A DNA stretch of 64,000 nt from Neopestalotiopsis rosae (lineage: Eukaryota; Ascomycota; Sordariomycetes; Amphisphaeriales; Sporocadaceae): positions 4,526,001 through 4,590,000 of the forward strand of contig JALGAS010000006.1 in NCBI GenBank assembly GCA_023078685.1, in the 5' to 3' direction. Shown here piece by piece: positions 1 to 64,000 of the stretch. A model generated the notes under the pieces. The model was given only the letters and a program-made list of their open reading frames with translations, was not told the origin of the DNA and made no database searches. Every line of letters starts with the position of its first letter. Positions within the stretch are counted from its first letter, which is position 1. Both the position numbers and the translations under genes were made by a program.

Positions 1-446
1 TGTTCAGCCTCAGATGACTCCGTAAAATACATCCGTTCAGAGGGAGTTTGATCAAGTAATGCTATTCCAGAATTGCTGCAAGTTATACCCATATTAGGTA
101 AGTCCGATAAGTCGCAACACTATATCCTAAGGAGGGTGTGTTGGGTTGGGCAGCAGCGCTTCGTTCGGTGCCGACAACGCTGCAAGGCTGCCGCGTTGGC
201 TCCTGAATGGTACCCAAATCCGGACCTGAACGCTCAGCCTCCTGTGGGCGGCATATCCCCGCACTACTCTGTACATATTCCTCTCTTCTGACATTACCAA
301 GCATCACTTCCTGCTCGTCTAGGCATTCTGCTCCCAAACCACAAACTACGCGTGTCTACCGTCATCATTCGGGTTGTCGTGCTTAGAAATTTGTTCCGTG
401 ATATTTGGTTTCAGACTTGCTGGTGTCTTCACCTTCGACTCTCAAC
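1..446. other. Left-edge stretch without a recognisable gene
   Basis: No ORF here resembles a known protein. A TTTCAG at about 408-413 just upstream of the first gene could be the 3' splice site of a 5'UTR intron. Otherwise I see nothing in it. Confidence 0.4.
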
Positions 447-3400
447 ATGTCATCTCCTCTATTTGGAGCTGCTGAGAGAGGAATGACTGATACTGTCCGC
501 AAACTCATTGAAAATGGTAACGAAGTTAATGTTGTTAATCAGTCTGGCTGCACACCACTCTGGCTGGCAGCAAGTGAAGGACACTCGGAGGTCGTGCGAA
601 TATTACTTGAACATGAGGGTACTGTGCACAACATCCGGAACCATGTTGACTACTCGCCAATGGAATCAGCGGTTGAATGCGGACGAGCTCAAGTATTGCG
701 AGTTCTGCTTTCGAATGACGCTGTCATGGCCGAAGCTGCCGAGGACAAGAAACGGCTACTGTTCCTAGCAGCACAATACAACCACGTGGAGACCTTGAAA
801 GTCTTACTGGACCAGCTTGACGCAAAGGTCAATACACAGGACGACCAAGGTCATTCTTTACTTGCGTTTTCCGCATCCGTGGTAAATGTTGGTACTGTGA
901 AATTCCTACTTCAATATCCGAATATTGATGTCAACCTTCGGGACACTGTCGGCCGCTGTGCACTTTCGCACGCGATCCGTCCTGGCAACTGCGGAGCAGA
1001 GCGAGAAATTCATCCATCATCGCGTGTTGAGGCGCAAGCCATTGTGGTAAATGCGATTGCCAGCCATCCAGATATCGACACCAACTCAAAAGATGACGAA
1101 GGCCATACACCTCTCTCACTTGCCAAAGACTCGGGACATTGGCCATTGGTGGAACCAATCCTTTCGCACATCAAAACCAAGGTCGGCACAGAAGACGATT
1201 CAGAGCGGACGATATCCCTCGGCACTGTAATCGATATCATGACTCCTCGTACCACTTTCCCGTTCGAAGAGGACAGATCTCAATACACTGATGAAGTGTT
1301 CCAATATTTTTTGAGGAAACGGAACTTCTTAGTAGATTGGACGCAAGAGGACGCTTCAGCCACACTTCTGTATTCTCTAGAACATGAGATACTGGGTGAT
1401 GCACTTCTAGAGACCATACTCCAGCAATTTCCTTTAAACCTACCGGGCCACGATCGACTGTTGAATTCACTAGTTGCGATGTTGCTAAGGAAGAGAAGGA
1501 AGTCTGCCACGGAAATCGTCTTCAGATACAGTACCTTGGTCCCAAATCTAAGTAGCGATGAATGGCGATCTTGGATCGAGGCTGGCTTTCAGCGAACTGA
1601 CACACGCCACTTGGATGATTATTGTCATGTCCTATGGATGCTTGTTGAAAGAGACACCAGGTTTCCAATGTGCAGGAATGAGAGAACTGATAACATTCTC
1701 GGCACCATATTGCTACGTGCAGCGAGCTCACGATATGGTGATCGAATCTTCAAATCCCTGAGTGGGCGGGAAAATGTCAACTTCAACTACAGGGACCTTA
1801 GAAACTGCACAGCATTATGGCACGCCGCTAATAAGGGAAGACTGGACAATGTAGAGCAATTGCTAAGCATTGGAGATCTCGAGGTTCATCATGAAGATGA
1901 CACTGATCATGAACCAGCGGTCCTGAGGCTGCTCAAGGTGTATGAAGCTTTAACGCTGAAAATGCGCAATGATCCAGAATATCCCGGGTACCAAAACGAT
2001 TGTATCAAGGTCAAGAAGCTTATACAGTTTCTTTTGCGAAATAACACGACACCTGCGAGAAATTTGTTGTTGATACAGGCGGTAACGCTAGGTCTGGAAG
2101 AAGCTGTTGCTCTCCTGCTCGGATGTGCAGGAATTGATCCTGATGCAAAAGGAGACAATGATGCAACGCCACTCATCATTGCTTCGATGAATGGTCGTAA
2201 AGCGATTGTTCAAATACTCCTGAGTGACTCAAGAGTCATCCCAACGCTTGTAGATGAGTATCAACGCTCAGCACTACATGCAGCCATACTGAGTAACCAC
2301 GTTGATATCGCTTCCTTACTCTTGGGGCGCGACAAGATCACCTGGACTCTCTTCTGCAAGAATGGTCTAGTCGATGAACTCATGTTGCTTGTCGAGGCCG
2401 GACTTGACTTGTATACACGGGATCCTAAAGGGCAAACACCACTGCATCTGGCATGTTTGAATGGTCATGTGAGAATGATTCATGAGCTTGTCAAGACTGG
2501 TCTCGACGTTAATCTGGAAAACAACTATGGAGAGACGCCGTTGCGTTTGGCCATCAATTCCAAACAAATAGATGCAGTCAAGGCCCTCATAGGAGGCTCG
2601 GCGGATATAAAAGGCATCACCAGAGATGACTGGCTCACCCTTTCTCACGAATATGGTATGACAGCCGTTCTCCAAATATCAAAGAATGCACGTGGTGAAA
2701 GGGCGTTGCACTTCAATGATGCTGCAGATGCTCCAACTATCTTGGACACGACTACTGATACATACCGTCTGATGTGAGTATTGGCCATCTCGGGCCAAAG
2801 AATGTTCGAGATAAATTCTGACAACTGGTAGATCGTACCACGATCAGATAATGTTAATGTTAAACCTACCACTTCCCATTGGAGATGCTTTAGGCGATGA
2901 ATCAAGACAAGTTTTTGCTACTGGCCTCCCTAGGGATGGAGTTGCATATTTCGGGGCCAGACTTAAGACACCCTTCAGACGATCTGAACCGGGTGCTTCC
3001 GAGCTGACAGTGTCTTGGCACAATGAGCGAGTTACGTGGAAAATGCACAATATCACGTCTGAAGTGCTGGGCGGACAACCAACATGGGAGACTGTGTGCT
3101 ACGCAAGTTCACTACCGTGCGGTTGGATTCCTGATACCGCTTCACACTTTCTTGAAATGCTCATTCTCGAAGCTGAGCGAGGCTGGATCCTATTTCTTGA
3201 CCAAGCTGATGAGTATCTGACCCAACAGGTATGTTCTTCTACTCGCACTTTGTACACCATGCATGTTCGTGTGAGCTGATGCTGACAGTCCATCATTGAC
3301 TCCTAGCGAAGTAGACAAATCGATGAGAGAGGCATGAGTCCTGCTTTGATCGATGGCCTTGCCAAAGATGCACAAATATGGGCTCGACTTCGGACCATGC

Positions 3401-4137
3401 ATAAGTTCCAAATCGATTCTTTCAAAAGGGAGTATATTACCTTCTGTCGAAATTATCGCCAAGGTGATCACAAGGAAGCTACGATGCGTGCTATTGACGA
3501 TTTCTTTAGCAGGATCGCTGATAGATTGGCCAAGTTGGATCAGACAACGAGAGATCTCCTGCAACTAGTATGTCCTTGATTCCAAACTATTCAGACTCCT
3601 GTTTCGCAAACTAAATTCTCAGGAATTTGCTTGGGTTTCGATCCGAGAAGCACACCTTTCAACTAGCTTGGCTACTAGCATGAAACGACTGAGTTGGATC
3701 ACGGTATGCGATAACACTCTGTGTGACCCAGATTGACTGTTTGACGAGCTGAACATTCATTCTTAGTTCATATTCCTGCCGATGACTTTCGCATCTGTAA
3801 GCATATTCACCCATCTAGGATATATTCTCTCCATCATAGCACCAAGGATGAATTGCTGAGAATGCATCTAGAGCTTGTTTGGGATGAATGTAGATATCTT
3901 GGAGAATAATCCTAACTGGTGTTGGTTTCTATTGTTCGCCGGAGGCGCGTTGGTCATAACGTTCGTTGTTTGGCTCATTACCAAGTACATCAACGTATGT
4001 TATACCATATGCTGGGAATTTTCTGCATATTGATCAATCTACAGATCGAAACTCTGTTGGAACGTCATCTGGGAACGAGACTCCAGCGACTGTCCGACCC
4101 AACTGCCCGAAAATCTGCATCATCGCATTCTCTATGA
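447..4137 (+). CDS. Ankyrin-repeat protein with C-terminal CorA-like Mg2+ transporter domain (7 exons)
   Basis: Predicted 1103-aa membrane protein. Exons by splice signals and frame: 447-2773, 2832-3228, 3307-3567, 3623-3703, 3767-3796, 3872-3994, 4045-4137. Exon 1 encodes about ten ankyrin repeats (TPLWLAASEGH, TPLIIASMNG and TPLHLACLNGH type) separated by a less regular middle part. The later exons carry a helical stalk, then FIFLPMTFAS-SLFGMN, the first membrane helix ending in the Gly-Met-Asn signature of the CorA/Mrs2 family, and a second helix beginning WCWFLLF. Exon 5 is only 30 nt and encodes most of transmembrane helix 1. The start is the first in-frame ATG; the open frame extends 14 codons upstream from a TTG. 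Family knowledge: CorA proteins are pentameric divalent-cation channels, and ankyrin fusions of this kind are frequent in filamentous fungi. Substrate and partner are unknown. Every intron junction kept the frame, which supports the model. Confidence 0.85.
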
Positions 4138-5052
4138 TCCGACCAGCATCCATTCATCTCCATATCAAATGAGGAGCTTGAGATGTACAAGAATGGGGGT
4201 CTCTTGAGGTTTCACAGATGGCTAAATTTATTTAACGTAACATTGCGGTGCCGTAAACGATGTAATACGGGAGGCCGTAGATAGTCAATCACTTCAGGTG
4301 ATCATTGCTATGTATCGTTCGGTATACAGCCATATGTAAAAGCTTATCCACAAGTATGACTAGCATCATCGAAATAAGCACATTCTATGATACGGACCTA
4401 ACAAAATTCGATAATTTCTGATCTGGATCTCTGCCACTAAATCATGAAGCGGTCTCGGACTTGTGATTCTGACACGCGAACATCGATTGACCCCGAGGTG
4501 CCATGCCATAGCAATTCAGAGTGCGTCATAATCATTTCAAGCGCATACATTCAGGGCAACAGGGTTCATCATGTTGTTAGCTCTTAGTATATGATCGCAC
4601 AATGGCCTTTTATGATTGGATGCGCCGCAAAGTTCCATCCGAAAGGGGATATTCTCGCTCCGAGCTCCTCCGAGCGGGTCACCGCAACTCCGAGCGTAAG
4701 CTCCGAACCCGTAAAGCCGGGCGAGGCGGGCACGGCCGGCGAGCATTTTAAGCTCAAAGATATCTGCGACCGCCTTATTTCCTGTCTTCACTAAGTATAA
4801 TATTGACATCTCATTTGACGAGAGCGAGTATGACTTGCAGATCTTTGTTGTGGGCTCACATAAGGCTGTGTGGCTATAATCTGTAGCGTATAACCGAGTC
4901 TTCTATATAAGATGGCAAAGACATACAATGCATCTGCTCCATTGAAGCAGAGCATTGCCTTGTCAAACGGATAATGGCTTCTCTCACCTATAATCTACCA
5001 AAATATTTATATCAAAATCTTTCCATTCCAAAACAAGTAGTCGTCCGTCATC
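4138..5052. other. Intergenic, with a GC-rich patch
   Basis: No gene recognised. At 4655-4745 there is a sharply GC-rich segment holding four copies of CTCCGA(GC) within about 50 bp, flanked by AT-rich DNA. This looks like an inserted fragment, perhaps an old transposon piece, but I found no terminal repeats or coding homology. Confidence 0.35.
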
Positions 5053-5841
5053 ATGAACTTAGTCAGCCAGTACTTGAGCTCGGCTCAGTCCTACTCGCGC
5101 AACGATCCACTTCGAGCCGCAGCTATCGCAACAGGAGCAGTGCTCCTACCTCTACTCGTCGTGGCATACAACGACTACCGCTACTATGTCTCTCTCGGTC
5201 CCCACGGCATGCCGGACAACTTCTGGGGGTGGAAAAGACAACTCAGCCTGGCGCCCAAGGCGCGCAAAGATACCACGGTCCCGGCGCCGTACGACCAGGC
5301 AGAGGTATCCCGGACCTTTGGACCCAACTCGACCGAGTCCTTTCTCAAGGGCTCTTCGCTGAAGGCCCGCGCTGGCGGCCGTCCAGAGGTCTGCGGCTTC
5401 GTGGCACCGCAGCGCCAAATGACGGATCGCTGCACAGAAGACATGAAGAGGGCCATGAACGCCCATCTAGACCAGCTGGTCCGCGAGAACCCAGACCTGC
5501 TACAGCGCGAGAACTCGCTGCTCGAAGGTCCCGTGCCCGCGGTGCAGATCAAGAAGGGCATCCCTATCCCCGAGTGCCTCAAGCAGACCCGGGGCGAACT
5601 GATCCACGTCCACCCGCCGGACGGCAGCACACATCTCGTGCTCAGCCTGCCCGATTCGGCGCGGGTCATTGAGCAGTGTTGGGGCCAGCGGCATCGCTTG
5701 AGCGGTGGACCGATGCTGCAATGGGGATACACGCTCATCTATGGACCTCGGAATGAAGAAGAATTCGCCCTGTGGAAGGAGGTTGTTTCTGCTGCTGCCA
5801 AGTTCACAACCTCCACCGTTGGTAAAGTCCAGATTCCATGA
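5053..5841 (+). CDS. Luciferase-like-domain membrane-anchored protein
   Basis: Intronless 262-aa ORF starting at an ATG in context TCATCATGA. Residues about 22-40 (AAAIATGAVLLPLLVVAYN) form one hydrophobic helix, followed by a soluble domain. That domain has the features of the fungal 'luciferase domain' family: the segment around ELIHVHPPDGSTHLVLSLPD, then the conserved CWGQRHRLSG region and a C-terminal LIYGPRNEEE stretch. Despite its name, the family is a small alpha/beta domain that has no demonstrated light-producing activity in fungi, and its function is unknown. The N-terminal helix suggests anchoring in an internal membrane with the domain on one face. It is clearly more GC-rich than its flanks, as expected for a real gene. 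Family assignment is good; the biochemical role is open. Confidence 0.8.
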   Translation: MNLVSQYLSSAQSYSRNDPLRAAAIATGAVLLPLLVVAYNDYRYYVSLGPHGMPDNFWGWKRQLSLAPKARKDTTVPAPYDQAEVSRTFGPNSTESFLKGSSLKARAGGRPEVCGFVAPQRQMTDRCTEDMKRAMNAHLDQLVRENPDLLQRENSLLEGPVPAVQIKKGIPIPECLKQTRGELIHVHPPDGSTHLVLSLPDSARVIEQCWGQRHRLSGGPMLQWGYTLIYGPRNEEEFALWKEVVSAAAKFTTSTVGKVQIP

Positions 5842-6255
5842 GCATAGTTTGATCGGATTGGGATCATCAAGAGAGAATATTCAAATTGTCGAGTGTAACC
5901 ATGAGTTAAGAAATGGAGCTTGGATCTAGAATGGAAATCGAGAGTACAAAAGCGGGACGGTTTGAGGAGTAACGCAAATTACAGGTCTGTGGTAATGCTG
6001 CACACACTATATCTAATAAAATACATATTTCTATCACGAACTGTGCTTCATATTGCAATAGGAATTAAGGCCACAATATAGAATATTGTCACGTGATGGA
6101 CATGGATTCTTACTAGTATGAGTCATCTTGCTAGCGATCGTTTTATGAGGAGACATGTCCTTCTCAACTCGTATCTTCATCAGAAATAGTGCTTGGTATC
6201 TATTGGCAAGGACTGTGTCGTCATTTTTACCTATTGCAACTACTCCCAGTTGACC
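5842..6255. other. Intergenic between the luciferase-like gene and the GNAT gene
   Basis: AT-rich spacer holding the 3' end of one plus-strand gene and the promoter of the next. I see no further feature. Confidence 0.4.
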
Positions 6256-7151
6256 ATGGCGCTCTCTTCAATTTCGCTAGTGCCATGGGATCCAAATTCG
6301 CCTGAACATGTGGAGAGAATGAGACAGCAACGAGTGGCATGTGGTTGGAAGATTGACAAAGTTTCTGACTGGCAGAAGTTTCAGAAACAGGGAAAATTGG
6401 CGTTCTATTGGATTGTGCGTCGCTGCTGCACAAAGAATTATAACTGCAGGGGATTTGCATGCTAACAATCGCTAGACACTTGGTTCTGACCGTGAACATA
6501 GAGATATCCTGGTTGAAAATCACTTGAGAGACTTTCCAGCTCAATCCCAGCCTCTTCTCAATAGTTGTACCTCACTTATGGGATGCGACCATGTGCCGGA
6601 TGGCTCAACCTTTCACCCCATCGGACACATTTGTCTTGACGGCTGCGTGGAGAATCATGCCAATAACCGGCTCATGATATCACCAGAAGATGGTATTTAT
6701 GCTCTCGCTGCATTCTACATATCAGAGGCACTTCAAGGCGGCGGTCTTGGAAATAAGGTAATGTCTCTCTTTGAAAGGTATGAACCAGGGCCTCAAATGT
6801 GAGCAAAAATCGACCTTATTGGCGGCTGACCGAAATGCTAGAACTGCCAAGGAAGTTCACAAGGCAAAGACTATCACGCTTGACTCAATATCGAACGAAG
6901 ACACGGCTATTGGCAGCCCGCGAATGATCGCGCTTGGTCGGCCACCACCCAAGGTATTGTAAAAATCTTATTTTCTCTTCAAATCGTGCTCGGCCTCTGA
7001 CTTTGCACAGGTGAAAATTGTGGATTGGTATCAGCGCCGCGGCTATGTCATATATGAAGTAGTCAAGGATGGTATATTCGATATAGACTCCACCGGGAAG
7101 AGGTGGAACTCTACGTTATTGTACATGAAGAAACATCTCGTGCCGGTTTGA
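6256..7151 (+). CDS. GNAT-family N-acetyltransferase (4 exons)
   Basis: Predicted 237 aa from exons 6256-6414, 6476-6777, 6842-6953 and 7011-7151, all frame-consistent with good donors (GTGCGT, GTATGA, GTATTG) and branch sites (GCTAAC, GGCTGAC). The N-terminus (ISLVPWDPNSPEHVERMRQQR) is typical of fungal acetyltransferases of this type. Motif A, which binds the acetyl-CoA pyrophosphate, is visible as EALQGGGLGNKVMSLFE, followed by the AKTITLDS strand and a C-terminal WYQRRGYVIYE (motif B-like: aromatic, RxGF/Y). A nearer GTAATG donor at 6758 would give a shorter variant with acceptor at 6851, but the chosen junction preserves the family's helix after the GxG loop. Substrate unknown. Such proteins acetylate small amines or protein N-termini, and nothing nearby narrows it. 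Confidence 0.8.
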
Positions 7152-7375
7152 GAATCATGATGCGAAATCACAAATAGATCGTAAGACAAAGGAGACGCTG
7201 TAATTCAATCGGACAAAACCCCAGACTGCCTGCAAACCCATTGTCGCCATAACTCGCTAATGCCAAAACCAGTACCACTTATACATGAAAGTTAAGAGTC
7301 ATTTCAAACCAAACAAAACGCTGTCGCTTCCCTCTATCGCAAAAGCAAGGCCATAATTCATCAGTTTCGTGTGAT

Positions 7376-8338
7376 CTACAATTCCTGCCCTTCCAGCCAC
7401 TTCCGCATCGCCAGAGCACAGTATTCCCACCCAGCATCCATCATCAAATGATGAGCACAGTTATTGACAGTCACCACCATGCAAGTCTCTGGATCCATCT
7501 TGAGCTTCGTAGCAGCATTCGCATAAATGCCGGAATTACTCAAGACCATGGCGGGAGGGACCAGCTTGTCCTCCACGCCGGCGACGCACAAGACCTTTCT
7601 CGTCTGCATAGGTGTGCCGACGCCCGCCAATCCGCGCAAGACATTGCCGGCATCGCCGAGGGGAAAGCAAATGTAGAGACCGGCCATGGCGCTCTCCAGC
7701 TCGGTTTTACACGAGTCCATCCATTCGTGGATTGTGTCTTCTTCCGCGTAGTCGGTGAAAAATAGCTGTCTGACCTGTTTGGGTGTCGAGACCAGACCGC
7801 GATCGCTCCAAATGTGCGGGTACCCGTTGGGTGCTTCCACTTCTTTGATATTGCCAATGATCTCCGGACCGCCGCCGTAGATTGGCACAGAGCCGAGCAG
7901 AATGAGGCCGGGAATTTGGCCATTTGCGCTCTCATTACCAATACGTAGCAGCCGATGTGCCAGCATAAATTGGAGTGCACCACCACCAAGCGAGTGGCCG
8001 ACGAGAACGGGAGCCGGGTTTTCGGGATGATTGGCGACGATATAATTCAAAGCGGACTGAGTGTCGCGGGCCCAGCTGTTTAGGGTCGTGAAGAGGATCT
8101 TCCTTAGCCAGCTTTGTGCATACGAATCGCCGTGTCCGCGGATGGACAGGGCATAGGCTGGATATCCATGGGCGGCAAAATAAGGCAAAAAGTTCATAAA
8201 ATCATGTGCTGAACATTTTGCTCCGTGTAGAAAAAGTAATGGAGGTTTATTGCTCGATTTCTCTGTTAGGGGAAGTGCGCGAAGAAGTTCTAGTGGTCCG
8301 CTGCGGCCCTCGAGGGCCACTACTTCCATCGATGACAT
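7376..8338 (-). CDS. Alpha/beta-hydrolase
   Basis: Intronless 320-aa ORF. The fold signature is clear: oxyanion loop LLFLHGAKCSAHDF (residues 34-47), RGHGDS (67-72), nucleophile elbow GHSLGGG with Ser116, acid probably Asp257 in GVEDKLVPP, and base His296/His297 in NNCAHHLMMDAGWE. There is a cap region between residues about 135 and 230. No signal peptide or membrane helix is seen, so it is probably cytosolic. Family knowledge allows esterase, epoxide-hydrolase-like or C-C hydrolase activity; the missing second aspartate after the elbow (GHSLGG, not GHDWGG) argues against epoxide hydrolase. It converges with the upstream GNAT gene, 224 bp apart. Substrate not predictable. Confidence 0.85.
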   Translation of the reverse strand: MSSMEVVALEGRSGPLELLRALPLTEKSSNKPPLLFLHGAKCSAHDFMNFLPYFAAHGYPAYALSIRGHGDSYAQSWLRKILFTTLNSWARDTQSALNYIVANHPENPAPVLVGHSLGGGALQFMLAHRLLRIGNESANGQIPGLILLGSVPIYGGGPEIIGNIKEVEAPNGYPHIWSDRGLVSTPKQVRQLFFTDYAEEDTIHEWMDSCKTELESAMAGLYICFPLGDAGNVLRGLAGVGTPMQTRKVLCVAGVEDKLVPPAMVLSNSGIYANAATKLKMDPETCMVVTVNNCAHHLMMDAGWEYCALAMRKWLEGQEL

Positions 8339-9435
8339 CTTTGATATTGATGATGACTGACGGCGAAGGAGAAGTTACACGACTGCAAAGAAAAGGAAGA
8401 CTGATTTATCTTGGTGTAATATATATTATTCTGTCTTTGAATTTTATGAAACTAGGATGAACAAAGAAGAATCAAAGAACGTAAATAACTATAATTACAG
8501 CAAACCCAACAACACGTTGGTCCCAATGCAAGGGATCATCGTCCCAGGCACATCCGACTAGGCCGCAGCCGCCGCACTAGCAGCATTGTAGGATCCCGGT
8601 GAGATCATTGACTTTTGTATCCACCTGTCTCAAATAAGACGTCAGGATCGCTAGCATCTGCTTAATCTAGATCGATCATGTTTCTATTTCATCGGGGAAT
8701 TCGCACATTTTCGGCTCCGAGGCTAAGCTCAAAAGTGGCTTTGTTTTGGCTCTCAACGGCCAAAACTCTCAAAATCCTCAAGGTATCTCGGACCGATCAT
8801 ACATTTTTACATATTTGACCTGTTTGCTACATGCATGTGTGCCGGAATTGGAAATAGACAGTCCCTTGCGTACTCCTCAATATCCACTACTGAACAACTA
8901 CTGGCTTCAGCCTTGGCTGCAAACATGCTATTAACCAACCTTGAAGAATCTGCGAATTGATTGGTAGATGGTGATAGCATCAAGGGCGTCTACAATCACT
9001 CGGGACCTGGCCACGAACAAGCATTTTTCCAAATTTATTCTCCGAGTCCATGGATTCATACATTCTAGAAATAGATGGGCGCTTATATTGATAACAGACT
9101 CGGGTTGTATAGGTTTGTATCCATGCGTCCCAGGTATCCGGCTTCGCTCTGCTCCTTACACTTCAAAAGTAGTGCATCAGGAAATGTACCTTGAAACTTG
9201 GTGAGCTTCCCAGAGCATATGAAGGCGTCGTAATCAAAGTATATCCTTGCGCAAGGTAGAATGGGAGCTAAACATGTAGGATTCAGTACATTGGAACGTC
9301 AGAGCCAGCCATGGTGTTTACCCACAATATGTTCATGGATGCGGACATGGAGTGACCTTTTCGCCTCGCGGGCCTTGGGATATGTCAGATGAACCAGAAA
9401 GTCAAAGATTTTCGACCACATGCATGAAGACTTAC
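8339..9435. other. Intergenic; promoter of the hydrolase and decayed tail of the GNAT pseudogene
   Basis: No intact ORF resembles a protein. Minus-strand sequence just below 9436 may contain C-terminal remnants of the acetyltransferase (a GSDVPMY-like piece), but the frame is lost. Nothing else recognised. Confidence 0.35.
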
Positions 9436-10120
9436 AACTGTCTGAGTATAGTTGTCCAAGGCTCGACCGATACCTTGTCCTTGACGCGCGGGACTGTCAC
9501 TAGTTCAGCAATCACAACCATGAAACCCAGGCTACAACACGTACTTTACCACAATGATGGAAGTCGTATAACAATCACCAGGGGTCAGACCAACTTCTTC
9601 GTTGGTACGACTTGTTTTTTCTCCCCATTCCATGACCCTTGCCGTGTAATTTGCCTCGCCGGTCAGTTCGAGGAAGCGATCCCAATCCTCGTTGTCAGCC
9701 AGTCTCTATACAGCCGTGAGCTTTTTGAAATCACCTGGCATTCTTGACAAGACTAGGCCTACAAAGTCGGTCACATAAGGCAAACGTGATTTTCCAGGTT
9801 CAAAAAAGGCACGAAAGCCGAGCCACTCGCCACTCTCCCGGGCACCAATAAGGAAGCCCGACTTGGCGACGCGATTCAAGTGGGAGGACCAGAACTTTTC
9901 GTGCATCTCTATGTTGGACTCGTATGGAGCTGCGCCAAAGAATATGGTCAAGGCTGGTGTAGCGGCTATACAGTCGGGCATGGTCGGTCAGAGTTGTGTC
10001 TTTCACGATAGACATGTGCTTTGACTTACGAGCTCTGGCAAAGGCTTGTGCCATCCAAGACGCGGCTTTCCGGCACTCATCTTGAGAAAGGCCAGTGTCA
10101 CTGAGGTTGACGATTTCCAT
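9436..10120 (-). pseudogene. GNAT acetyltransferase interrupted by an in-frame stop
   Basis: Minus-strand gene starting at an ATG at 10120 (MEIVNLSDTGLSQDECRKAA). Exon 1 is 10030-10120, with donor GTAAGT and acceptor at 9966. The next exon reads ATPALTIFFGAAPYESN and onward, through residues typical of fungal GNATs, to KKLTAV, where a TAG at 9706-9708 stops the frame. The very same frame continues after the stop with RLADNEDWDRFLELTGEAN. A short intron (9500-9544) leads to RQGQGIGRALDNYTQ, a textbook acetyl-CoA-binding motif A (Q/RxxGxG). The stop therefore sits inside an otherwise conserved protein, where the family usually has an aromatic residue. The 3' end is unclear and may carry more lesions. 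Alternatives are a weak 48-nt intron starting at GTCTTG that would remove the stop, or a sequencing error. Confidence 0.6.
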
Positions 10121-10668
10121 GATGCGTGTAGCTATATCCGTATGATGTTCAAATGCAACTGGTAAACAATGTCATTCGCGCGGCTGGAAATGATCAAGGT
10201 TAAAGTCGCATCCAGTTTGCGAAAGCCTCCAAGCATTCGATCAAGACTATAATCTGACATGCAAGCTATACGATTTCGGCATTATCCGGTTCTCGCAACT
10301 TTTGCTGCAAAACGTCATCAACATTCTATCTATACGTGACTTGCATTGTACTCACACGTCAATAGTATTCACCATCCCGCAACGATAACGAAGACGTACG
10401 AACATGACCGATCATATGCTCTGCGACAATTGCAAGTTGTGGACTTTGAAACTCTATGAGCCACTAACTTCACGTAGACCTGTCACGAGACCGATTCTTC
10501 TCCAGAAGCTGATATCTCAACTGAGAATTGTGTGTTGCCTTCTATATGCTTTTTTTTTTTTACAAACCGAAACCTGGGTATCACGTAGACCAAACGCCAA
10601 ACCTATCATGCCAAACCACAGTGAGGAAATTGCCCACCTCAAGAGCTGATGGTAACATGCCGAGATGT
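10121..10668. other. Intergenic with a poly-T run
   Basis: Holds the promoter side of the GNAT pseudogene and the 3' side of POP7. A T homopolymer lies at about 10548-10561. No gene seen. Confidence 0.4.
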
Positions 10669-11281
10669 TCACCTCAATTTGATCACTGCCTTGAGGCAGC
10701 TGACCATGCGCTCCCTCTCTCCTACACCAGTCCCTAACCCATTCTCCTCTTCCTCTTCGGGCACCACATCGTCGACAGCGCCTAGACTCCCAGTCTGTAA
10801 TCTGACCTCGACATCTCCTTGTCCCTGAAAGAAGGCGGCGACATTGACCACCTTTTCAATGGCCTTGCCGGTGCCAATGACAACGACCTGGCGTGCCTGT
10901 TCCAGCGCAATGCCGTCCTCTGGCCCCTTGTGCAGCGCCTGTATCCGACTCGAGAGCGGCCCGAGATGACCCTTGGCTGCGACGGTGTTTGTCAAGGATT
11001 TCGGTGTATGCGTAGATGCCGCCCGTAATGATTTGTTCAGCTGTTTGCGCACCCTCGTGGTGATGGAGCGGAATGGCGAGCGCGAGTTGACGTAGATGAG
11101 CTGCGCAGAGTGCGTCGAGGGGTCGCGACGTGGTAATGCGCCACGTTGGACGGTCTGGCCTGGGATGAAATGTTAGGTGTAAATTGAAGTATAGCTTAGA
11201 TCTTGACATACCCTTTGGTATTGGCGGTAGCTTCTTGATGTGCTGTTTCACCTGCGCTGGCTGCGATTTGGACGATGCCAT
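10669..11281 (-). CDS. POP7: RNase P/MRP subunit POP7 (Rpp20 family), 2 exons
   Basis: Predicted 186 aa: exon 1 is 11212-11281, exon 2 is 10669-11159 (donor GTATGT, acceptor CCCAG). The N-terminus KKLPPIPKGQTVQ and the segment RRDPSTHSAQLIYVNSRSPF are hallmarks of fungal Rpp20/Pop7. The Alba-like core follows with GTGKAIEKVVNVAAFFQGQG and RLQTGSLGAVDDV. In yeast Pop7 pairs with Pop6 on the P3 arm of RNase P and RNase MRP RNA, complexes that process tRNA 5' ends and pre-rRNA in the nucleus and nucleolus. An acidic run (PEEEEEN) lies near the C-terminus. It is divergently arranged with the Rav2 gene, about 520 bp apart. Confidence 0.88.
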
Positions 11282-11798
11282 GATTGCGATAAACTCGGTT
11301 CTCCCCGTTGTCGAATTGTATAAGAATAGATATATCGAGGAGAGTCTTAACACATGCTTGTCACGTGTAAGAAATATCGGCAATAGAATGGTCTATACGC
11401 ACACAATCCTTTGCGCCTCGAAAGCAAATATCATATGGGGAATTGTGCAACAAGACCTCGACATCGAAATGTTCAACGCGCGATGCACTACCAAAATCTC
11501 AGAAAAAGTGACGTGGGGTAGCAGCGGGGACCATTCCGTTCGCCAGGGGTCGTCCCACTGCACTGGCATCACTAAAAGCTTAGCGGGCGATACCCTTTAT
11601 CGGCTGCCTGAAGCTCTCGCTGAGCTCCCCACTCTGTGACGATGCCAGCCAGCTTCGTCCTGACCCGTGGCTTCAGACGATAGCAACTTCATATTTGCGC
11701 ACTTTTTTAGTAGCAGAAGCTATGAGCTCATGATATATCGGTGCCTCGTTAGGCAGAACTATTAATCTTGCAAAGTAGGCATACAGGACAGCATCAAT
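11282..11798. promoter_or_regulatory. Divergent promoter of POP7 and the Rav2/Rogdi gene
   Basis: A 517-bp spacer between two diverging start codons, so both promoters must lie here. No specific motif identified. Confidence 0.45.
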
Positions 11799-13048
11799 AT
11801 GTCTGTCGAGATCTGGCCTCCAGTTGCGCCGGCGCAGCTTAAAATCGAGGAGGATGCCACTCTTGTAGGTCGCCGCTCAGCTCATGCGATATACGACTTG
11901 TCTTGAATCGCAGAGCAAACATGGCACAATCTCTGTCACTTCCACCAGCTTCCTCCTGCCTGAAAGATCCCTGGCTGCCTATAGAAGAAGAAGACGAATG
12001 GCTCCTCGTTCCTACCTATCCCCAACAAGCCAATCGACTAATCCCGTCTGTCCAGGCGCGCGAGCTCACATGGCTTCTATCAGAGCTCCAGTCCACCCTG
12101 AAGATGCTCAAGTCGTCCCTAGAAGAGACGTACGCCCTTCTCGCCCCCATAGACCCCGGTAGCACCCTCGTGGTCAGCACGCCGCGGCACGAAGCCATCA
12201 AGGGCCACGTCACGCGCGTGGGCACCCGCCTCGTGAAAGGCAGCATCCAGCTGCGCCTGAAGACGATACCGCAGCAGACCCTGACGCTCGACCCGGCCAG
12301 TCCGATCCACATACCCGAGCTCACGACGCTCAACACGCTGCTGACGCAGTCGGTGGACATCTTGTCCTTTATCGTCACAGAGTCCTCGCGGGACGGCAAA
12401 GCGGGCAGCGGAGGCCACCGCGATGGCGATGCTAGCGACCCCAAGTTCTTGTCCTCGCAGCTCCGTCTGCTGGCCGAGTACCTTGCGGAATCGCAAGCTC
12501 TGCTCAAGGGTCCTCAGCTGACCGACCAGCCACCAAATACTTCTGTGCAGGACACGACGTGGACCAGCTCATCCGTCCCACCCTCGTGCTTCACTCCACC
12601 ACTACCAGCCAACCTCAGCTTCTACCTGACTCTACAAGACGCCTCGCTTGTGCTGTTCCTGCGAGCACTGGAGCCCGCGGACGCCCCCGTGGCCTTTGGC
12701 ACCAAATTTGCCCTGGCGATCGGTACGGCCCGGCGCCTGGAGCACGACGAGGCCGACCGAGTCTTTGCCTTTTGCCCCGAGGGCGCCGACGAGCAGTCGC
12801 CTATCACAGCCTCGGGATCGATTCGGGGCAACCTTCACCGCACCCGGAGCGGTGGCCACGGCGGTGGCATGGGCAAGGGCCGTGGTACCGAGACGCAGGT
12901 CTATGTGCGGGAAAAGGTCAGGGTCGAGAGTGCGGACCCGAGTCTCATGAGTCTGAGCTCCAAGCTCGGCGCCCTGAGCCACACTTTGACGCTGGCAAGG
13001 ATGAATCTTGCTGTCGTCATGGGCGAGGATATTGATATTGGGGTATAG
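11799..13048 (+). CDS. RAV2: RAVE complex subunit 2 / Rogdi homolog (2 exons)
   Basis: Best model: exon 1 11799-11864 (MSVEIWPPVAPAQLKIEEDA start), an intron with a CGACTAATCC branch and CTGTCCAG acceptor, and exon 2 12056-13048, giving 352 aa. The join yields EEDATL-ARELTWLLSELQ, matching the E-x-x-L-x-x-E-x-x-W-L-L pattern that opens Rogdi/Rav2 proteins. Further family marks are LEETYALLAPIDPGSTLV, KGHVTRVGTRLVKGSIQLRL and the C-terminal LSHTLTLARMNLAVVMGEDI. Rav2 works with Rav1 and Skp1 to reassemble the vacuolar/endosomal V-ATPase (V1 onto Vo). The intron is itself an open frame, so a 375-aa product from an ATG at 11921 is also possible. I prefer the spliced form because its N-terminus fits the family. 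There is a Gly-rich insertion (GGHGGGMGKGRG) at genomic 12850-12890. Confidence 0.82.
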
Positions 13049-13651
13049 AATACCCTAGAAGAGGGAACAAATAGCACAGTAAACAAGCATATATCACTGC
13101 CTGGGTACATTGGAATACCCCCTGGAAAAGCACCAAACTCCGCTGCCAGGAGCGGACAGATTGATGGAGCTCAAGAACTGGGCCGTCCACCGCTTCAGTC
13201 TTGGACTGAAGGCATTGCAACAGCCTGTGTTTGCTGTCCACCACGAGTGTTGTTTCTAGAAGGAAGTGGGAGACGAGACGCGGGAAAAAGTCATCACTAC
13301 TAAAGAATATCCATCTGTCAACTTGGAAAGATTGCATCGCTTCTGTTGAAGACACATAATCAAATCAGTTTCACAACGATCATAAGTGGAATTCTTCATG
13401 TGCGAATGCAATTCTTTTCTTTTCGTGATGCCGGGCGGATGAACCCCGCCTTAGGTTATGATGCCTGTCCAGTCCAAATTCCTGTTTCCTAGTACAAACA
13501 AATGACTATTCGCCCAAACTTGTTTCTTCGCCGAATGACCACTATTAAAGTAGCTGTTACAATTCACATGAGCCCTGGCAGCCTGATTCCTTGCCATCAA
13601 ACACTTGTGTCAAGAGCCGTTTCCATGAATTCGCAAGACCATGCCTTGCGT
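13049..13651. other. Convergent 3' region between the Rav2 and NIPSNAP genes
   Basis: Two genes end toward each other here. No additional coding signal seen. Confidence 0.4.
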
Positions 13652-14752
13652 TTAACCCACGGGAGACCATGGCATGGGAGTCAAGATTCTCGACTTCATG
13701 TTCTGAATAAGAGGCACAGTCTTGTGCACCGTATCGGCCCATCCCTCCTGTCCCCAGCTCTGCTCGCGGCGCTGCTTGCGCTCCTCAAGGTTGGCGAACT
13801 GCCACAGGTGGTGAACAGTGTTCAGATCGCCAATCTGTACGAACCATGCTCCAACACCTTCCATGACTTCTCGGCGTGCCTTGAGGCCCTTGCGCCAGTG
13901 CGTCTCCCAGTCCAGCAGGTTACCGGGGTGCAGAGTGTATGATCTCAGCTCGAAAACGCCACCCATTTGACGGGGAGAGGTAGTAGGCCAGAAGCTGAAT
14001 TCCTGCATAATTGAAGTCTTCTTACTCTTGATCAGAGTCCTCAGCTTTCTGTCAAACTCGGGGAAGTCGGGGTGTCTCGAGATGGAGTGCAGGGACTGGT
14101 GGTAGCCCTGGTATCGCTGGTACTCCCAGATGTGAACAAAGGTGTCACAATCGCCAACATCGGTACGCCAGCTGCCCACGAGGTTGACCTTATTCTCCTC
14201 GATAGATGCCATACGCGGGTACCACTTGCCGACGAGCTCGGCGTATTCCTCCACCTTCTCGGGGTGGACCTCGTGGAAGACAATGGAGTGAACGTATTTG
14301 CCTCGCGCAAGGACGGCCGAGAAGGAAGCTTCGAGCTGAGCGTCGAGCTCACGGCCCTCCTTGGTGCCATAGATCAGGTTCGTGAGCATGCCCTCGGGTC
14401 GATGGGGCTCTTTCTGGGCAGCTTTCTCGCGTGCCTCGGCCTTGCGTCCTGTAGATGCAATGCTTAATGAGCCAAGACCTTGAGACGTTTCGAGGAGGGC
14501 GCCGTGCTCAGCGCCTTCCTCGTTCTGGGCTAATGATGAGTGAGAAGATGAAGTCAACGTACTCTCTTCCTTTTCCTGCTGCATCTTGACCAGCTTCTCG
14601 CGGAAGACCTTCTGCTTGGCATTGAATGACTCGACCTGGTCCAGAGTGATGTCTGACATGGAAGGAACCTTCTGCTGGGTAGCAGAGGCGCTGAAGGCTC
14701 GTAGAGAGCGCGGTGCAGCGACGGCCGCGCGGGCAAAGCTTCGAGTCAACAT
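13652..14752 (-). CDS. NIPSNAP-family mitochondrial protein
   Basis: A 366-aa ORF from ATG 14752. The first about 27 residues (MLTRSFARAAVAAPRSLRAF and onward) are rich in Arg, Ala and Ser with no acidic residue, a classical mitochondrial presequence. Two ferredoxin-like NIPSNAP repeats follow: one around YVHSIVFHEVHPEKVEEYAE ... DTFVHIWEYQRYQGYHQ, and one around GGVFELRSYTLHPGNLLDWE ... THHLW-type residues (TVHHLWQFANLEERKQRRE). Animal NIPSNAP1/2 are matrix proteins that become exposed on damaged mitochondria and recruit mitophagy receptors; the fungal role is little studied. It is transcribed divergently from ATP18, another mitochondrial gene. Confidence 0.87.
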   Translation of the reverse strand: MLTRSFARAAVAAPRSLRAFSASATQQKVPSMSDITLDQVESFNAKQKVFREKLVKMQQEKEESTLTSSSHSSLAQNEEGAEHGALLETSQGLGSLSIASTGRKAEAREKAAQKEPHRPEGMLTNLIYGTKEGRELDAQLEASFSAVLARGKYVHSIVFHEVHPEKVEEYAELVGKWYPRMASIEENKVNLVGSWRTDVGDCDTFVHIWEYQRYQGYHQSLHSISRHPDFPEFDRKLRTLIKSKKTSIMQEFSFWPTTSPRQMGGVFELRSYTLHPGNLLDWETHWRKGLKARREVMEGVGAWFVQIGDLNTVHHLWQFANLEERKQRREQSWGQEGWADTVHKTVPLIQNMKSRILTPMPWSPVG

Positions 14753-15693
14753 TGTAATTGTTGTTTGATTTGGGTGACGTAATGAGGGATTGATGGGTTG
14801 TGGTAGAGACAAGGAGCTTCAGATGCTCGATAAACGGAATGAAATAGATACAGGAGCTTGACCGCGTTGTCTGCAAAGTCCCAGCTCCGAGGACCTTGGG
14901 ATGTGTTGAGGTTGGTGTTTTTGGGAAGTGCGGAGAGATGGAAGAAGCTCCCTACGTTTGTCTCAGTGGACGCGAATGTAGGTACAAGTAGTAGTGGTGT
15001 TTCCCGTTTCGGGTCAATGTATAATGGCACGTTAGTGAGTTCAGTCCCGCCAACTTGCAGACTGGTGGGCTATTAATCGAACGACAAGATGCCTGATTCA
15101 GTAACAAATACTACGAAGCAAGAATCACATTTATATCAAAGCGAACAAAAAGGGGGAATCATGTTCATCAATGGTTAATCTGGTCATATGAATGTTCGTC
15201 TCCCCGCACTTTTGGGGCTGGACTCGAGCTGTGGACGGATTGGCAATTGGCAGCTCAGTGAATGGGTATACCGAGCTCGCTAGCCGTAGCTCTCTCCGCA
15301 TTCAGCAGCACCTGGAAGTTTACCCGTCTGGGGCAAATGGGGACCAGGTTCAGCAGCTCCAATTAGCTGTCTGGTGCCTGTCCATGTAATTTTATGGAGA
15401 ACTTGGGCCGGTGGACTGCGTGATGTCATGGACGTGAGTAGTTGCAGCTATTGAAGTCTATCGATTTAACGCACAGTCATTGCATAAACGGGCCCTTCTC
15501 GGCTATCCGATTAGCGCCTCAAATCCAAGGCATCCAGATTAATTCCGGGTCCAGCCTCGCTAGCGCTAAGCAGAGCTTTGGACTCAACGCATCGATCGCG
15601 GCTTTTCTGCATCTTCCGAATCGAACAACCTTCAATTCGAACCACCCATATCCATCTCCGACTCACCCCCGAGTAGCTATCCCACCCGTCATC
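14753..15693. promoter_or_regulatory. Divergent promoter region of NIPSNAP and ATP18
   Basis: A 941-bp interval between two diverging mitochondrial-protein genes. The ATP18 side ends in a pyrimidine-rich leader (CACCCCCGAG, TCCCACCCGTCATC) of the kind seen before fungal start codons. No defined operator recognised. Confidence 0.45.
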
Positions 15694-16087
15694 ATGTCTT
15701 GGTTCGGTATCACCCCCCTCAAGAAGTTCCCGACGCCAGTCCGTATGTCAATTGATTTCCCCTGTGGCTCCGGCAGTCACTGTCCGATGCGCAATTACTG
15801 ACCTTCAAATGTAGTGAAGCCTCTGGCTCCTTTCTTCGCTGCCGGTACGACTATAAACTCGCCAATATGACTTGGTGGAATACTGGGTTGGAGGATAGAC
15901 AAGACTAACAGATAACACAGGCCTCGTCATCCTGTACGGTGTCAACAGCGCTCAGAACGCCATGATGAAGAGTATGAATAGCTCCGTCGCACTGCGATTC
16001 CAATTGCGTCTACTGACCAGGATATAATTAGGCGACGAGTGGAAGAACGACCCCCGCAACCCCAACGCCGGCAAGGCCGCTCACTAA
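15694..16087 (+). CDS. ATP18: Mitochondrial ATP synthase subunit J/i (4 exons)
   Basis: A tiny 61-aa protein split over four exons: 15694-15742, 15815-15844, 15921-15971 and 16032-16087. All introns are phase 1 with GTATGT/GTACGA/GTATGA donors. The assembled protein begins MSWFGITPLKKFPTPVLKPL, has one membrane helix (LAPFFAAGLVILYGVNSAQN) and ends EWKNDPRNPNAGKAAH, matching fungal Atp18 along its whole length. In yeast it sits in the membrane-embedded Fo part of ATP synthase in the inner mitochondrial membrane and aids stability and dimer organisation. Its exons are too short for simple ORF finding. It converges with the FSH1-like gene downstream. Confidence 0.92.
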
Positions 16088-16780
16088 ATTCTCTCTCTCT
16101 TGGGAAGACGAAAAACCACGATGGGGGATTGTGCTGGACGATGAGAAAGCATTTTGCGACAAGAGCATGCATCATAGAAGAGATGAGATCCTGACGCCAA
16201 ACCGAGGCCGATCTGTACCATAGAGGCAGTCTATTGAATTGAGGATTGCAAGCACACTCGACACATTGTCTTGTTCATTCGGACCGCAGGCCGCACAGAC
16301 AAGCTATTCCACTCGACAATCTGATGATTTGCTGTGCATTTGGGCCAGGAATGTTCATTATCCCACCGGCCATCAGTGGCAGCTCGCTCTTTCTCCTGCC
16401 AGAAGCGAGAAGCTGCCAATGGCTTTCATGATATGCGGGCCCAATATGACTCCTCAGGACAAGCCGATCCAGGCACGGCTGTCTCGTTGGGCCAGCAATT
16501 GACCAGTGAAACAATTCTAAGGTCTTGAAATGACATGCCAGCATAATCTCGTGGCAGTGACGTACAAATGATTTTCTGATTTCACGTTGAAAAACAGCTT
16601 GGTTGATTTCTAGAGACAAATGCCTCTCAATTCTATGAACGTTTATGTCTATGTCATGTCTTGATCTAGCAGGTCTTCTTGCTGACAATAACTGCAAGGT
16701 GCGTGACTGTAATGAATCCATCAAGAACTATCGCAATGGTCCAAGACATGTATTTGGGCGATTTGCATGAAATGCCCGTT
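16088..16780. other. Convergent 3' region between ATP18 and the FSH1-like gene
   Basis: About 690 bp with several overlapping short ORFs on both strands, none resembling a protein. Nothing supported. Confidence 0.4.
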
Positions 16781-17832
16781 CTATAACTTCTCCGAATCAG
16801 TAGCGTTCTTATTCTGCTCTTGGAGAACCTCCCGCATCCACATGACCAATGCCGCAGTCCACTCCTTGGAAACGGGCACATAGTGACCACCGGGATGTAC
16901 AATGACTCTGGTGCGATCCTGCCGACACTTCTCGGCCAGACCACGGCTCCGGTCCTCGTCCACCACCGTGTCGAGGCCGCCGATAAAGTGTAGCGAGGGG
17001 GTCTGGATGCCAGCCTCGGCACCAGCCCCGCCTCCCTCGTACATCCACTCCAGCGCCTCGTCCCGAGCCACAAAGCCCGAGTAGACGACGGCGAAGCGGA
17101 GCGCCTTGCCGCCGTTGGCCTCGCGCAGCCGGTTAGCCCACGAGTCCTCGGCTTCCAGGGCCTGCGGTACAGGCCGCGCGTCGGTCTCGAGGGCCGCGGC
17201 CACGAGCGCGGCCATGGCGCCGCCCTGGGAGAAGCCGATGACGCCGTCGACGCCGTCGTTCTCCTTGATGGTCTCGGCGACGCGGAGCATGCCCTCGTCG
17301 AAGCCGCGGTACGAGCCCGTGGCCTCATCGCGGCGGAACCAGCCCCAGTTGTCCGTCTGCTCCTCGTCCATGTCCTCGAGGGACTTGCCCTCGGGCGGCT
17401 GGTAGCCCGGGATGTCAGACGGCTTCAGGCGGTGCGGGCCCGTTGGGTAGATGAGTTTGGGCTGCACGTTCAGAGAACCCGGACCCAGGGCCTTGGTCAG
17501 GAGCTTGTTGAGGGCTCCCGTCTTGTTGCGAAACAGAGGACCAGATTGTGTGTAACCTAGGATATGAAAGTTAGCAATTTGATAGAGTATAATCTTGATG
17601 GCTTGGTCATCGTTGCATGAGATGCTGAAATAGAATTGAATAATTATGGTGATAATCAGATGATGCCGGCTGCAACGGCATTGAACAACAGCAAGCCATG
17701 TATCACCATATACTCTACATGACTATTGCGTCGTGTACTTATCTTACCGTGAAGCATCAAGATCTTGAGTTCCTTCTTGTCCGTGGGCTTGGCTGCGCCT
17801 TTGGCGCTGCCATTTTGAACAGGGGCCGACAT
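16781..17832 (-). CDS. FSH1: FSH1-type serine hydrolase (2 exons)
   Basis: Predicted 286 aa: exon 1 17748-17832, exon 2 16781-17556 (GTAAGA donor, ATCCTAG acceptor). The protein opens with the family's LKILMLHGYTQSGPLFRNKT (oxyanion loop), then LIYPTGPHRL and NWGWFRR. The nucleophile elbow is GFSQGG (Ser about 138), a probable acid is Asp in FIGGLDTVVDE, and the base is His in VHPGGHYVPVSKEW. Family knowledge: FSH1-3 in yeast, human OVCA2 and fungal esterases related to LovG share this fold and hydrolyse esters or thioesters; the native substrate here is unknown. An upstream in-frame ATG at 17931 would add 33 residues rich in Arg, Ser and Phe, resembling a mitochondrial presequence. Confidence 0.87.
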
Positions 17833-18361
17833 CTGGCTAGTGCAGTAATTCAGCGCTGGAAAGTATCGAAATCGAATGACTGAATGCGAGGACGGAAATG
17901 AGCGACTGAATGTACGTTGAAGAAATGACATGAAGAAGTGGAAAGATGCAACAATGTGATATGAGTAATGCTGGATTATTCTATTTCGAAACTGCCCCAG
18001 ATTCGACCCGGCGAGCCCGATTCGTAAAGGTCTAGATACCGGCTCCACTAGTCATTGACGCCGGAGGTGGAATGATTAGGAACACCACCATGAAAGATCA
18101 TAGTGACACAACATTTCAGGGAATCGCATTGAGATTTGAACAAGCATCAAGTCTGAGTTCATCTCAAGTAGGAATAGCGTGGAAAATGAAGGGTTCATGT
18201 AGATGCAATCCAGTTCTATGGCATAGGCAGTTACCCCATGATCTACTGGTACTATACACGCTGCAATCAATGAGCAGACTTGCAAATCGTCCTCATTATA
18301 CCCATTTCCGATTCGTGATTGCCCCCCATTGCCTGGATTATTGGGTATTCAAGCCCCTAAA
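17833..18361. other. Spacer upstream of FSH1-like gene and downstream of RPN5
   Basis: Contains the FSH1 promoter and the possible extended N-terminus (ATG at 17931). Otherwise no gene seen. Confidence 0.4.
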
Positions 18362-20031
18362 TTATGCCTTGATCTTCTTGCTCTTCTTGTCTTTGCTACC
18401 CTTGCCTTGAGCGCCGGGCTGAATTCGGGCCATCATCTCCTCCTTGGTAATGAGATGATCAACACGCTCCAACAGTCCGAGCAAGTCCTTCATGTTGTGG
18501 CTCCACTCGTTCAGAACATCATCAACGTCGCGAGGCTTGGCAAATGTCACCAATTGAGCCGGCCGGTCAATGCGTGCGTAAATGGTCTTTGAGCAAACAA
18601 GCTCCGAGATGTACTTCTCTGTCTCCTCTGCTGTCAAATCCAGCAATTGTGTAAGACGCTTCATGCCAATGCGGGTGTAATACTTGGCAACAACCCGGAC
18701 ATTGTGCTCAATGACGCGCTTTCGCAAATCTTGCCATCGCTCGTGAGCCTTATCACTGGCTGAACCCGGCTTGTTATCAAAGATGTCGGTTGAGCACAAG
18801 TGAGGACCGTAGATCTTGGCGATTGTAGGCCAGCGCATAAGCTCGTGCTTAGTAAAGTGCTGCAATAGCTTGTTGTCATCGTCGATCTTCTCGTTGCGCG
18901 AGTCGCGGCAGATGCGCTGCAGTAGATCGTGCTGCTCGTTATCGTGAGGAGCAAGGATCACGAAGTAGATAATTCTTTGGAGGGTCTGCGATATAACGTC
19001 AGTCGTAGTTGTGGGAAAACCGCACCATGCCAAACTTACAGGAAGTAGCTTCTTCGGGTCCTCCTCTACAGCCTCAGTGTCCAAGACCTGTCTATAGTGC
19101 TTGCAAACGTCGAGGTACTTGCCCTCGTGCTTGGCCAGTATGATTTGCTGTTCGTAGTACCGAAGCTTGAGATCGGTCGTGTCGTCCTCCTTCTCTTCGG
19201 GCACCTCTTCACCGCGCTTCAACTTTTCCTCTCGTGCCTTCTTCTCCTTCTCCAACTGCTCCGGGGTCTTCTTGGGTTTTCTGGCAAGGAATCTGGTGCT
19301 GATCTTGCGGCTGAGAATGCCAGCCTGCGTCCAGTCGTCGTTCTCGATGCAGAGAGCCACTTGTGCGAGGATGAATTCGGTCTTCTCACGTCTGTCCATA
19401 GAACCAAAAGTCTCGACTTGCAGCTCGCAGAGAATATCTGCGGCGGCCTTGAGATCGCCCTGTTCCTTCTTGATGTCGGAGAGGATCCTGGTCACGCGGG
19501 CGCGCTCCACCTCGACAAAGATCTTGCCTTCGGTGACTGTTCGTAGTGTCTCAATGACGGAAAGCTTGATCTCGAGGTTCGGGGTGTCGTCAAGGAAGGT
19601 CATGACGGTCTGGACCATTTTGGTGACTGCTTGCTTGAGCTGGCTGTGCTTCTTTGAGAGGATCAAGACTTGGTCGTTCAGTAGACTCCAGTTGCCGGCA
19701 TTCTTGCATAGTGTGCATATTGCGATGAGTACTCGAGATGTCGATGCGAGATCCGATGCCTGTAAAGATGAAAATCAGCCTCCTGGACAAGGTATGGAGG
19801 AGTCAGGGCGAGTTGGCGCCTACCTGTCGGGTCTGCTTCTCCAAAACTGTGAGTTTCTCAACGGCGGCGTTAAGGTCATTCTAAACACGAGGAGAGTCAG
19901 TATTGATTGGATCGCGGCAACTGCGATGGACTACAGGAGATGCATACCTTGGCCAGCTTCTCAGCCTCGGGAATCTGTTTGTCAGCCTCTTTGGAGAAGT
20001 CCTTCTCGGGCTTCAGAGCTGCGTCCGCCAT
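18362..20031 (-). CDS. RPN5: 26S proteasome regulatory subunit RPN5 (4 exons)
   Basis: Predicted 494 aa, the normal family length. Exons: 19948-20031, 19824-19880, 19040-19759, 18362-18985. The protein starts MADAALKPEKDFSKEADKQI. It has long TPR-like helices (LKAAADILCELQVETFGSMD), a charged linker rich in Lys and Glu (residues about 190-225), and a C-terminal PCI domain (ELMRWPTIAKIYG, RVIEHNVRVVAKYYTRIGMK, RLTQLLDLTAEETEKYISEL) ending in a Lys-rich tail. RPN5 is a lid subunit of the 19S particle and contacts the Rpn11 deubiquitinase; in yeast it also serves in the COP9 signalosome. The 54-nt intron 3 (18986-19039) has no stop and is a multiple of three, so retention would insert 18 residues. 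The start ATG has strong context (CACCATGGCGG). Confidence 0.93.
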
Positions 20032-22312
20032 GGTGATTGATGTGACTGATGTAGACGGTTCTGAGTGTTTTGGTAGTTTTTGATTTCCCCAAAGAATCGC
20101 AATGTCCGAGGCCGAAGAAGTTGGGTTGGCAGAGGGCGGTTGAGGAAGTGAATGTTTGGGATGGTATTGAGCTTGTGATGGGTGATGATGGAGCTGCCAC
20201 CAGTGGGCTGGCCCCCCAGTAAGGCGACGAAAGCTCAGGTTGCCTACAGCTGGTTCGTTGGCCTGTGCGCTAAGCTGTAAATGTACACAAGCACTGAGCG
20301 AGCGGGCGGGCCAATCGATAAGAGACCCACTATCTATACATGAACCTTGTGTCATTCAAGCATTCAGATTCATACTTCACAGTAGCTATACACAGCAGGC
20401 ACGATGCAATCAAGGTTTGTCAATTTTCATCTTCACCACCACGTTCCTTGTTGAAAAGCGGTCGACGAGTAGATGAGCATGAGCGACGAATACGATCGCA
20501 TAAGGCTCCGGAGAGAGCCACTGTTGAAATATGTAACCTGTAGGCCGTCTAAAATTTAAATTGAATCCTTACCTATAACTGTCGCTGACCAGGTACGAAG
20601 TGCAGATATATGTGGCGCCGTGACGCTTTATGACCTCTTCTTTTTTACCTAATTAAAGGCCCAAAACATAAAATCGGATGTTGCTCCTTTTGTCGTTTGA
20701 CTATCATTGTCAGGAGATCCTGAACAAAGAAGACGCCATCTCGGGCAAATACAACCCAGAAGAGCATCAGAAGACCCAAGGCAGAAAGGCCAGCAAGGCT
20801 TATGCTGGCCCGAAAGCTGGCAAGTCCAAAGCCCAAGAGCAAGAGGGCGCGCCCCCAGTCCTTTGGGTTGATCAAATCCCCCGTCCTGGCCCGCATCATC
20901 CAGCTGGTATCGGGAAATGCCCGCAAAGATAAGAGAATATTGGTTATTAATTAATCGCGTAAGGAAAAAGAGAAAATTATAAGAAAGAAAATTAGTTAGA
21001 AATTATATAAATTGGGTTTTTTAATAGGATATATAGGGGGATTTCCTTTAGCTTCACAAAAGTATAATAAGCATTTATCGACATTACTATGGCTGTACGT
21101 TTTGTTGAAATGTATGCACCGGACCAAAAGCTTCGCTTATAGCTAACCCCAATTCAAATGTCGAATATTAAACGACCGCCTCGTGTCCTTTATTTTTTAT
21201 TTCAAGGTTCAGATCGACAAGAACTCCCGTGGCGAGATGGAAACACTTCTTGACCATAGTGTCCACACATACATGGACTGGGTAGAACGTCCACGGAATG
21301 GAGTCCGGCCTACCTGAACGTTCCAAGGTACCACGGGATGGGTAGAAAGGCCCCTGTTCACACTTTAATCCCATATCTGCTTATGTCAGGCATCCAAGGA
21401 ATATAGCATTCTTAAACAAATGATCGAACTCTTATGTGGATGGCACATACTACACCACAGGGCTCACGTCACTTCCTGGATTCTGTGGATGGATCAAAAC
21501 AATGTGCGAAAAAAATCAGTCATTCTTTGTAGAGGTATCAACAAATCGCTGCCAAACGCCGTGCCCTTATGCTAAATCATTGCTTCGTTTCCTCGAAATA
21601 TGCAACAATGGCTGTGCACCATTATACCAGTGCTTTATCATACCGGTCCTTGATCAAACCGTGAGATCATGTATCAGACTCGGGAGTCAATCTATCGCTC
21701 CTCAATTGTCTCCTCTATAGGGAATTAGTACAGAATGCAGACTGAGACATATATAGTCCGCTTGGCCGCTCGAAGCAGGTAAAATCATGAACATCCTGGT
21801 TTTCAGTCAGTCGATCCGTTCGGTACCCCCAAGCAGTGAAAGAATCAGAACTGAGACCTGTGGACTTACGACCAAAGATGTGGTAGGGACAAAAGAAAAG
21901 CCAGAAATCTAACAAACCACGAAAGGCATTCTGTCTTGTTGCAAACCACAAGAATAAACGCCTGTTCAGAATGAAATAGAAAACAATCGTCGCCCCAAAG
22001 ACATCCTGACTGACTGGCTCGTAATGTTGCTGTCTGTAGAATGCGCCCAGAAGATGGCCAGGCAACCGTAATGCGCTAGTGGACGTATCGGAAGCTCATA
22101 GCTTTTGTTGTCGAGGAAGATGAATTCGGAGAATCTCAAGAGGGAAGAAAGTGCAAATCAGGACGGTGTATGAGAATGCACAAGTCAAATCTGGTGATTA
22201 TATATCGACCCAAGGATGCTTGTGTTATTGCAAGCGTTTGATGGCGGTATGCTCAGCGGAAGAATGGCTCCGAAGCTACTTCACCTCTAACCACAAAGAC
22301 CTTTGGAGTCTT
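20032..22312. other. Long intergenic region with AT-rich patch
   Basis: Besides the RPN5 promoter, no recognised gene lies here. At 20645-20932 both strands are open for about 90 codons. The minus frame would encode two hydrophobic helices (WGRALLLLGFGLASF, LLMLFWVVFA) with no known relative. From about 20935 to 21060 the DNA is extremely AT-rich, which may be a mutated transposon remnant. The rest (21100-22300) shows nothing I can assign. Confidence 0.35.
20195..20201 (-). promoter_or_regulatory. Partial proteasome-element-like site upstream of RPN5
   Basis: Minus-strand GGTGGCA about 165 bp upstream of the RPN5 start codon matches seven of nine bases of the PACE element GGTGGCAAA that Rpn4 binds at yeast proteasome genes. 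A seven-base match can occur by chance, and motif use differs in filamentous fungi. Confidence 0.25.
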
Positions 22313-23884
22313 TCAAGCACCAATAGCGGTGGCACAGGGATCCAAGCCGTAGAAGACGTTGACATGTCCCCAATTAGCCAAGATCGATCTCGGCTCGCCA
22401 CGTGCAGCGCGTCGTCGCTCCTCGATAAGCTTCTTGGCAGAAGCAGCTTGGCAGCGAAAAGAGCCGAAGCGCCACTCGAGTCGTCGGCGACCAGCATCCT
22501 CGCTCAAGATTCGGACATCCTCAGTCTCGGACTGAAAGTTGCCATTGAAGAGCCAGTCCAACTTGTCCTGGGAAATGATGTCCGAGGGTCCCTCGATGTG
22601 GAGGACGCGGGATTCGGGGCCGGGGGGCTGACTGGCGGTGCGGATGCGGTTGTAACGGACGACGGGGACGTATCCATTGACCACAAACTCGCCGCGGAGG
22701 GCTCGGCTGCGGAGCTTCTTGGCACCGCCGGCGTCAAAGAAGACGAGCTTTGCGGCAAAGGTAGAGTGTCCGGACATGGGATCGGGACAATTGATGAAAC
22801 AGGCGTAGACTTTACCGCAATCGCTAATGGCGCTGAGAAGCTGCGAGTAGGCGTGTGCAGAGTCCAGGTTGAGGTTGGTGATCCACAGAGCGCACGAGTC
22901 TTCCTCCAGAATGTCTGCCGACTGGTTACCTGGCAGTCTCGGGTTGCCCTTGTAGTTGTTGGAGTTGTAGATGGTTGGGCGACCCGTCTGGTGAAACGGC
23001 GGATACTGTTGACCTGGGCGGGGGAACTGTGCGTGTCCCGTCCTGGTGATATCGCTCATGGGAATGAAAGGCGCCGCGAGGGGTGTGAGCGAGCTCGGCT
23101 CTCTCAGGCCACGACTGCATGGATATCCAATATCAGACGTACCAGAGGTCGGCGCAAATTGTCCTGTTCGTGGTCGCAATCCGCCAAAAGGTCTGATTGA
23201 TGCCACAGTCTGATGGTGATGTTGGAGCTTATTCTCATTACGAGTGTCAGTCATGGAATGGCCACCTCCGAAAGCATAAACGACTTCTCCGTCCGGACGG
23301 CTATTGCCGAACAAAGGGTTTCCATGGTGCTGATTCTCGGGACCTCTTTGTGACAAGACGCTTGTATCATAGGTGGATTGACTGTAGTCACGGCGATGTG
23401 CACCACCACACCATAGACTTCCACCATTGGAGCCCCCAAAGGAAGAAAAAGACGCGTTGGGATGATGATGAAAGGCGGGAATTGGCTGTGTTGTTGGGTT
23501 GCTAGCCGAAGTGGTGGGAGCAGCACCAGTTGAAGTCTGTCCAAAGGGACGCATCTGTCCGATTGTACCAGGACCCGATGTCTCGGGGCCGAGCCATTTC
23601 GGAAGCAAATCGACCTGGCCAGGGTTACGCATCACTGATGGCTTGTCGTTCGAGTTCATAAGAAATGAATCATGGTCGTTGGAGTTCTTGGGAGCCTGGA
23701 GAGAACTGTTGGAGACACGTTCCCCAGAAGCAGCTGTGGGAGCCTGCATATTCTGGGATTGCTGAGTTCCCAAGGCGAGAGTCAATGCTTTGAAAAGAGA
23801 TCTGGGAGCGTTGTTCGGTGCTGGTTGTTCGGTCATGTTGGATTGGCTCGGAAAAGCCAAGGAGCTGGTGTTGGAATAGCGCAT
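22313..23884 (-). CDS. RRM-domain RNA-binding protein with long disordered N-terminus
   Basis: An uninterrupted 523-aa frame from ATG 23884. The first about 310 residues are low-complexity, rich in Ser, Asn, Gln, Gly and Pro, as in prion-like RNA-binding proteins. The C-terminal part has an RNA-recognition motif around residues 325-400 (CALWITNLNLDSAHAYSQLL as the beta1-alpha1 part, ending in FVVNGYVPVVRYNRIRTA). A second, weaker RRM-like segment begins SRVLHIEGPSDIISQDKLDW. Proteins with this layout are widespread, uncharacterised and probably cytoplasmic mRNA regulators in filamentous fungi. A TATA box and a 5'UTR intron appear to precede it. Targets and pathway are unknown. Confidence 0.75.
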   Translation of the reverse strand: MRYSNTSSLAFPSQSNMTEQPAPNNAPRSLFKALTLALGTQQSQNMQAPTAASGERVSNSSLQAPKNSNDHDSFLMNSNDKPSVMRNPGQVDLLPKWLGPETSGPGTIGQMRPFGQTSTGAAPTTSASNPTTQPIPAFHHHPNASFSSFGGSNGGSLWCGGAHRRDYSQSTYDTSVLSQRGPENQHHGNPLFGNSRPDGEVVYAFGGGHSMTDTRNENKLQHHHQTVASIRPFGGLRPRTGQFAPTSGTSDIGYPCSRGLREPSSLTPLAAPFIPMSDITRTGHAQFPRPGQQYPPFHQTGRPTIYNSNNYKGNPRLPGNQSADILEEDSCALWITNLNLDSAHAYSQLLSAISDCGKVYACFINCPDPMSGHSTFAAKLVFFDAGGAKKLRSRALRGEFVVNGYVPVVRYNRIRTASQPPGPESRVLHIEGPSDIISQDKLDWLFNGNFQSETEDVRILSEDAGRRRLEWRFGSFRCQAASAKKLIEERRRAARGEPRSILANWGHVNVFYGLDPCATAIGA

Positions 23885-23886
23885 AT

Positions 23887-24072
23887 CTGTATAGTATCTG
23901 ATTAGTGTCCTATCAAATTGCCATTTCATTTCTGTGTCAATCTGCAAAAGAATTCGTTCACTTGTCTAGACTTCCTTTTTTCCAGACAAGAACGCCGTAG
24001 GTGAAGTTGAAATGTTGAAGGCATGGATGGAAGCATGAAGAGAACCAAGATGGGATGATGTTCTGAACTCAC
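23887..24072 (-). other. Probable 5'UTR intron of the RRM-domain gene
   Basis: Minus-strand donor GTGAGT at 24072, branch-like CACTAATCAG and acceptor CTATACAG ending at 23887, two bases before the predicted start codon. Such leader introns are common in fungal regulators. Not confirmed by transcripts. Confidence 0.5.
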
Positions 24073-24097
24073 CTGAATGAAGCTTAACAAGAGATAG

Positions 24098-24105
24098 CTT
24101 TTATA
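24098..24105 (-). promoter_or_regulatory. TATA box upstream of the RRM-domain gene
   Basis: TATAAAAG on the minus strand, about 25 bp upstream of the putative leader-intron donor. That spacing leaves room for only a very short first exon, so it may be one of several initiation sites. Confidence 0.35.
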
Positions 24106-25394
24106 CTTGTAATCGATTTGCGCGATAGCAGCCAGGTCGTCTGTAGCTTGGAGAATTGACTACCGGCTCCAGAGATTATCTTGAGTAAGCTTTGGAAGAT
24201 GTATTGGTCCGGCGTGCAGTTCTTCTGAGCTAGGCGGCCAAGTATGCTGTGTTGTGCTTGGGATGCTTGTCTTTACGCTTGGTTCAATGGCAATGATGCT
24301 GTTAAATAAAATTAGAGAGATACACAAGACGACATATACGATATCTTCAGGTTGAAATTGCAATGAATCAACAGCGTAAAGAGAGAATACAGGTGGGTGA
24401 ATGATCAAGCTTCGCCCGAGTCGCTACCTCGCCAGGGGCTCTTGTAAGACATGGAGCGTCACAAAGGAGTGTGTATTGAGGCGCCGACCATATGTCGATC
24501 TAAGGCAGATTGGTGCAAACGATGGGTGAACAGAGCTTTCATTAAATGTCGAATGTGACGGGCGAGAGTTGCAGGGTATGTGGGTGGGTCGCGAAGAGGT
24601 TGATGGAAGTTGGGAGATGGAGTGAGTAAAGAGGGAGGGATCAAAGAAAGACGTGCAGATGTGAGCAAACGGCGCCATGTAATACGGCGCCATGAAAAGC
24701 GGTGCTATTAAAGCAGCGCCTCGGGGATACAAGGAAATGCATAGACAGATGTAAAACTGAAAAATGTATGCTGACTTACCGAGTCGACGAGAAGTTCTCG
24801 CGTTGGTGTTGGGATTGAACTTGATAAGTGCTGTGGACAGTGTGATGTTGAAGTGGGTTGGTTGCAAGAAAGACTCGAGGTGAAAAGTCCAGAACCAGTC
24901 TTCTCTTAAATATCTTTACGGGCAGCGCGCTGGGGGAGGTCGACCACTGTTCAGGCCAGACTTTTGAACGCGCCAGGAGCCCATATTAGGACTGCGACTA
25001 CAACGTCCATGGTGGTGAGGCCCCTGGCAACCAAGCACTGGCGGCCTTGCGTACAATTACAGCCAAGCAACCGACCGTTGCTCAGCGAGAGAATTCAAGC
25101 TTGAGCCATAGCACGGATTGAAAGAACTCGTGTGCACCAGAGAGCACTTTAGTGTCTTTCGCCCCCTTTATGCTGGCATTGTGGTCAGATTTTCTAAAGG
25201 ATAGCAATAACTCAATCTAGTCACACAAAGTCTGAACATAATTTGATGAAGATGCCACTGCTGTATGAAGGCAAATTGCAACTCAAATCACATCGGATTG
25301 GAGTTGTCACGTTGGAAATTAATACTACCAAGTATGCCTATGAATGCCAAAGATCATTATTCGATCTTGGCGAGTACGGAACCTGTCCTGTTGT
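24106..25394. other. Intergenic between two RRM genes
   Basis: Minus-strand frame 24424-24867 is open for 147 codons but is low-complexity and resembles no protein. It contains a good donor (GTAAGT at 24779), so part of it may be a spliced far-upstream leader. Otherwise nothing identified. Confidence 0.35.
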
Positions 25395-26447
25395 TTATTC
25401 GAGTCGAATATCGCGATTCGATGATCTCTCTTCCCTTCTCGACCAGTCGTCTCTTCTTGGGTATCTCTCTGTTCTAGGAGTTGCCTCCGAGACCTTGAGA
25501 GGAGCATCTCTGTACGACATGCCGTGGATAGCCTGCTTGGCAGCCTGTGCCTGCTCAGCAGTGCTAAAGTCAACGAAACAAAAGTTGCGTCGGCCCTCAC
25601 CCTCCTCACGAGGGCTCACTCTCTTGCTAACTCCATCGCTAATATTCAAGTCAGTGGGACCAAACTATTTGATGCGCGGCTGGGGGGTTGATACGTACAC
25701 CTCAAAGTCCTTGAAGATACCCCTGATTTCCAGCTCATTCTCTGCCTGGTCAAGCATTCGAGGCAGACCACCAACGTAGAGCTGTCGGCCCTCTTCCTGG
25801 GCCTTGGAAACCTGGTAGTGCTTCATGGTGTCATTTGGACCATTCAGACCCGCAAGTCGGTTACCCGAGGCACCCGTGCCGGAGCCCGACTTGTCCCAGT
25901 TGCCCCAGCGGTTGTAGCTGGAGTTGGAGCTAGAGGTGTTTCCCTCCTCACGGGGCCACTGACCAGCGCGGCGGACGTTACCCTTGGGCTGGCAGGGGCG
26001 GCACTTGACGGCACGGTCAAACAACTGTTGACCCTCGAGCTTCTCCATGGCCTCATCAGCAGTCTCCTTCTCGGCGAACTCAATGAAGCAGTAGCCAGGG
26101 TTGCGACCAGTGAAGGGGTCGATGGAGATGTGGACCTTTTCGAACTTGGGGAAGCCATTGTTGGTGAGGAAAAGCTCAATATCATCCGGGGTGGTGCTGT
26201 AGAGCAGGTTGCCCAGGTAGATGCGGCGGCCCTCGGTGATGGCAGCAGCCGTCTCGGGAGAATCCTCCTGCTGGCGCGGCCGGTGGACCTTCAGGTCCTC
26301 GGGACGGCTGCGCTCAGCCTCAGAGACAATGGGATTGCGCTGAGGGCGTTGACCATCACGGTTCTCACGGTTGTTGTAGTTGTTGCGCCGGGGCTGGGCG
26401 TTGGGGTCCACGGGGGCCCGAACTCTCCAGTTTGCCGAGTCAGACAT
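25395..26447 (-). CDS. Protein with two RNA-recognition motifs (2 exons)
   Basis: Predicted 330 aa: exon 1 25699-26447, exon 2 25395-25638 (donor GTACGT, acceptor ATATTAG). The N-terminus is Asn/Arg/Gln-rich. RRM1 starts RRIYLGNLLYSTTPDDIELF (RNP2) and contains NPGYCFIEFAEKETADEAME (RNP1). RRM2 starts RQLYVGGLPRMLDQAENELE, crosses the intron, and has RNP1 RRNFCFVDFSTAEQAQAAKQ. The C-terminal tail is Arg-, Asp- and Ser-rich. The aromatic residues needed for RNA stacking are present in both RNP1 motifs. Probably a nuclear or nucleolar pre-mRNA or rRNA-binding factor, but the exact ortholog is not clear to me. A TATATATATA run lies about 40-50 bp upstream of the start codon. Confidence 0.82.
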
Positions 26448-27351
26448 CTTGAGGCGAACAAGTTGTGTGAGGTATAGGAGACCCTGTATATATATATGAC
26501 GGTGATCCGTGAGGAAACAGACGGGAACCAGAGTATCAGCAGACAGACCGTGCCCGAATCCCAAAAGTCACTGGACAGATCGCAATCTTCCCAAGCTTGG
26601 CCGCCGCCGTTGGCATTTGGCGCATGGCGCAGGGTTTTTCGCTAGTGCCGGCGTGTGGTGAGCTTGACCCTTTTCGGCCCAAGCTTCATATGGTCCTGCA
26701 AGGGGCCAAGGCAAGGACTTGTCTTGGCCGTGAAGAATATGTGAATTGTTCTTTTGTTTTGATTCTTTCACAATACAAATAATAAATACGAGAATAACAG
26801 TTCTATTCAATTAATTCATTAGTCCTCCCATGTCCGGCCAATTGATTTGTTCTTGCTAGACGAATGCATGGCACGTGAACAAGATGTACGGCGGATAGCT
26901 GCAAATTGTCTGTACTGTGGTAAGCCGAGAGTTCCCCACCACGCATGCTTATAGTGTATCAATATCACGGCTTTGATTAACTGACCGCTGCCTGCCCTGC
27001 TAGCAAGTGTTTGAACAGCTGCGTGACGTTCACATGGAAGACTTTCGAGAGGTAATATTTGCAGAGTGAGTCAAGAATGAGCGTTGCAGGATTGGGTATG
27101 ATTATTATTCTTCTTTGGGTCATTTCATATTGCAGTCGTTGTCATCGTCTGCTTATGTATGATATCACGCCCCAAGCCCTGATTTTCCATAGACAACATC
27201 CGCCACTCCTCGGTGGATGCGTATGCGGACTTCGGTATACATTTTGCTGGGGTCTAGTCTTGCCGTCTAATTCTATTTTTTCGGACTGATTGCGGCGGTA
27301 AGTGAAATGGTTGAATGCAGCCATCATGCCCTTCTATTCGTTTCTTTAGAC
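26448..27351. other. Intergenic with a relic of the paralog-array upstream region
   Basis: Holds the promoter of the two-RRM gene. A stretch at about 26975-27030 (CTGACCGCTGCC ... TTGAACAGCTGCGTGACGTT) is visibly related to the upstream DNA of the paralog at 28322 (about 28475-28540: CTGACTGCTGCC ... CTGAACAGCTGCACAACGTT). This indicates a further decayed or deleted copy. Confidence 0.45.
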
Positions 27352-27523
27352 TCAAAGTCCAATATAAGATTTCTCGCACGCGAGTTCGCTGGGAACGAAC
27401 TCATTGCCGTCCTCAGCGGCAAACAAATACCTGTTATTTTCCGTTGCTCCGAGGATTGCGCGACTCGCATCTGGGACGTAATCATACACGACTATTGTCG
27501 GCCGACTGTCAACGGAGGCATTA
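27352..27523 (-). pseudogene. Third, truncated member of the small-protein array (last exon only)
   Basis: The minus frame from an ATTGCAG acceptor at 27524 is open to a TGA at 27352-27354. It reads NASVDSRPTIVVYDYVPDAS ... LFAAEDGNEFVPSELACEK, aligning with exon 3 of the two intact neighbours. No counterpart of exon 1 or of exon 2 (RRPQRLYLKV) is found in the 170 bp before the next copy. The exon itself has no stop, so the truncation may be recent, or it may serve as a donor for gene conversion. Confidence 0.65.
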
Positions 27524-27693
27524 CTGCAATAATAGATTTAAGTCAGAGATGAGGAAGACTGCACATTTTCAGCGCTTATTATTATCATTATTATGATCAT
27601 CCCCCTCAATATCATTATTCGTTGTTTTCTCATGATAGTCATCAGAGTCGTCTTTTGATGTCTTCTTCTCCCTTCTCAAGGTTCTCTGGTGAA

Positions 27694-28322
27694 TTACCAG
27701 GGGCCGTTGTAAAATGCCGGGTAAATCAATTCGCAGGGCACAAACTCATCGCCACCGTCGGCGACAACAAAGAGCTGGGCTTGCTCCTCTACTGCCCGGA
27801 GGATGGCAGCACGTGCGTCAGGGCCGTAATTATGTACGACGCGTGTCGGCCAACTGTCTATGTTGGCGTCACTGCAACGACAAATGTTAGTCCAAGCTCC
27901 AGTAAGTAGTTGTCTCTATAAGTGAGCAATAGAAGAAAATACTAACAAGCTGGTGCGAATAATTTCGCGCACAGCGCGGCGAAACACTGCAAACTCAGCG
28001 TCGCCGAGAAAATTCTTGATTCCCGTAAACTGGCAATTATCGAGAATTTTGTTCACCACCTTCATCGCATTGTGTACCTTGAGGTACAGTCTCTGTGGGC
28101 GCCGTGCGCCGTTAAGCACTATCAGTCCACACGAGTTAGCAAGCTCGAGTTTTAAATGACATAGGGCAAAAATAATACAAATAATACAAATTAAATTTAG
28201 AAAGGAAGAATCATTGAAAAGCGCCAAACTTTCTTTCGAAGATGGAGATAGAAAAAAAAGAATTGCTTACTAGGTTGTAAAGCCTGCTTAATGGGCTCGT
28301 TGTTGGGGTCCGGGGTGGACAT
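27694..28322 (-). CDS. Small uncharacterised protein, tandem copy B (3 exons)
   Basis: Predicted 133 aa: exon 1 28271-28322 (MSTPDPNNEPIKQALQP), exon 2 27947-28118, exon 3 27694-27871. Intron 1 has donor GTAAGC, branch GCTAACTC and acceptor GATAG; intron 2 has donor GTTAGT and acceptor TTGCAG. Phases (1 and 2) equal those of copy A, and the reading frame is intact. Conserved blocks are RRPQRLYLKV--AMK-V-KIL, an acidic helix ending VREIIR, WPTR--HNY-PDA--AIL, and a tail ADG-DEFVP-EL ... GPW. No signal peptide, membrane helix or cysteine pattern is seen; it looks like a small soluble mostly helical protein. I do not recognise the family. It is head-to-tail with copy A, start codons 1244 bp apart, with related upstream DNA. 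Confidence 0.72.
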
Positions 28323-28940
28323 TGTCAGGTAATGGTTAATGTATGTTTGATTGAATGATCTATCAGATCAATGATCAAGCATACGCAGGCCAAACAAAGA
28401 AGAGAAGAAAAAAATGGAGGGGCCAGACAAGTCACAGTATTGAATGTAAATAAATGTGTTGTTCCTATCTGTCTACTGACTGCTGCCAACCCGACTGGTA
28501 AGAGCCTGAACAGCTGCACAACGTTGTCGTTGCCATCTCAACAATTTTCTCAAGACGAAATTCGTAATATGAGGCGGAATGGAAGAGCTGAAGACCATTG
28601 GAGATGGTCCGGGAAGTTGTGTGGACGCAGAACGCGCGCGCATCATGGGCTCATCCCCATCATCATTGATGTTGTCATCATCCAGAAACTTCATGCCCTG
28701 CTGGGTACCCCTGAAAAACATACAATTAGCCACCTTCATGGAATTTTTTCATCCCAAAATCCAAATCCTTCTGGGTGTTCAATAGGCAGCGTTATAGAAT
28801 ACTTGGTATTCATGGCGGAAACACAAAAGCCCAAGGAAGACATTTGAGCGAACAGTTGAAGAGAAGGCAGGAAGTTGCGAAGTTCAGTGCTGGGTATATT
28901 TATCATGGTCTCGTGATCGTTTTATTTACAATGCTTTCAT
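28323..28940. other. Promoter of array copy B
   Basis: Contains the segment shared with the upstream DNA of copy A (compare GGCCAGACAAGTCAC ... TGACTGCTGCCAA near 28430-28495 with GGTCAGACAAGTCGT ... TGACTGCAATCAG near 29620-29690). The open plus frame 28371-28847 overlaps it and is probably spurious. Confidence 0.45.
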
Positions 28941-29566
28941 TCATTTCGGCCAAGGGCCGGTGTAGAATCGACAAAAAATGAGCTCCGACGGGACGCACTC
29001 GTCACCGTCAGCAGCAGCGAATAGCTCAGGCTGTTCCTGCAGTGCCTTCAGGATGGCCTTGCAGGCATCCGGCACATAGTTATGCAAGGTACGGGTGGGC
29101 CAATAGTCGATAGTGGCGTTACTGGAACCATAAATATCAGAAAAAGATGTTCAGTGGGTGCATTCATTGACGGGCAGTTGAAATACTGACTAGTCTGCGC
29201 GAATAATCTCGCGAACTTCATGGAGGAAGTCCGTGAACTGGGCTTCGTCAAGCCAGTCTCTTATTCCAGTATACTGGTCATCGTTCAGAATCTTCTTAAC
29301 GGTCTTCATGGCTAGTGCGACCTTCAGATACAGCCGTTGTGGCCGACGTTGTGCGTTGAGAGCCGGTCTAGCGTTACTGGTGGTGACATTGGTGGCAGCT
29401 GATTATCGCAATAAGTCAGCAACCGTCAAATTGTGAGACTTCGTGCATCTTTTCAGATAAAAAATAATTCAATAATATCTTCTAAGATTCCCTGCCAGAA
29501 CTAGAGAGAAAAGAAGGAAGAGACAGAGGGAAGAGGCTTACCATTGTTCTCTGTAGGTGCAGACAT
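28941..29566 (-). CDS. Small uncharacterised protein, tandem copy A (3 exons)
   Basis: Predicted 137 aa: exon 1 29542-29566 (MSAPTENN), exon 2 29191-29398, exon 3 28941-29121. Donors are GTAAGC and GTCAGT; acceptors AATCAG and TTCCAG; introns in phase 1 and 2 exactly as in copy B. The sequence carries the same blocks: RRPQRLYLKVALAMKTVKKI, TGIRDWLDEAQFTDF, VREIIRADYNATIDYWPTR, HNYVPDACKAILKAL and ADGDECVPSELIFCRFYTGP. By eye more than half of the residues agree with copy B, and most exon-2 differences are conservative. No known domain recognised. Two copies preserved with matching introns and few damaging changes argue for selection on the protein. Cell location and role are unknown. Confidence 0.75.
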
Positions 29567-30543
29567 TGTGATGTTTGTCTGATATATCAAATGCATACCA
29601 CGAATAAAAGAGGGAAAGGTCAGACAAGTCGTGATCTGAACTGTGATAAATAGTCGTTACCTAACCGTCTGTCTGGTGACTGCAATCAGTCTGGCCGGCG
29701 AGGGCCTCGACAGCTGGACAGCTTCATTTCCATCCAATGTATACTCAATCCCAACATCTGATTGGCCAGCCGCGCGTTGTCTGCTCTGGCAACTCATTGT
29801 GACCCACATATCTGCCATTATACCAAGGCGGTCTGGACAGAAACAGGGTGTGTGGCGGCCTTTTGCAGTTCTTGGCTGCTGCCCGGTTAGATTCTGCCTT
29901 TTCCAGTGGCCAATAGGAGCATATGCAGCACTTAAAAACACCAGTTTCGATAATGTTGCAAGAATACTCTCCAGGTAATAAAAGAAAGCTGAAAGAAGAC
30001 GGGGTATGCACGATTTATATCATATATGGCACTCCGATTTGATCTGACTCCTAGTACAACTCATCATATGAGTTTACAGAGTCGATGAGCATGACTGGAT
30101 TTGTGAGGCGTATTTATTTGTTGCCAATGGCAATTTCTGGTTTTGTGTGTGTTGTGGTACGTAACAAAGCTTCAACGACTCAATGCTTTGATAGTTCACG
30201 TCATGGACGGACAGATCAGACAGATACAAAGGGTGTGACTCGAAGTTGTGATGTGTGCTGCAAGGTCTCGATCAGGCTTGCCTTGTGACTGAGCTGCCAG
30301 GCGCGAAGATCACTATTCATCTTGGGAAGGAAAACTTTCTGGCGTAACTCTGGCTACAACCTCAGGAGGAGCAAACAACAACGATCAGATTGAAGACTTT
30401 CAGTTGATCAAGTTGAGCATGGAAGCTGTTGAGAGTTTCGAGTGGAGAGATACGCCCAGAGGTGTAGGAGATTGAGAAAATGTCATGAACAGAATTTATT
30501 TTGATTTGATGTACAGAGATTATTGTTAATGGTCCCCTAACAG
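29567..30543. other. Promoter of array copy A and spacer
   Basis: The first about 150 bp repeat the upstream DNA of copy B. Beyond that I see no gene or structure. Confidence 0.4.
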
Positions 30544-31802
30544 CTACCTTGTTGGGCTCTCAACATCCGACTTTTGTCTGACATGGACAGGCACCAATTT
30601 CCCTGAAGTGAGCTCAAGATTCTGATCGTCGCCCTCGACGAGAGTATTGTCGGTAAAGAAGACGCCGCGACTTTCACGTCTCCGCTTACGACTGTCGCCG
30701 GATCCATAATGCTCATAGCCTCTAGACGACTGGCGGTTCCCAGATCCAGAGGTGCCAAACGCCGATGAGAGGTACCGCGAAGCCAGCGGGCGCAGGGTGG
30801 GGATGCAAGCGCAAGTGACGCCGGAAGCGACTTCTGCTATGGACCAACACAGCAGCGAGGCTGCGTCATAGGTCATGTCTGCCGTCTTTTTCAGAGCAAA
30901 CATGCGCAGTGACGATATCAAGCAGGTGCTAGCCATGTGTCAGTCTTGTCACCTGTAGTTGTGTCATGAAGAAACGAATCATTTGGGGACTCACAAGAAA
31001 CCTAGGCAAAAGACACCCCGCAGAATCAATTTGGGCTTCTTTTTCAAGTTCAAGTTCCATACGACTGGGATCGGTAGGACCAGAATGATGACATCTGTTG
31101 CCAGGTTTCCGGCAGAGGTCACCCAGATCCCATATGTTTCGGGGAGGGTAAGGCATTTTGCATCGACATTCGGATCCCAATTGCCAGAAATAGGGATACA
31201 ATTGACCAGAATCAGAATAATCTGACCTATCGACCAAGCCATTACAAGGACGCCAATGACACTGTATATGATTTTGAGCTTGGCGATGTCTTTGACGACT
31301 CGGTAGTACTGGAAGAAGAACATGGATTTTACGGCAATCAAGCAGAGATTGTATTCCAAGACACCAGCCCAATTGCCCTGGAGATGTAGCTGTTAGCGAT
31401 CTCGGAGAAGAGATGGGTGATTGTAGGTGTCGAACCCCATTGAATGCGACGATGCCATCTGGGTATGGCAAATCCCATATATGGGCACCAGCACCTAGTC
31501 GCACTTGCACGCACTCTGTTAGGCCGAGCGCAAACATCAAGGTCTGCGAGTGTAAGTATCAGTATGACTCTAATTTGTAACTTTGTCCGGATAACAAAAA
31601 GACATACCCATGCCAAGATCGCGAGGTAATCATCAATCCATAATTGACCAACAATAAACTTGCGAGTGTAAATTCTGCCCACTGCTGCGGGAGTCGCGAT
31701 CAAGAAACAGACTACTACAGTGACAATGACAACATACCCCTGATTGTTATGCGCCACCATGCCCAGCGTGGAGGGATCAGGTATGGTAATTGGCGGAGCC
31801 AT
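30544..31802 (-). CDS. Fungal rhodopsin-domain (PTH11-like) integral membrane protein (4 exons)
   Basis: Predicted 356 aa: exons 31608-31802, 31436-31543, 30995-31377, 30544-30928. Seven hydrophobic helices can be followed, for example YVVIVTVVVCFLIATPAAVG, the AVKSMFFFQYYRV region, IIYSVIGVLVMAWSIGQIIL and AGNLATDVIILVLPIPVVWN. The typical signature motifs are present: QLWIDDYLAILAW near the N-terminus, CIPISGNWDP and YGIWVTSAGNLATD in the middle, and GVTCACIPTLRPLASRYLSS before a cytoplasmic Ser/Arg-rich tail. The family includes GPCR-like Pth11 and proteins encoded in toxin clusters; ligand unknown. One donor (GTTCGA at 31435) is weak, but alternatives break the frame. It lacks an extracellular CFEM domain. 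Confidence 0.82.
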
Positions 31803-33678
31803 CAGGGGATATTGAATGGTAGATGATTGTCCCCAGCTTGCTTAAGATCGGTAGTTCAAGAGTAAGACATTTCTTGGCAATGAATGATGGGATACGATTG
31901 CTATATACCAAGACACTGAACACTAGGGGAGCCCTGGAAAACAATCTGCAAAAGCAATTTATTGACCATTTTCGCATTTGGCGCACGCAGCGCAGTCCTT
32001 GGGATCACCTGGGATTAACCGATGTGCTCATGCGTTCATATATTTATCTGCATGAGAAGTTTGACATGTTCATCGCTACCCGGTCGAAAAATCAATCATT
32101 GGTTCGGTTGCTTCGACCGAGCTTGCTCGGACCCCCGAGATCTCTGGGTGGGTAGACCGTGGGCCGTAGTGCACAATGACGGGCAGCCTTTTTCTTAATG
32201 TATCCCACACAAGCGAAGGGGTCCTCCGGGCGGGGAAAGGGTTCGCAGCCGTGTGCTGTGACTCTGGGATCCGGGCTGGGGGGTCAGAGAGCAGGGGTCC
32301 GGAAGGTTGCATACAGCAACCCGGGTAAACTTGGAAGACGTGATGAAAAAAAGCCAAAGCGCAAACCACTGGGGAACAACCGAGGTGGCCCATTGGTGGA
32401 CCAGAGCCTTGGACGTCTGAACGCGTCAGTCGATGCAAGAAGCGAATAAGCATATGATAGATCTGTGCTAAACAGTCGTGAATGCAGTCTGAAAAGTACG
32501 CGGGCCGGGCAGTACCGGCGTCGGGTCGCACGACAAATTGAGAAAAGAAAGCGATAGTAGTCGCACAGGTTTACTCTTGATAGAGCCTTTAGATTTCACT
32601 CGGAGAACATAATTCAACGCCGCAACTCCGACGTAGATACTCCTAGTGTAAATGGCGGTTCCCTTCACTGGTCCTCCTGCAAAACGCCTCTTGTATCCAA
32701 AGGTGAACAAACAACGAAGAGGCAGTGAGTCCGACGAGAAGAAGTGATTACGAAGCTGTAATCCATCATGTTATCCAAGTCAGGATAGTTTTGTTCTGCC
32801 ATCTATAATGAAGACTTGAGCAGTCGATATCGGGACACCGTATGATTGAACAACGACTCATGGTTGCGCAGCTAAATGGAGAACTTTACATCGTCCGTAG
32901 GAAATCCAGCCGTCATATAATCATATTTCGTAAACATTCTTGTATCGGCTGAAAGAAGCATCCCATCGCAGTATTCCTAAAGTAGGCGGATCGCCTTGCT
33001 CTGTGCGGTCACCATTGGATTAGTAGATGTTGACACCACACTGAAGGAAGTTCTTTCAATTCAATCCGCTGGAAGGTAATGTCTATCAATCAAAGGAGAA
33101 TTTCTGATTGTTCAAACTTTCCCTATCTTGCTCCGGACTACTCCGTTGTAGTCGCGATGCTGGCCGAACTCAGAGCTAGGAGGGTGGACTGAGAGAGATC
33201 GCAGGGGAATAGGATCAGGTTTCGATACCGCAATAATAATGAAGGACATGATTTGGCCACAAGAACATCCTCTGAGTTGCGGAAGTGCGCCACGGTCATA
33301 TTTACTTGTTGCTTTGCACCGATTCAGCGTCCATGTCGCTGTGGAGCAGAATAACATTAAATTGATGCGGGTGGCATGTTGGTGTCTGGTGGGTTGTTTC
33401 TCGGCCAATTATACAAGGTATATGGGCACTAACATGTCGATATTGATCATGAACATTGGGCACTCGCCAACGCCAAGCAACAAAAAATTGACGGCTGAGT
33501 CAATTACGTTGCGTGAAAAATATAAGGTGGACTGCTTTTGCTTCCTTCTTCACTTTTAAAGACTTTGGACGTAAAATATACTAATTGAGGAGGATTCGGG
33601 TCCATATTTGGGCGTCCACTCGCTACCTGACACTACCTCCGCTGTCTTTGCTCTTTCAAGTTCGTCAATTGCACCAAC
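31803..33678. other. Intergenic, 1.9 kb
   Basis: No supported gene. Holds the promoters of the rhodopsin-domain gene (left) and the SDR gene (right). A small perfect inverted repeat CCGAGC-TT-GCTCGG lies at 32117-32130. Short ORFs at 32198-32449 (+) and 32468-32710 (-) resemble no protein. Confidence 0.35.
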
Positions 33679-34707
33679 ATGCCTCCAACACTTTCCAGCG
33701 GTTGGACGCAATGCTTTCCTCCAGCGCCAACTTTCACGGAAAAGGATTTGCCCGACCTTTCTGGCAAGGTCTATCTTGTGACAGGCGCAACTTCCGGAGT
33801 CGGCAAAGAGCTTGCACGTATGATGTACTCGAAGAATGCCAAGGTATACATTGCAGCGAGGGATGAGGCCGGCACCATCAGTGAAATCAAGAAAGCTGAG
33901 CCCGCTTCTACTGGGACTTTGGCTTTTCTACAAATAGATCTTGCGGATCTCAAATCGGTGAAAGCAGCGGCAGAACGCTTTGTCGCATCCGAGACGAGGC
34001 TCAACGTCCTCTTCAATAATGCTGGAGTTATGGCGCCCGACAACAAGCACGTGGAAAAGACAGCGCAAGGCTATGAAAACCAGCTCGGAGTCAACTGTCT
34101 CGCCCCATTCCTTCTCACCAAATTATTGATGCCTATACTGTCGGCTACAGCTGCTGGGAAGGAGGCGTGGACAAATGAGGTCCGTGTCGTGTTCGTCTCC
34201 TCATTCGCAGCAGAGATGTATCACGAGAAGGTAGTGGGTATCGACTTGGAAAACCTCGATTATCACAAACCCAAACCCGCAATACACCGTTACGGTATTA
34301 GCAAAGTAGGCGTCTGGACCTACGGCCTCGAGCTCACAAGGCGCTTCCGGGACAGTGGCATCATCGGTGTGACTGTCAATCCTGGGAACCTGCGCTCAAA
34401 TCTATTCTGTCAGCAAAACCTGCTGTTTCGGCTACAGGTGGCTCTCATGCACTATCATCCTGAAAAAGGCGCATCCACGGAGCTATTCGCAGGCTTGTCG
34501 CCTGAGGTGACGCCTGACAAGGCTGGATACGTCTTGCCCTTTGGAAGGATCCTCCCTATCTGCAAAGAGCTCCAGCAAGCAGCGACGCCGGAAACCGAAG
34601 GCGGTGCCAATCTGGCGGAGAACTTCTGGGAGTGGAGCGAGAAACAGGTCGGAGCTTTCATTTATCCCTGTTTGCTGCAATATAGGGTAGCACAAGAACG
34701 CAAGTAA
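33679..34707 (+). CDS. Short-chain dehydrogenase/reductase (WW-oxidoreductase/retinol-dehydrogenase-like)
   Basis: Intronless 342-aa ORF. NAD(P)-binding motif TGATSGVGKE at residues 35-44, acidic D in FLQIDLADL (about 87-90), NNAGVM at 113-118, catalytic Ser174/175 in VFVSSFA, and the YxxxK pair Tyr205/Lys209 in HRYGISKVG, followed by VTVNPGNLRSNL. All active-site residues are in place. Layout and length match the fungal SDR group near retinol dehydrogenases and light-induced protochlorophyllide-reductase-like enzymes. The R in AARDE after beta2 suggests preference for NADP(H). Substrate cannot be read from sequence. It stands alone with wide spacers on both sides. Confidence 0.88.
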   Translation: MPPTLSSGWTQCFPPAPTFTEKDLPDLSGKVYLVTGATSGVGKELARMMYSKNAKVYIAARDEAGTISEIKKAEPASTGTLAFLQIDLADLKSVKAAAERFVASETRLNVLFNNAGVMAPDNKHVEKTAQGYENQLGVNCLAPFLLTKLLMPILSATAAGKEAWTNEVRVVFVSSFAAEMYHEKVVGIDLENLDYHKPKPAIHRYGISKVGVWTYGLELTRRFRDSGIIGVTVNPGNLRSNLFCQQNLLFRLQVALMHYHPEKGASTELFAGLSPEVTPDKAGYVLPFGRILPICKELQQAATPETEGGANLAENFWEWSEKQVGAFIYPCLLQYRVAQERK

Positions 34708-35659
34708 GCCGAGAATTCTAACGAGGGAGGCCACGCCTAATATACAATCACAAGTGTACCCGCTGGAATAGTATAAGCTAGAAAGCAAACAAAGAAAGTC
34801 CCTGTAAATTTACGACGTCTTCATCATGATTCTATGAGATGCGACTGGTAATCTGAACGTTGTGGTTGACACTCGGGCAGAAGGTGAAGAAATTGATGAG
34901 TCAACGGCAAAAGGGACATTATGAGCCTGTAGTCCATCACTTGGCCCCATATTAACAACCGCCGAGCCACTGTCGCTGCCGGCAGCTCAATGCATGCGAC
35001 GTGACTGAAGTCTCATCAACATCTTTTGGTAAACTATCTGGAGCCCTGCTTGGGATCCAGTTTACTTCGTCTGAATCCAGTTGGATGCTCTGAGAGAAGC
35101 GATTGTGCCTTGACATCGAAACCTAGGAAGCTCTTGTTGATGCAGCGTGCCCGCCCTTCGAAAAACCTCGTTATCGATTCCATAGGCTCTCTGCATTACT
35201 GCGGCTGACGCACAGCCACTGAAACTAGAGCCAATCATAGCTGACCACGCCGAAAGTGCGGCGAAGCAATTGCGGCAAGGATTGAGACAAGGCTGATTCG
35301 TTGAGGGACGAGCAAGGAGAGTAACTTCGTCATTATCTATTTAGTTGTTAGTCATGCAGGATGAACGTGATACATCTCCTACACTTGCATTTGTTGTTCA
35401 TTATTCAGGACTTCCAGTAAGTATTGAAAGATAACGAGATGTCAGTAAGTCAAAATTTCCTGATGATACTACAGTAAGGGCTTGGATCCAGAGATGCGGT
35501 TAGTCTCCGGGCCCATCATATCTGGAGCGTCAGTGCTGTTCTTGTTCGTTGATCTCCATTTGCAGTCGCTTTTCCCTCCAATGCTCCCCTGACTAATGTG
35601 CTACTAAGTTGCCCGAGCACGGCATTCTGAACCAGGATGAAGCCTGGAAATACAACAGC
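34708..35659. other. Intergenic upstream of the DUF6594 gene
   Basis: No gene recognised. The frame of the next gene is open back to 35609, so an additional 5' exon could lie here. Confidence 0.35.
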
Positions 35660-36863
35660 ATGATCGAGGCACAAGTGTCCACAAAGCAACACAATCAAGC
35701 GCTATCTTCGGAGTCAACTCGAGAAGGACTCCAAATCACAAGGACATGGCCTCAGCCTTCTCAGAGCGGAACTGTCAGCTTGCAGCAGCCATCATTGATG
35801 GCACCAAGAGAGCATCTTGTTCAGTCACAAAGCTCACGCCAGTCTATGAGAGGGCAAATCAACAGCGCGATAGTTCATCCTTTATGGGAGAGAACTGCAT
35901 CTGCGCCAAATCTTCGAAATAAATATACCGAGCATGGTTTAACATCGACAAGCCAGCATAATGCCAATCCACCATATCAGGATTGGCCTTCTTACTCTCT
36001 GGACCCTGACGCCAAGGCAACTGAACAGAAAGGTCATCGCAAAGATAAACTTATCCTGTCCCGTACTCAGACTCTTTACACTTGCTCCCTTGGTAAATTC
36101 CCGGAACTATGGTATAAGTTCAGACGCTTCGAGAGCCTTAGTTTATTCAATCTTTACCTACTACAAGATCGTATCATCAAGTTCGAAATGGATATTAGAA
36201 ATCGTTTTGAAAGCCTTGAGTTTTTGACCGAAGACCAGATGTCGAAGCAAAACAGTCTCCTCAAAGAATATCGTAGGTCTCATTCAATTGTCAACGACGA
36301 AACCAATATCCGAATTTGCTGATCTCTGATGCACATGCAAAGATGAGGCCCTTAGCCGATTCAGAGAGATCTCGCAAATGAGACGTCCTTCGATAAAGCA
36401 ACGTGAAGAAGCATCTCAGTCGCTCAGCAATGCTGTCGGTCCGGAATACAATTCTGCGCCAGACTCAATGGGAATGGTGGACCTCACACCCGCCGCTTTA
36501 GGCGTAGAACCCGATCCTCTACGTCAACTCATACTCAACCACGTCTTCTGGGATAGGACCATATCAAACCCGGCAATGCCATTCGATGGATCAAAAAGGC
36601 GCCCGTATCAGATCATTTCAACAGAGGTCGACTTAATGGCGCGCATCATCGTCGCATTTATGTCGGCGCTCTTTCTTGTTGCACCGATGATGGCATTATC
36701 ATATATCAATGTGAAGTGGGCACGACTTCTCACGGCATCTCTTTTCATTCTCTTGTTTTGCGTTGTTGCCTCGGTAGCACCGCAGGCAAAGAACCATGAA
36801 GTTATAATGATGACCGCTGCATACGCCGCTGTCATTGTCGTGTTTGTTGGCCAGACTTCGTAG
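35660..36863 (+). CDS. DUF6594-domain membrane protein (2 exons)
   Basis: Predicted 377 aa: exon 1 35660-36272, exon 2 36343-36863, joined through donor GTAGGT and acceptor GCAAAG to read LLKEY-HEALSRFREISQMR. The N-terminal about 150 residues are Ser/Gln-rich and disordered. A helical domain follows (FRRFESLSLFNLYLLQDRII ... RFESLEFLTEDQMSKQ). The C-terminus carries three closely spaced membrane helices: IIVAFMSALFLVAPMMALSY, ARLLTASLFILLFCVVASVA and VIMMTAAYAAVIVVFVGQT. This three-helix C-terminus after a coiled-coil segment is the hallmark of the fungal DUF6594 family, whose function is unknown. The start is uncertain: the first in-frame ATG was chosen. Confidence 0.72.
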
Positions 36864-37566
36864 CGAGCACTTATAGTGGTTGTGGGGACGGATGGTCTAG
36901 AGTAGAATTCGCGCCATGGCCTTTTGACGGCCAATAGCAGTTGCGGAGAGGAAATACAGAAATGAACGACCTGCTTTTTGAACAAATAATCACTCAGAGA
37001 AAGTGCAAATGATGAATCGTAAAAACGGGAGCCGTTGTCGCTAACAATATCTAGCTACAGAATGCAACGTGCCTGCGAGTCATATCGATTAATATTCTCT
37101 TGAGGAAGGCGGCAGTCCACCATGACCGCTACAGACGGCGGCGCTTCGCCCGAACCGGCAGTTGACACTTCGCGCAATCAGGGCCTGACCTGCCCCTGTG
37201 AGCCCACGGTAGCGCTGCGGTCCGGTCCACCTGCCTAAAATGGTAAGCAGGACTATACCTACCTGACATCGCGGGAAACCTTGATCGCGCAACCAATTTG
37301 AGTCAGTGGGTTCGCAGCGCCTGTTTGGCGGTCTGCCATTCGATCATTGACAGAGTAGCATTCCCGGGAGAACCTGGTTGGCCATATGCAAAAGAAGCTT
37401 ATTTCCTTCGTTGCCTGGGGTCTCGTTCTAATAAAAGGCTCGATTGCTCTTGGCAGTCCCCGATTGAGAACGCCAAGTCGGTTTGCACTTGCTTGGCTTT
37501 TTCTTGTCCTTTCTGTTGCTTTACGATCAACGGGTCTTTCATAATAGAAGGCACGATATTATAGCC
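36864..37566. promoter_or_regulatory. Promoter region of the carboxypeptidase gene
   Basis: No coding gene seen beyond a 36-codon ORF at about 37122. The last 70 bp before the start are pyrimidine-rich. Confidence 0.35.
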
Positions 37567-39306
37567 ATGACCAACGTCAAATCACTCGCAACATGGCTCC
37601 TGGCCGGCCTCTCAGCCGGCCTTGCCTTGGCCGCTCCCTCGGACCCGTCGTCGTTCAAAATTGACAAGCGGTACGTCGAGACTCGCGACGATATCACGTA
37701 CAATGTCTTTGAGCACGCGGCCACGGGCACCAAGTTGTCCTTTGTGAACAACTCGGGCATCTGTGAGACCACGCCCGGCGTCAACCAGTACTCGGGTTAT
37801 CTCACCGTGGGCACCAACATGAACATGTGGTTCTGTATGTCGACACATTTTCTACAGTCACTTGAAGTTCTGGACTGATTGCTGATAAATATGACAGGGT
37901 TCTTCGAGGCTCGCAACAATGCCAGCACGGCACCTTTGGCCACCTGGTTCAACGGTGGACCCGGATGCAGTTCCATGATTGGATTGTTCCAAGAGGTGAG
38001 CCGCAAGAATGCCTACCATTGAAATACGTGCATGTACTGATTAACATCCATAGAACGGACCCTGCCAATTCTACAATGGCGCTTCGACCCCTTCGCTCAA
38101 CCCGTACAGCTTCAATGAGTATGCCAACATGATCTATGTTGACCAGCCCATCGGCACTGGTTTCTCGTACGGTACCGACACCGTGACCTCGACTGTGACC
38201 GCAGGTAAGTCGGGATTTTTATCTGAATGATGAGAGCATTTATTGATAACAAGGTTGTAGCTCCCTTTGTTTGGAAGTTCCTTCAGGCCTTCCTTACCCA
38301 GTTCCCACAATATGAGAGCCGCGATTTCGGTATCTTCACCGAAAGTTACGGTGGTCACTACGGCCCCGAGTTTGCCAACTACATTGAGACCCAAAACAAG
38401 GCCATTGACAGCGGCAGTGTTACCGGTGAGAAGATCAACCTCGTTGCTCTTGGCATCAACAATGGTCTCTACGATGAGTCGATCCAGTACAAGGCCGATA
38501 TTGAGTTTGCTTACAACAACACCTACCGCCAACTCATCACTGCTGCTCAGTACAAGTCTCTCAACACTGCCTACACGTCCAAGTGCAAGCCTCTGGTTGA
38601 TGAATGCACTGGTCTCACTGGAAATGACGCGGCCTGCGAGAAGGCATACAACACTTGCGACTCGGATATTGACGAGGTCATCTACTCTAGCGCCAACTTT
38701 GACCCATATGATGTCCGCGCCGCCAGGAATGATCCCAACCCTCCCGAGACCTATGCTACGTATCTCGCTCGTGCCGATGTGAAGAAGGCGATTGGAGCCG
38801 CCACCACTTATCAGGAGTGTCCCAACAGTGTCAACTCCAAGTTCTTCACCACTGGCGACTGTAAGTTGAATCTCAAAATCCTTGTGCTTTGTTATTGTAA
38901 TACTGACGCTCTCTACAGACCCTCGCTCGCTTGTGTCAACCCTCTCAACCGTCGTCCAGTCGGGTATCCGCGTTCTGACTTGGGCTGGTGATGCCGACTT
39001 CATCTGCAACTGGTTCGGCAATCTCGACGTTGCGAATGCCCTCACCTACTCGGGCTCTACCGAGTTCAAGGCCAAGGTGCTTGAGTCTTACACTGTAGAC
39101 GGAACCGAAATGGGTCAATTCAAGTCGGTTGACAACCTCAGCTTCATTCGTGTCTACGGAGCTGGTCACGAAGTCCCCTACTACCGTAAGTTGTTTCGCT
39201 CTGCATTATGAAGACAAACATAACTGACATAAATTATGCAGAGCCCAAGCTTGCATTGCAGGCATTCACTCAGACAATGAAGGGACAGGCTGTATCGTCA
39301 ACCTAA
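37567..39306 (+). CDS. Secreted serine carboxypeptidase, S10 family (6 exons)
   Basis: Predicted 482 aa from exons 37567-37834, 37898-37995, 38054-38204, 38261-38860, 38919-39185 and 39242-39306, with all phases consistent. A signal peptide ([20 protein letters not shown], cut near ALAAPS) directs it out of the cell, and KR at residues 34-35 could be a propeptide cut. Family motifs: WFWFFEARNN, substrate-binding [10 protein letters not shown] (106-115), [12 protein letters not shown], nucleophile Ser201 in [13 protein letters not shown], Asp in [12 protein letters not shown], His in [11 protein letters not shown]. Using [12 protein letters not shown] rather than GESYAGHY places it with the carboxypeptidase S1 group of Penicillium and Aspergillus. 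It removes C-terminal residues from peptides under acidic conditions. No other protease gene is nearby. Confidence 0.9.
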
Positions 39307-40222
39307 AGCATGCGCGGCCACGACGCCAAGCCTCTGTCAAGGAGCTCGTCCAGGCTTGTGTCTGAATGGACCACTCAGTCAATGTCGGCTTTTCAATCCC
39401 ACGGTCTGCAGCTCTCTCTTATTCAAAGTGTATATAGCTTAAGAAATCAAGTATATTAAGTCGCTTAGCTCGGCCTATTTTTACCAAATCCAGGCAAAAC
39501 TCCCAGATTGAGTGATGACTATAATAACCTACTGCTCCACCGACCGCCGCAACTCGGAATGACTCCCCGGGGCCTCGGTACTGAACTGAACGGAATAAAG
39601 ACCGGTAAACTGACTCGAAGGCTCTAGTCGGAGATCCTAAAACTCGAACCCCCGACACCGCCAAGTGTACAAGGTGAGAGCAGTGGCCAGCAGAGGCCAA
39701 CAGCGGGCGCTATTCGCCCTAGGCGACTCCTCTCCACAGCAGCTAGCCGGCCGATTTACGTACAAGAAAAGGCACGAACATGGGAACAATGACAGTGCAC
39801 TCAGTAATGTGATTTGCGAGCTTGCAAACTTTTACAAAACGCCATGATGCATCAATTGTACAATTTAGGAAGTGTTATGGCAATTACCATGGCGTGCTCG
39901 AATCCCTTGGATGTCCCCTGAGAAAACACAACTTTTCCGATTCGTATTCAAGTACTCGTTTATTTGCCCATTGATGAAATATGTTCCTGCATTCTCTTCG
40001 TCCTTGACTGAGTCGATACATTACGTCAGAAGCAATTCTGGTTCAGTCTTTAAGCACAACCCGGTTATAGTGGCCTACGAAATAGTGCTGCTCACAAAGT
40101 GATTGGTTACTCTTGACATTTTAACTCGGACTCGTCGCCTCCAACCGTCTGGATATTTGAGGTCCATCTATCCGGGGGTCAGGACTTGGGTATAGACAGA
40201 CTGTAGTCGTCTGGTTACAAAC
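39307..40222. other. Intergenic between the carboxypeptidase and MFS genes
   Basis: No gene. A tRNA-like GGGGGTTCGAG (minus strand, about 39650) was examined and not supported. Confidence 0.4.
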
Positions 40223-41970
40223 ATGGAAGCTCTGCATCCAGCTCGGCACTCGGGACCATCCAATGGTAATATTTGCACAACATCTATGTCATGACTGCAG
40301 CTAATTACAATGTAATGTATAGATGACAGTGTCGTTGTTGTTGATTGGTCAGGCCCAGAAGACCCCGAGAACCCATTCAATTGGCCGACGAGGCGGAAAT
40401 GGTTCGCCACGAGTCTCGCCCTGCTAGCAACGTTTAGCAGTATCATCAATGGCTCCATTATCACGACGGCACACTTGGAGATCGATGCTGACTTTCATAT
40501 TGACGAGACTGCGTTCCCGCACTCGTACTGGCCCGTGACGTCCTGGGCTCTGGGCGGCGGCCTCTTCTCCCTGGCCCTGTTGCCTCTAATGGAGGATTTT
40601 GGCGTGCGGCCGGCTTTCCTGTCAACGTACTTTGTCTTCACCTGTTTTCTCATACCCATTGGCTTTGCCCAAAATTTTGCGACCCTGATCATCTGCCGCT
40701 TCTTCAGCGGCGGCTGCGCCTCTCTGCTCGCCAACACGGCAGCGGGCGTGGCCTCCAACGTCTTCGAGGGCTACCGCGAGCGCACCATCCCCATGAGCTC
40801 CTACATAGTCTTTTACATGTGCGGCAGCAGCCTGGGCCCCGTCGTTGGCGCCGCCGTGCTGCAGTACCTGCCCTGGCGGTGGACGGGCCACATTGAGACC
40901 ATCTGGACCGCGGCGCTGCTGCCGCTCTTCTTGCTCGCCATGCCCGAGTCCCGCGGGTCCGTCATTCTGGAGCAGCGCGCCAAGCGGCTGCGGAGCGAAG
41001 GCAAGAATGCCTATACCAGGGAGGAGCTGCAGCGCACGCCCGTGCTCGACATTATCAAGAACAGTGTGCAGCGGCCCTTGTACATGCTGTGCAGCGAGCC
41101 GGTCCTCGTTGTCGCTACGCTCTGGTCGGCTTTCAGCTTTGGTGTTATATACTTGTTCACTCAATCGGTTGAACTCGTCTTTACCAGCCTGTACGGCTGG
41201 GATGCCATTCAAGCAGGCTATGTGCAAGTGTCTCTCGTCGTGGGCGAAATCCTGGGGTGGCTCTTCTGCCTGAGCACCGACCACTGGTATTATTCGTCCG
41301 TCTACCGCAACACCGAGTCGCCCAACACGCCAATTCCGGAAGCGCGGCTGTACTCGGCCATCCTGGGAGGCTTCGTTGGCGTCTCGGGCGGCATGTTTGT
41401 CTATGCGTGGACGTCCTTTTCAAGCGTCACCTGGGGAGCGCCGGTGGTGGGCCTGATCATGGTTGGAGCCGGATCAACCACTGTTGTTGTAGGCATTTGC
41501 CACTATGTCGTGGTAAGTACTCGGAGTCAACAGTGTTCTTCGTTCTGTTCCCGTCTTTCAATACTTGTTTCACGGTCCCAAATATCTTGTCTCAGGAAAT
41601 CAAACCCTGTTTGCTACCTGTGGCTTGAACACTTGTGGATATATCTACATCAGAAAGATTCAGAGACTAACAAATTTCGATTTACTAGGATGCCTACACT
41701 GTATATGCTGGGAGTGCAATCGGAGCTGTTGTTCTGGGGGAGAACACTTTTATCGCTTTTCTGCCCCTTGCCGCCCAGAGCATGTACACGACGCTCGGCT
41801 TTCCGCTGGCAAGTACAGTTTTGGGCATCATATCGGCCATCTTGGCCGCTACTCCAATTGCACTTTTGTTCTGGGGACCACAAATCAGAGCGCGCAGCCG
41901 CTTCATGCAATCGGGCAAGGTGGTAGGAAGTGACTCATTTCCAGCCGCGGACAGCATACAAAGAGTCTAG
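40223..41970 (+). CDS. Major facilitator superfamily transporter, DHA1-like (3 exons)
   Basis: Predicted 504 aa: exons 40223-40265, 40323-41512, 41689-41970. The N-terminus has the usual cytoplasmic DWSGPEDPENPFNWPTRRKW box, then about 12 membrane helices. Motif C-like sequence is seen as SSLGPVVGAAVLQYLPWRWT, and the substrate-helix signature MEDFGVRPAFLSTYF follows the second helix. A central loop (ILEQRAKRLRSEGKNAYTRE) separates the two halves. The last exon encodes the final helices, including LGFPLASTVLGIISAILAAT. The family exports drugs, toxins or metabolites by proton antiport; plasma membrane is most likely. It ends tail-to-tail with a Zn2Cys6 regulator 373 bp away, a common pairing for inducible transporters. 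The very GC-rich middle (40,700-41,100) contrasts with its flanks. Confidence 0.88.
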
Positions 41971-42343
41971 AACCTAATTCTATGATCCGCGATGAATCTT
42001 CTCTTTTGAACTCGTGATCTGGCTTCCGGGAAGTGACCAATATTCGGTCGTGCCCTTAATTCAGGCATTACTTCATTTGTGTCATGCTTCATTGTTCATT
42101 CGATATACAAGTATTTAGGAACTTTTATGGTTCGCTCTGCCGCATATGTACGATGCGATTATAAATTACTAACGACCCAATGATTTCTTTGAAAGTGCCT
42201 ATATGTACCCGATTTCAATCACGATATTGACGCGTCTCAAGAGCATCGATTAGATGCATCTTGCCAGTATCGGAAACGATACCAAATATTCAAACATGCG
42301 ATAGAGAAGAACCATAAAAGCACCATGAAATATATCTTGCCGC
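41971..42343. other. Convergent 3' spacer
   Basis: AT-rich spacer between the MFS and transcription-factor genes; nothing else seen. Confidence 0.4.
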
Positions 42344-44579
42344 TCACTGCGTGCCCGACCGCACCCAGTCAAAAGTGTTGATGAGGTCAAAACTGAAATC
42401 CGGCACCGACACTGGCCCCCAGTCCATGGGAGCATGCGCCATGGTCACGTCCGTTCCAAAGTTGAGGTGATGATCAAGCACGCGCTGGATAATTGTACGA
42501 CTGTCGACGCAAAGATCTCGGTTCGGAGCTGAGGGGTTGACCCAATCCAGTAGTGCAACTAGTAGACTCAGTTGTTGGATGATATTTGAGCGGCTCACCT
42601 CGTTATTTTTCGGATGAAGTCGAGGAATGGTCGGGCGAAGCAATTCCAAGCAGAGAATTCCAGCGGCCGGCGCACCATACACGAGAACCTAAAGCAGAAA
42701 TTTTAAGATGCTGACAACACTGAAAAGAGAATTAGGTCTTGGGAGTGAATTCACTTACATCCCAGTCAAACTCTCGACGTATGGAAGGAAGCGAGAACCT
42801 TTCTCTATGCGTCCAGAAGAGAAGCACCATTTTAAGCATAGAGAAGCTCGTCACTATTATATCGCTGCTATCAACATGGCCGTGCAACAGCAGCAATCTT
42901 TCGGCAAAGAAAATATTCTTCAGATGTTCCAGGTGGAGCAGGACCTTGACATAGACCTTGCGAACGTCAACATCTGGATCGGTGAGTTCTTCATGCTGAT
43001 ACATTAGGCTTTTGGGGAACTCGGAAAACATTTGGTATTGCCGTGCTCTGATTTCTCTAAGTAGGCATATGTTAGTATGTCTCATGTCATATACTTCGAC
43101 GGCTGCCAACATACTGTAAGTGATCCAGCGAGACCAATGTGTTTTGGCTGAGCGCAATCTCGATCAGCTCATCCCGGACGTATGCAATCATCGTTCGAGC
43201 GCGAATCAAAGTTGCAGAATACAATCCGCCATCTGTATTCCATCCATTTTGATCGAGGGATGCGACAGCTCGATCCAAGACTTCAGGTTCAGCTGCTAGG
43301 TCCTCGTCGCGAATATCGAGGGGGAGTGGTGTCGTACAGAAACGTCGGCTCAAGAGAGGCGGGCGGCCAGTAAACGACACGACGAGCTTGTCACTGACGA
43401 AAACCTGAGCAAAAATGCGTCTGCGAAGCTCCGAGCATAAAGTAGGCCTATAAAGAGCATCACTTTGTTGTACGTGGAGCCCCAAAAAGGTCATCATTGT
43501 CACCACGATTCCAAACGAGACAAAACTTTGCACGCCTGGGGATACGATGTTAGCAATTTCTCCAAATGCCATTGTCGCAGTGGAAACTCACGCGCTTCAC
43601 CACAGACAATAGACTCCAAGGTCGCTTTCCGGCGGGCGACGTCGAGTAGTAGGGTACTTTGGTCAGCAAGGTGACGCGATATGGTGACACAATAGTCAAG
43701 ACAGGTCCGGCCTGTTTTGGCCGAGTATTTCGCAGCAAGCCAATCAAATCGATGACAGGAAATGGAGTGAAGTATGTCCGATACTCGCTGCAAATATGCC
43801 CAAAGAAGACCGAGAGATTCCCATCTTAGGTTACCACCACAAAATTGGCCCAGCCAATCCTCTACCGTAGCAACATCGTCTCGTAGAGGTCGTTCGGTGT
43901 TGTGCGATATCTTCTCGGCAATTAGTTGCAGGCCCTTTTCTCCTTGGTCGCGGCTGTGCGCGAATGCGAGCCGTAGAGAGTTGATGATGCGATCTACGGC
44001 TTCATCTTCCCAGCCGTGATGATCGCTCTCTATATCCTCGGGCTGTTCACAGTCCTCATTGAGGTGGTCTGCCAGACATCGCAGTACATAAAGACACATT
44101 TCTTGCAACGGCGGCGTCAACTCGCGAGAAAACACACTGTCTTCATCCCTTCTAGATTGGACATGAGTCTGATTCAAATCAAGCGCGCTGAGGAGCGACA
44201 AGCTATTTCTGGCCTCTTCAAATACAGCGCCAAAGCTAGTGGCTCCCAGGTAGCCACGGTCGTGTGTTGGCGTGTTAGACCCGGACTGGCTGGACCATGA
44301 CAACGGCCTCTCCTGGGGGCTCCTTTCCGCAAAGTCGCTGCTCGACGGCTGAAGAGGCGAGGCATTGGGAGCTGGTCGACGCGGAGGCTTGAGCGGCCGC
44401 GTCCTTGGATCGGGCTCTGAATAGACACATTCGGAGCTGCTGGCCCTCCTCCGACATCGGTTGCAGACGGGACGGGTATGGTCGCAGGCAACTTTTCGCA
44501 GCCTACACGGATCGCATGCTGCTAGGCGTCCATTGAGCCGGCGCGGCAGTGGGAATGGCGCATCCTCTGTAGAGTCCAT
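42344..44579 (-). CDS. Zn(II)2Cys6 fungal transcription factor (4 exons)
   Basis: Predicted 683 aa: exons 43592-44579, 43115-43535, 42759-43056, 42344-42688. The N-terminal DNA-binding cluster is complete, with Cys spacing C-x2-C-x6-C-x6-C-x2-C-x8-C in ACDPCRLRKVACDHTRPVCN and the following RCRRRASSSEC, so it should bind CGG-type half-sites as a dimer. A Pro/Arg/Ser-rich linker follows. The middle and C-terminus form the fungal_trans regulatory region (SDALYRPTLCSELRRRIFAQ, VFVSDKLVVSFTGRPPLLSR, PLPLDIRDEDL), the part that usually senses the inducer. ATG 44579 is the first in-frame start; the frame is open a few codons further from a TTG. Being adjacent to the MFS gene and upstream of a peroxygenase, it may regulate these, but this is inference. 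Confidence 0.87.
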
Positions 44580-45186
44580 CGGTGACACAACAAGAGGATG
44601 TGAGATTGTTTGCGGCAATGCATGTCATGTAGGTAGGTTAGGTTAGAGGTATGTACGTACGCGGCGCATTATAAAAAAAATAAGCGGCGGGAGTCACCCC
44701 CATGTCTTCTGCTTGACTCACCCAGTAGAACTCGTCAGTGAGCCCCGCTTCCCGGTTGGCGGCGACTGCCTGTCGACTATATTCCAAGGTCCAAAACTGC
44801 TTGCATCTTAATAAATGGAGAAGCAAAACGAGAAACCGCCGAATTACGATCATTTAAATGGTAATCTTTAGTACGATGCGATCTGGAGAACCCGCACTAG
44901 TGTTGCAAGGGTGTTTGACTAACTCCTCCTATACCGCCCCGGATGAGTGAGGATATCCACGATTTTGGTCACCAATTGCCCCCCACCCCCTCTGTCACAG
45001 TTTCTTTCTCCATGAAGAACGAAAAGATCTAGAGCGCACGAGTTTTTATGGACTACGTAGTGACTTCAAGCAGTCAAGATTGCGAGTTGATGCTACAACG
45101 ACTTTGCGTACCTAAGCAAAGAGGAACTAGTCGGCTCAGGCTTGAATACAACCTGCCTTCAAGTGACGAGAAACAAAATCGTTGCA
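44580..45186. other. Promoter of the transcription factor and 3' side of the peroxygenase gene
   Basis: No gene seen. Minus ORF 44638-44853 shows no similarity I know. Confidence 0.4.
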
Positions 45187-46096
45187 TCATAGCCCGGCAT
45201 GGTATCCTCCTCTCTTTCGCAACTTGGCCATGGTGGCAGCATCACTATCGGTAGCATCAATAACACGGAACAGCATGTCTTGAACGTCGCCAAGATCAAT
45301 GAGCTCTTCAGGTCTCGCCCATCCCAGCTCGAGTGGTAGACGCTCATTCTCTGTATTGCTTGTCAGCCGCCAATATAGGCATCCACATCAATTCTTTCGG
45401 TGAATCATGAAAACTTACCAAAAAGGTACTCCACAAAGCTCTTTTGCACAGTCGCGTCGTCTCGGTCACCAAGGGCAATGATGTACGCCGCCGTCTCGCC
45501 CAGGCTGAACTCGTTGCCCAGATCGCTCATGCTGTAGCTCGGGTTCGTGGCAATGGAGCTGTGCACGCGCGCCAGCCGTGCGTCGGCGGCCATCTTTACC
45601 GTCACCGTCTCGTCAGTCCAGTATGAGCGTGTCTCGTTGAAGACGGTCTCGTTAAAGGTGTGGTCATCTCCCCAGTAGTAGTCTGCACGGCTCAGGCTGG
45701 CATCGTGTTCCAGAATGTTATGGTTGCTCAAATCACTGAGCGAAAACGTCGTGGCGCCGGGAGTAGGGTTTGTGCTAACGGCCTTGTCGTGCAAGAATTG
45801 ACTGAGCGACTTGTCGACATTCAAGGCATCTGCCAGGGCCGCAATGGTCACATCCTCGCTGATGTCTTTGCCATCGTGAGGGAAGAAGCCGTGATTTGCC
45901 AGGCTGTTCAGCATGGGGCAGGGTGCTCGCACTAGATGCATAGTATCGGTCAGTCGCACAAGACCCGGGGAGATAACATCAAGAAATGTAATTGTGACAA
46001 CCCACCATCATCTGGTCCCGGCGGTGACCAAGTATCAAAGTCGGCCAATGCACCCGGCGCGGCCAACAAGACCGAGAAAGTGACAGTAAACTTCAT
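45187..46096 (-). CDS. Secreted heme-thiolate peroxidase / short unspecific peroxygenase (3 exons)
   Basis: Predicted 255 aa: exons 46006-46096, 45419-45931, 45187-45350. Begins with a signal peptide (MKFTVTFSVLLAAPGALA). The heme-binding PCP motif is in VRAPCPMLNSLANHGFFPHD (Cys35 as axial ligand). The Mg-site motif E-H-D is in SNHNILEHDASLSRAD (residues 105-107). The conserved acid-containing GETAAYIIALGD follows, and the C-terminus NERLPLELGWARPEEL is typical of the short family I members. These enzymes use H2O2 to oxygenate or halogenate diverse organic compounds. Possible N-glycosylation sites (NETV, NETR) agree with secretion. Length is normal for short peroxygenases. It lies downstream of, and on the same strand as, a Zn2Cys6 regulator. 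Confidence 0.88.
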
Positions 46097-47332
46097 TCTG
46101 TCTGGAACTTCTTCAGCTTTTGCAAAGACGAACGTTCAACAAATTCTCAATTTGATAGCGTCTGGTCGTCAGTACTGAGCCCATCTTATAATCGGTGGAG
46201 TCGTTTACTCGACTAATAGCACGACTTTTATAATTGCCTTTTCAGGAACCTCAACTCCGCAGATGCATAGCGCGCGTGGAGGTAATAATCCAAGAGCTGT
46301 GACTGGCTATCGACATTCGACATAGGAGAGCCTGGATCCCTGTACATCTTTTCGATGTAACTTCCATCCCAGATATGTGGTTACAACGCCCCCGAGCTGG
46401 ACCGCTCTATAAGTTGAATAGGGATCCATTCGGCCATCACAAGACCGCCAGTGTTGGATTTCGGAGCAACGAGCGAATGAGAGATTACACAATCTAAGAT
46501 TGGTTGATCTTCGTACGGGATTCTTCAGATACCTGTGTCGCTTCAAGCGGGGGAATTCAGTTGTCTTTATGTAGGCATCATCCATCGCTTGTACTATGTA
46601 GCTTCGTATCTATTGGTACGTTTCATGGGGAAGCACATTATGTTTGGAGACTCCAAGAAATATTTTACCAGCCTAAGTAGTCATGGTAGATGACCGGAAT
46701 CTTGTGTATTTGTGACGATTGTGCTTTCAATTGCGCTCCTAAAGGCAAGCTTCCAGCTTGTTAGTAATAAGTCTACGAGATGAAGTATTCGACCAAGCAT
46801 TCCGCTGCTCAAATTGATAATCCTCCAATGTCAAGAATAGAAGTTATCTAGATCTACGCTAAGGTGTGCCGGCCGCTATACTTGGGCTTGATCTGAATGC
46901 TTTCTTTACAATCACAGACATGAGGTTACATGCCGAGGTTTACATTAATTGAGTGCAACAAAGCACTCCCTATAGAAGTGTCAAATCCTCTGACTGGGAA
47001 CCGATTTTGTCGTTAGATTCACAGTTTCGAAAACCCCAAACCAGTATGCCTTCGATGAATATACACCTATTGCACAAGCGTGCCGGAAGTAGTGTATCAT
47101 TCAGAGGCAGAAACTGTATCTCGGTAATGTAGTTAAACATCTGAATATTTGAACAGTGGACGAATGCTAAACGACGATTCTCATTTTCGGGATTTGTAAC
47201 CATTTGTGTTTGCCGATCAAAATGAAACAGGTTTTCCTCAAGGTTGAGTGAACCCGAACATGACAAATACACTTGATCGTGGTGATATATTGTACAACAC
47301 GTCTTGTGTAAAATTGATTTGTATACTCTTGT
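46097..47332. other. Intergenic, 1.2 kb
   Basis: Contains the peroxygenase promoter. Short ORFs (46307-46585 and 46970-47272, both minus) resemble nothing. No other structure seen. Confidence 0.35.
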
Positions 47333-48121
47333 TTACCGGATTCCATTAACGGTGGTAGAATCCGTTTCGTTCGTCAACACAAAGTCCTGGACGCCACCTT
47401 TCCAATCACTTGTCCTGATATCTTTGATCTTGACAAGAATGACTCTGACCTCCTCGCCAGCAACAAAACAATTCCTTCCTCCGTCTTCTTGGGTGCCCTG
47501 AGCCTGCTGGTGAAAAGGCGGGACGCCGCCCTCGGAATCAAACGTATTATTTTCCAAATGTTGTTCCCGATAGAATTTCTCCTCTTCGGAACCCTGTGAC
47601 ACTAGCGAGGCGGTGCCGTTGATCGTTGCGCTGATGCTCGACATGGCACTCGTGTTCAGGTTCAGAAGCAGCGAGGCCAAGCTCGACCTGTGCTCAGGGC
47701 CGGGCGAGCCGCCCGAAGGTCGGCGGTGCTGGGTCGGCGGCCGGTGTGATACCCAGTCGTGTACCAGAAGGGAGACATTTGGGTTTTCGACCACATTGTT
47801 CATCTTCTTGGAGGATGGATTCGTCGTCATGATGATAACGGGCATGGTGGAGAACTGGGACGACGGCAGATAGGTATAGTTCATGAGAGACACGTGTGGC
47901 TGATTATTTGTACAGGTGGCCAGGTGAAGCTATTTCGGACGGAAACTGTCAGTTACATGGCTATCAAGGGGGCGGAGGATCATCATCAGTAACGGCCAAG
48001 GCGGATAACTCACGAAACGGGCGTTCTCGAGGCATTGGACCACTTCCGGCGGCAGACTGGTGACAGTCTGCTTGTGGCTATCGCCTGCAGAGGCTTCGTA
48101 GTTGAGAGGAATCTGCGACAT
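47333..48121 (-). CDS. Pyridoxamine-5'-phosphate oxidase-like FMN split-barrel protein (2 exons)
   Basis: Predicted 234 aa: exon 1 48014-48121, exon 2 47333-47929 (donor GTGAGT, acceptor AAATAG). The N-terminus LPPEVVQCLENARFLHLATC followed by QPHVSLMNYTYLP is the first strand pair of the flavin split barrel in the YLR456W/YPR172W family. VIIMTTNPSSKKMNNVVENP and VSLLVHDWVSH form the next conserved blocks. A GEEVRVILVKIKDI strand lies near the C-terminus. The middle (residues about 105-170) is a less conserved Ser/Gly/Glu-rich insert common in fungi. These proteins are thought to bind FMN or a related cofactor, but no enzyme activity is established; true pyridoxamine oxidase function is unlikely. 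It diverges from the MCC alpha gene. Confidence 0.82.
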
Positions 48122-48781
48122 TGTCTCGATGGTTCGTAGCAAAAGAAAGCAGCTCGAGACGCAACAGGGGAGTCGAATCAGATGTGACAGGAATAGTTAT
48201 CTTCGACAGTCGCGTTCCGGTCTTACGATCGGCAGATGCACTGATGGAGGGGCAATTCCATTTTCTCGGAGCAGTACGAAGAACAATAGCGGCCCCGGAT
48301 AAGCTATGACCCCACTGGAATCCACTCCATGACCTCACTGTAGCTCCAGCTGCTCGGGGGGCTCTTAGCGCTAGGCTTGTCCTTACCCCAGGTCCCTTTT
48401 TGGGCGTTTTGGAGAATGGATGGAGGTGAGCTCTCCAATAATCCAATGTTTATGATCAATGCGGGCGCCAGACCCAAAGTGAGCCGTGCTTGTATCTTGT
48501 GACCCTGACCTCCAAACATAAGCCACCAGCGAACGGCATTGCGCGGCAGAGCGGCAGCGCATAACGTCGGCCTTCTTATACCGAGCGACCTTCTCGTACA
48601 TTGCACATTAACCTTCCTCTTCTTTCTCACGATGGAATGCGTTTGGCCCGAGACATTTCTCTTCCTTGCCGTTGGTGATGTTGGATGATTCTGTCTACTC
48701 CTCAATTACATAACTAGTCCTTCAGCTATTTCGCATTTACATCGTTCTCTATATAATAGACCAGAAGCATAATACGTCAAT
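48122..48781. promoter_or_regulatory. Divergent promoter of the split-barrel and MCC alpha genes
   Basis: A 660-bp interval between diverging starts. Minus ORF 48304-48705 is open but resembles no protein. No defined site identified. Confidence 0.4.
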
Positions 48782-50968
48782 ATGCGATCCATCAAGCCTC
48801 GCTTTGCACCCCGCCGGCTCTTCAATTCCAGTACCGCATCTTCTGTGCCGGTGACACCAATCACATCGCTCCTGATTGCAAACCGTGGAGAGATTGCCCT
48901 GCGCATCAACAAGACAGCCAAGCGTCTCGGAATTCAGACCACGACCTTGTACACGGATCCAGACGCTTCCTCCCAGCATGCAGCCTGTTCCCCCAATGCC
49001 ATTGGCCTCGGCCCCGCGAATGCATACCTCGATGGCGAGCGGATAGTCAAGCTAGCAAAGCAACATGGGATTCAGGCCCTCCACCCGGGCTATGGATTCC
49101 TCTCAGAGAACTCTGCTTTTGCTGAGAGGTGCGAACAGGAAGGCATTGTGTTCGTTGGTCCACCCGCCAAGGCCATGGCGGACATGGGAGACAAGGCCCG
49201 GAGCAAGGAGATCATGACCAAGGCTGGCGTACCGTGCGTACCAGGCTACCATGGCAGCGATCAGGGCGAGACGGAACTGTTGAATCATGCCAAAGACATA
49301 AAGTTCCCAGTGCTACTCAAGAGTGTCAAAGGCGGCGGTGGAAAGGGCATGCGCATCGTCATGGAGGAGGGCGAGTTTCTGCAACAGCTCAAGAGCGCCA
49401 GGGCCGAGGCCCGGGCCAGCTTTGGCGAAGGCGGAGAGGTCATGCTGGTCGAAAAGTACATTGTGAGACCGCGGCACGTCGAGGTCCAAGTCTTTGCCGA
49501 CAAATTGGGCAACTGCGTCGCTCTGGGCGAGCGAGATTGCAGTATACAGAGACGCCACCAAAAGATTCTTGAGGAGTCCCCAGCGCCGAACTTGGACGAT
49601 GCGACTAGACTCGACCTGTGGGAAAAGGCAAGGACGGCAGCGCTCGCTGTCGGCTACGTCGGTGCTGGTACCGTTGAATTCATCTTGGACAAGGATACGG
49701 GCGAGTTCTACTTTATGGAAATGAACACCAGATTACAGGTTGAGCACCCCGTGAGTGAGATGGTTACCGGTACGGATCTGGTCGAATGGCAGTTCAGAGT
49801 GGCGGCCGGCGAAAAGTTGCCAATGACCCAAGAAGAGATCAAGGAGCAGATCAAGCTACGAGGAGCGGCAATTGAGGCCAGAATTTATGCCGAGAATCCT
49901 GAAAAGGGCTTCCTACCTGATTCTGGAAAGCTTGTGCATTTGACCACGCCAAGGACTGATGAGGACATCAGAATCGACGCGGGATTCGCCGAGGGCGACA
50001 CAGTGACTGAGGCATACGATGGCATGATTGCGAAATTAATTGTACGAGGCGATGACAGGGAAACGGCAATTAGACGCATGGAGCGGGCTTTGCGCGAGTA
50101 CGAAGTTGTGGGACTCAGTACGAATATCGAGTTTTTGAAAAAGCTCTGCATCTCCCCAGCGTTCATTGAAGGCGACGTGGAGACAGGCTTTATCAAGAAA
50201 TGGGAATCGGAGCTGTTTGCACCAAAGGTTGCAAAGCCTGAAGTGTACACTCAGGCTGCGCTCGGTCTGTTTGCCTCCTCTCTGCAGTCTACTGCCGGCT
50301 TGCACGGTGCCTCACTGGGTTTTGGGCAAGCGGCCGCAGAACACACCTTCACATTCAAAAACTTAGACGTTCTGGATCAGAAAGAGGGAGAAGTTGTCAA
50401 GGTTATAGTGTCTCAGAAAGGCAACCAACTCTACGATGTCCAGATCGTTAGGAAAGACGAAGACCCGATCAAGTTCGAAAATTTGGTTTCGGCGCCGGTT
50501 CCGAGCGCACAAAAGACAAATCTTACCACGTTCTTCCCAGATGCCAGGGTAGAGACGACCGTGGTCCAAGATTCCAACAACGATAACAAAGTTTCGATAT
50601 TTCAGCATGGCATCAAGACCGAATTATCCTTGGTATCGCCATTATGGTACGAAAAGGCATTGGGTATCAAGGAGGTCACGGCTTCGGTAGTGGCACCTAT
50701 GCCTTGTAAAGTGTTGAAGAATGAGGTTTCAGAAGGTGATGTCGTGGCAAAAGGTGCTCCCCTTGTTGTGTAAGTTGATCGTGTTGCACCTCCCTTAAAG
50801 TTGCCGCTTGCTAACGAGATGTCCAGTATTGAATCCATGAAGATGGAGACAGTTATCCGTTCTCCACAAGACGGCGTAATCAAGAAGCTAGCCCACAAGG
50901 CCGGCGATGTATGCAAAGCTGGAACTGTACTAGTAGTCTTTGATGAAGATGGTGCCGCTCAGCAGTAA
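48782..50968 (+). CDS. mccA: 3-methylcrotonoyl-CoA carboxylase, biotin-containing alpha subunit (2 exons)
   Basis: Predicted 709 aa: exon 1 48782-50769, exon 2 50827-50968. The Arg/Ser-rich start (MRSIKPRFAPRRLFNSS) is a mitochondrial presequence. The biotin carboxylase domain follows: LLIANRGEIALRI, HPGYGFLSEN, ATP-grasp KSVKGGGGKGMRIVMEEGEF, HVEVQVFADKLGN and EMNTRLQVEHPVSEMVTGTD. The BC C-terminal part and a linker lead to the biotinyl domain, whose ESMKMET carries the biotinylated Lys; the intron falls directly before this motif. Length and lack of a carboxyltransferase domain separate it from pyruvate and acetyl-CoA carboxylases. With the beta subunit (not in this window) it carboxylates 3-methylcrotonyl-CoA in leucine catabolism in the matrix. 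Confidence 0.93.
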
Positions 50969-51483
50969 ATTTTGGATCAAAGTCTAGGCGCCTGGAGTTT
51001 GTCTTCGGTATGGAACGTCATTATACTTAGATATGCTAGACATGTCAATAAACACAAAAGTTCCGGTATGGCTGTTGGCCGCGACCTCGTGATTGTATGC
51101 CCAAATCTGGCCTGTTCATGTGTGCAAGGTTCGTGTCTTGGACGAATGGAAGCCTGGTCTTTACTTTTCAATGATTTTTTGATAGATATATCCCAACCGC
51201 CTGAATGCTTGGTTCTGTGGCGGAATCAATACATGCTCTCTGCGAGCATCGCTTCAAGTCGCATTGTCGAAAATTGGCAGAACCCAGAGTCACTCCCTGT
51301 CCGTATCTACGGAGTCTGTGTAATATTCCGTCTGAAAGGATATGGTTCCAGATCTCGGCTTATATAGTACAGTCGTATTTGATCTTTCTTTTTCAAAAGC
51401 AATCCCCAACGCCTTGGCATGCTGCTGTCTTTACATTTGGTATCATACATTGTCGGTCTCACGGCGGCAAATAGTCGGCCTGT
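50969..51483. other. Convergent 3' region between mccA and MRPS16
   Basis: No gene seen in this spacer. Confidence 0.4.
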
Positions 51484-52053
51484 CTATGCCGTGGTCGTGC
51501 CGGTCGTCTCGCTGCTCTTTCCGCTGACAGATTCTGGCAGTGGCGGTGCCACCCTTGGCTGATGATTTCTGTGCTTCGGGTCTAGGATTCCAACCTGTGA
51601 TTTGGGCATGCGTTAGCCTGGTATCTTCCTGAGATCGGTAGACTTGCTCGCGGGCCAATGTATATAGGCACGCTGACAATTGGCAAACACTCACCATGGA
51701 CATTAATCTCCACATGGTATCCGTGGGCTGTGCTCCTACACCAAGCCAGTACTTGGCTCTCAGGATATCGAGTTTGATGTCCTTGTGCAGCCGACCAGAG
51801 TCGTCGTAAGGGTCAGCCTTTGGCATAGGGTCATATGTGCCAATGACCTCGATGGGTTTCTTGTTGCGTGCGGACCTATAATAGAAAATCATTTGGTCAG
51901 CTTCGATGTCTCGCGATGGGGATCGGGATGCACTTGGCGCAATAGGACATAGATGCCTCCGAGGATTTGAGCGTACCGAGCCTGTGCCACCACAATGTTG
52001 TAGAACGGGGCATTGCGACGCCCGAAGCGTGCGAGTCTGATCTTGATCGTCAT
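51484..52053 (-). CDS. MRPS16: Mitochondrial small-subunit ribosomal protein bS16m (3 exons)
   Basis: Predicted 122 aa: exons 51977-52053, 51695-51875, 51484-51594. The protein starts directly with the S16 signature MTIKIRLARFGRRNAPFYNI VVAQAR-type sequence, then RNKKPIEVIGTYDPMPKADP, LDILRAKYWLGVGAQPTDTM and WRLMSMVGIL, all standard S16 positions. A short Ser/Thr/Pro-rich tail follows, as in other fungal mitochondrial S16 proteins. It belongs to the mitoribosome small subunit and binds 15S/16S-type rRNA during assembly. No separate presequence is seen; the basic N-terminus itself usually suffices. It diverges from the NAD(P)HX epimerase gene across 549 bp. Confidence 0.92.
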
Positions 52054-52602
52054 ATTGCTATTTCAGTAGAGAGAACAAAACCACAATATCTCCTGCAAAG
52101 GATTCGAGCTGAAGCTATCACCACTTGCAGGGTCGTACGCGCTCGCGCGTGCAATTGGGACAGCCGGGGCTGCAGCTCCAGAGGAAATTTGTCGGTGGGG
52201 GCTTTACGTTGTTCCGGGGCCTGCGACTGGACGCGACGCGGACTCTGGGCAGGTGCGGTCCATTTAGGCTGGCGGGACGGGGATGGGGCCGCTGTGAGAC
52301 AGGACGAGGGAATGGCAGGCGAGGCAGGTGCGCCCGAGGGTACTCGCTAGAACCTTCCTGGCCCCTGTTTAGAACCAGTCAACCCCAGACCAGCCCCCCG
52401 GCAGCTCCCGCAGTGATGTCAGTCAAGTCAACTTGGCGTGTGTAGCAGTCCAATACAACTTCTAGACTTTCCATTCTCATCTAGAAGTCTATCAACCACT
52501 CATTTGGTTTTTCCTATTCGTGCAACCCGAATTCTAGAATTTTCTCTTCACGATTGTATCTATTCGCATTTGTAGAGCTCAATATCATCACGAAAAGATA
52601 AG
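52054..52602. promoter_or_regulatory. Divergent promoter of MRPS16 and the epimerase gene
   Basis: A 549-bp spacer with GC-rich middle (52120-52430) between two diverging genes. An open plus frame overlaps it but is not conserved-looking. Confidence 0.4.
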
Positions 52603-53736
52603 ATGGCACTAAAGGTCAGTCAGTCAGGCCAGTACCTAGCATCTGTCGTCATGCATTCATCATTCACTAACACCACTAAAGACCCTCTCAGCCAAGGCTG
52701 CTGCTGCGCTTGACAAAGAGCTTATGAGCACAGGAGCCTTTTCCATCGATCAGCTTATGGAACTGGCAGGACTGTCAGTTTCGCAGGTCGTCTACCGCGT
52801 TCATCCTTTGGCCAAAGGTTCACGTGTGCTTGTTGCTTGCGGACCAGGAAATAACGGGGGTGATGGACTGGTTGCCGCTCGTCATCTCAGACACTACGGC
52901 TACCAGCCCACCATATACTACCCAAAACGCAGCAAGAATGAGCTTTACCAGGTGAGTTCAATCATTTCAACAGAACAAAAAGCTTGTGAGCATCCCGTGT
53001 CTTGTCAATCGCATATATGAGGGGAGTGAATGCTGAGCGCCAGCTCTATTTCTTTTACCCACTGATCATATGCTCGTCTTACCCATCCTACCCGCACGAG
53101 CTTTTATTATCCACGATCTTTACATAACCCAGTGCTGTGCTCCCGAGTTCTTTTGAGTCCTAATGTATGATGTGCGCGTAGCGTCTTGCAAAGCAGCTGG
53201 AGGATCTCGAAGTCCCTTTCGTTGAAGACTTTTCGTCCGCCATCAAATCCACGGACCATATCGTCGACGCCATATTCGGTAAGTATTTCGGGGTATCCTG
53301 GGTCCAGCCCGTATTCGTACTGATTGCTGCGCAGGCTTCAGCTTCTCGGGCGAAGTTCGAGAGCCCTTCCCGGCAGTCATCAAGGCCCTCGAAGAGACCA
53401 AGGTTCCGGTAACTTCGGTTGATGCTCCGTCTTCGTGGAATATTGAAGATGGCCCTCCAAAGTCGGGCCTTGGCAGTTCGTTCATGCCAGACTTCTTAAT
53501 CAGCCTCACTGCGCCCAAGCCTTTGGTGAAGCATTTCAAGGGACGGCATTTCGTGGGTGGTCGGTAAGTGATCTCCTCCCAACGATTCTTGCACCGATAG
53601 TGACCACTCGACGTTCCAATAACACTGACACAGCTTCGTTTCGCCGTCGATTGCCAAGAAGTATGACTTTGAGGTTCCAGAATACGAGGGACTCGACCAG
53701 ATTGTTGAAATCAGTCCCAATGGCCAGAAACTTTGA
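52603..53736 (+). CDS. NNR1: NAD(P)H-hydrate (NAD(P)HX) epimerase (5 exons)
   Basis: Predicted 236 aa: exons 52603-52614, 52682-52951, 53182-53278, 53335-53563, 53634-53736. Exon 1 has only four codons (MALK) and a GTCAGT donor; it is accepted because the join gives MALKTLSAKAAAALDKELMS, the usual fungal start. YjeF_N features: FSIDQLMELAGLSVSQVVYR, the nucleotide-loop GPGNNGGDGLVAARHL, the catalytic Asp in DAIFGFSFSGEVREPF, and SVDAPSSWNIEDGP. The enzyme interconverts R and S forms of damaged, hydrated NADH/NADPH so that the partner dehydratase can repair them; the dehydratase is not in this window. Intron 2 is comparatively long (230 bp). Localisation may be cytosolic or mitochondrial. Confidence 0.92.
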
Positions 53737-53784
53737 GGGCGTCAAGAGACTGGTTTCTTGTGGTTGAAAATGCCCTTTCAGTGG

Positions 53785-53982
53785 TTATATGACCTCACAT
53801 CCACCAGTCCGGCTAAAAGGACAAACAGGACTTGGGCACTGTCCTTCGGCCATGTCATCTTTGACCTCAGTCACGCCAGCAGGGCACCAAACCAATGGCG
53901 GGTGAAAGTGCGGACAGAACGTGACGTATAAGAGGTATTGTTTCCCGCAGACTGGGCACTCGGCAGTGTGCTCCACGCACAT
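53785..53982 (-). CDS. Small Cys/His-rich protein, hypothetical
   Basis: A 65-aa ORF from ATG 53982 beginning MCVEHTAECPVCGKQYLLY and ending SPVCPFSRTGGCEVI. It has eight cysteines and several histidines, arranged as CxxC (CPVCG), single C before PHFH and PAG, and a final C-x4-C-x7-C set. This pattern suggests zinc binding or disulfide bonding. There is no signal peptide, so zinc binding inside the cell is more likely. Similar short Cys-rich ORFs are annotated in many ascomycetes without function. The open frame extends further upstream to 54183 without clear character. Convergent with the epimerase gene, only 48 bp away, so it could also be chance sequence in the 3' region. Confidence 0.5.
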   Translation of the reverse strand: MCVEHTAECPVCGKQYLLYVTFCPHFHPPLVWCPAGVTEVKDDMAEGQCPSPVCPFSRTGGCEVI

Positions 53983-56900
53983 GAAAGTGGTTGGGTGTAG
54001 ATGTGGGAGCTGAGGATGCGTAAGATTCGGAGTATACAACAGGTAATGAACCCCTCGAACGTAGTTTAAAGTTGGCGACCAACCTTTGAAAGTGCATAAC
54101 AGTAGCGGTAGAGTTTCCGAGGCTTGATATTTTAGCCGCAAGCGTGGCTTTCTTCGTTTCTCATTGGGAATCCGGCAAGCCACGAAAATGGAAGTCGAAG
54201 TAAGAGAGAAAAAATATGTAGAAAAGTGCCGGTTAGCGACCCAGAATCGATGTTAGGTGGTAAGTAAAAGTGAAGCCCCTAGAAGAGCCTGGAAAACGCG
54301 TTGATATCGTCACGATGGGGTCACAACGTCCTGGTATATAGATATCCGAAGAAAGTGAACACGGTGACAATAGCTTGCGTGAGGCACACATCAGTTCCCA
54401 GTGTCGCCTCGTTCAGAGATTATCCTCAACTTTTGCGCCTCCCACAGCTGGTGTATTCGCGAATATGCGTCGGAGCTTTTGCTCCCTATGGCCCCTCATT
54501 GGGTGTGTCCAGGTAGCGCCTCTGCACTGCGCTTACCACTTTAGCGGGCCCCAGCCCAAATAGCCGTGTTCGTGCGCTCCTGGGGTTCCTTTTCTGAATT
54601 GTTGAACTGAATTTTTTCAGACCCTTCTTATTTTAAACTCTCTATATTTTCCCACGTCGTCCATAGAGCGGCATCAGACTGGGGCTCTTTTTCTAGTTGT
54701 AGCGACCTACAATTCTGGCAATTTCATCTGGCTTATCCCTCATTATTATGTGTTTCAAGACACATCTCCCGCTCTTCTTGATCGTGCTACCATAAACACA
54801 CACACTATTTGGGCTTTGCGCCGTCGGTATAACTGGATCTAGACCTAGGTACATATCTAGGTACCTAGTCACCTCTTTTTGGTTTTTCCTTTGCCGCAGG
54901 ACAGGACCCTCCATCCCTACCTATCTTGCCCGGCTGGCTAGGCATGCCGTGATCAGGGTCTTCTCTTCGGAACCTAGGGATCGAACACACAACTCTGATT
55001 TGACTGGCGTGTGACCCTGATTTGATCGTGCAAGGTTGGACCAGACTTCCATTATCTTTCCTACCTGTTTCCCCGGGTTTGCTACAACTTGATATATGTC
55101 CATTGGCCTAGAGCTTCCGTTTTCTCGCCAGTCCTTGCGTCATACTTACGATGTTATGTCGCGGGTCTGTCACGGCTGCAGATCAGACTTACACCTGCTT
55201 ACCTACCTGCTACCTACCTGGTCCTGCTTTGAAAATCTGGTCTCATTTGTGGTACTATTTGGTACAGTCAGGCCTGTTCAGGAAGCAGGACCACAAGTAT
55301 CGGGACATTGGGCCGGCCATGGTAAGAAAAAGATCTACAATATTGTCGGAACCAACAACTAGTCACCGTATGCAAATCTACACTAAAATTGATTCCACGA
55401 AGTTGGGTCTGGGTCCTTGTGGGTTGGCTACTCGACCATGTCCCTACCAATGACTGGCCGATTAATCAAGCAGTTCAGAGGCAAAGAAGGGGATTATAGT
55501 GCTGAGGACTTTTTCTTTCTTTTCGTACTATCGTCCCTGGCTATCCGAATGGCTGTGGCGCAACCGCAGACACTATCCGCAGCAGGTTCTGGGCCTGCCA
55601 AAGCCTGCGAGATGCATCTCTCGCAACAGGATCCTAGAAATTTTTATGCGGGCGATACTTGCTACAGCCTCTCGAATGGATGATCGACCCTTGGGAACCC
55701 CACTGCCGGGGCAAGCTATCCTAATTTGGGTTCTGGTCACCCCTCAATGTACAGACTATGGACACACAATCCGACAAAACGTTCGAACCCCGCGATTGCG
55801 CACGCACATGACAAATTAGCATTTTGCTTTGGCATCCAAGTTCCCCTTCTCATGGGGAAAAAGGTGTCGTCGAGTTGGCCCAGCACGAATCTTCGTTGGC
55901 ATCATGACTTTGTCACGTCTCCAAATTGGCACTCTCATCATACTGCTGGACTGGCAAAAGATCTACCGGTGTGTGGTATTCCCGGTTATTTTCACAGATA
56001 GCCCCTAGATACGAATGAATGGTGGGCGGTCTCGTCTTGCTTGACATTAATAAGTCACAGCAACTAGCCCCGTTCGGCATCTCTGGTAGGGCTGCTAAAA
56101 ACGACGCCGACTTGAGATAAAGGGAATAGTGAGAGCCTCACCCACATGGCATTTGCAACGGTCTTGGTATAGTGCACCCTGTACACCGGCCGCGCTCTCA
56201 TACCACTACTATCAAGGCTCAAAAAAAAAGGGACTTTTTCTTCGATGATAGCGCGGCTTGATTTCAGTGCTTCCCATCATCTCCGCTGTCATGATTCAGT
56301 CCTGACCTGGAGACGCCGCACCGTGGGAGGAATTCCGCTCTTGGCGGCATTGCTACAGCTGAGCTGACAGACCAACTATGATTAATGCAGTAGCCATCAT
56401 CATCTTGTGTCATGCCTGCGTGGACACCGCCATCTATTCTTTTTCCTCTTCTCTTCGAGCTTGCAATAGATCTACCGACCACGAAGAGACTCACTTCTTG
56501 TTGAGCAGAGTGGGTTCTCGAAAAGTCTCGGATATGGTATCCCGCCGCCCACTCTCATGATCCTTCTGTGGGTACAAACTCATCGCAAAGTTTTCGGGTC
56601 ACTGACTAGCCAAACGGAAGAGAAACTTTTCTTCTCTCCGGCGAAATTCCGTGAGGAGCATTCTACATATGGATCAACAAGCGTAAAGTTAGTAGGTAAT
56701 ACGCGCCAACGTATATAAAGCTGGACCTGACATTCAGGCAAGGCTATACTACACCATACAGGCACCATGTGCTGTGAGTATCATGTGTAGATTTGCTAGT
56801 GCAGCTTTCTCTCCTTGAAAATACTAGATCAGGCTAAAACTCGCAAACGGCCCTGCGGCTAACACAAAACCATACGAATTTGCTCTACAAACGGCACATG

Positions 56901-59808
56901 CACCGGCAGACCGGACAACTTTGAAAACCTGGCCAGACCTCACTCTCATAAAGAGATGGACGTGGCAGGGAAAAGTTATTTGCTCAAAACTAACATTGCC
57001 CTTCTAGTGTTATAGAACATTTTAGCCACTGCTAGGTCTTCTTGTGGAGGCCCGCTCAGACCAAGCGTTTGGAAAGGCAACAATAGTATGCCACCACCCC
57101 GCTATATGCTTCTGTTTGCAGGTGTCTTTCGTGTCCTTGGAACGTATCAATATATTCCTTGATCTACTTTTTCTGGGCTCCATTTCCAATAATTCTCCTC
57201 ATCTAACAGATTGGCATGTGAAACTGGAGATTGGAAACCTCTTTTGCAGTGGCAACAAGATTGCGCACATGGTGATGCCTGGCAGTCGTACACCTGACAC
57301 CTAGTTGCGGTGCCACCAAGACTTACAATAGTCCGTACTTGGAGAACATTGTTTTCAGGGCTGATCATCGGTGAGGTCCTGGGGACTATGAAACCACCTT
57401 TTACCCAAAACAAAAAGATCGTCACGAATTGTGGCGGTGTCGCTCAATTCAGCACGACGAACACATAGTCTCATTGGTCGAATAGTCCCAATACGCCTCT
57501 TTCGGGCTCCGCTTTGCAGCACGATTGTGTCAATCCGGATGTGGCCGGGCGCAACGGGATTGGCTCAAGCTCCCCTTGCCTTGCTGCTTGGTATTCTGAC
57601 CTAGGTAATAGAAAGTCATATTTATGGCTTGGTATTCCGTAAATTCGGAAACCCATGCAACCATATTCGCCACTCAACCGTTTCCATATGGGATTTAGAC
57701 CATGTCTCGTACCATGAAAGTCGTATTTCTGTCACGAAGGCAAATTTACATTTTTGAAAACTGTTCATCATGGACAACGTGTCCTTGAGCAAAGGTCATC
57801 AGGGCTGCGTTGATCTCCTCTCGCCTCCTATGAGAAAGCCGAGGAGGCAAAATGACAATCACAATGGTAATAGTAAAGTAGCACCAGCTGATAAGAAAAT
57901 GATAACATGGCAGCTATGTACACTAGGTCTCGTGTACCCGTCTGCATCATCGTCACATGTGTTTCTCGACTCTCTCGAGAACGCTTTGTGCTTGAGTGAC
58001 AGACCGTTGCCCTCATATCATTCCCAGCTCGAATCTCATATCTCAGAATCATCGACAATTGGCAGTTTCACCAATTCGAATTTTTTTCCCCCATTTCATA
58101 AAAATCCCCCAAACCCTAGTGCTACCAGCACTAGCGGCGGGAGTGCCTTTTTTTTTCGATCGACCCAACTCTCCTTACCCATCTTTATGTAGGTAGGGAC
58201 CCCCATTTCGGAGGAGAAGCTCCTTGTCTCTGTTGCAGGAATTTCCATGACTCAACAGCAAAAATACATAGTGTAGCACAAGGCTTAGCGACCGACTCTA
58301 GTGCCTCTTCTTATTTTCTCAGCCGTGCATTATACCAACATCTTTGTCGGTATTCGTATAATTTGATTGGAAAGTTTTAGTACGTTTGAACGTCGGGACA
58401 AAACTCCGGGTGCATCATCCCTTGGTAGCAGCGCTGGTTCTTTGTCTAATGTAAGTTTTGGGCTGGATTCGTCCCCAAGGCCAAATGTGCCCCGGATTCT
58501 TGATGCGTCGCTGATCGGGGGGACCAGCCAGTGGACTAGGCGCGTCGCCCCGAACAAACACTAAATCGTAGGCCCAACGGATCTACTTAGGGGTTTGAAA
58601 GCGTGTGTGTCAGCGCGTCGATTATGGGCACAAACATTAGGTTCGGATGGCCTCCTGGTAAGTTGACTGGTCATGCCCAAATAGCGAATCCTAGCTATGC
58701 CTCCAAACGTATGATTGAAAGTGGTTGCGGTGGCTTCAGGAGGCTATGCTCCGATGGAGGGTTTCTAGAATGTTTATTCGAATGACATCAAAGCTCTGGC
58801 GAAAAGAGTACTCAACGGTGTACCTTGAGCCAAAAGTCCTATTTTGACCATAATCACTGACGTGCTGCAGCTCGAGCCAAACTGATTCGATTGATAATTC
58901 TAGATTGGGCTGGACATGGCCCAGGGGGAAACACCCAAATCAATGAAAATGGCGAGTACAGCTCTTCTCGAATCAATATGAATCCAGTCGTCAAGTTTCA
59001 GCTCCCCAACATGCCTGAACATAATACCCGCCAAGTGAGCACAAGTAGTCTCGCATAGGCTTGCCGATTAGAGCACGGGAGAATACTCAGATGGACTCTT
59101 TCGCTTAGGGAGAGGAGACTCGATACTACGTAGATCAAATTTGCTCTAATTGGCATAGTGAGGCCTCTGACATGAGGTCCGTGGGCATGTACGAACACGG
59201 GTATGGCGGTTTACTTGTCCTGCAGGATGACAAGTGGGTTTTTCGCCCCGGAGGAAATGCTCCCTCTCAGTCCATGACACAGGTTGACATGAGGTTTAGA
59301 TGATGCTAGAAGGGGTATGGCTACGGTTTCTGACGATTGCTAAGAGTAGTCGCGATTTGGTGACTGCTTCCGGGCATCTTGAGCGAGTAAGAGCAAAGCT
59401 GGTTCGCCCAAGATGTAAATCCTTTCTTGAGGGGGTTCCATCTTGATTCGGGTACTCATTGATCAGGTACCAATGAAGTTACGATACGATGTGAACGAAT
59501 GCACAGGTCATATGCCCAAATGGGCTGGTATTTGTTTCTCATGATTATTCATTAAATGAGCGTCTAGCATGTACTGGCCTGGTCATGTCGGTTATAGCGC
59601 CGAATGCCGCTGTGTCTTTGAAACAAAAGAGACCACACTCATCGGGCATTACCCCTTATCCGAGAACCACTCAAGCTCTTCACAAATTCTCATCACGGGC
59701 TTCTTCTCAATATGCGCCCAGAAGTAGCACTCTGGCGCTGTTCCCAAAGTCCACTAGTTATTATACTCTACAATACTGTGGCATTCATGTCTCTCACTCT
59801 GTCCTGTC
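53983..59808. other. Gene-poor stretch of about 5.8 kb
   Basis: I find no ORF with recognisable protein character on either strand; the longest (57770-58192, +) is low-complexity. Features seen: CTAGGTAC repeats near 54845-54868, TACCTACC-type repeats near 55200, and an 8-bp perfect stem CTAGTGCT-ACC-AGCACTAG at 58116-58134 next to a T run. Base composition is moderate, not extremely AT-rich, so it does not look like classic RIP-mutated repeat DNA. It could hold a non-coding transcript or a long upstream region. Confidence 0.4.
58116..58134. repeat. Short perfect inverted repeat
   Basis: Two 8-base arms (CTAGTGCT and AGCACTAG) separated by ACC can form a small hairpin. A run of T follows about 15 bp later on the plus strand. 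No function can be assigned. Confidence 0.5.
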
Positions 59809-60784
59809 TCAGAAAGGTAGGGTAGGTAGGATAGTAGGAAGAGTGACCGAAGGCAGAGTAGTCGGAATTGTAGGTACGATAGTAGGAAGAGTGACCGACG
59901 GCAGAGTAGTCGGCAGTGTAGGTAGAATTGTAGGAAGCGTTACCGAAGGCAAAGAAGTTGGAAGTGTGGGGAGGATAGTCGGAAGAGTGACCGAAGGCAG
60001 AGTAGTCGGAAGTGTAGGCAGAGTAGTAGGTAGAGAGATCGATGGCAGAGAGGTCGGCAGAGTAGGAAGAATTGTAGGAAGGGAAATCGTAGTTGGCAGA
60101 GAGATAGACGTTGTCAAAGAAGTACTTGCTGCTGGCAGCGTGTTGATGTAGTACGAGATATCGTCAATGGCTACCGAGCCCAAAACACCACCGACAAAGG
60201 TAGCAGCAAATTTGACGTAGGAAAGACCAACGAAGTTGTTGAAGTAAGCCGGAGAGAGGTTGTTAAGTGCTCCGCCGCTGGGGGTGAAGTAGAAAGGTTG
60301 GTAAACAACCAGGACCCCACGCTTGTCGTAGCCTGACACTGCCAATTTGCAGCCTACTGGCTTGTTGGATGAATCGACGCATCCAAAGAACAGTGAGGAG
60401 AGAGTGAAGTTGCCCGTCTTGCTACCGGAAAACTCAGAGGTGATGACAGGGCTGCTAAGTCCTTTGGTGACATTACCAAAGGCAGCGACGTTGGTGCCTG
60501 ATCGGGGAGCAAGACCAGACAATAGTCTCCTAGTTCCAGCGGTGACAGCAGCTTGTCATAATGTCAGTATCATCCATTTCAGAGTGGTTGCAGATTTCAT
60601 TACCAAGTCCGTTAAATTGTAGGCCACCATAGTAACCAATTGGGCTTGTGCCAAGACTTGTTGTGCTCAATCGTTCAAAGTCTGCAAGACCCTTGAAGAG
60701 ATCTCGAGCTGAAATTTCTTGGACAGGTGCCGCATATACAGCGGAAGTGGCGAGCAGAGCCCAAGTGACGATGGACTTGAACAT
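59809..60784 (-). CDS. Secreted protein with C-terminal Pro/Thr/Leu 16-residue repeats (2 exons)
   Basis: Predicted 307 aa: exon 1 60604-60784, exon 2 59809-60551. A clear signal peptide (MFKSIVTWALLATSAVYAAP) starts it. The globular middle contains ISARDLFKGLADFERLSTTS, SLFFGCVDSSNKPVGCKLAV (two cysteines 8 residues apart) and VYQPFYFTPSGGA, a pattern seen in a family of fungal secreted or surface proteins of unknown function. The last about 90 residues are about five units of T-L-P-T-S/T-L-P-S-V-T-L-P-T-I-L-P, each 16 residues (48 bp). No GPI-anchor signal is seen at the C-terminus, so it is probably released or held in the wall. The Thr/Ser-Pro content suggests heavy O-mannosylation. Confidence 0.78.
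59812..60100. repeat. Coding minisatellite, 48-bp unit
   Basis: About five imperfect 48-bp units within the C-terminal repeat of the secreted protein, visible on the plus strand as recurring GTAGGAAGAGTGACCGA-like blocks. Units differ by point changes only, so copy number could vary between strains. Confidence 0.7.
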
Positions 60785-62541
60785 TTTCGCGGTGTTGGGC
60801 GATTTCCTGTCTGCCTGAGGGATGGTTCTGAATATGGAGAAATGAGCAAGTATGTATGAGTGTCGATTGTTGTCCTTCGAGATAGAGTCTTGTTCTGAGC
60901 CACGAACATGATCCTTATATACATGACCATTACGGTATACCCTCATGATCCTTCACAGCAAACGTCTCATCATGATACACACTGACGAAATCGTTTTGCC
61001 GGATTGGCAATGAGATGCATAGGCCATGCATTGGATATCTCAGCCGCGCTGGAGAGGTGCTGCAACTGCGGCAGCAAAGACAGTCCCTGCGCTTTACGGA
61101 CGAACTGTTAGACACTATTTTCTTGTTCGGATTGTGTATTCACGAAACTAGCATACCCTCCAGGCAGCGGTCCATCTCCAAGTTGCTGATGCATTGGCCG
61201 GCTGCACTCAAAAGTACCTGTAGCAATCGACACTGTTTTGGCTATGCTGAGGCAAGAAAATATGCATTGGCAACGGATGACTAGGTTGGATGAAAATAGC
61301 AAAATTGCTTAATTGAGCTCGTCTACTATGGTATAAAGACAATGAATCCAGCAACAACGAATGAGACGTAGGAATATCGCCACGTTATACTACGAACCAA
61401 GTGATCTAGTATACACCAGCCACGTTTTGGCCTACACTCGATCTTAAGGTTGGCGAGGCAGAGATCCCGCGCCGTCCTTCTGGTCTCGTACTTTCTGTTA
61501 CCTCCCGGAAACAGCAATCGAACGAGTCTTCAGGTTACTGCCGGATGTTACGGCCTGCAAGTCTCAATGATAAAATCAGCTTCTGTATTTACGTATATGG
61601 GACTTTTGAACTCGGCAGGCAATTGCAGGTGCTGATGAATGCAAGTCTGTTCGCTTCATTGGCACACCGCCCACTGTGATTTAGCTAGCAGAGTCAATCG
61701 TTCACCGTGTATATGGAATGACGACAGGGTTTCTAGCATCCCGTATCGCCTGGCAACCAGAGAGCCAATTTAACTGCTTCTGTATGTCAAAAAGTGGTCA
61801 ACAGGTGTCTACTGAATCTATGCCCGGTATCGGACCAATCAATTGCCTTTTGTAATATACAGAGGTAGCCGTCTAGTCTATTGTATTGCCGGACCACATC
61901 CGATTCCTCTGCTTGTACGTATACTGGACAGTTGACTGTATGTCAGCCCATGTACGAGCGAACAAAACCCGGCAACCTGGAAGCTCTGTCATGTTCGCAG
62001 TTTCCTCTTTGAGGCAATGCAAGCCGATTCCGACGGGATGGATAGTTGAGACTGGCAGCTGAGAGAGATTCGTGCCGTGTTTCCAAGACAGTCTCTAGAA
62101 CGGAAAAGCAATGCGGCTGTCCAGGTCGGGTCACGTCCAAAAGACGTCACAAAGTATAAATGTTTCTACTCTAAATCTGTCATGTATGCTTGTTGTCTAG
62201 GTCTATATGGAGCGAACGCAAACTCTTTTGAGTCACACACCTGGGTTTCATGGTAAAAACAGTTGCGCACTCCCGAGTGGCCGCCACTTCGGACCAGGTT
62301 GACCGACGTGAAATGCACATTGATTCGGCATCCTGAAATGCAGAAAACGCCTGAATTAACAAATCCTGCCTTATTCCCATGCCGGGAAGTTTTCTCTCCG
62401 GCGGTTCCAAAGCTGTCCTAGCCAAGTAGATGTACAATCTTGCCGTGTCCGCGCGTCCGGTGTATGTAATCGAATTGTGTGAATGTACTATTACTTCAAC
62501 TCACGTGAAGAGGCCAGTTTCTCACCAAGTAAATCATTGGT
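60785..62541. other. Intergenic, 1.8 kb
   Basis: Promoter of the repeat-protein gene plus sequence with no recognisable gene. Confidence 0.35.
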
Positions 62542-63029
62542 TCACTTCAAAGGTGTTAAGAGATATTTTCTTCGTGGCGTATCCAAGACCTCATCACCCT
62601 TCTCTGCAATTGTAACCGTTTTGATACCTTTACAGACTGCAGAGGCACCTTCGGGATCTTGAAAGCATATGGGACAAGCTGGTTCCCAAATAGAACTCAC
62701 ATTTGCTGGGTGATGCGGACATGTCTCCGCGTCCGAGAACCAATAGCAAAACATGGCGATAATATTGAAGACGAAAGGCTCGCAAAATAGGCTAGTTTGA
62801 TACGGAGCAGAACAATTGGTTTGAAATGGGTGACTACCAGGTTCATGGACCACTTCGTGAAGATTGTGATGGCATTGCCCAGAGCTTGTGCCTCGACTGG
62901 AAAGATGTCGGCTTGGTACATCCAGGATATGATCAATGCCCAAAGGCATGTGAGAGAAACCGAAGACATTTCGCATTGCAACCATTGATCAAATTGCGTG
63001 GCTTGAGCAACGTATCCAGGACCTTTCAC
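62542..63029 (-). pseudogene. Relic of an MFS sugar transporter C-terminus (frameshifted)
   Basis: The minus strand shows two overlapping frames that together match the end of a fungal sugar transporter. The first (to about 62790) reads LTCLWALIISWMYQADIFPV, then GNAITIFTKWSMNLVVTHFK, equivalent to the W-x-Y-x-A/S-E-I-F-P motif and the NWS-N helix. The second, shifted frame continues CEPFVFNIIAMFCYWFSDAE and later FQDPEGASA, the last helix and PET-type tail. The frame changes near 62780-62795, and the N-terminal three-quarters of the protein is absent. Hence a decayed gene. It lies next to a rhamnosidase fragment, which may once have been its functional neighbour. Confidence 0.62.
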
Positions 63030-63568
63030 TCAATGTCTATCCCAAGTGAGATGCGTGTGTACAGGTTACGTACCCCAGAATCAAGCCCCAGACCCCGACA
63101 TTGAAAGCGGCAAGCTAGACAAGCATGAATGCACAGTGCTTCCACTACAAATTGACACTATCAGAATTGGTGTCTCTAAATCGCCCATGGAGGGGTCCCA
63201 GGTGGGGTGGAATTGGAGATCATCTAGCATCGTCAAGCCAGAGCACCATGCATCACCTGCAACACGACAATGTGGGGAGTCGGTGATTGGGACCTATTCT
63301 GTTGTGTCTGTGCCTGGAGTCACGCTGCAATATACTCGAACACTAAGATATTATGTAAAGAGTAGTGCGAGGGTCTAGGTCTCCTCGGGCCAGCTCCGCC
63401 CGACCAATGATGGGAAAGTCATTGTCCCCCGGTGAAGACCATGTAGCTGTGTCGGCCTAGCTTTCTGACAACTACTGCATCATTGCATTTCTTTCTTGAG
63501 CACAAATCAGCCTGCGGAAAGAAATTGACCTGTCATCAACAAGTGTCGACTTTTGGATACGCCTGCTC
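63030..63568. other. Spacer before the rhamnosidase fragment
   Basis: The plus frame 63046-63378 is open but resembles no protein. Nothing else identified. Confidence 0.35.
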
Positions 63569-63958
63569 ATGATGGAGGTCCTTGCTTGTGGCATTCACGG
63601 CTTTGCTGAAACCATTGGCATCGACGTGGATGAATTTCGCGTGTTCTGGAAACTCGCCTTTGCACAAGAAGATGCAAGACAGACACACTACCAGCTCCGC
63701 GTCTCTACCGATCCCAACGTTGAGGTAGAACAGGAGACGTGCTTTGACTCTGGTCGAGTGGCGGGTCAGCAGCAGCGTAATGTCATATGTCGACCAGAAG
63801 GCGGATTCAAGTCGACAACGAGCTATTACTGGACTGTCCAAGTCTGGGACCAACATGGCAATACCACAACCAGTTCAGTCAATCACTTTTACACATCATA
63901 CCCAAGATGTTCCAGGCTCCTGCCACCATACAGCATGAACCAGACCTATGTAGGCTGA
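63569..63958 (+). CDS. GH78 alpha-L-rhamnosidase, N-terminal part (broken or cut by window edge)
   Basis: The frame from ATG 63569 encodes 129 residues with the features of the N-terminal fibronectin-like domain of family 78 rhamnosidases: FRVFWKLAFAQEDARQTHYQ, LRVSTDP, FDSGRVAGQQQRNV, STTSYYWTVQVWDQHG and then PRCSRLLPPYSMNQTY. A full enzyme would be 650-900 residues and hydrolyse terminal rhamnose from plant glycosides or pectin side chains. The frame closes at TGA 63956-63958, just after MNQTY where the family normally continues. A GTAGGC at 63951 could be an intron donor with the next exon outside the window; otherwise this is a truncated gene. No signal peptide is visible. Confidence 0.6.
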   Translation: MMEVLACGIHGFAETIGIDVDEFRVFWKLAFAQEDARQTHYQLRVSTDPNVEVEQETCFDSGRVAGQQQRNVICRPEGGFKSTTSYYWTVQVWDQHGNTTTSSVNHFYTSYPRCSRLLPPYSMNQTYVG

Positions 63959-64000
63959 TCCTGAATTCCAAACAAACCACACCCGCCTGCTGACCTGCTC

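What the first reader, a model, noticed from the sequence alone, without database searches (positions are those of the whole stretch)
26975..29566. Tandem array of an unrecognised small three-exon gene family
Two intact copies (133 and 137 aa) lie head-to-tail 1.24 kb apart with identical intron phases (1 then 2) and unusual matching second donors (GTTAGT/GTCAGT). They share the blocks RRPQRLYLKV, VREIIR, WPTR..HNY.PDA and ADG.DEFVP.EL. Upstream DNA was duplicated together with the coding part. I cannot place the family in any known domain. Preserved frames in diverged copies imply selection. This is the best candidate in the window for something undescribed.
Basis: partly seen in the sequence, partly recalled or inferred. 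Interest (0 to 1): 0.75.

Follow-up and report, generated by a model that had tools for sequence, protein, structure and literature searches.

The report
Undescribed small helical fungal protein family
Two neighbouring intact small genes, probably from the fungus Neopestalotiopsis, belong to a real but undescribed family of small, probably intracellular, helical proteins that is older and larger than it first looked; what it does is not known.

Summary
Two intact three-exon genes (137 and 133 aa, minus strand, ATGs 1,244 bp apart) lie in tandem with shared upstream DNA; a third copy survives only as a last exon. The closest named proteins are from Neopestalotiopsis clavispora, so the window is from it or a close relative. 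Nothing passed the cut-offs in the family libraries or the PDB searched, so "unrecognised" stands at this sensitivity. The family is not confined to the array: I found nine loci in the genome (C14 x3 counting the lone exon, C16 x3, C10, and two very diverged ones on C15 and C3). Relatives that carry an organism name are all Xylariomycetidae: 19 in Pestalotiopsis/Neopestalotiopsis, 8 in Monosporascus, Eutypa and Diatrype, one per strain. All eight intact genes have a phase-2 intron after the second helix, on the same aligned residue in six. A and B coding sequence shows purifying selection. No signal peptide or membrane segment shows by simple hydropathy; two models give the same helix order, with no fold match above noise. 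Most likely: a lineage-expanded family of intracellular helical adaptors evolving by birth and death. The function is inferred, not shown.

The parts
29542..29566 (-). gene B exon 1 (ATG at 29566)
   Evidence: start of protein as in P0001
29191..29398 (-). gene B exon 2 (RRPQRLY motif, helix 1, most of helix 2 by the model of the A-like P0003)
28941..29121 (-). gene B exon 3 with stop
28271..28322 (-). gene A exon 1 (ATG at 28322)
   Evidence: P0003 of the same length
27947..28118 (-). gene A exon 2
27694..27871 (-). gene A exon 3 with stop
27352..27523 (-). copy C: last exon only, with acceptor and open frame to a stop; no exon 1 or 2 matched; the W and H that are invariant in the ten sequences are replaced
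29618..29734 (-). upstream block of B, similar to 28421-28537
28421..28537 (-). upstream block of A
26980..27030 (-). third, partial copy of the upstream block, with no gene copy found downstream of it

Best explanation
A and B are two intact, selected members, and C a remnant, of an undescribed family of small soluble intracellular proteins of Xylariomycetidae. The protein is a disordered N-terminal tail, a basic collar (LN..xRPQRL[YFH].K) capping a long helix 1, a second long helix, a linker with D.WP.....[ND]Y.PD, a third helix and an acidic end (DE.VP.EL). It most likely works as a protein-binding adaptor inside the cell, the basic collar and the acidic end being the docking surfaces. The family grew in pestalotioid fungi by local duplication followed by divergence and loss. 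Shown: gene structures, homology, shared phase-2 intron, purifying selection on A and B, copy distribution in this genome. Predicted: fold, lack of secretion. Inferred only: the adaptor role and which surfaces dock.
For: Nine loci in the genome (searches added none). One search lists 60 proteins: 19 named from Pestalotiopsis/Neopestalotiopsis, 8 from Monosporascus, Eutypa and Diatrype, 33 without an organism. Profile match between the two clades E 6.2e-14. C15 and C3 score above all of 100 shuffles each against both profiles. Phase-2 intron in 8 of 8 intact genes; the split codon maps to the same residue of the Eutypa protein in 6 of 8. Selection. Same helix order in two models (pLDDT 81.8 and 74.6). 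Of 28 proteins examined (6 from this genome, 22 from the database; C15 and C3 not included) none has a 19-residue mean hydropathy above 1.35; net charge is positive around helix 1 in 26 of 28 and negative in the last part in 28 of 28.
Against: No partner, localisation or expression data. C15 as a query found only itself, and C3 only itself; their direct whole-genome E-values with the Eutypa query were weak (0.012, 0.14, 0.099). In one search C10's split codon falls in a gap and C3's is 4 residues off. C3's first acceptor was chosen by homology among three that kept the frame. Model 2 used an alignment holding both clades, so the two models are not independent. B has net charge 0 around helix 1 and P0008 too, against the bipolar picture.
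Confidence: 0.5

Rival explanations
1. A nuclear, transcription- or nucleic-acid-associated helical domain: it packs like sigma-factor region 2, the TFIIB core or the Set2 SRI domain and binds DNA, RNA or polymerase.
Confidence: 0.15
2. An unconventionally secreted or host-directed effector family, explaining lineage-specific expansion in plant-associated fungi.
For: Small, multi-copy in pestalotioid fungi; Neopestalotiopsis includes strawberry pathogens (PMC13215550, start of abstract seen).
Against: No signal-peptide-like N-terminus by hydropathy in 28 of 28 proteins and 0-3 cysteines each; members also in fungi listed as endophytes, P. fici and Monosporascus CRB-8-3 (and a passage of PMC7407469); constraint on A and B.
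Confidence: 0.1
3. Dispensable duplicates: the family is mostly drifting, and A and B are on the way to loss as C is.
For: C lacks exons 1-2 and has lost invariant residues; an unnamed assembly holds a B-like last exon whose first part is read in another frame (P0022).
Against: A and B keep their frames where 2.7% of neutral simulations had no stop and are 96% and 98% identical to N. clavispora proteins.
Confidence: 0.15

Closest known systems
Hypothetical proteins G7054_g12163 and g12162 of Neopestalotiopsis clavispora; PFICI_13837 of Pestalotiopsis fici (NCBI)
   Same: Nearest relatives of A and B: g12163 has the length of A; 96% (A) and 98% (B, 116 columns) identity to the N. clavispora pair; PFICI_13837 54% to B
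   Different: Database entries named only as hypothetical; g12162 is annotated with a different 3' end
Hypothetical proteins of Monosporascus, Eutypa lata (UCREL1_656) and Diatrype stigma
   Same: Same LNPARRPQRLY collar and predicted helix order; phase-2 intron site inferred from where unspliced frames end
   Different: 20-30% identity to the pestalotioid proteins; conserved RRERAAMPKA stretch that A and B lack; one found per strain
Sigma-factor region 2, TFIIB core and Set2 SRI folds
   Same: Best-ranked weak structural resemblances
   Different: Below the noise level the tool gives for helical models; no sequence match below E 0.05 in the PDB

Membership tests
the family described here | sequence homology to other members | tested here: met
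   A and B against each other, C10 and C16a-c; against database members:
the family described here | phase-2 intron between helix 2 and the D.WP linker | tested here: met
   phase 2 in 8 of 8 intact genes; same residue in 6 of 8 by pairwise alignment, C10 in a gap, C3 off by 4
any Pfam-A family | score above the curated cut-off | tested here: not met
   B best SirC_C 13.8 bits (cut-off 27), A and C16a none; 21 members of A3, best E 0.043; 8 more members; C15 and C3, DUF359 13.4 bits (cut-off 25)
any NCBIfam, PHROGs or PADLOC family | E below 0.001 | tested here: not met
   four members only (P0003, P0005, P0053, P0009), best E 0.046, 0.21 and none up to 1:
sigma-factor region 2 fold | structural match above helical-bundle noise | tested here: inconclusive
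sigma-factor region 2 fold | promoter or polymerase binding | not testable with these tools
   needs protein
classically secreted fungal effector | N-terminal signal peptide | tested here: not met
   hydropathy only, no dedicated predictor: best 12-residue mean in the first 40 residues at most 1.70 in 28 of 28 proteins

The most novel reading that the evidence does not exclude
An old fungal helical domain, absent from the family libraries searched, that joins the transcription machinery in the way sigma region 2, TFIIB or Set2 SRI do; the diverged members (C15, C3) are its conserved core and the pestalotioid array is a recent diversification.
Probability: 0.07. Interest if true: 0.75.

Novelty: new member of a known kind. 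Interest (0 to 1): 0.36.

Why it matters
The kind of thing (a lineage-expanded family of hypothetical small proteins) is common. This one has a predicted stable fold, a strongly conserved motif and an intron that links members sharing only about 20-30% identity. That gives a clean handle: a small soluble domain with conserved surfaces and no assigned partner. A core partner such as RNA polymerase would add a new domain to a core process; without one it is a tidy case of birth-and-death evolution.

Tried and rejected
Repeat-induced point mutation as the cause of divergence: the composite index is negative over the array (-0.67) and in A (-0.09), B (-0.50) and C (-0.33). Phage or virus origin: no PHROGs family below E 0.001 (best 0.21, four members); viral-contig scan with A4: 23 pattern matches, 0 of 23 a relative; BFVD best E 0.44. 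Bacterial origin: genome-contig scan with P0053: 80 pattern matches, 0 of 80 a relative, a test for close relatives only. Transposon origin was not tested beyond the absence of a Pfam match. PDB by sequence: nothing below E 0.05. Copy C as an alternative last exon of A: not excluded, no transcript data. dN/dS: NG86 dS not computable in 7 of 15 pairs and 1.9-4.8 in the other 8; YN00 failed in 15 of 15. P0058 as a query of the genome gave only weak matches on C10 (E 0.13) and C15 (E 0.15), not counted. Papers: the listings showed none that was on this family by title or start of abstract; locus tags PFICI_13837, PFICI_08695 and UCREL1_656 gave 0 papers. Of PMC13215550 and PMC7407469 I saw listings, starts of abstracts and found passages only. 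The library lacks most subscription papers. The protein-database cap (3 of 3) was used before C15 and C3 were found, so their spread in other fungi was not searched.

Full report
What is there. On the minus strand, gene B (29566-28941, 137 aa) and gene A (28322-27694, 133 aa) each have three exons with intron phases 1 and 2. Their starts are 1,244 bp apart. Blocks upstream of the two are similar as well (66% over 122 columns), and a third partial copy of the upstream block lies at 26980-27030. A third gene copy, C, is left as a last exon (27523-27352) with its acceptor and an open frame. C differs at residues that are invariant in the ten-sequence alignment, the W and the H of D.WP.....H.Y.

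Where it is. The window is C14:4526001-4590000 of a 53.8 Mb genome in 17 contigs. The nearest named proteins are from Neopestalotiopsis clavispora: 97% identity for B and 96% for A. Neopestalotiopsis is in Sporocadaceae, Amphisphaeriales, Xylariomycetidae. That the window comes from this genus is inferred, not given.

How large the family is. Exon searches of the same genome gave 6 places with exon 2 of B and 7 with exon 3 of B: A, B, one gene on C10, three on C16 (3045-3049 kb) and exon C. Exon 3 of A and the queries P0009, P0012 and P0005 added no further places. A 110-residue part of the Eutypa protein found weak collinear pieces on C15 (E 0.012 and 0.14) and one on C3 (E 0.099), and none of the others. 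Both resolve into gene models: C15 has 126 aa and one phase-2 intron; C3 has 138 aa and two introns, the second of phase 2, with the first acceptor chosen by homology among three that kept the frame. C15 matches the Eutypa protein at 31% over 98 residues, E 5e-19 for a single comparison, and C3 at 33% over 93, E 2e-14; C3 and C15 match each other at E 7e-12. Comparisons of C15 and C3 with the Diatrypaceae-Monosporascus profile (E 2.4e-15 and 3.6e-10) and with the pestalotioid profile (E 1.3e-8 and 1.9e-5) score above all of 100 shuffles in each of the four cases; the best shuffle reached E 3.6e-4. As queries of the genome, C15 and a 97-residue part of C3 found only themselves.

Outside this genome. 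The second and third database searches gave 23 proteins at E up to 0.01 and 60 at E up to 1. Of the 60, 54 are at E up to 1e-3. All five genera are in Xylariomycetidae. The search needs shared five-letter words and proteins of similar length, so absence elsewhere is not shown. In the tree of 31 rows, A pairs with N. clavispora g12163 (82/73), B with g12162 (100/93), C10 with g9114 (100/99) and C16a with a protein of Neopestalotiopsis sp. 37M (100/99), which suggests that these lines split before those species did; the Xylariales rows stand apart at 100/100. The place of exon C is unsure: support 85/13 and a long branch.

The intron. All eight intact genes have a phase-2 intron between helix 2 and the D.WP linker. 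By pairwise alignment to the Eutypa protein the split codon falls on one and the same residue in six of eight; in C10 it falls in a gap and in C3 four residues off, where the alignment has gaps. Unspliced frames of Diatrypaceae-like assemblies end just there (P0058-P0062), as expected from a donor at that point; that part is inference.

Selection. For A and B, identity is 72% at positions 1+2 and 36% at position 3; dN is 0.34 and dS could not be computed. In 1,000 neutral simulations with equal nucleotide divergence, amino-acid identity averaged 32% with a maximum of 41%, against 57% observed, and 2.7% of runs had no stop. Exon C against A: 50% amino-acid identity against 33% in neutral runs, which suggests constraint for part of its history; but 21% of neutral runs kept the frame open, so the open frame by itself says little.

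Reading. The family is real and undescribed in the libraries and papers searched. Its members are most likely intracellular helical adaptors with a basic collar and an acidic tail, and the array in the window is a small birth-and-death cluster. The functional part is inference. Context gives little help: an RRM frame and a fungal-rhodopsin frame flank the array; a P450 frame lies on one side of the C16 trio and an NPHP3_N frame on the other; C10 has a Ypi1-type phosphatase inhibitor and a tannase/feruloyl esterase frame within 5 kb; C15 a carboxylesterase and an ankyrin frame, C3 a GH30 frame.

Noticed in passing
L021:8683-9603 (-) on C16: NPHP3_N (NTPase) frame next to the three C16 copies; whether this neighbourhood means anything was not tested.
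   Followed up: partly
L021 and L022, upstream of the C16 and C10 copies: CACAGCAAC occurs (either strand counted) within 600 bp upstream of all four C10/C16 genes and not of A or B; C16a and C16b read GTTGC.CACAGCAACC there.
   Followed up: no
P0057 (129 aa, ENA): One open frame holds a last-exon-like piece followed by a collar-and-helix-1 piece, as if two copies of the domain lie close together or in one protein.
   Followed up: no
P0022 (73 aa, unnamed assembly): A B-like last exon whose first part is read in another frame than in B, so B may be broken in some isolate, or the assembly is wrong.
   Followed up: no
window 59822-60081: 48-base tandem repeat, 5.4 copies, 80% matches, inside open frames on both strands.
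   Followed up: no
window 402-2774 (+): Long ankyrin-repeat frame of 791 aa.
   Followed up: no
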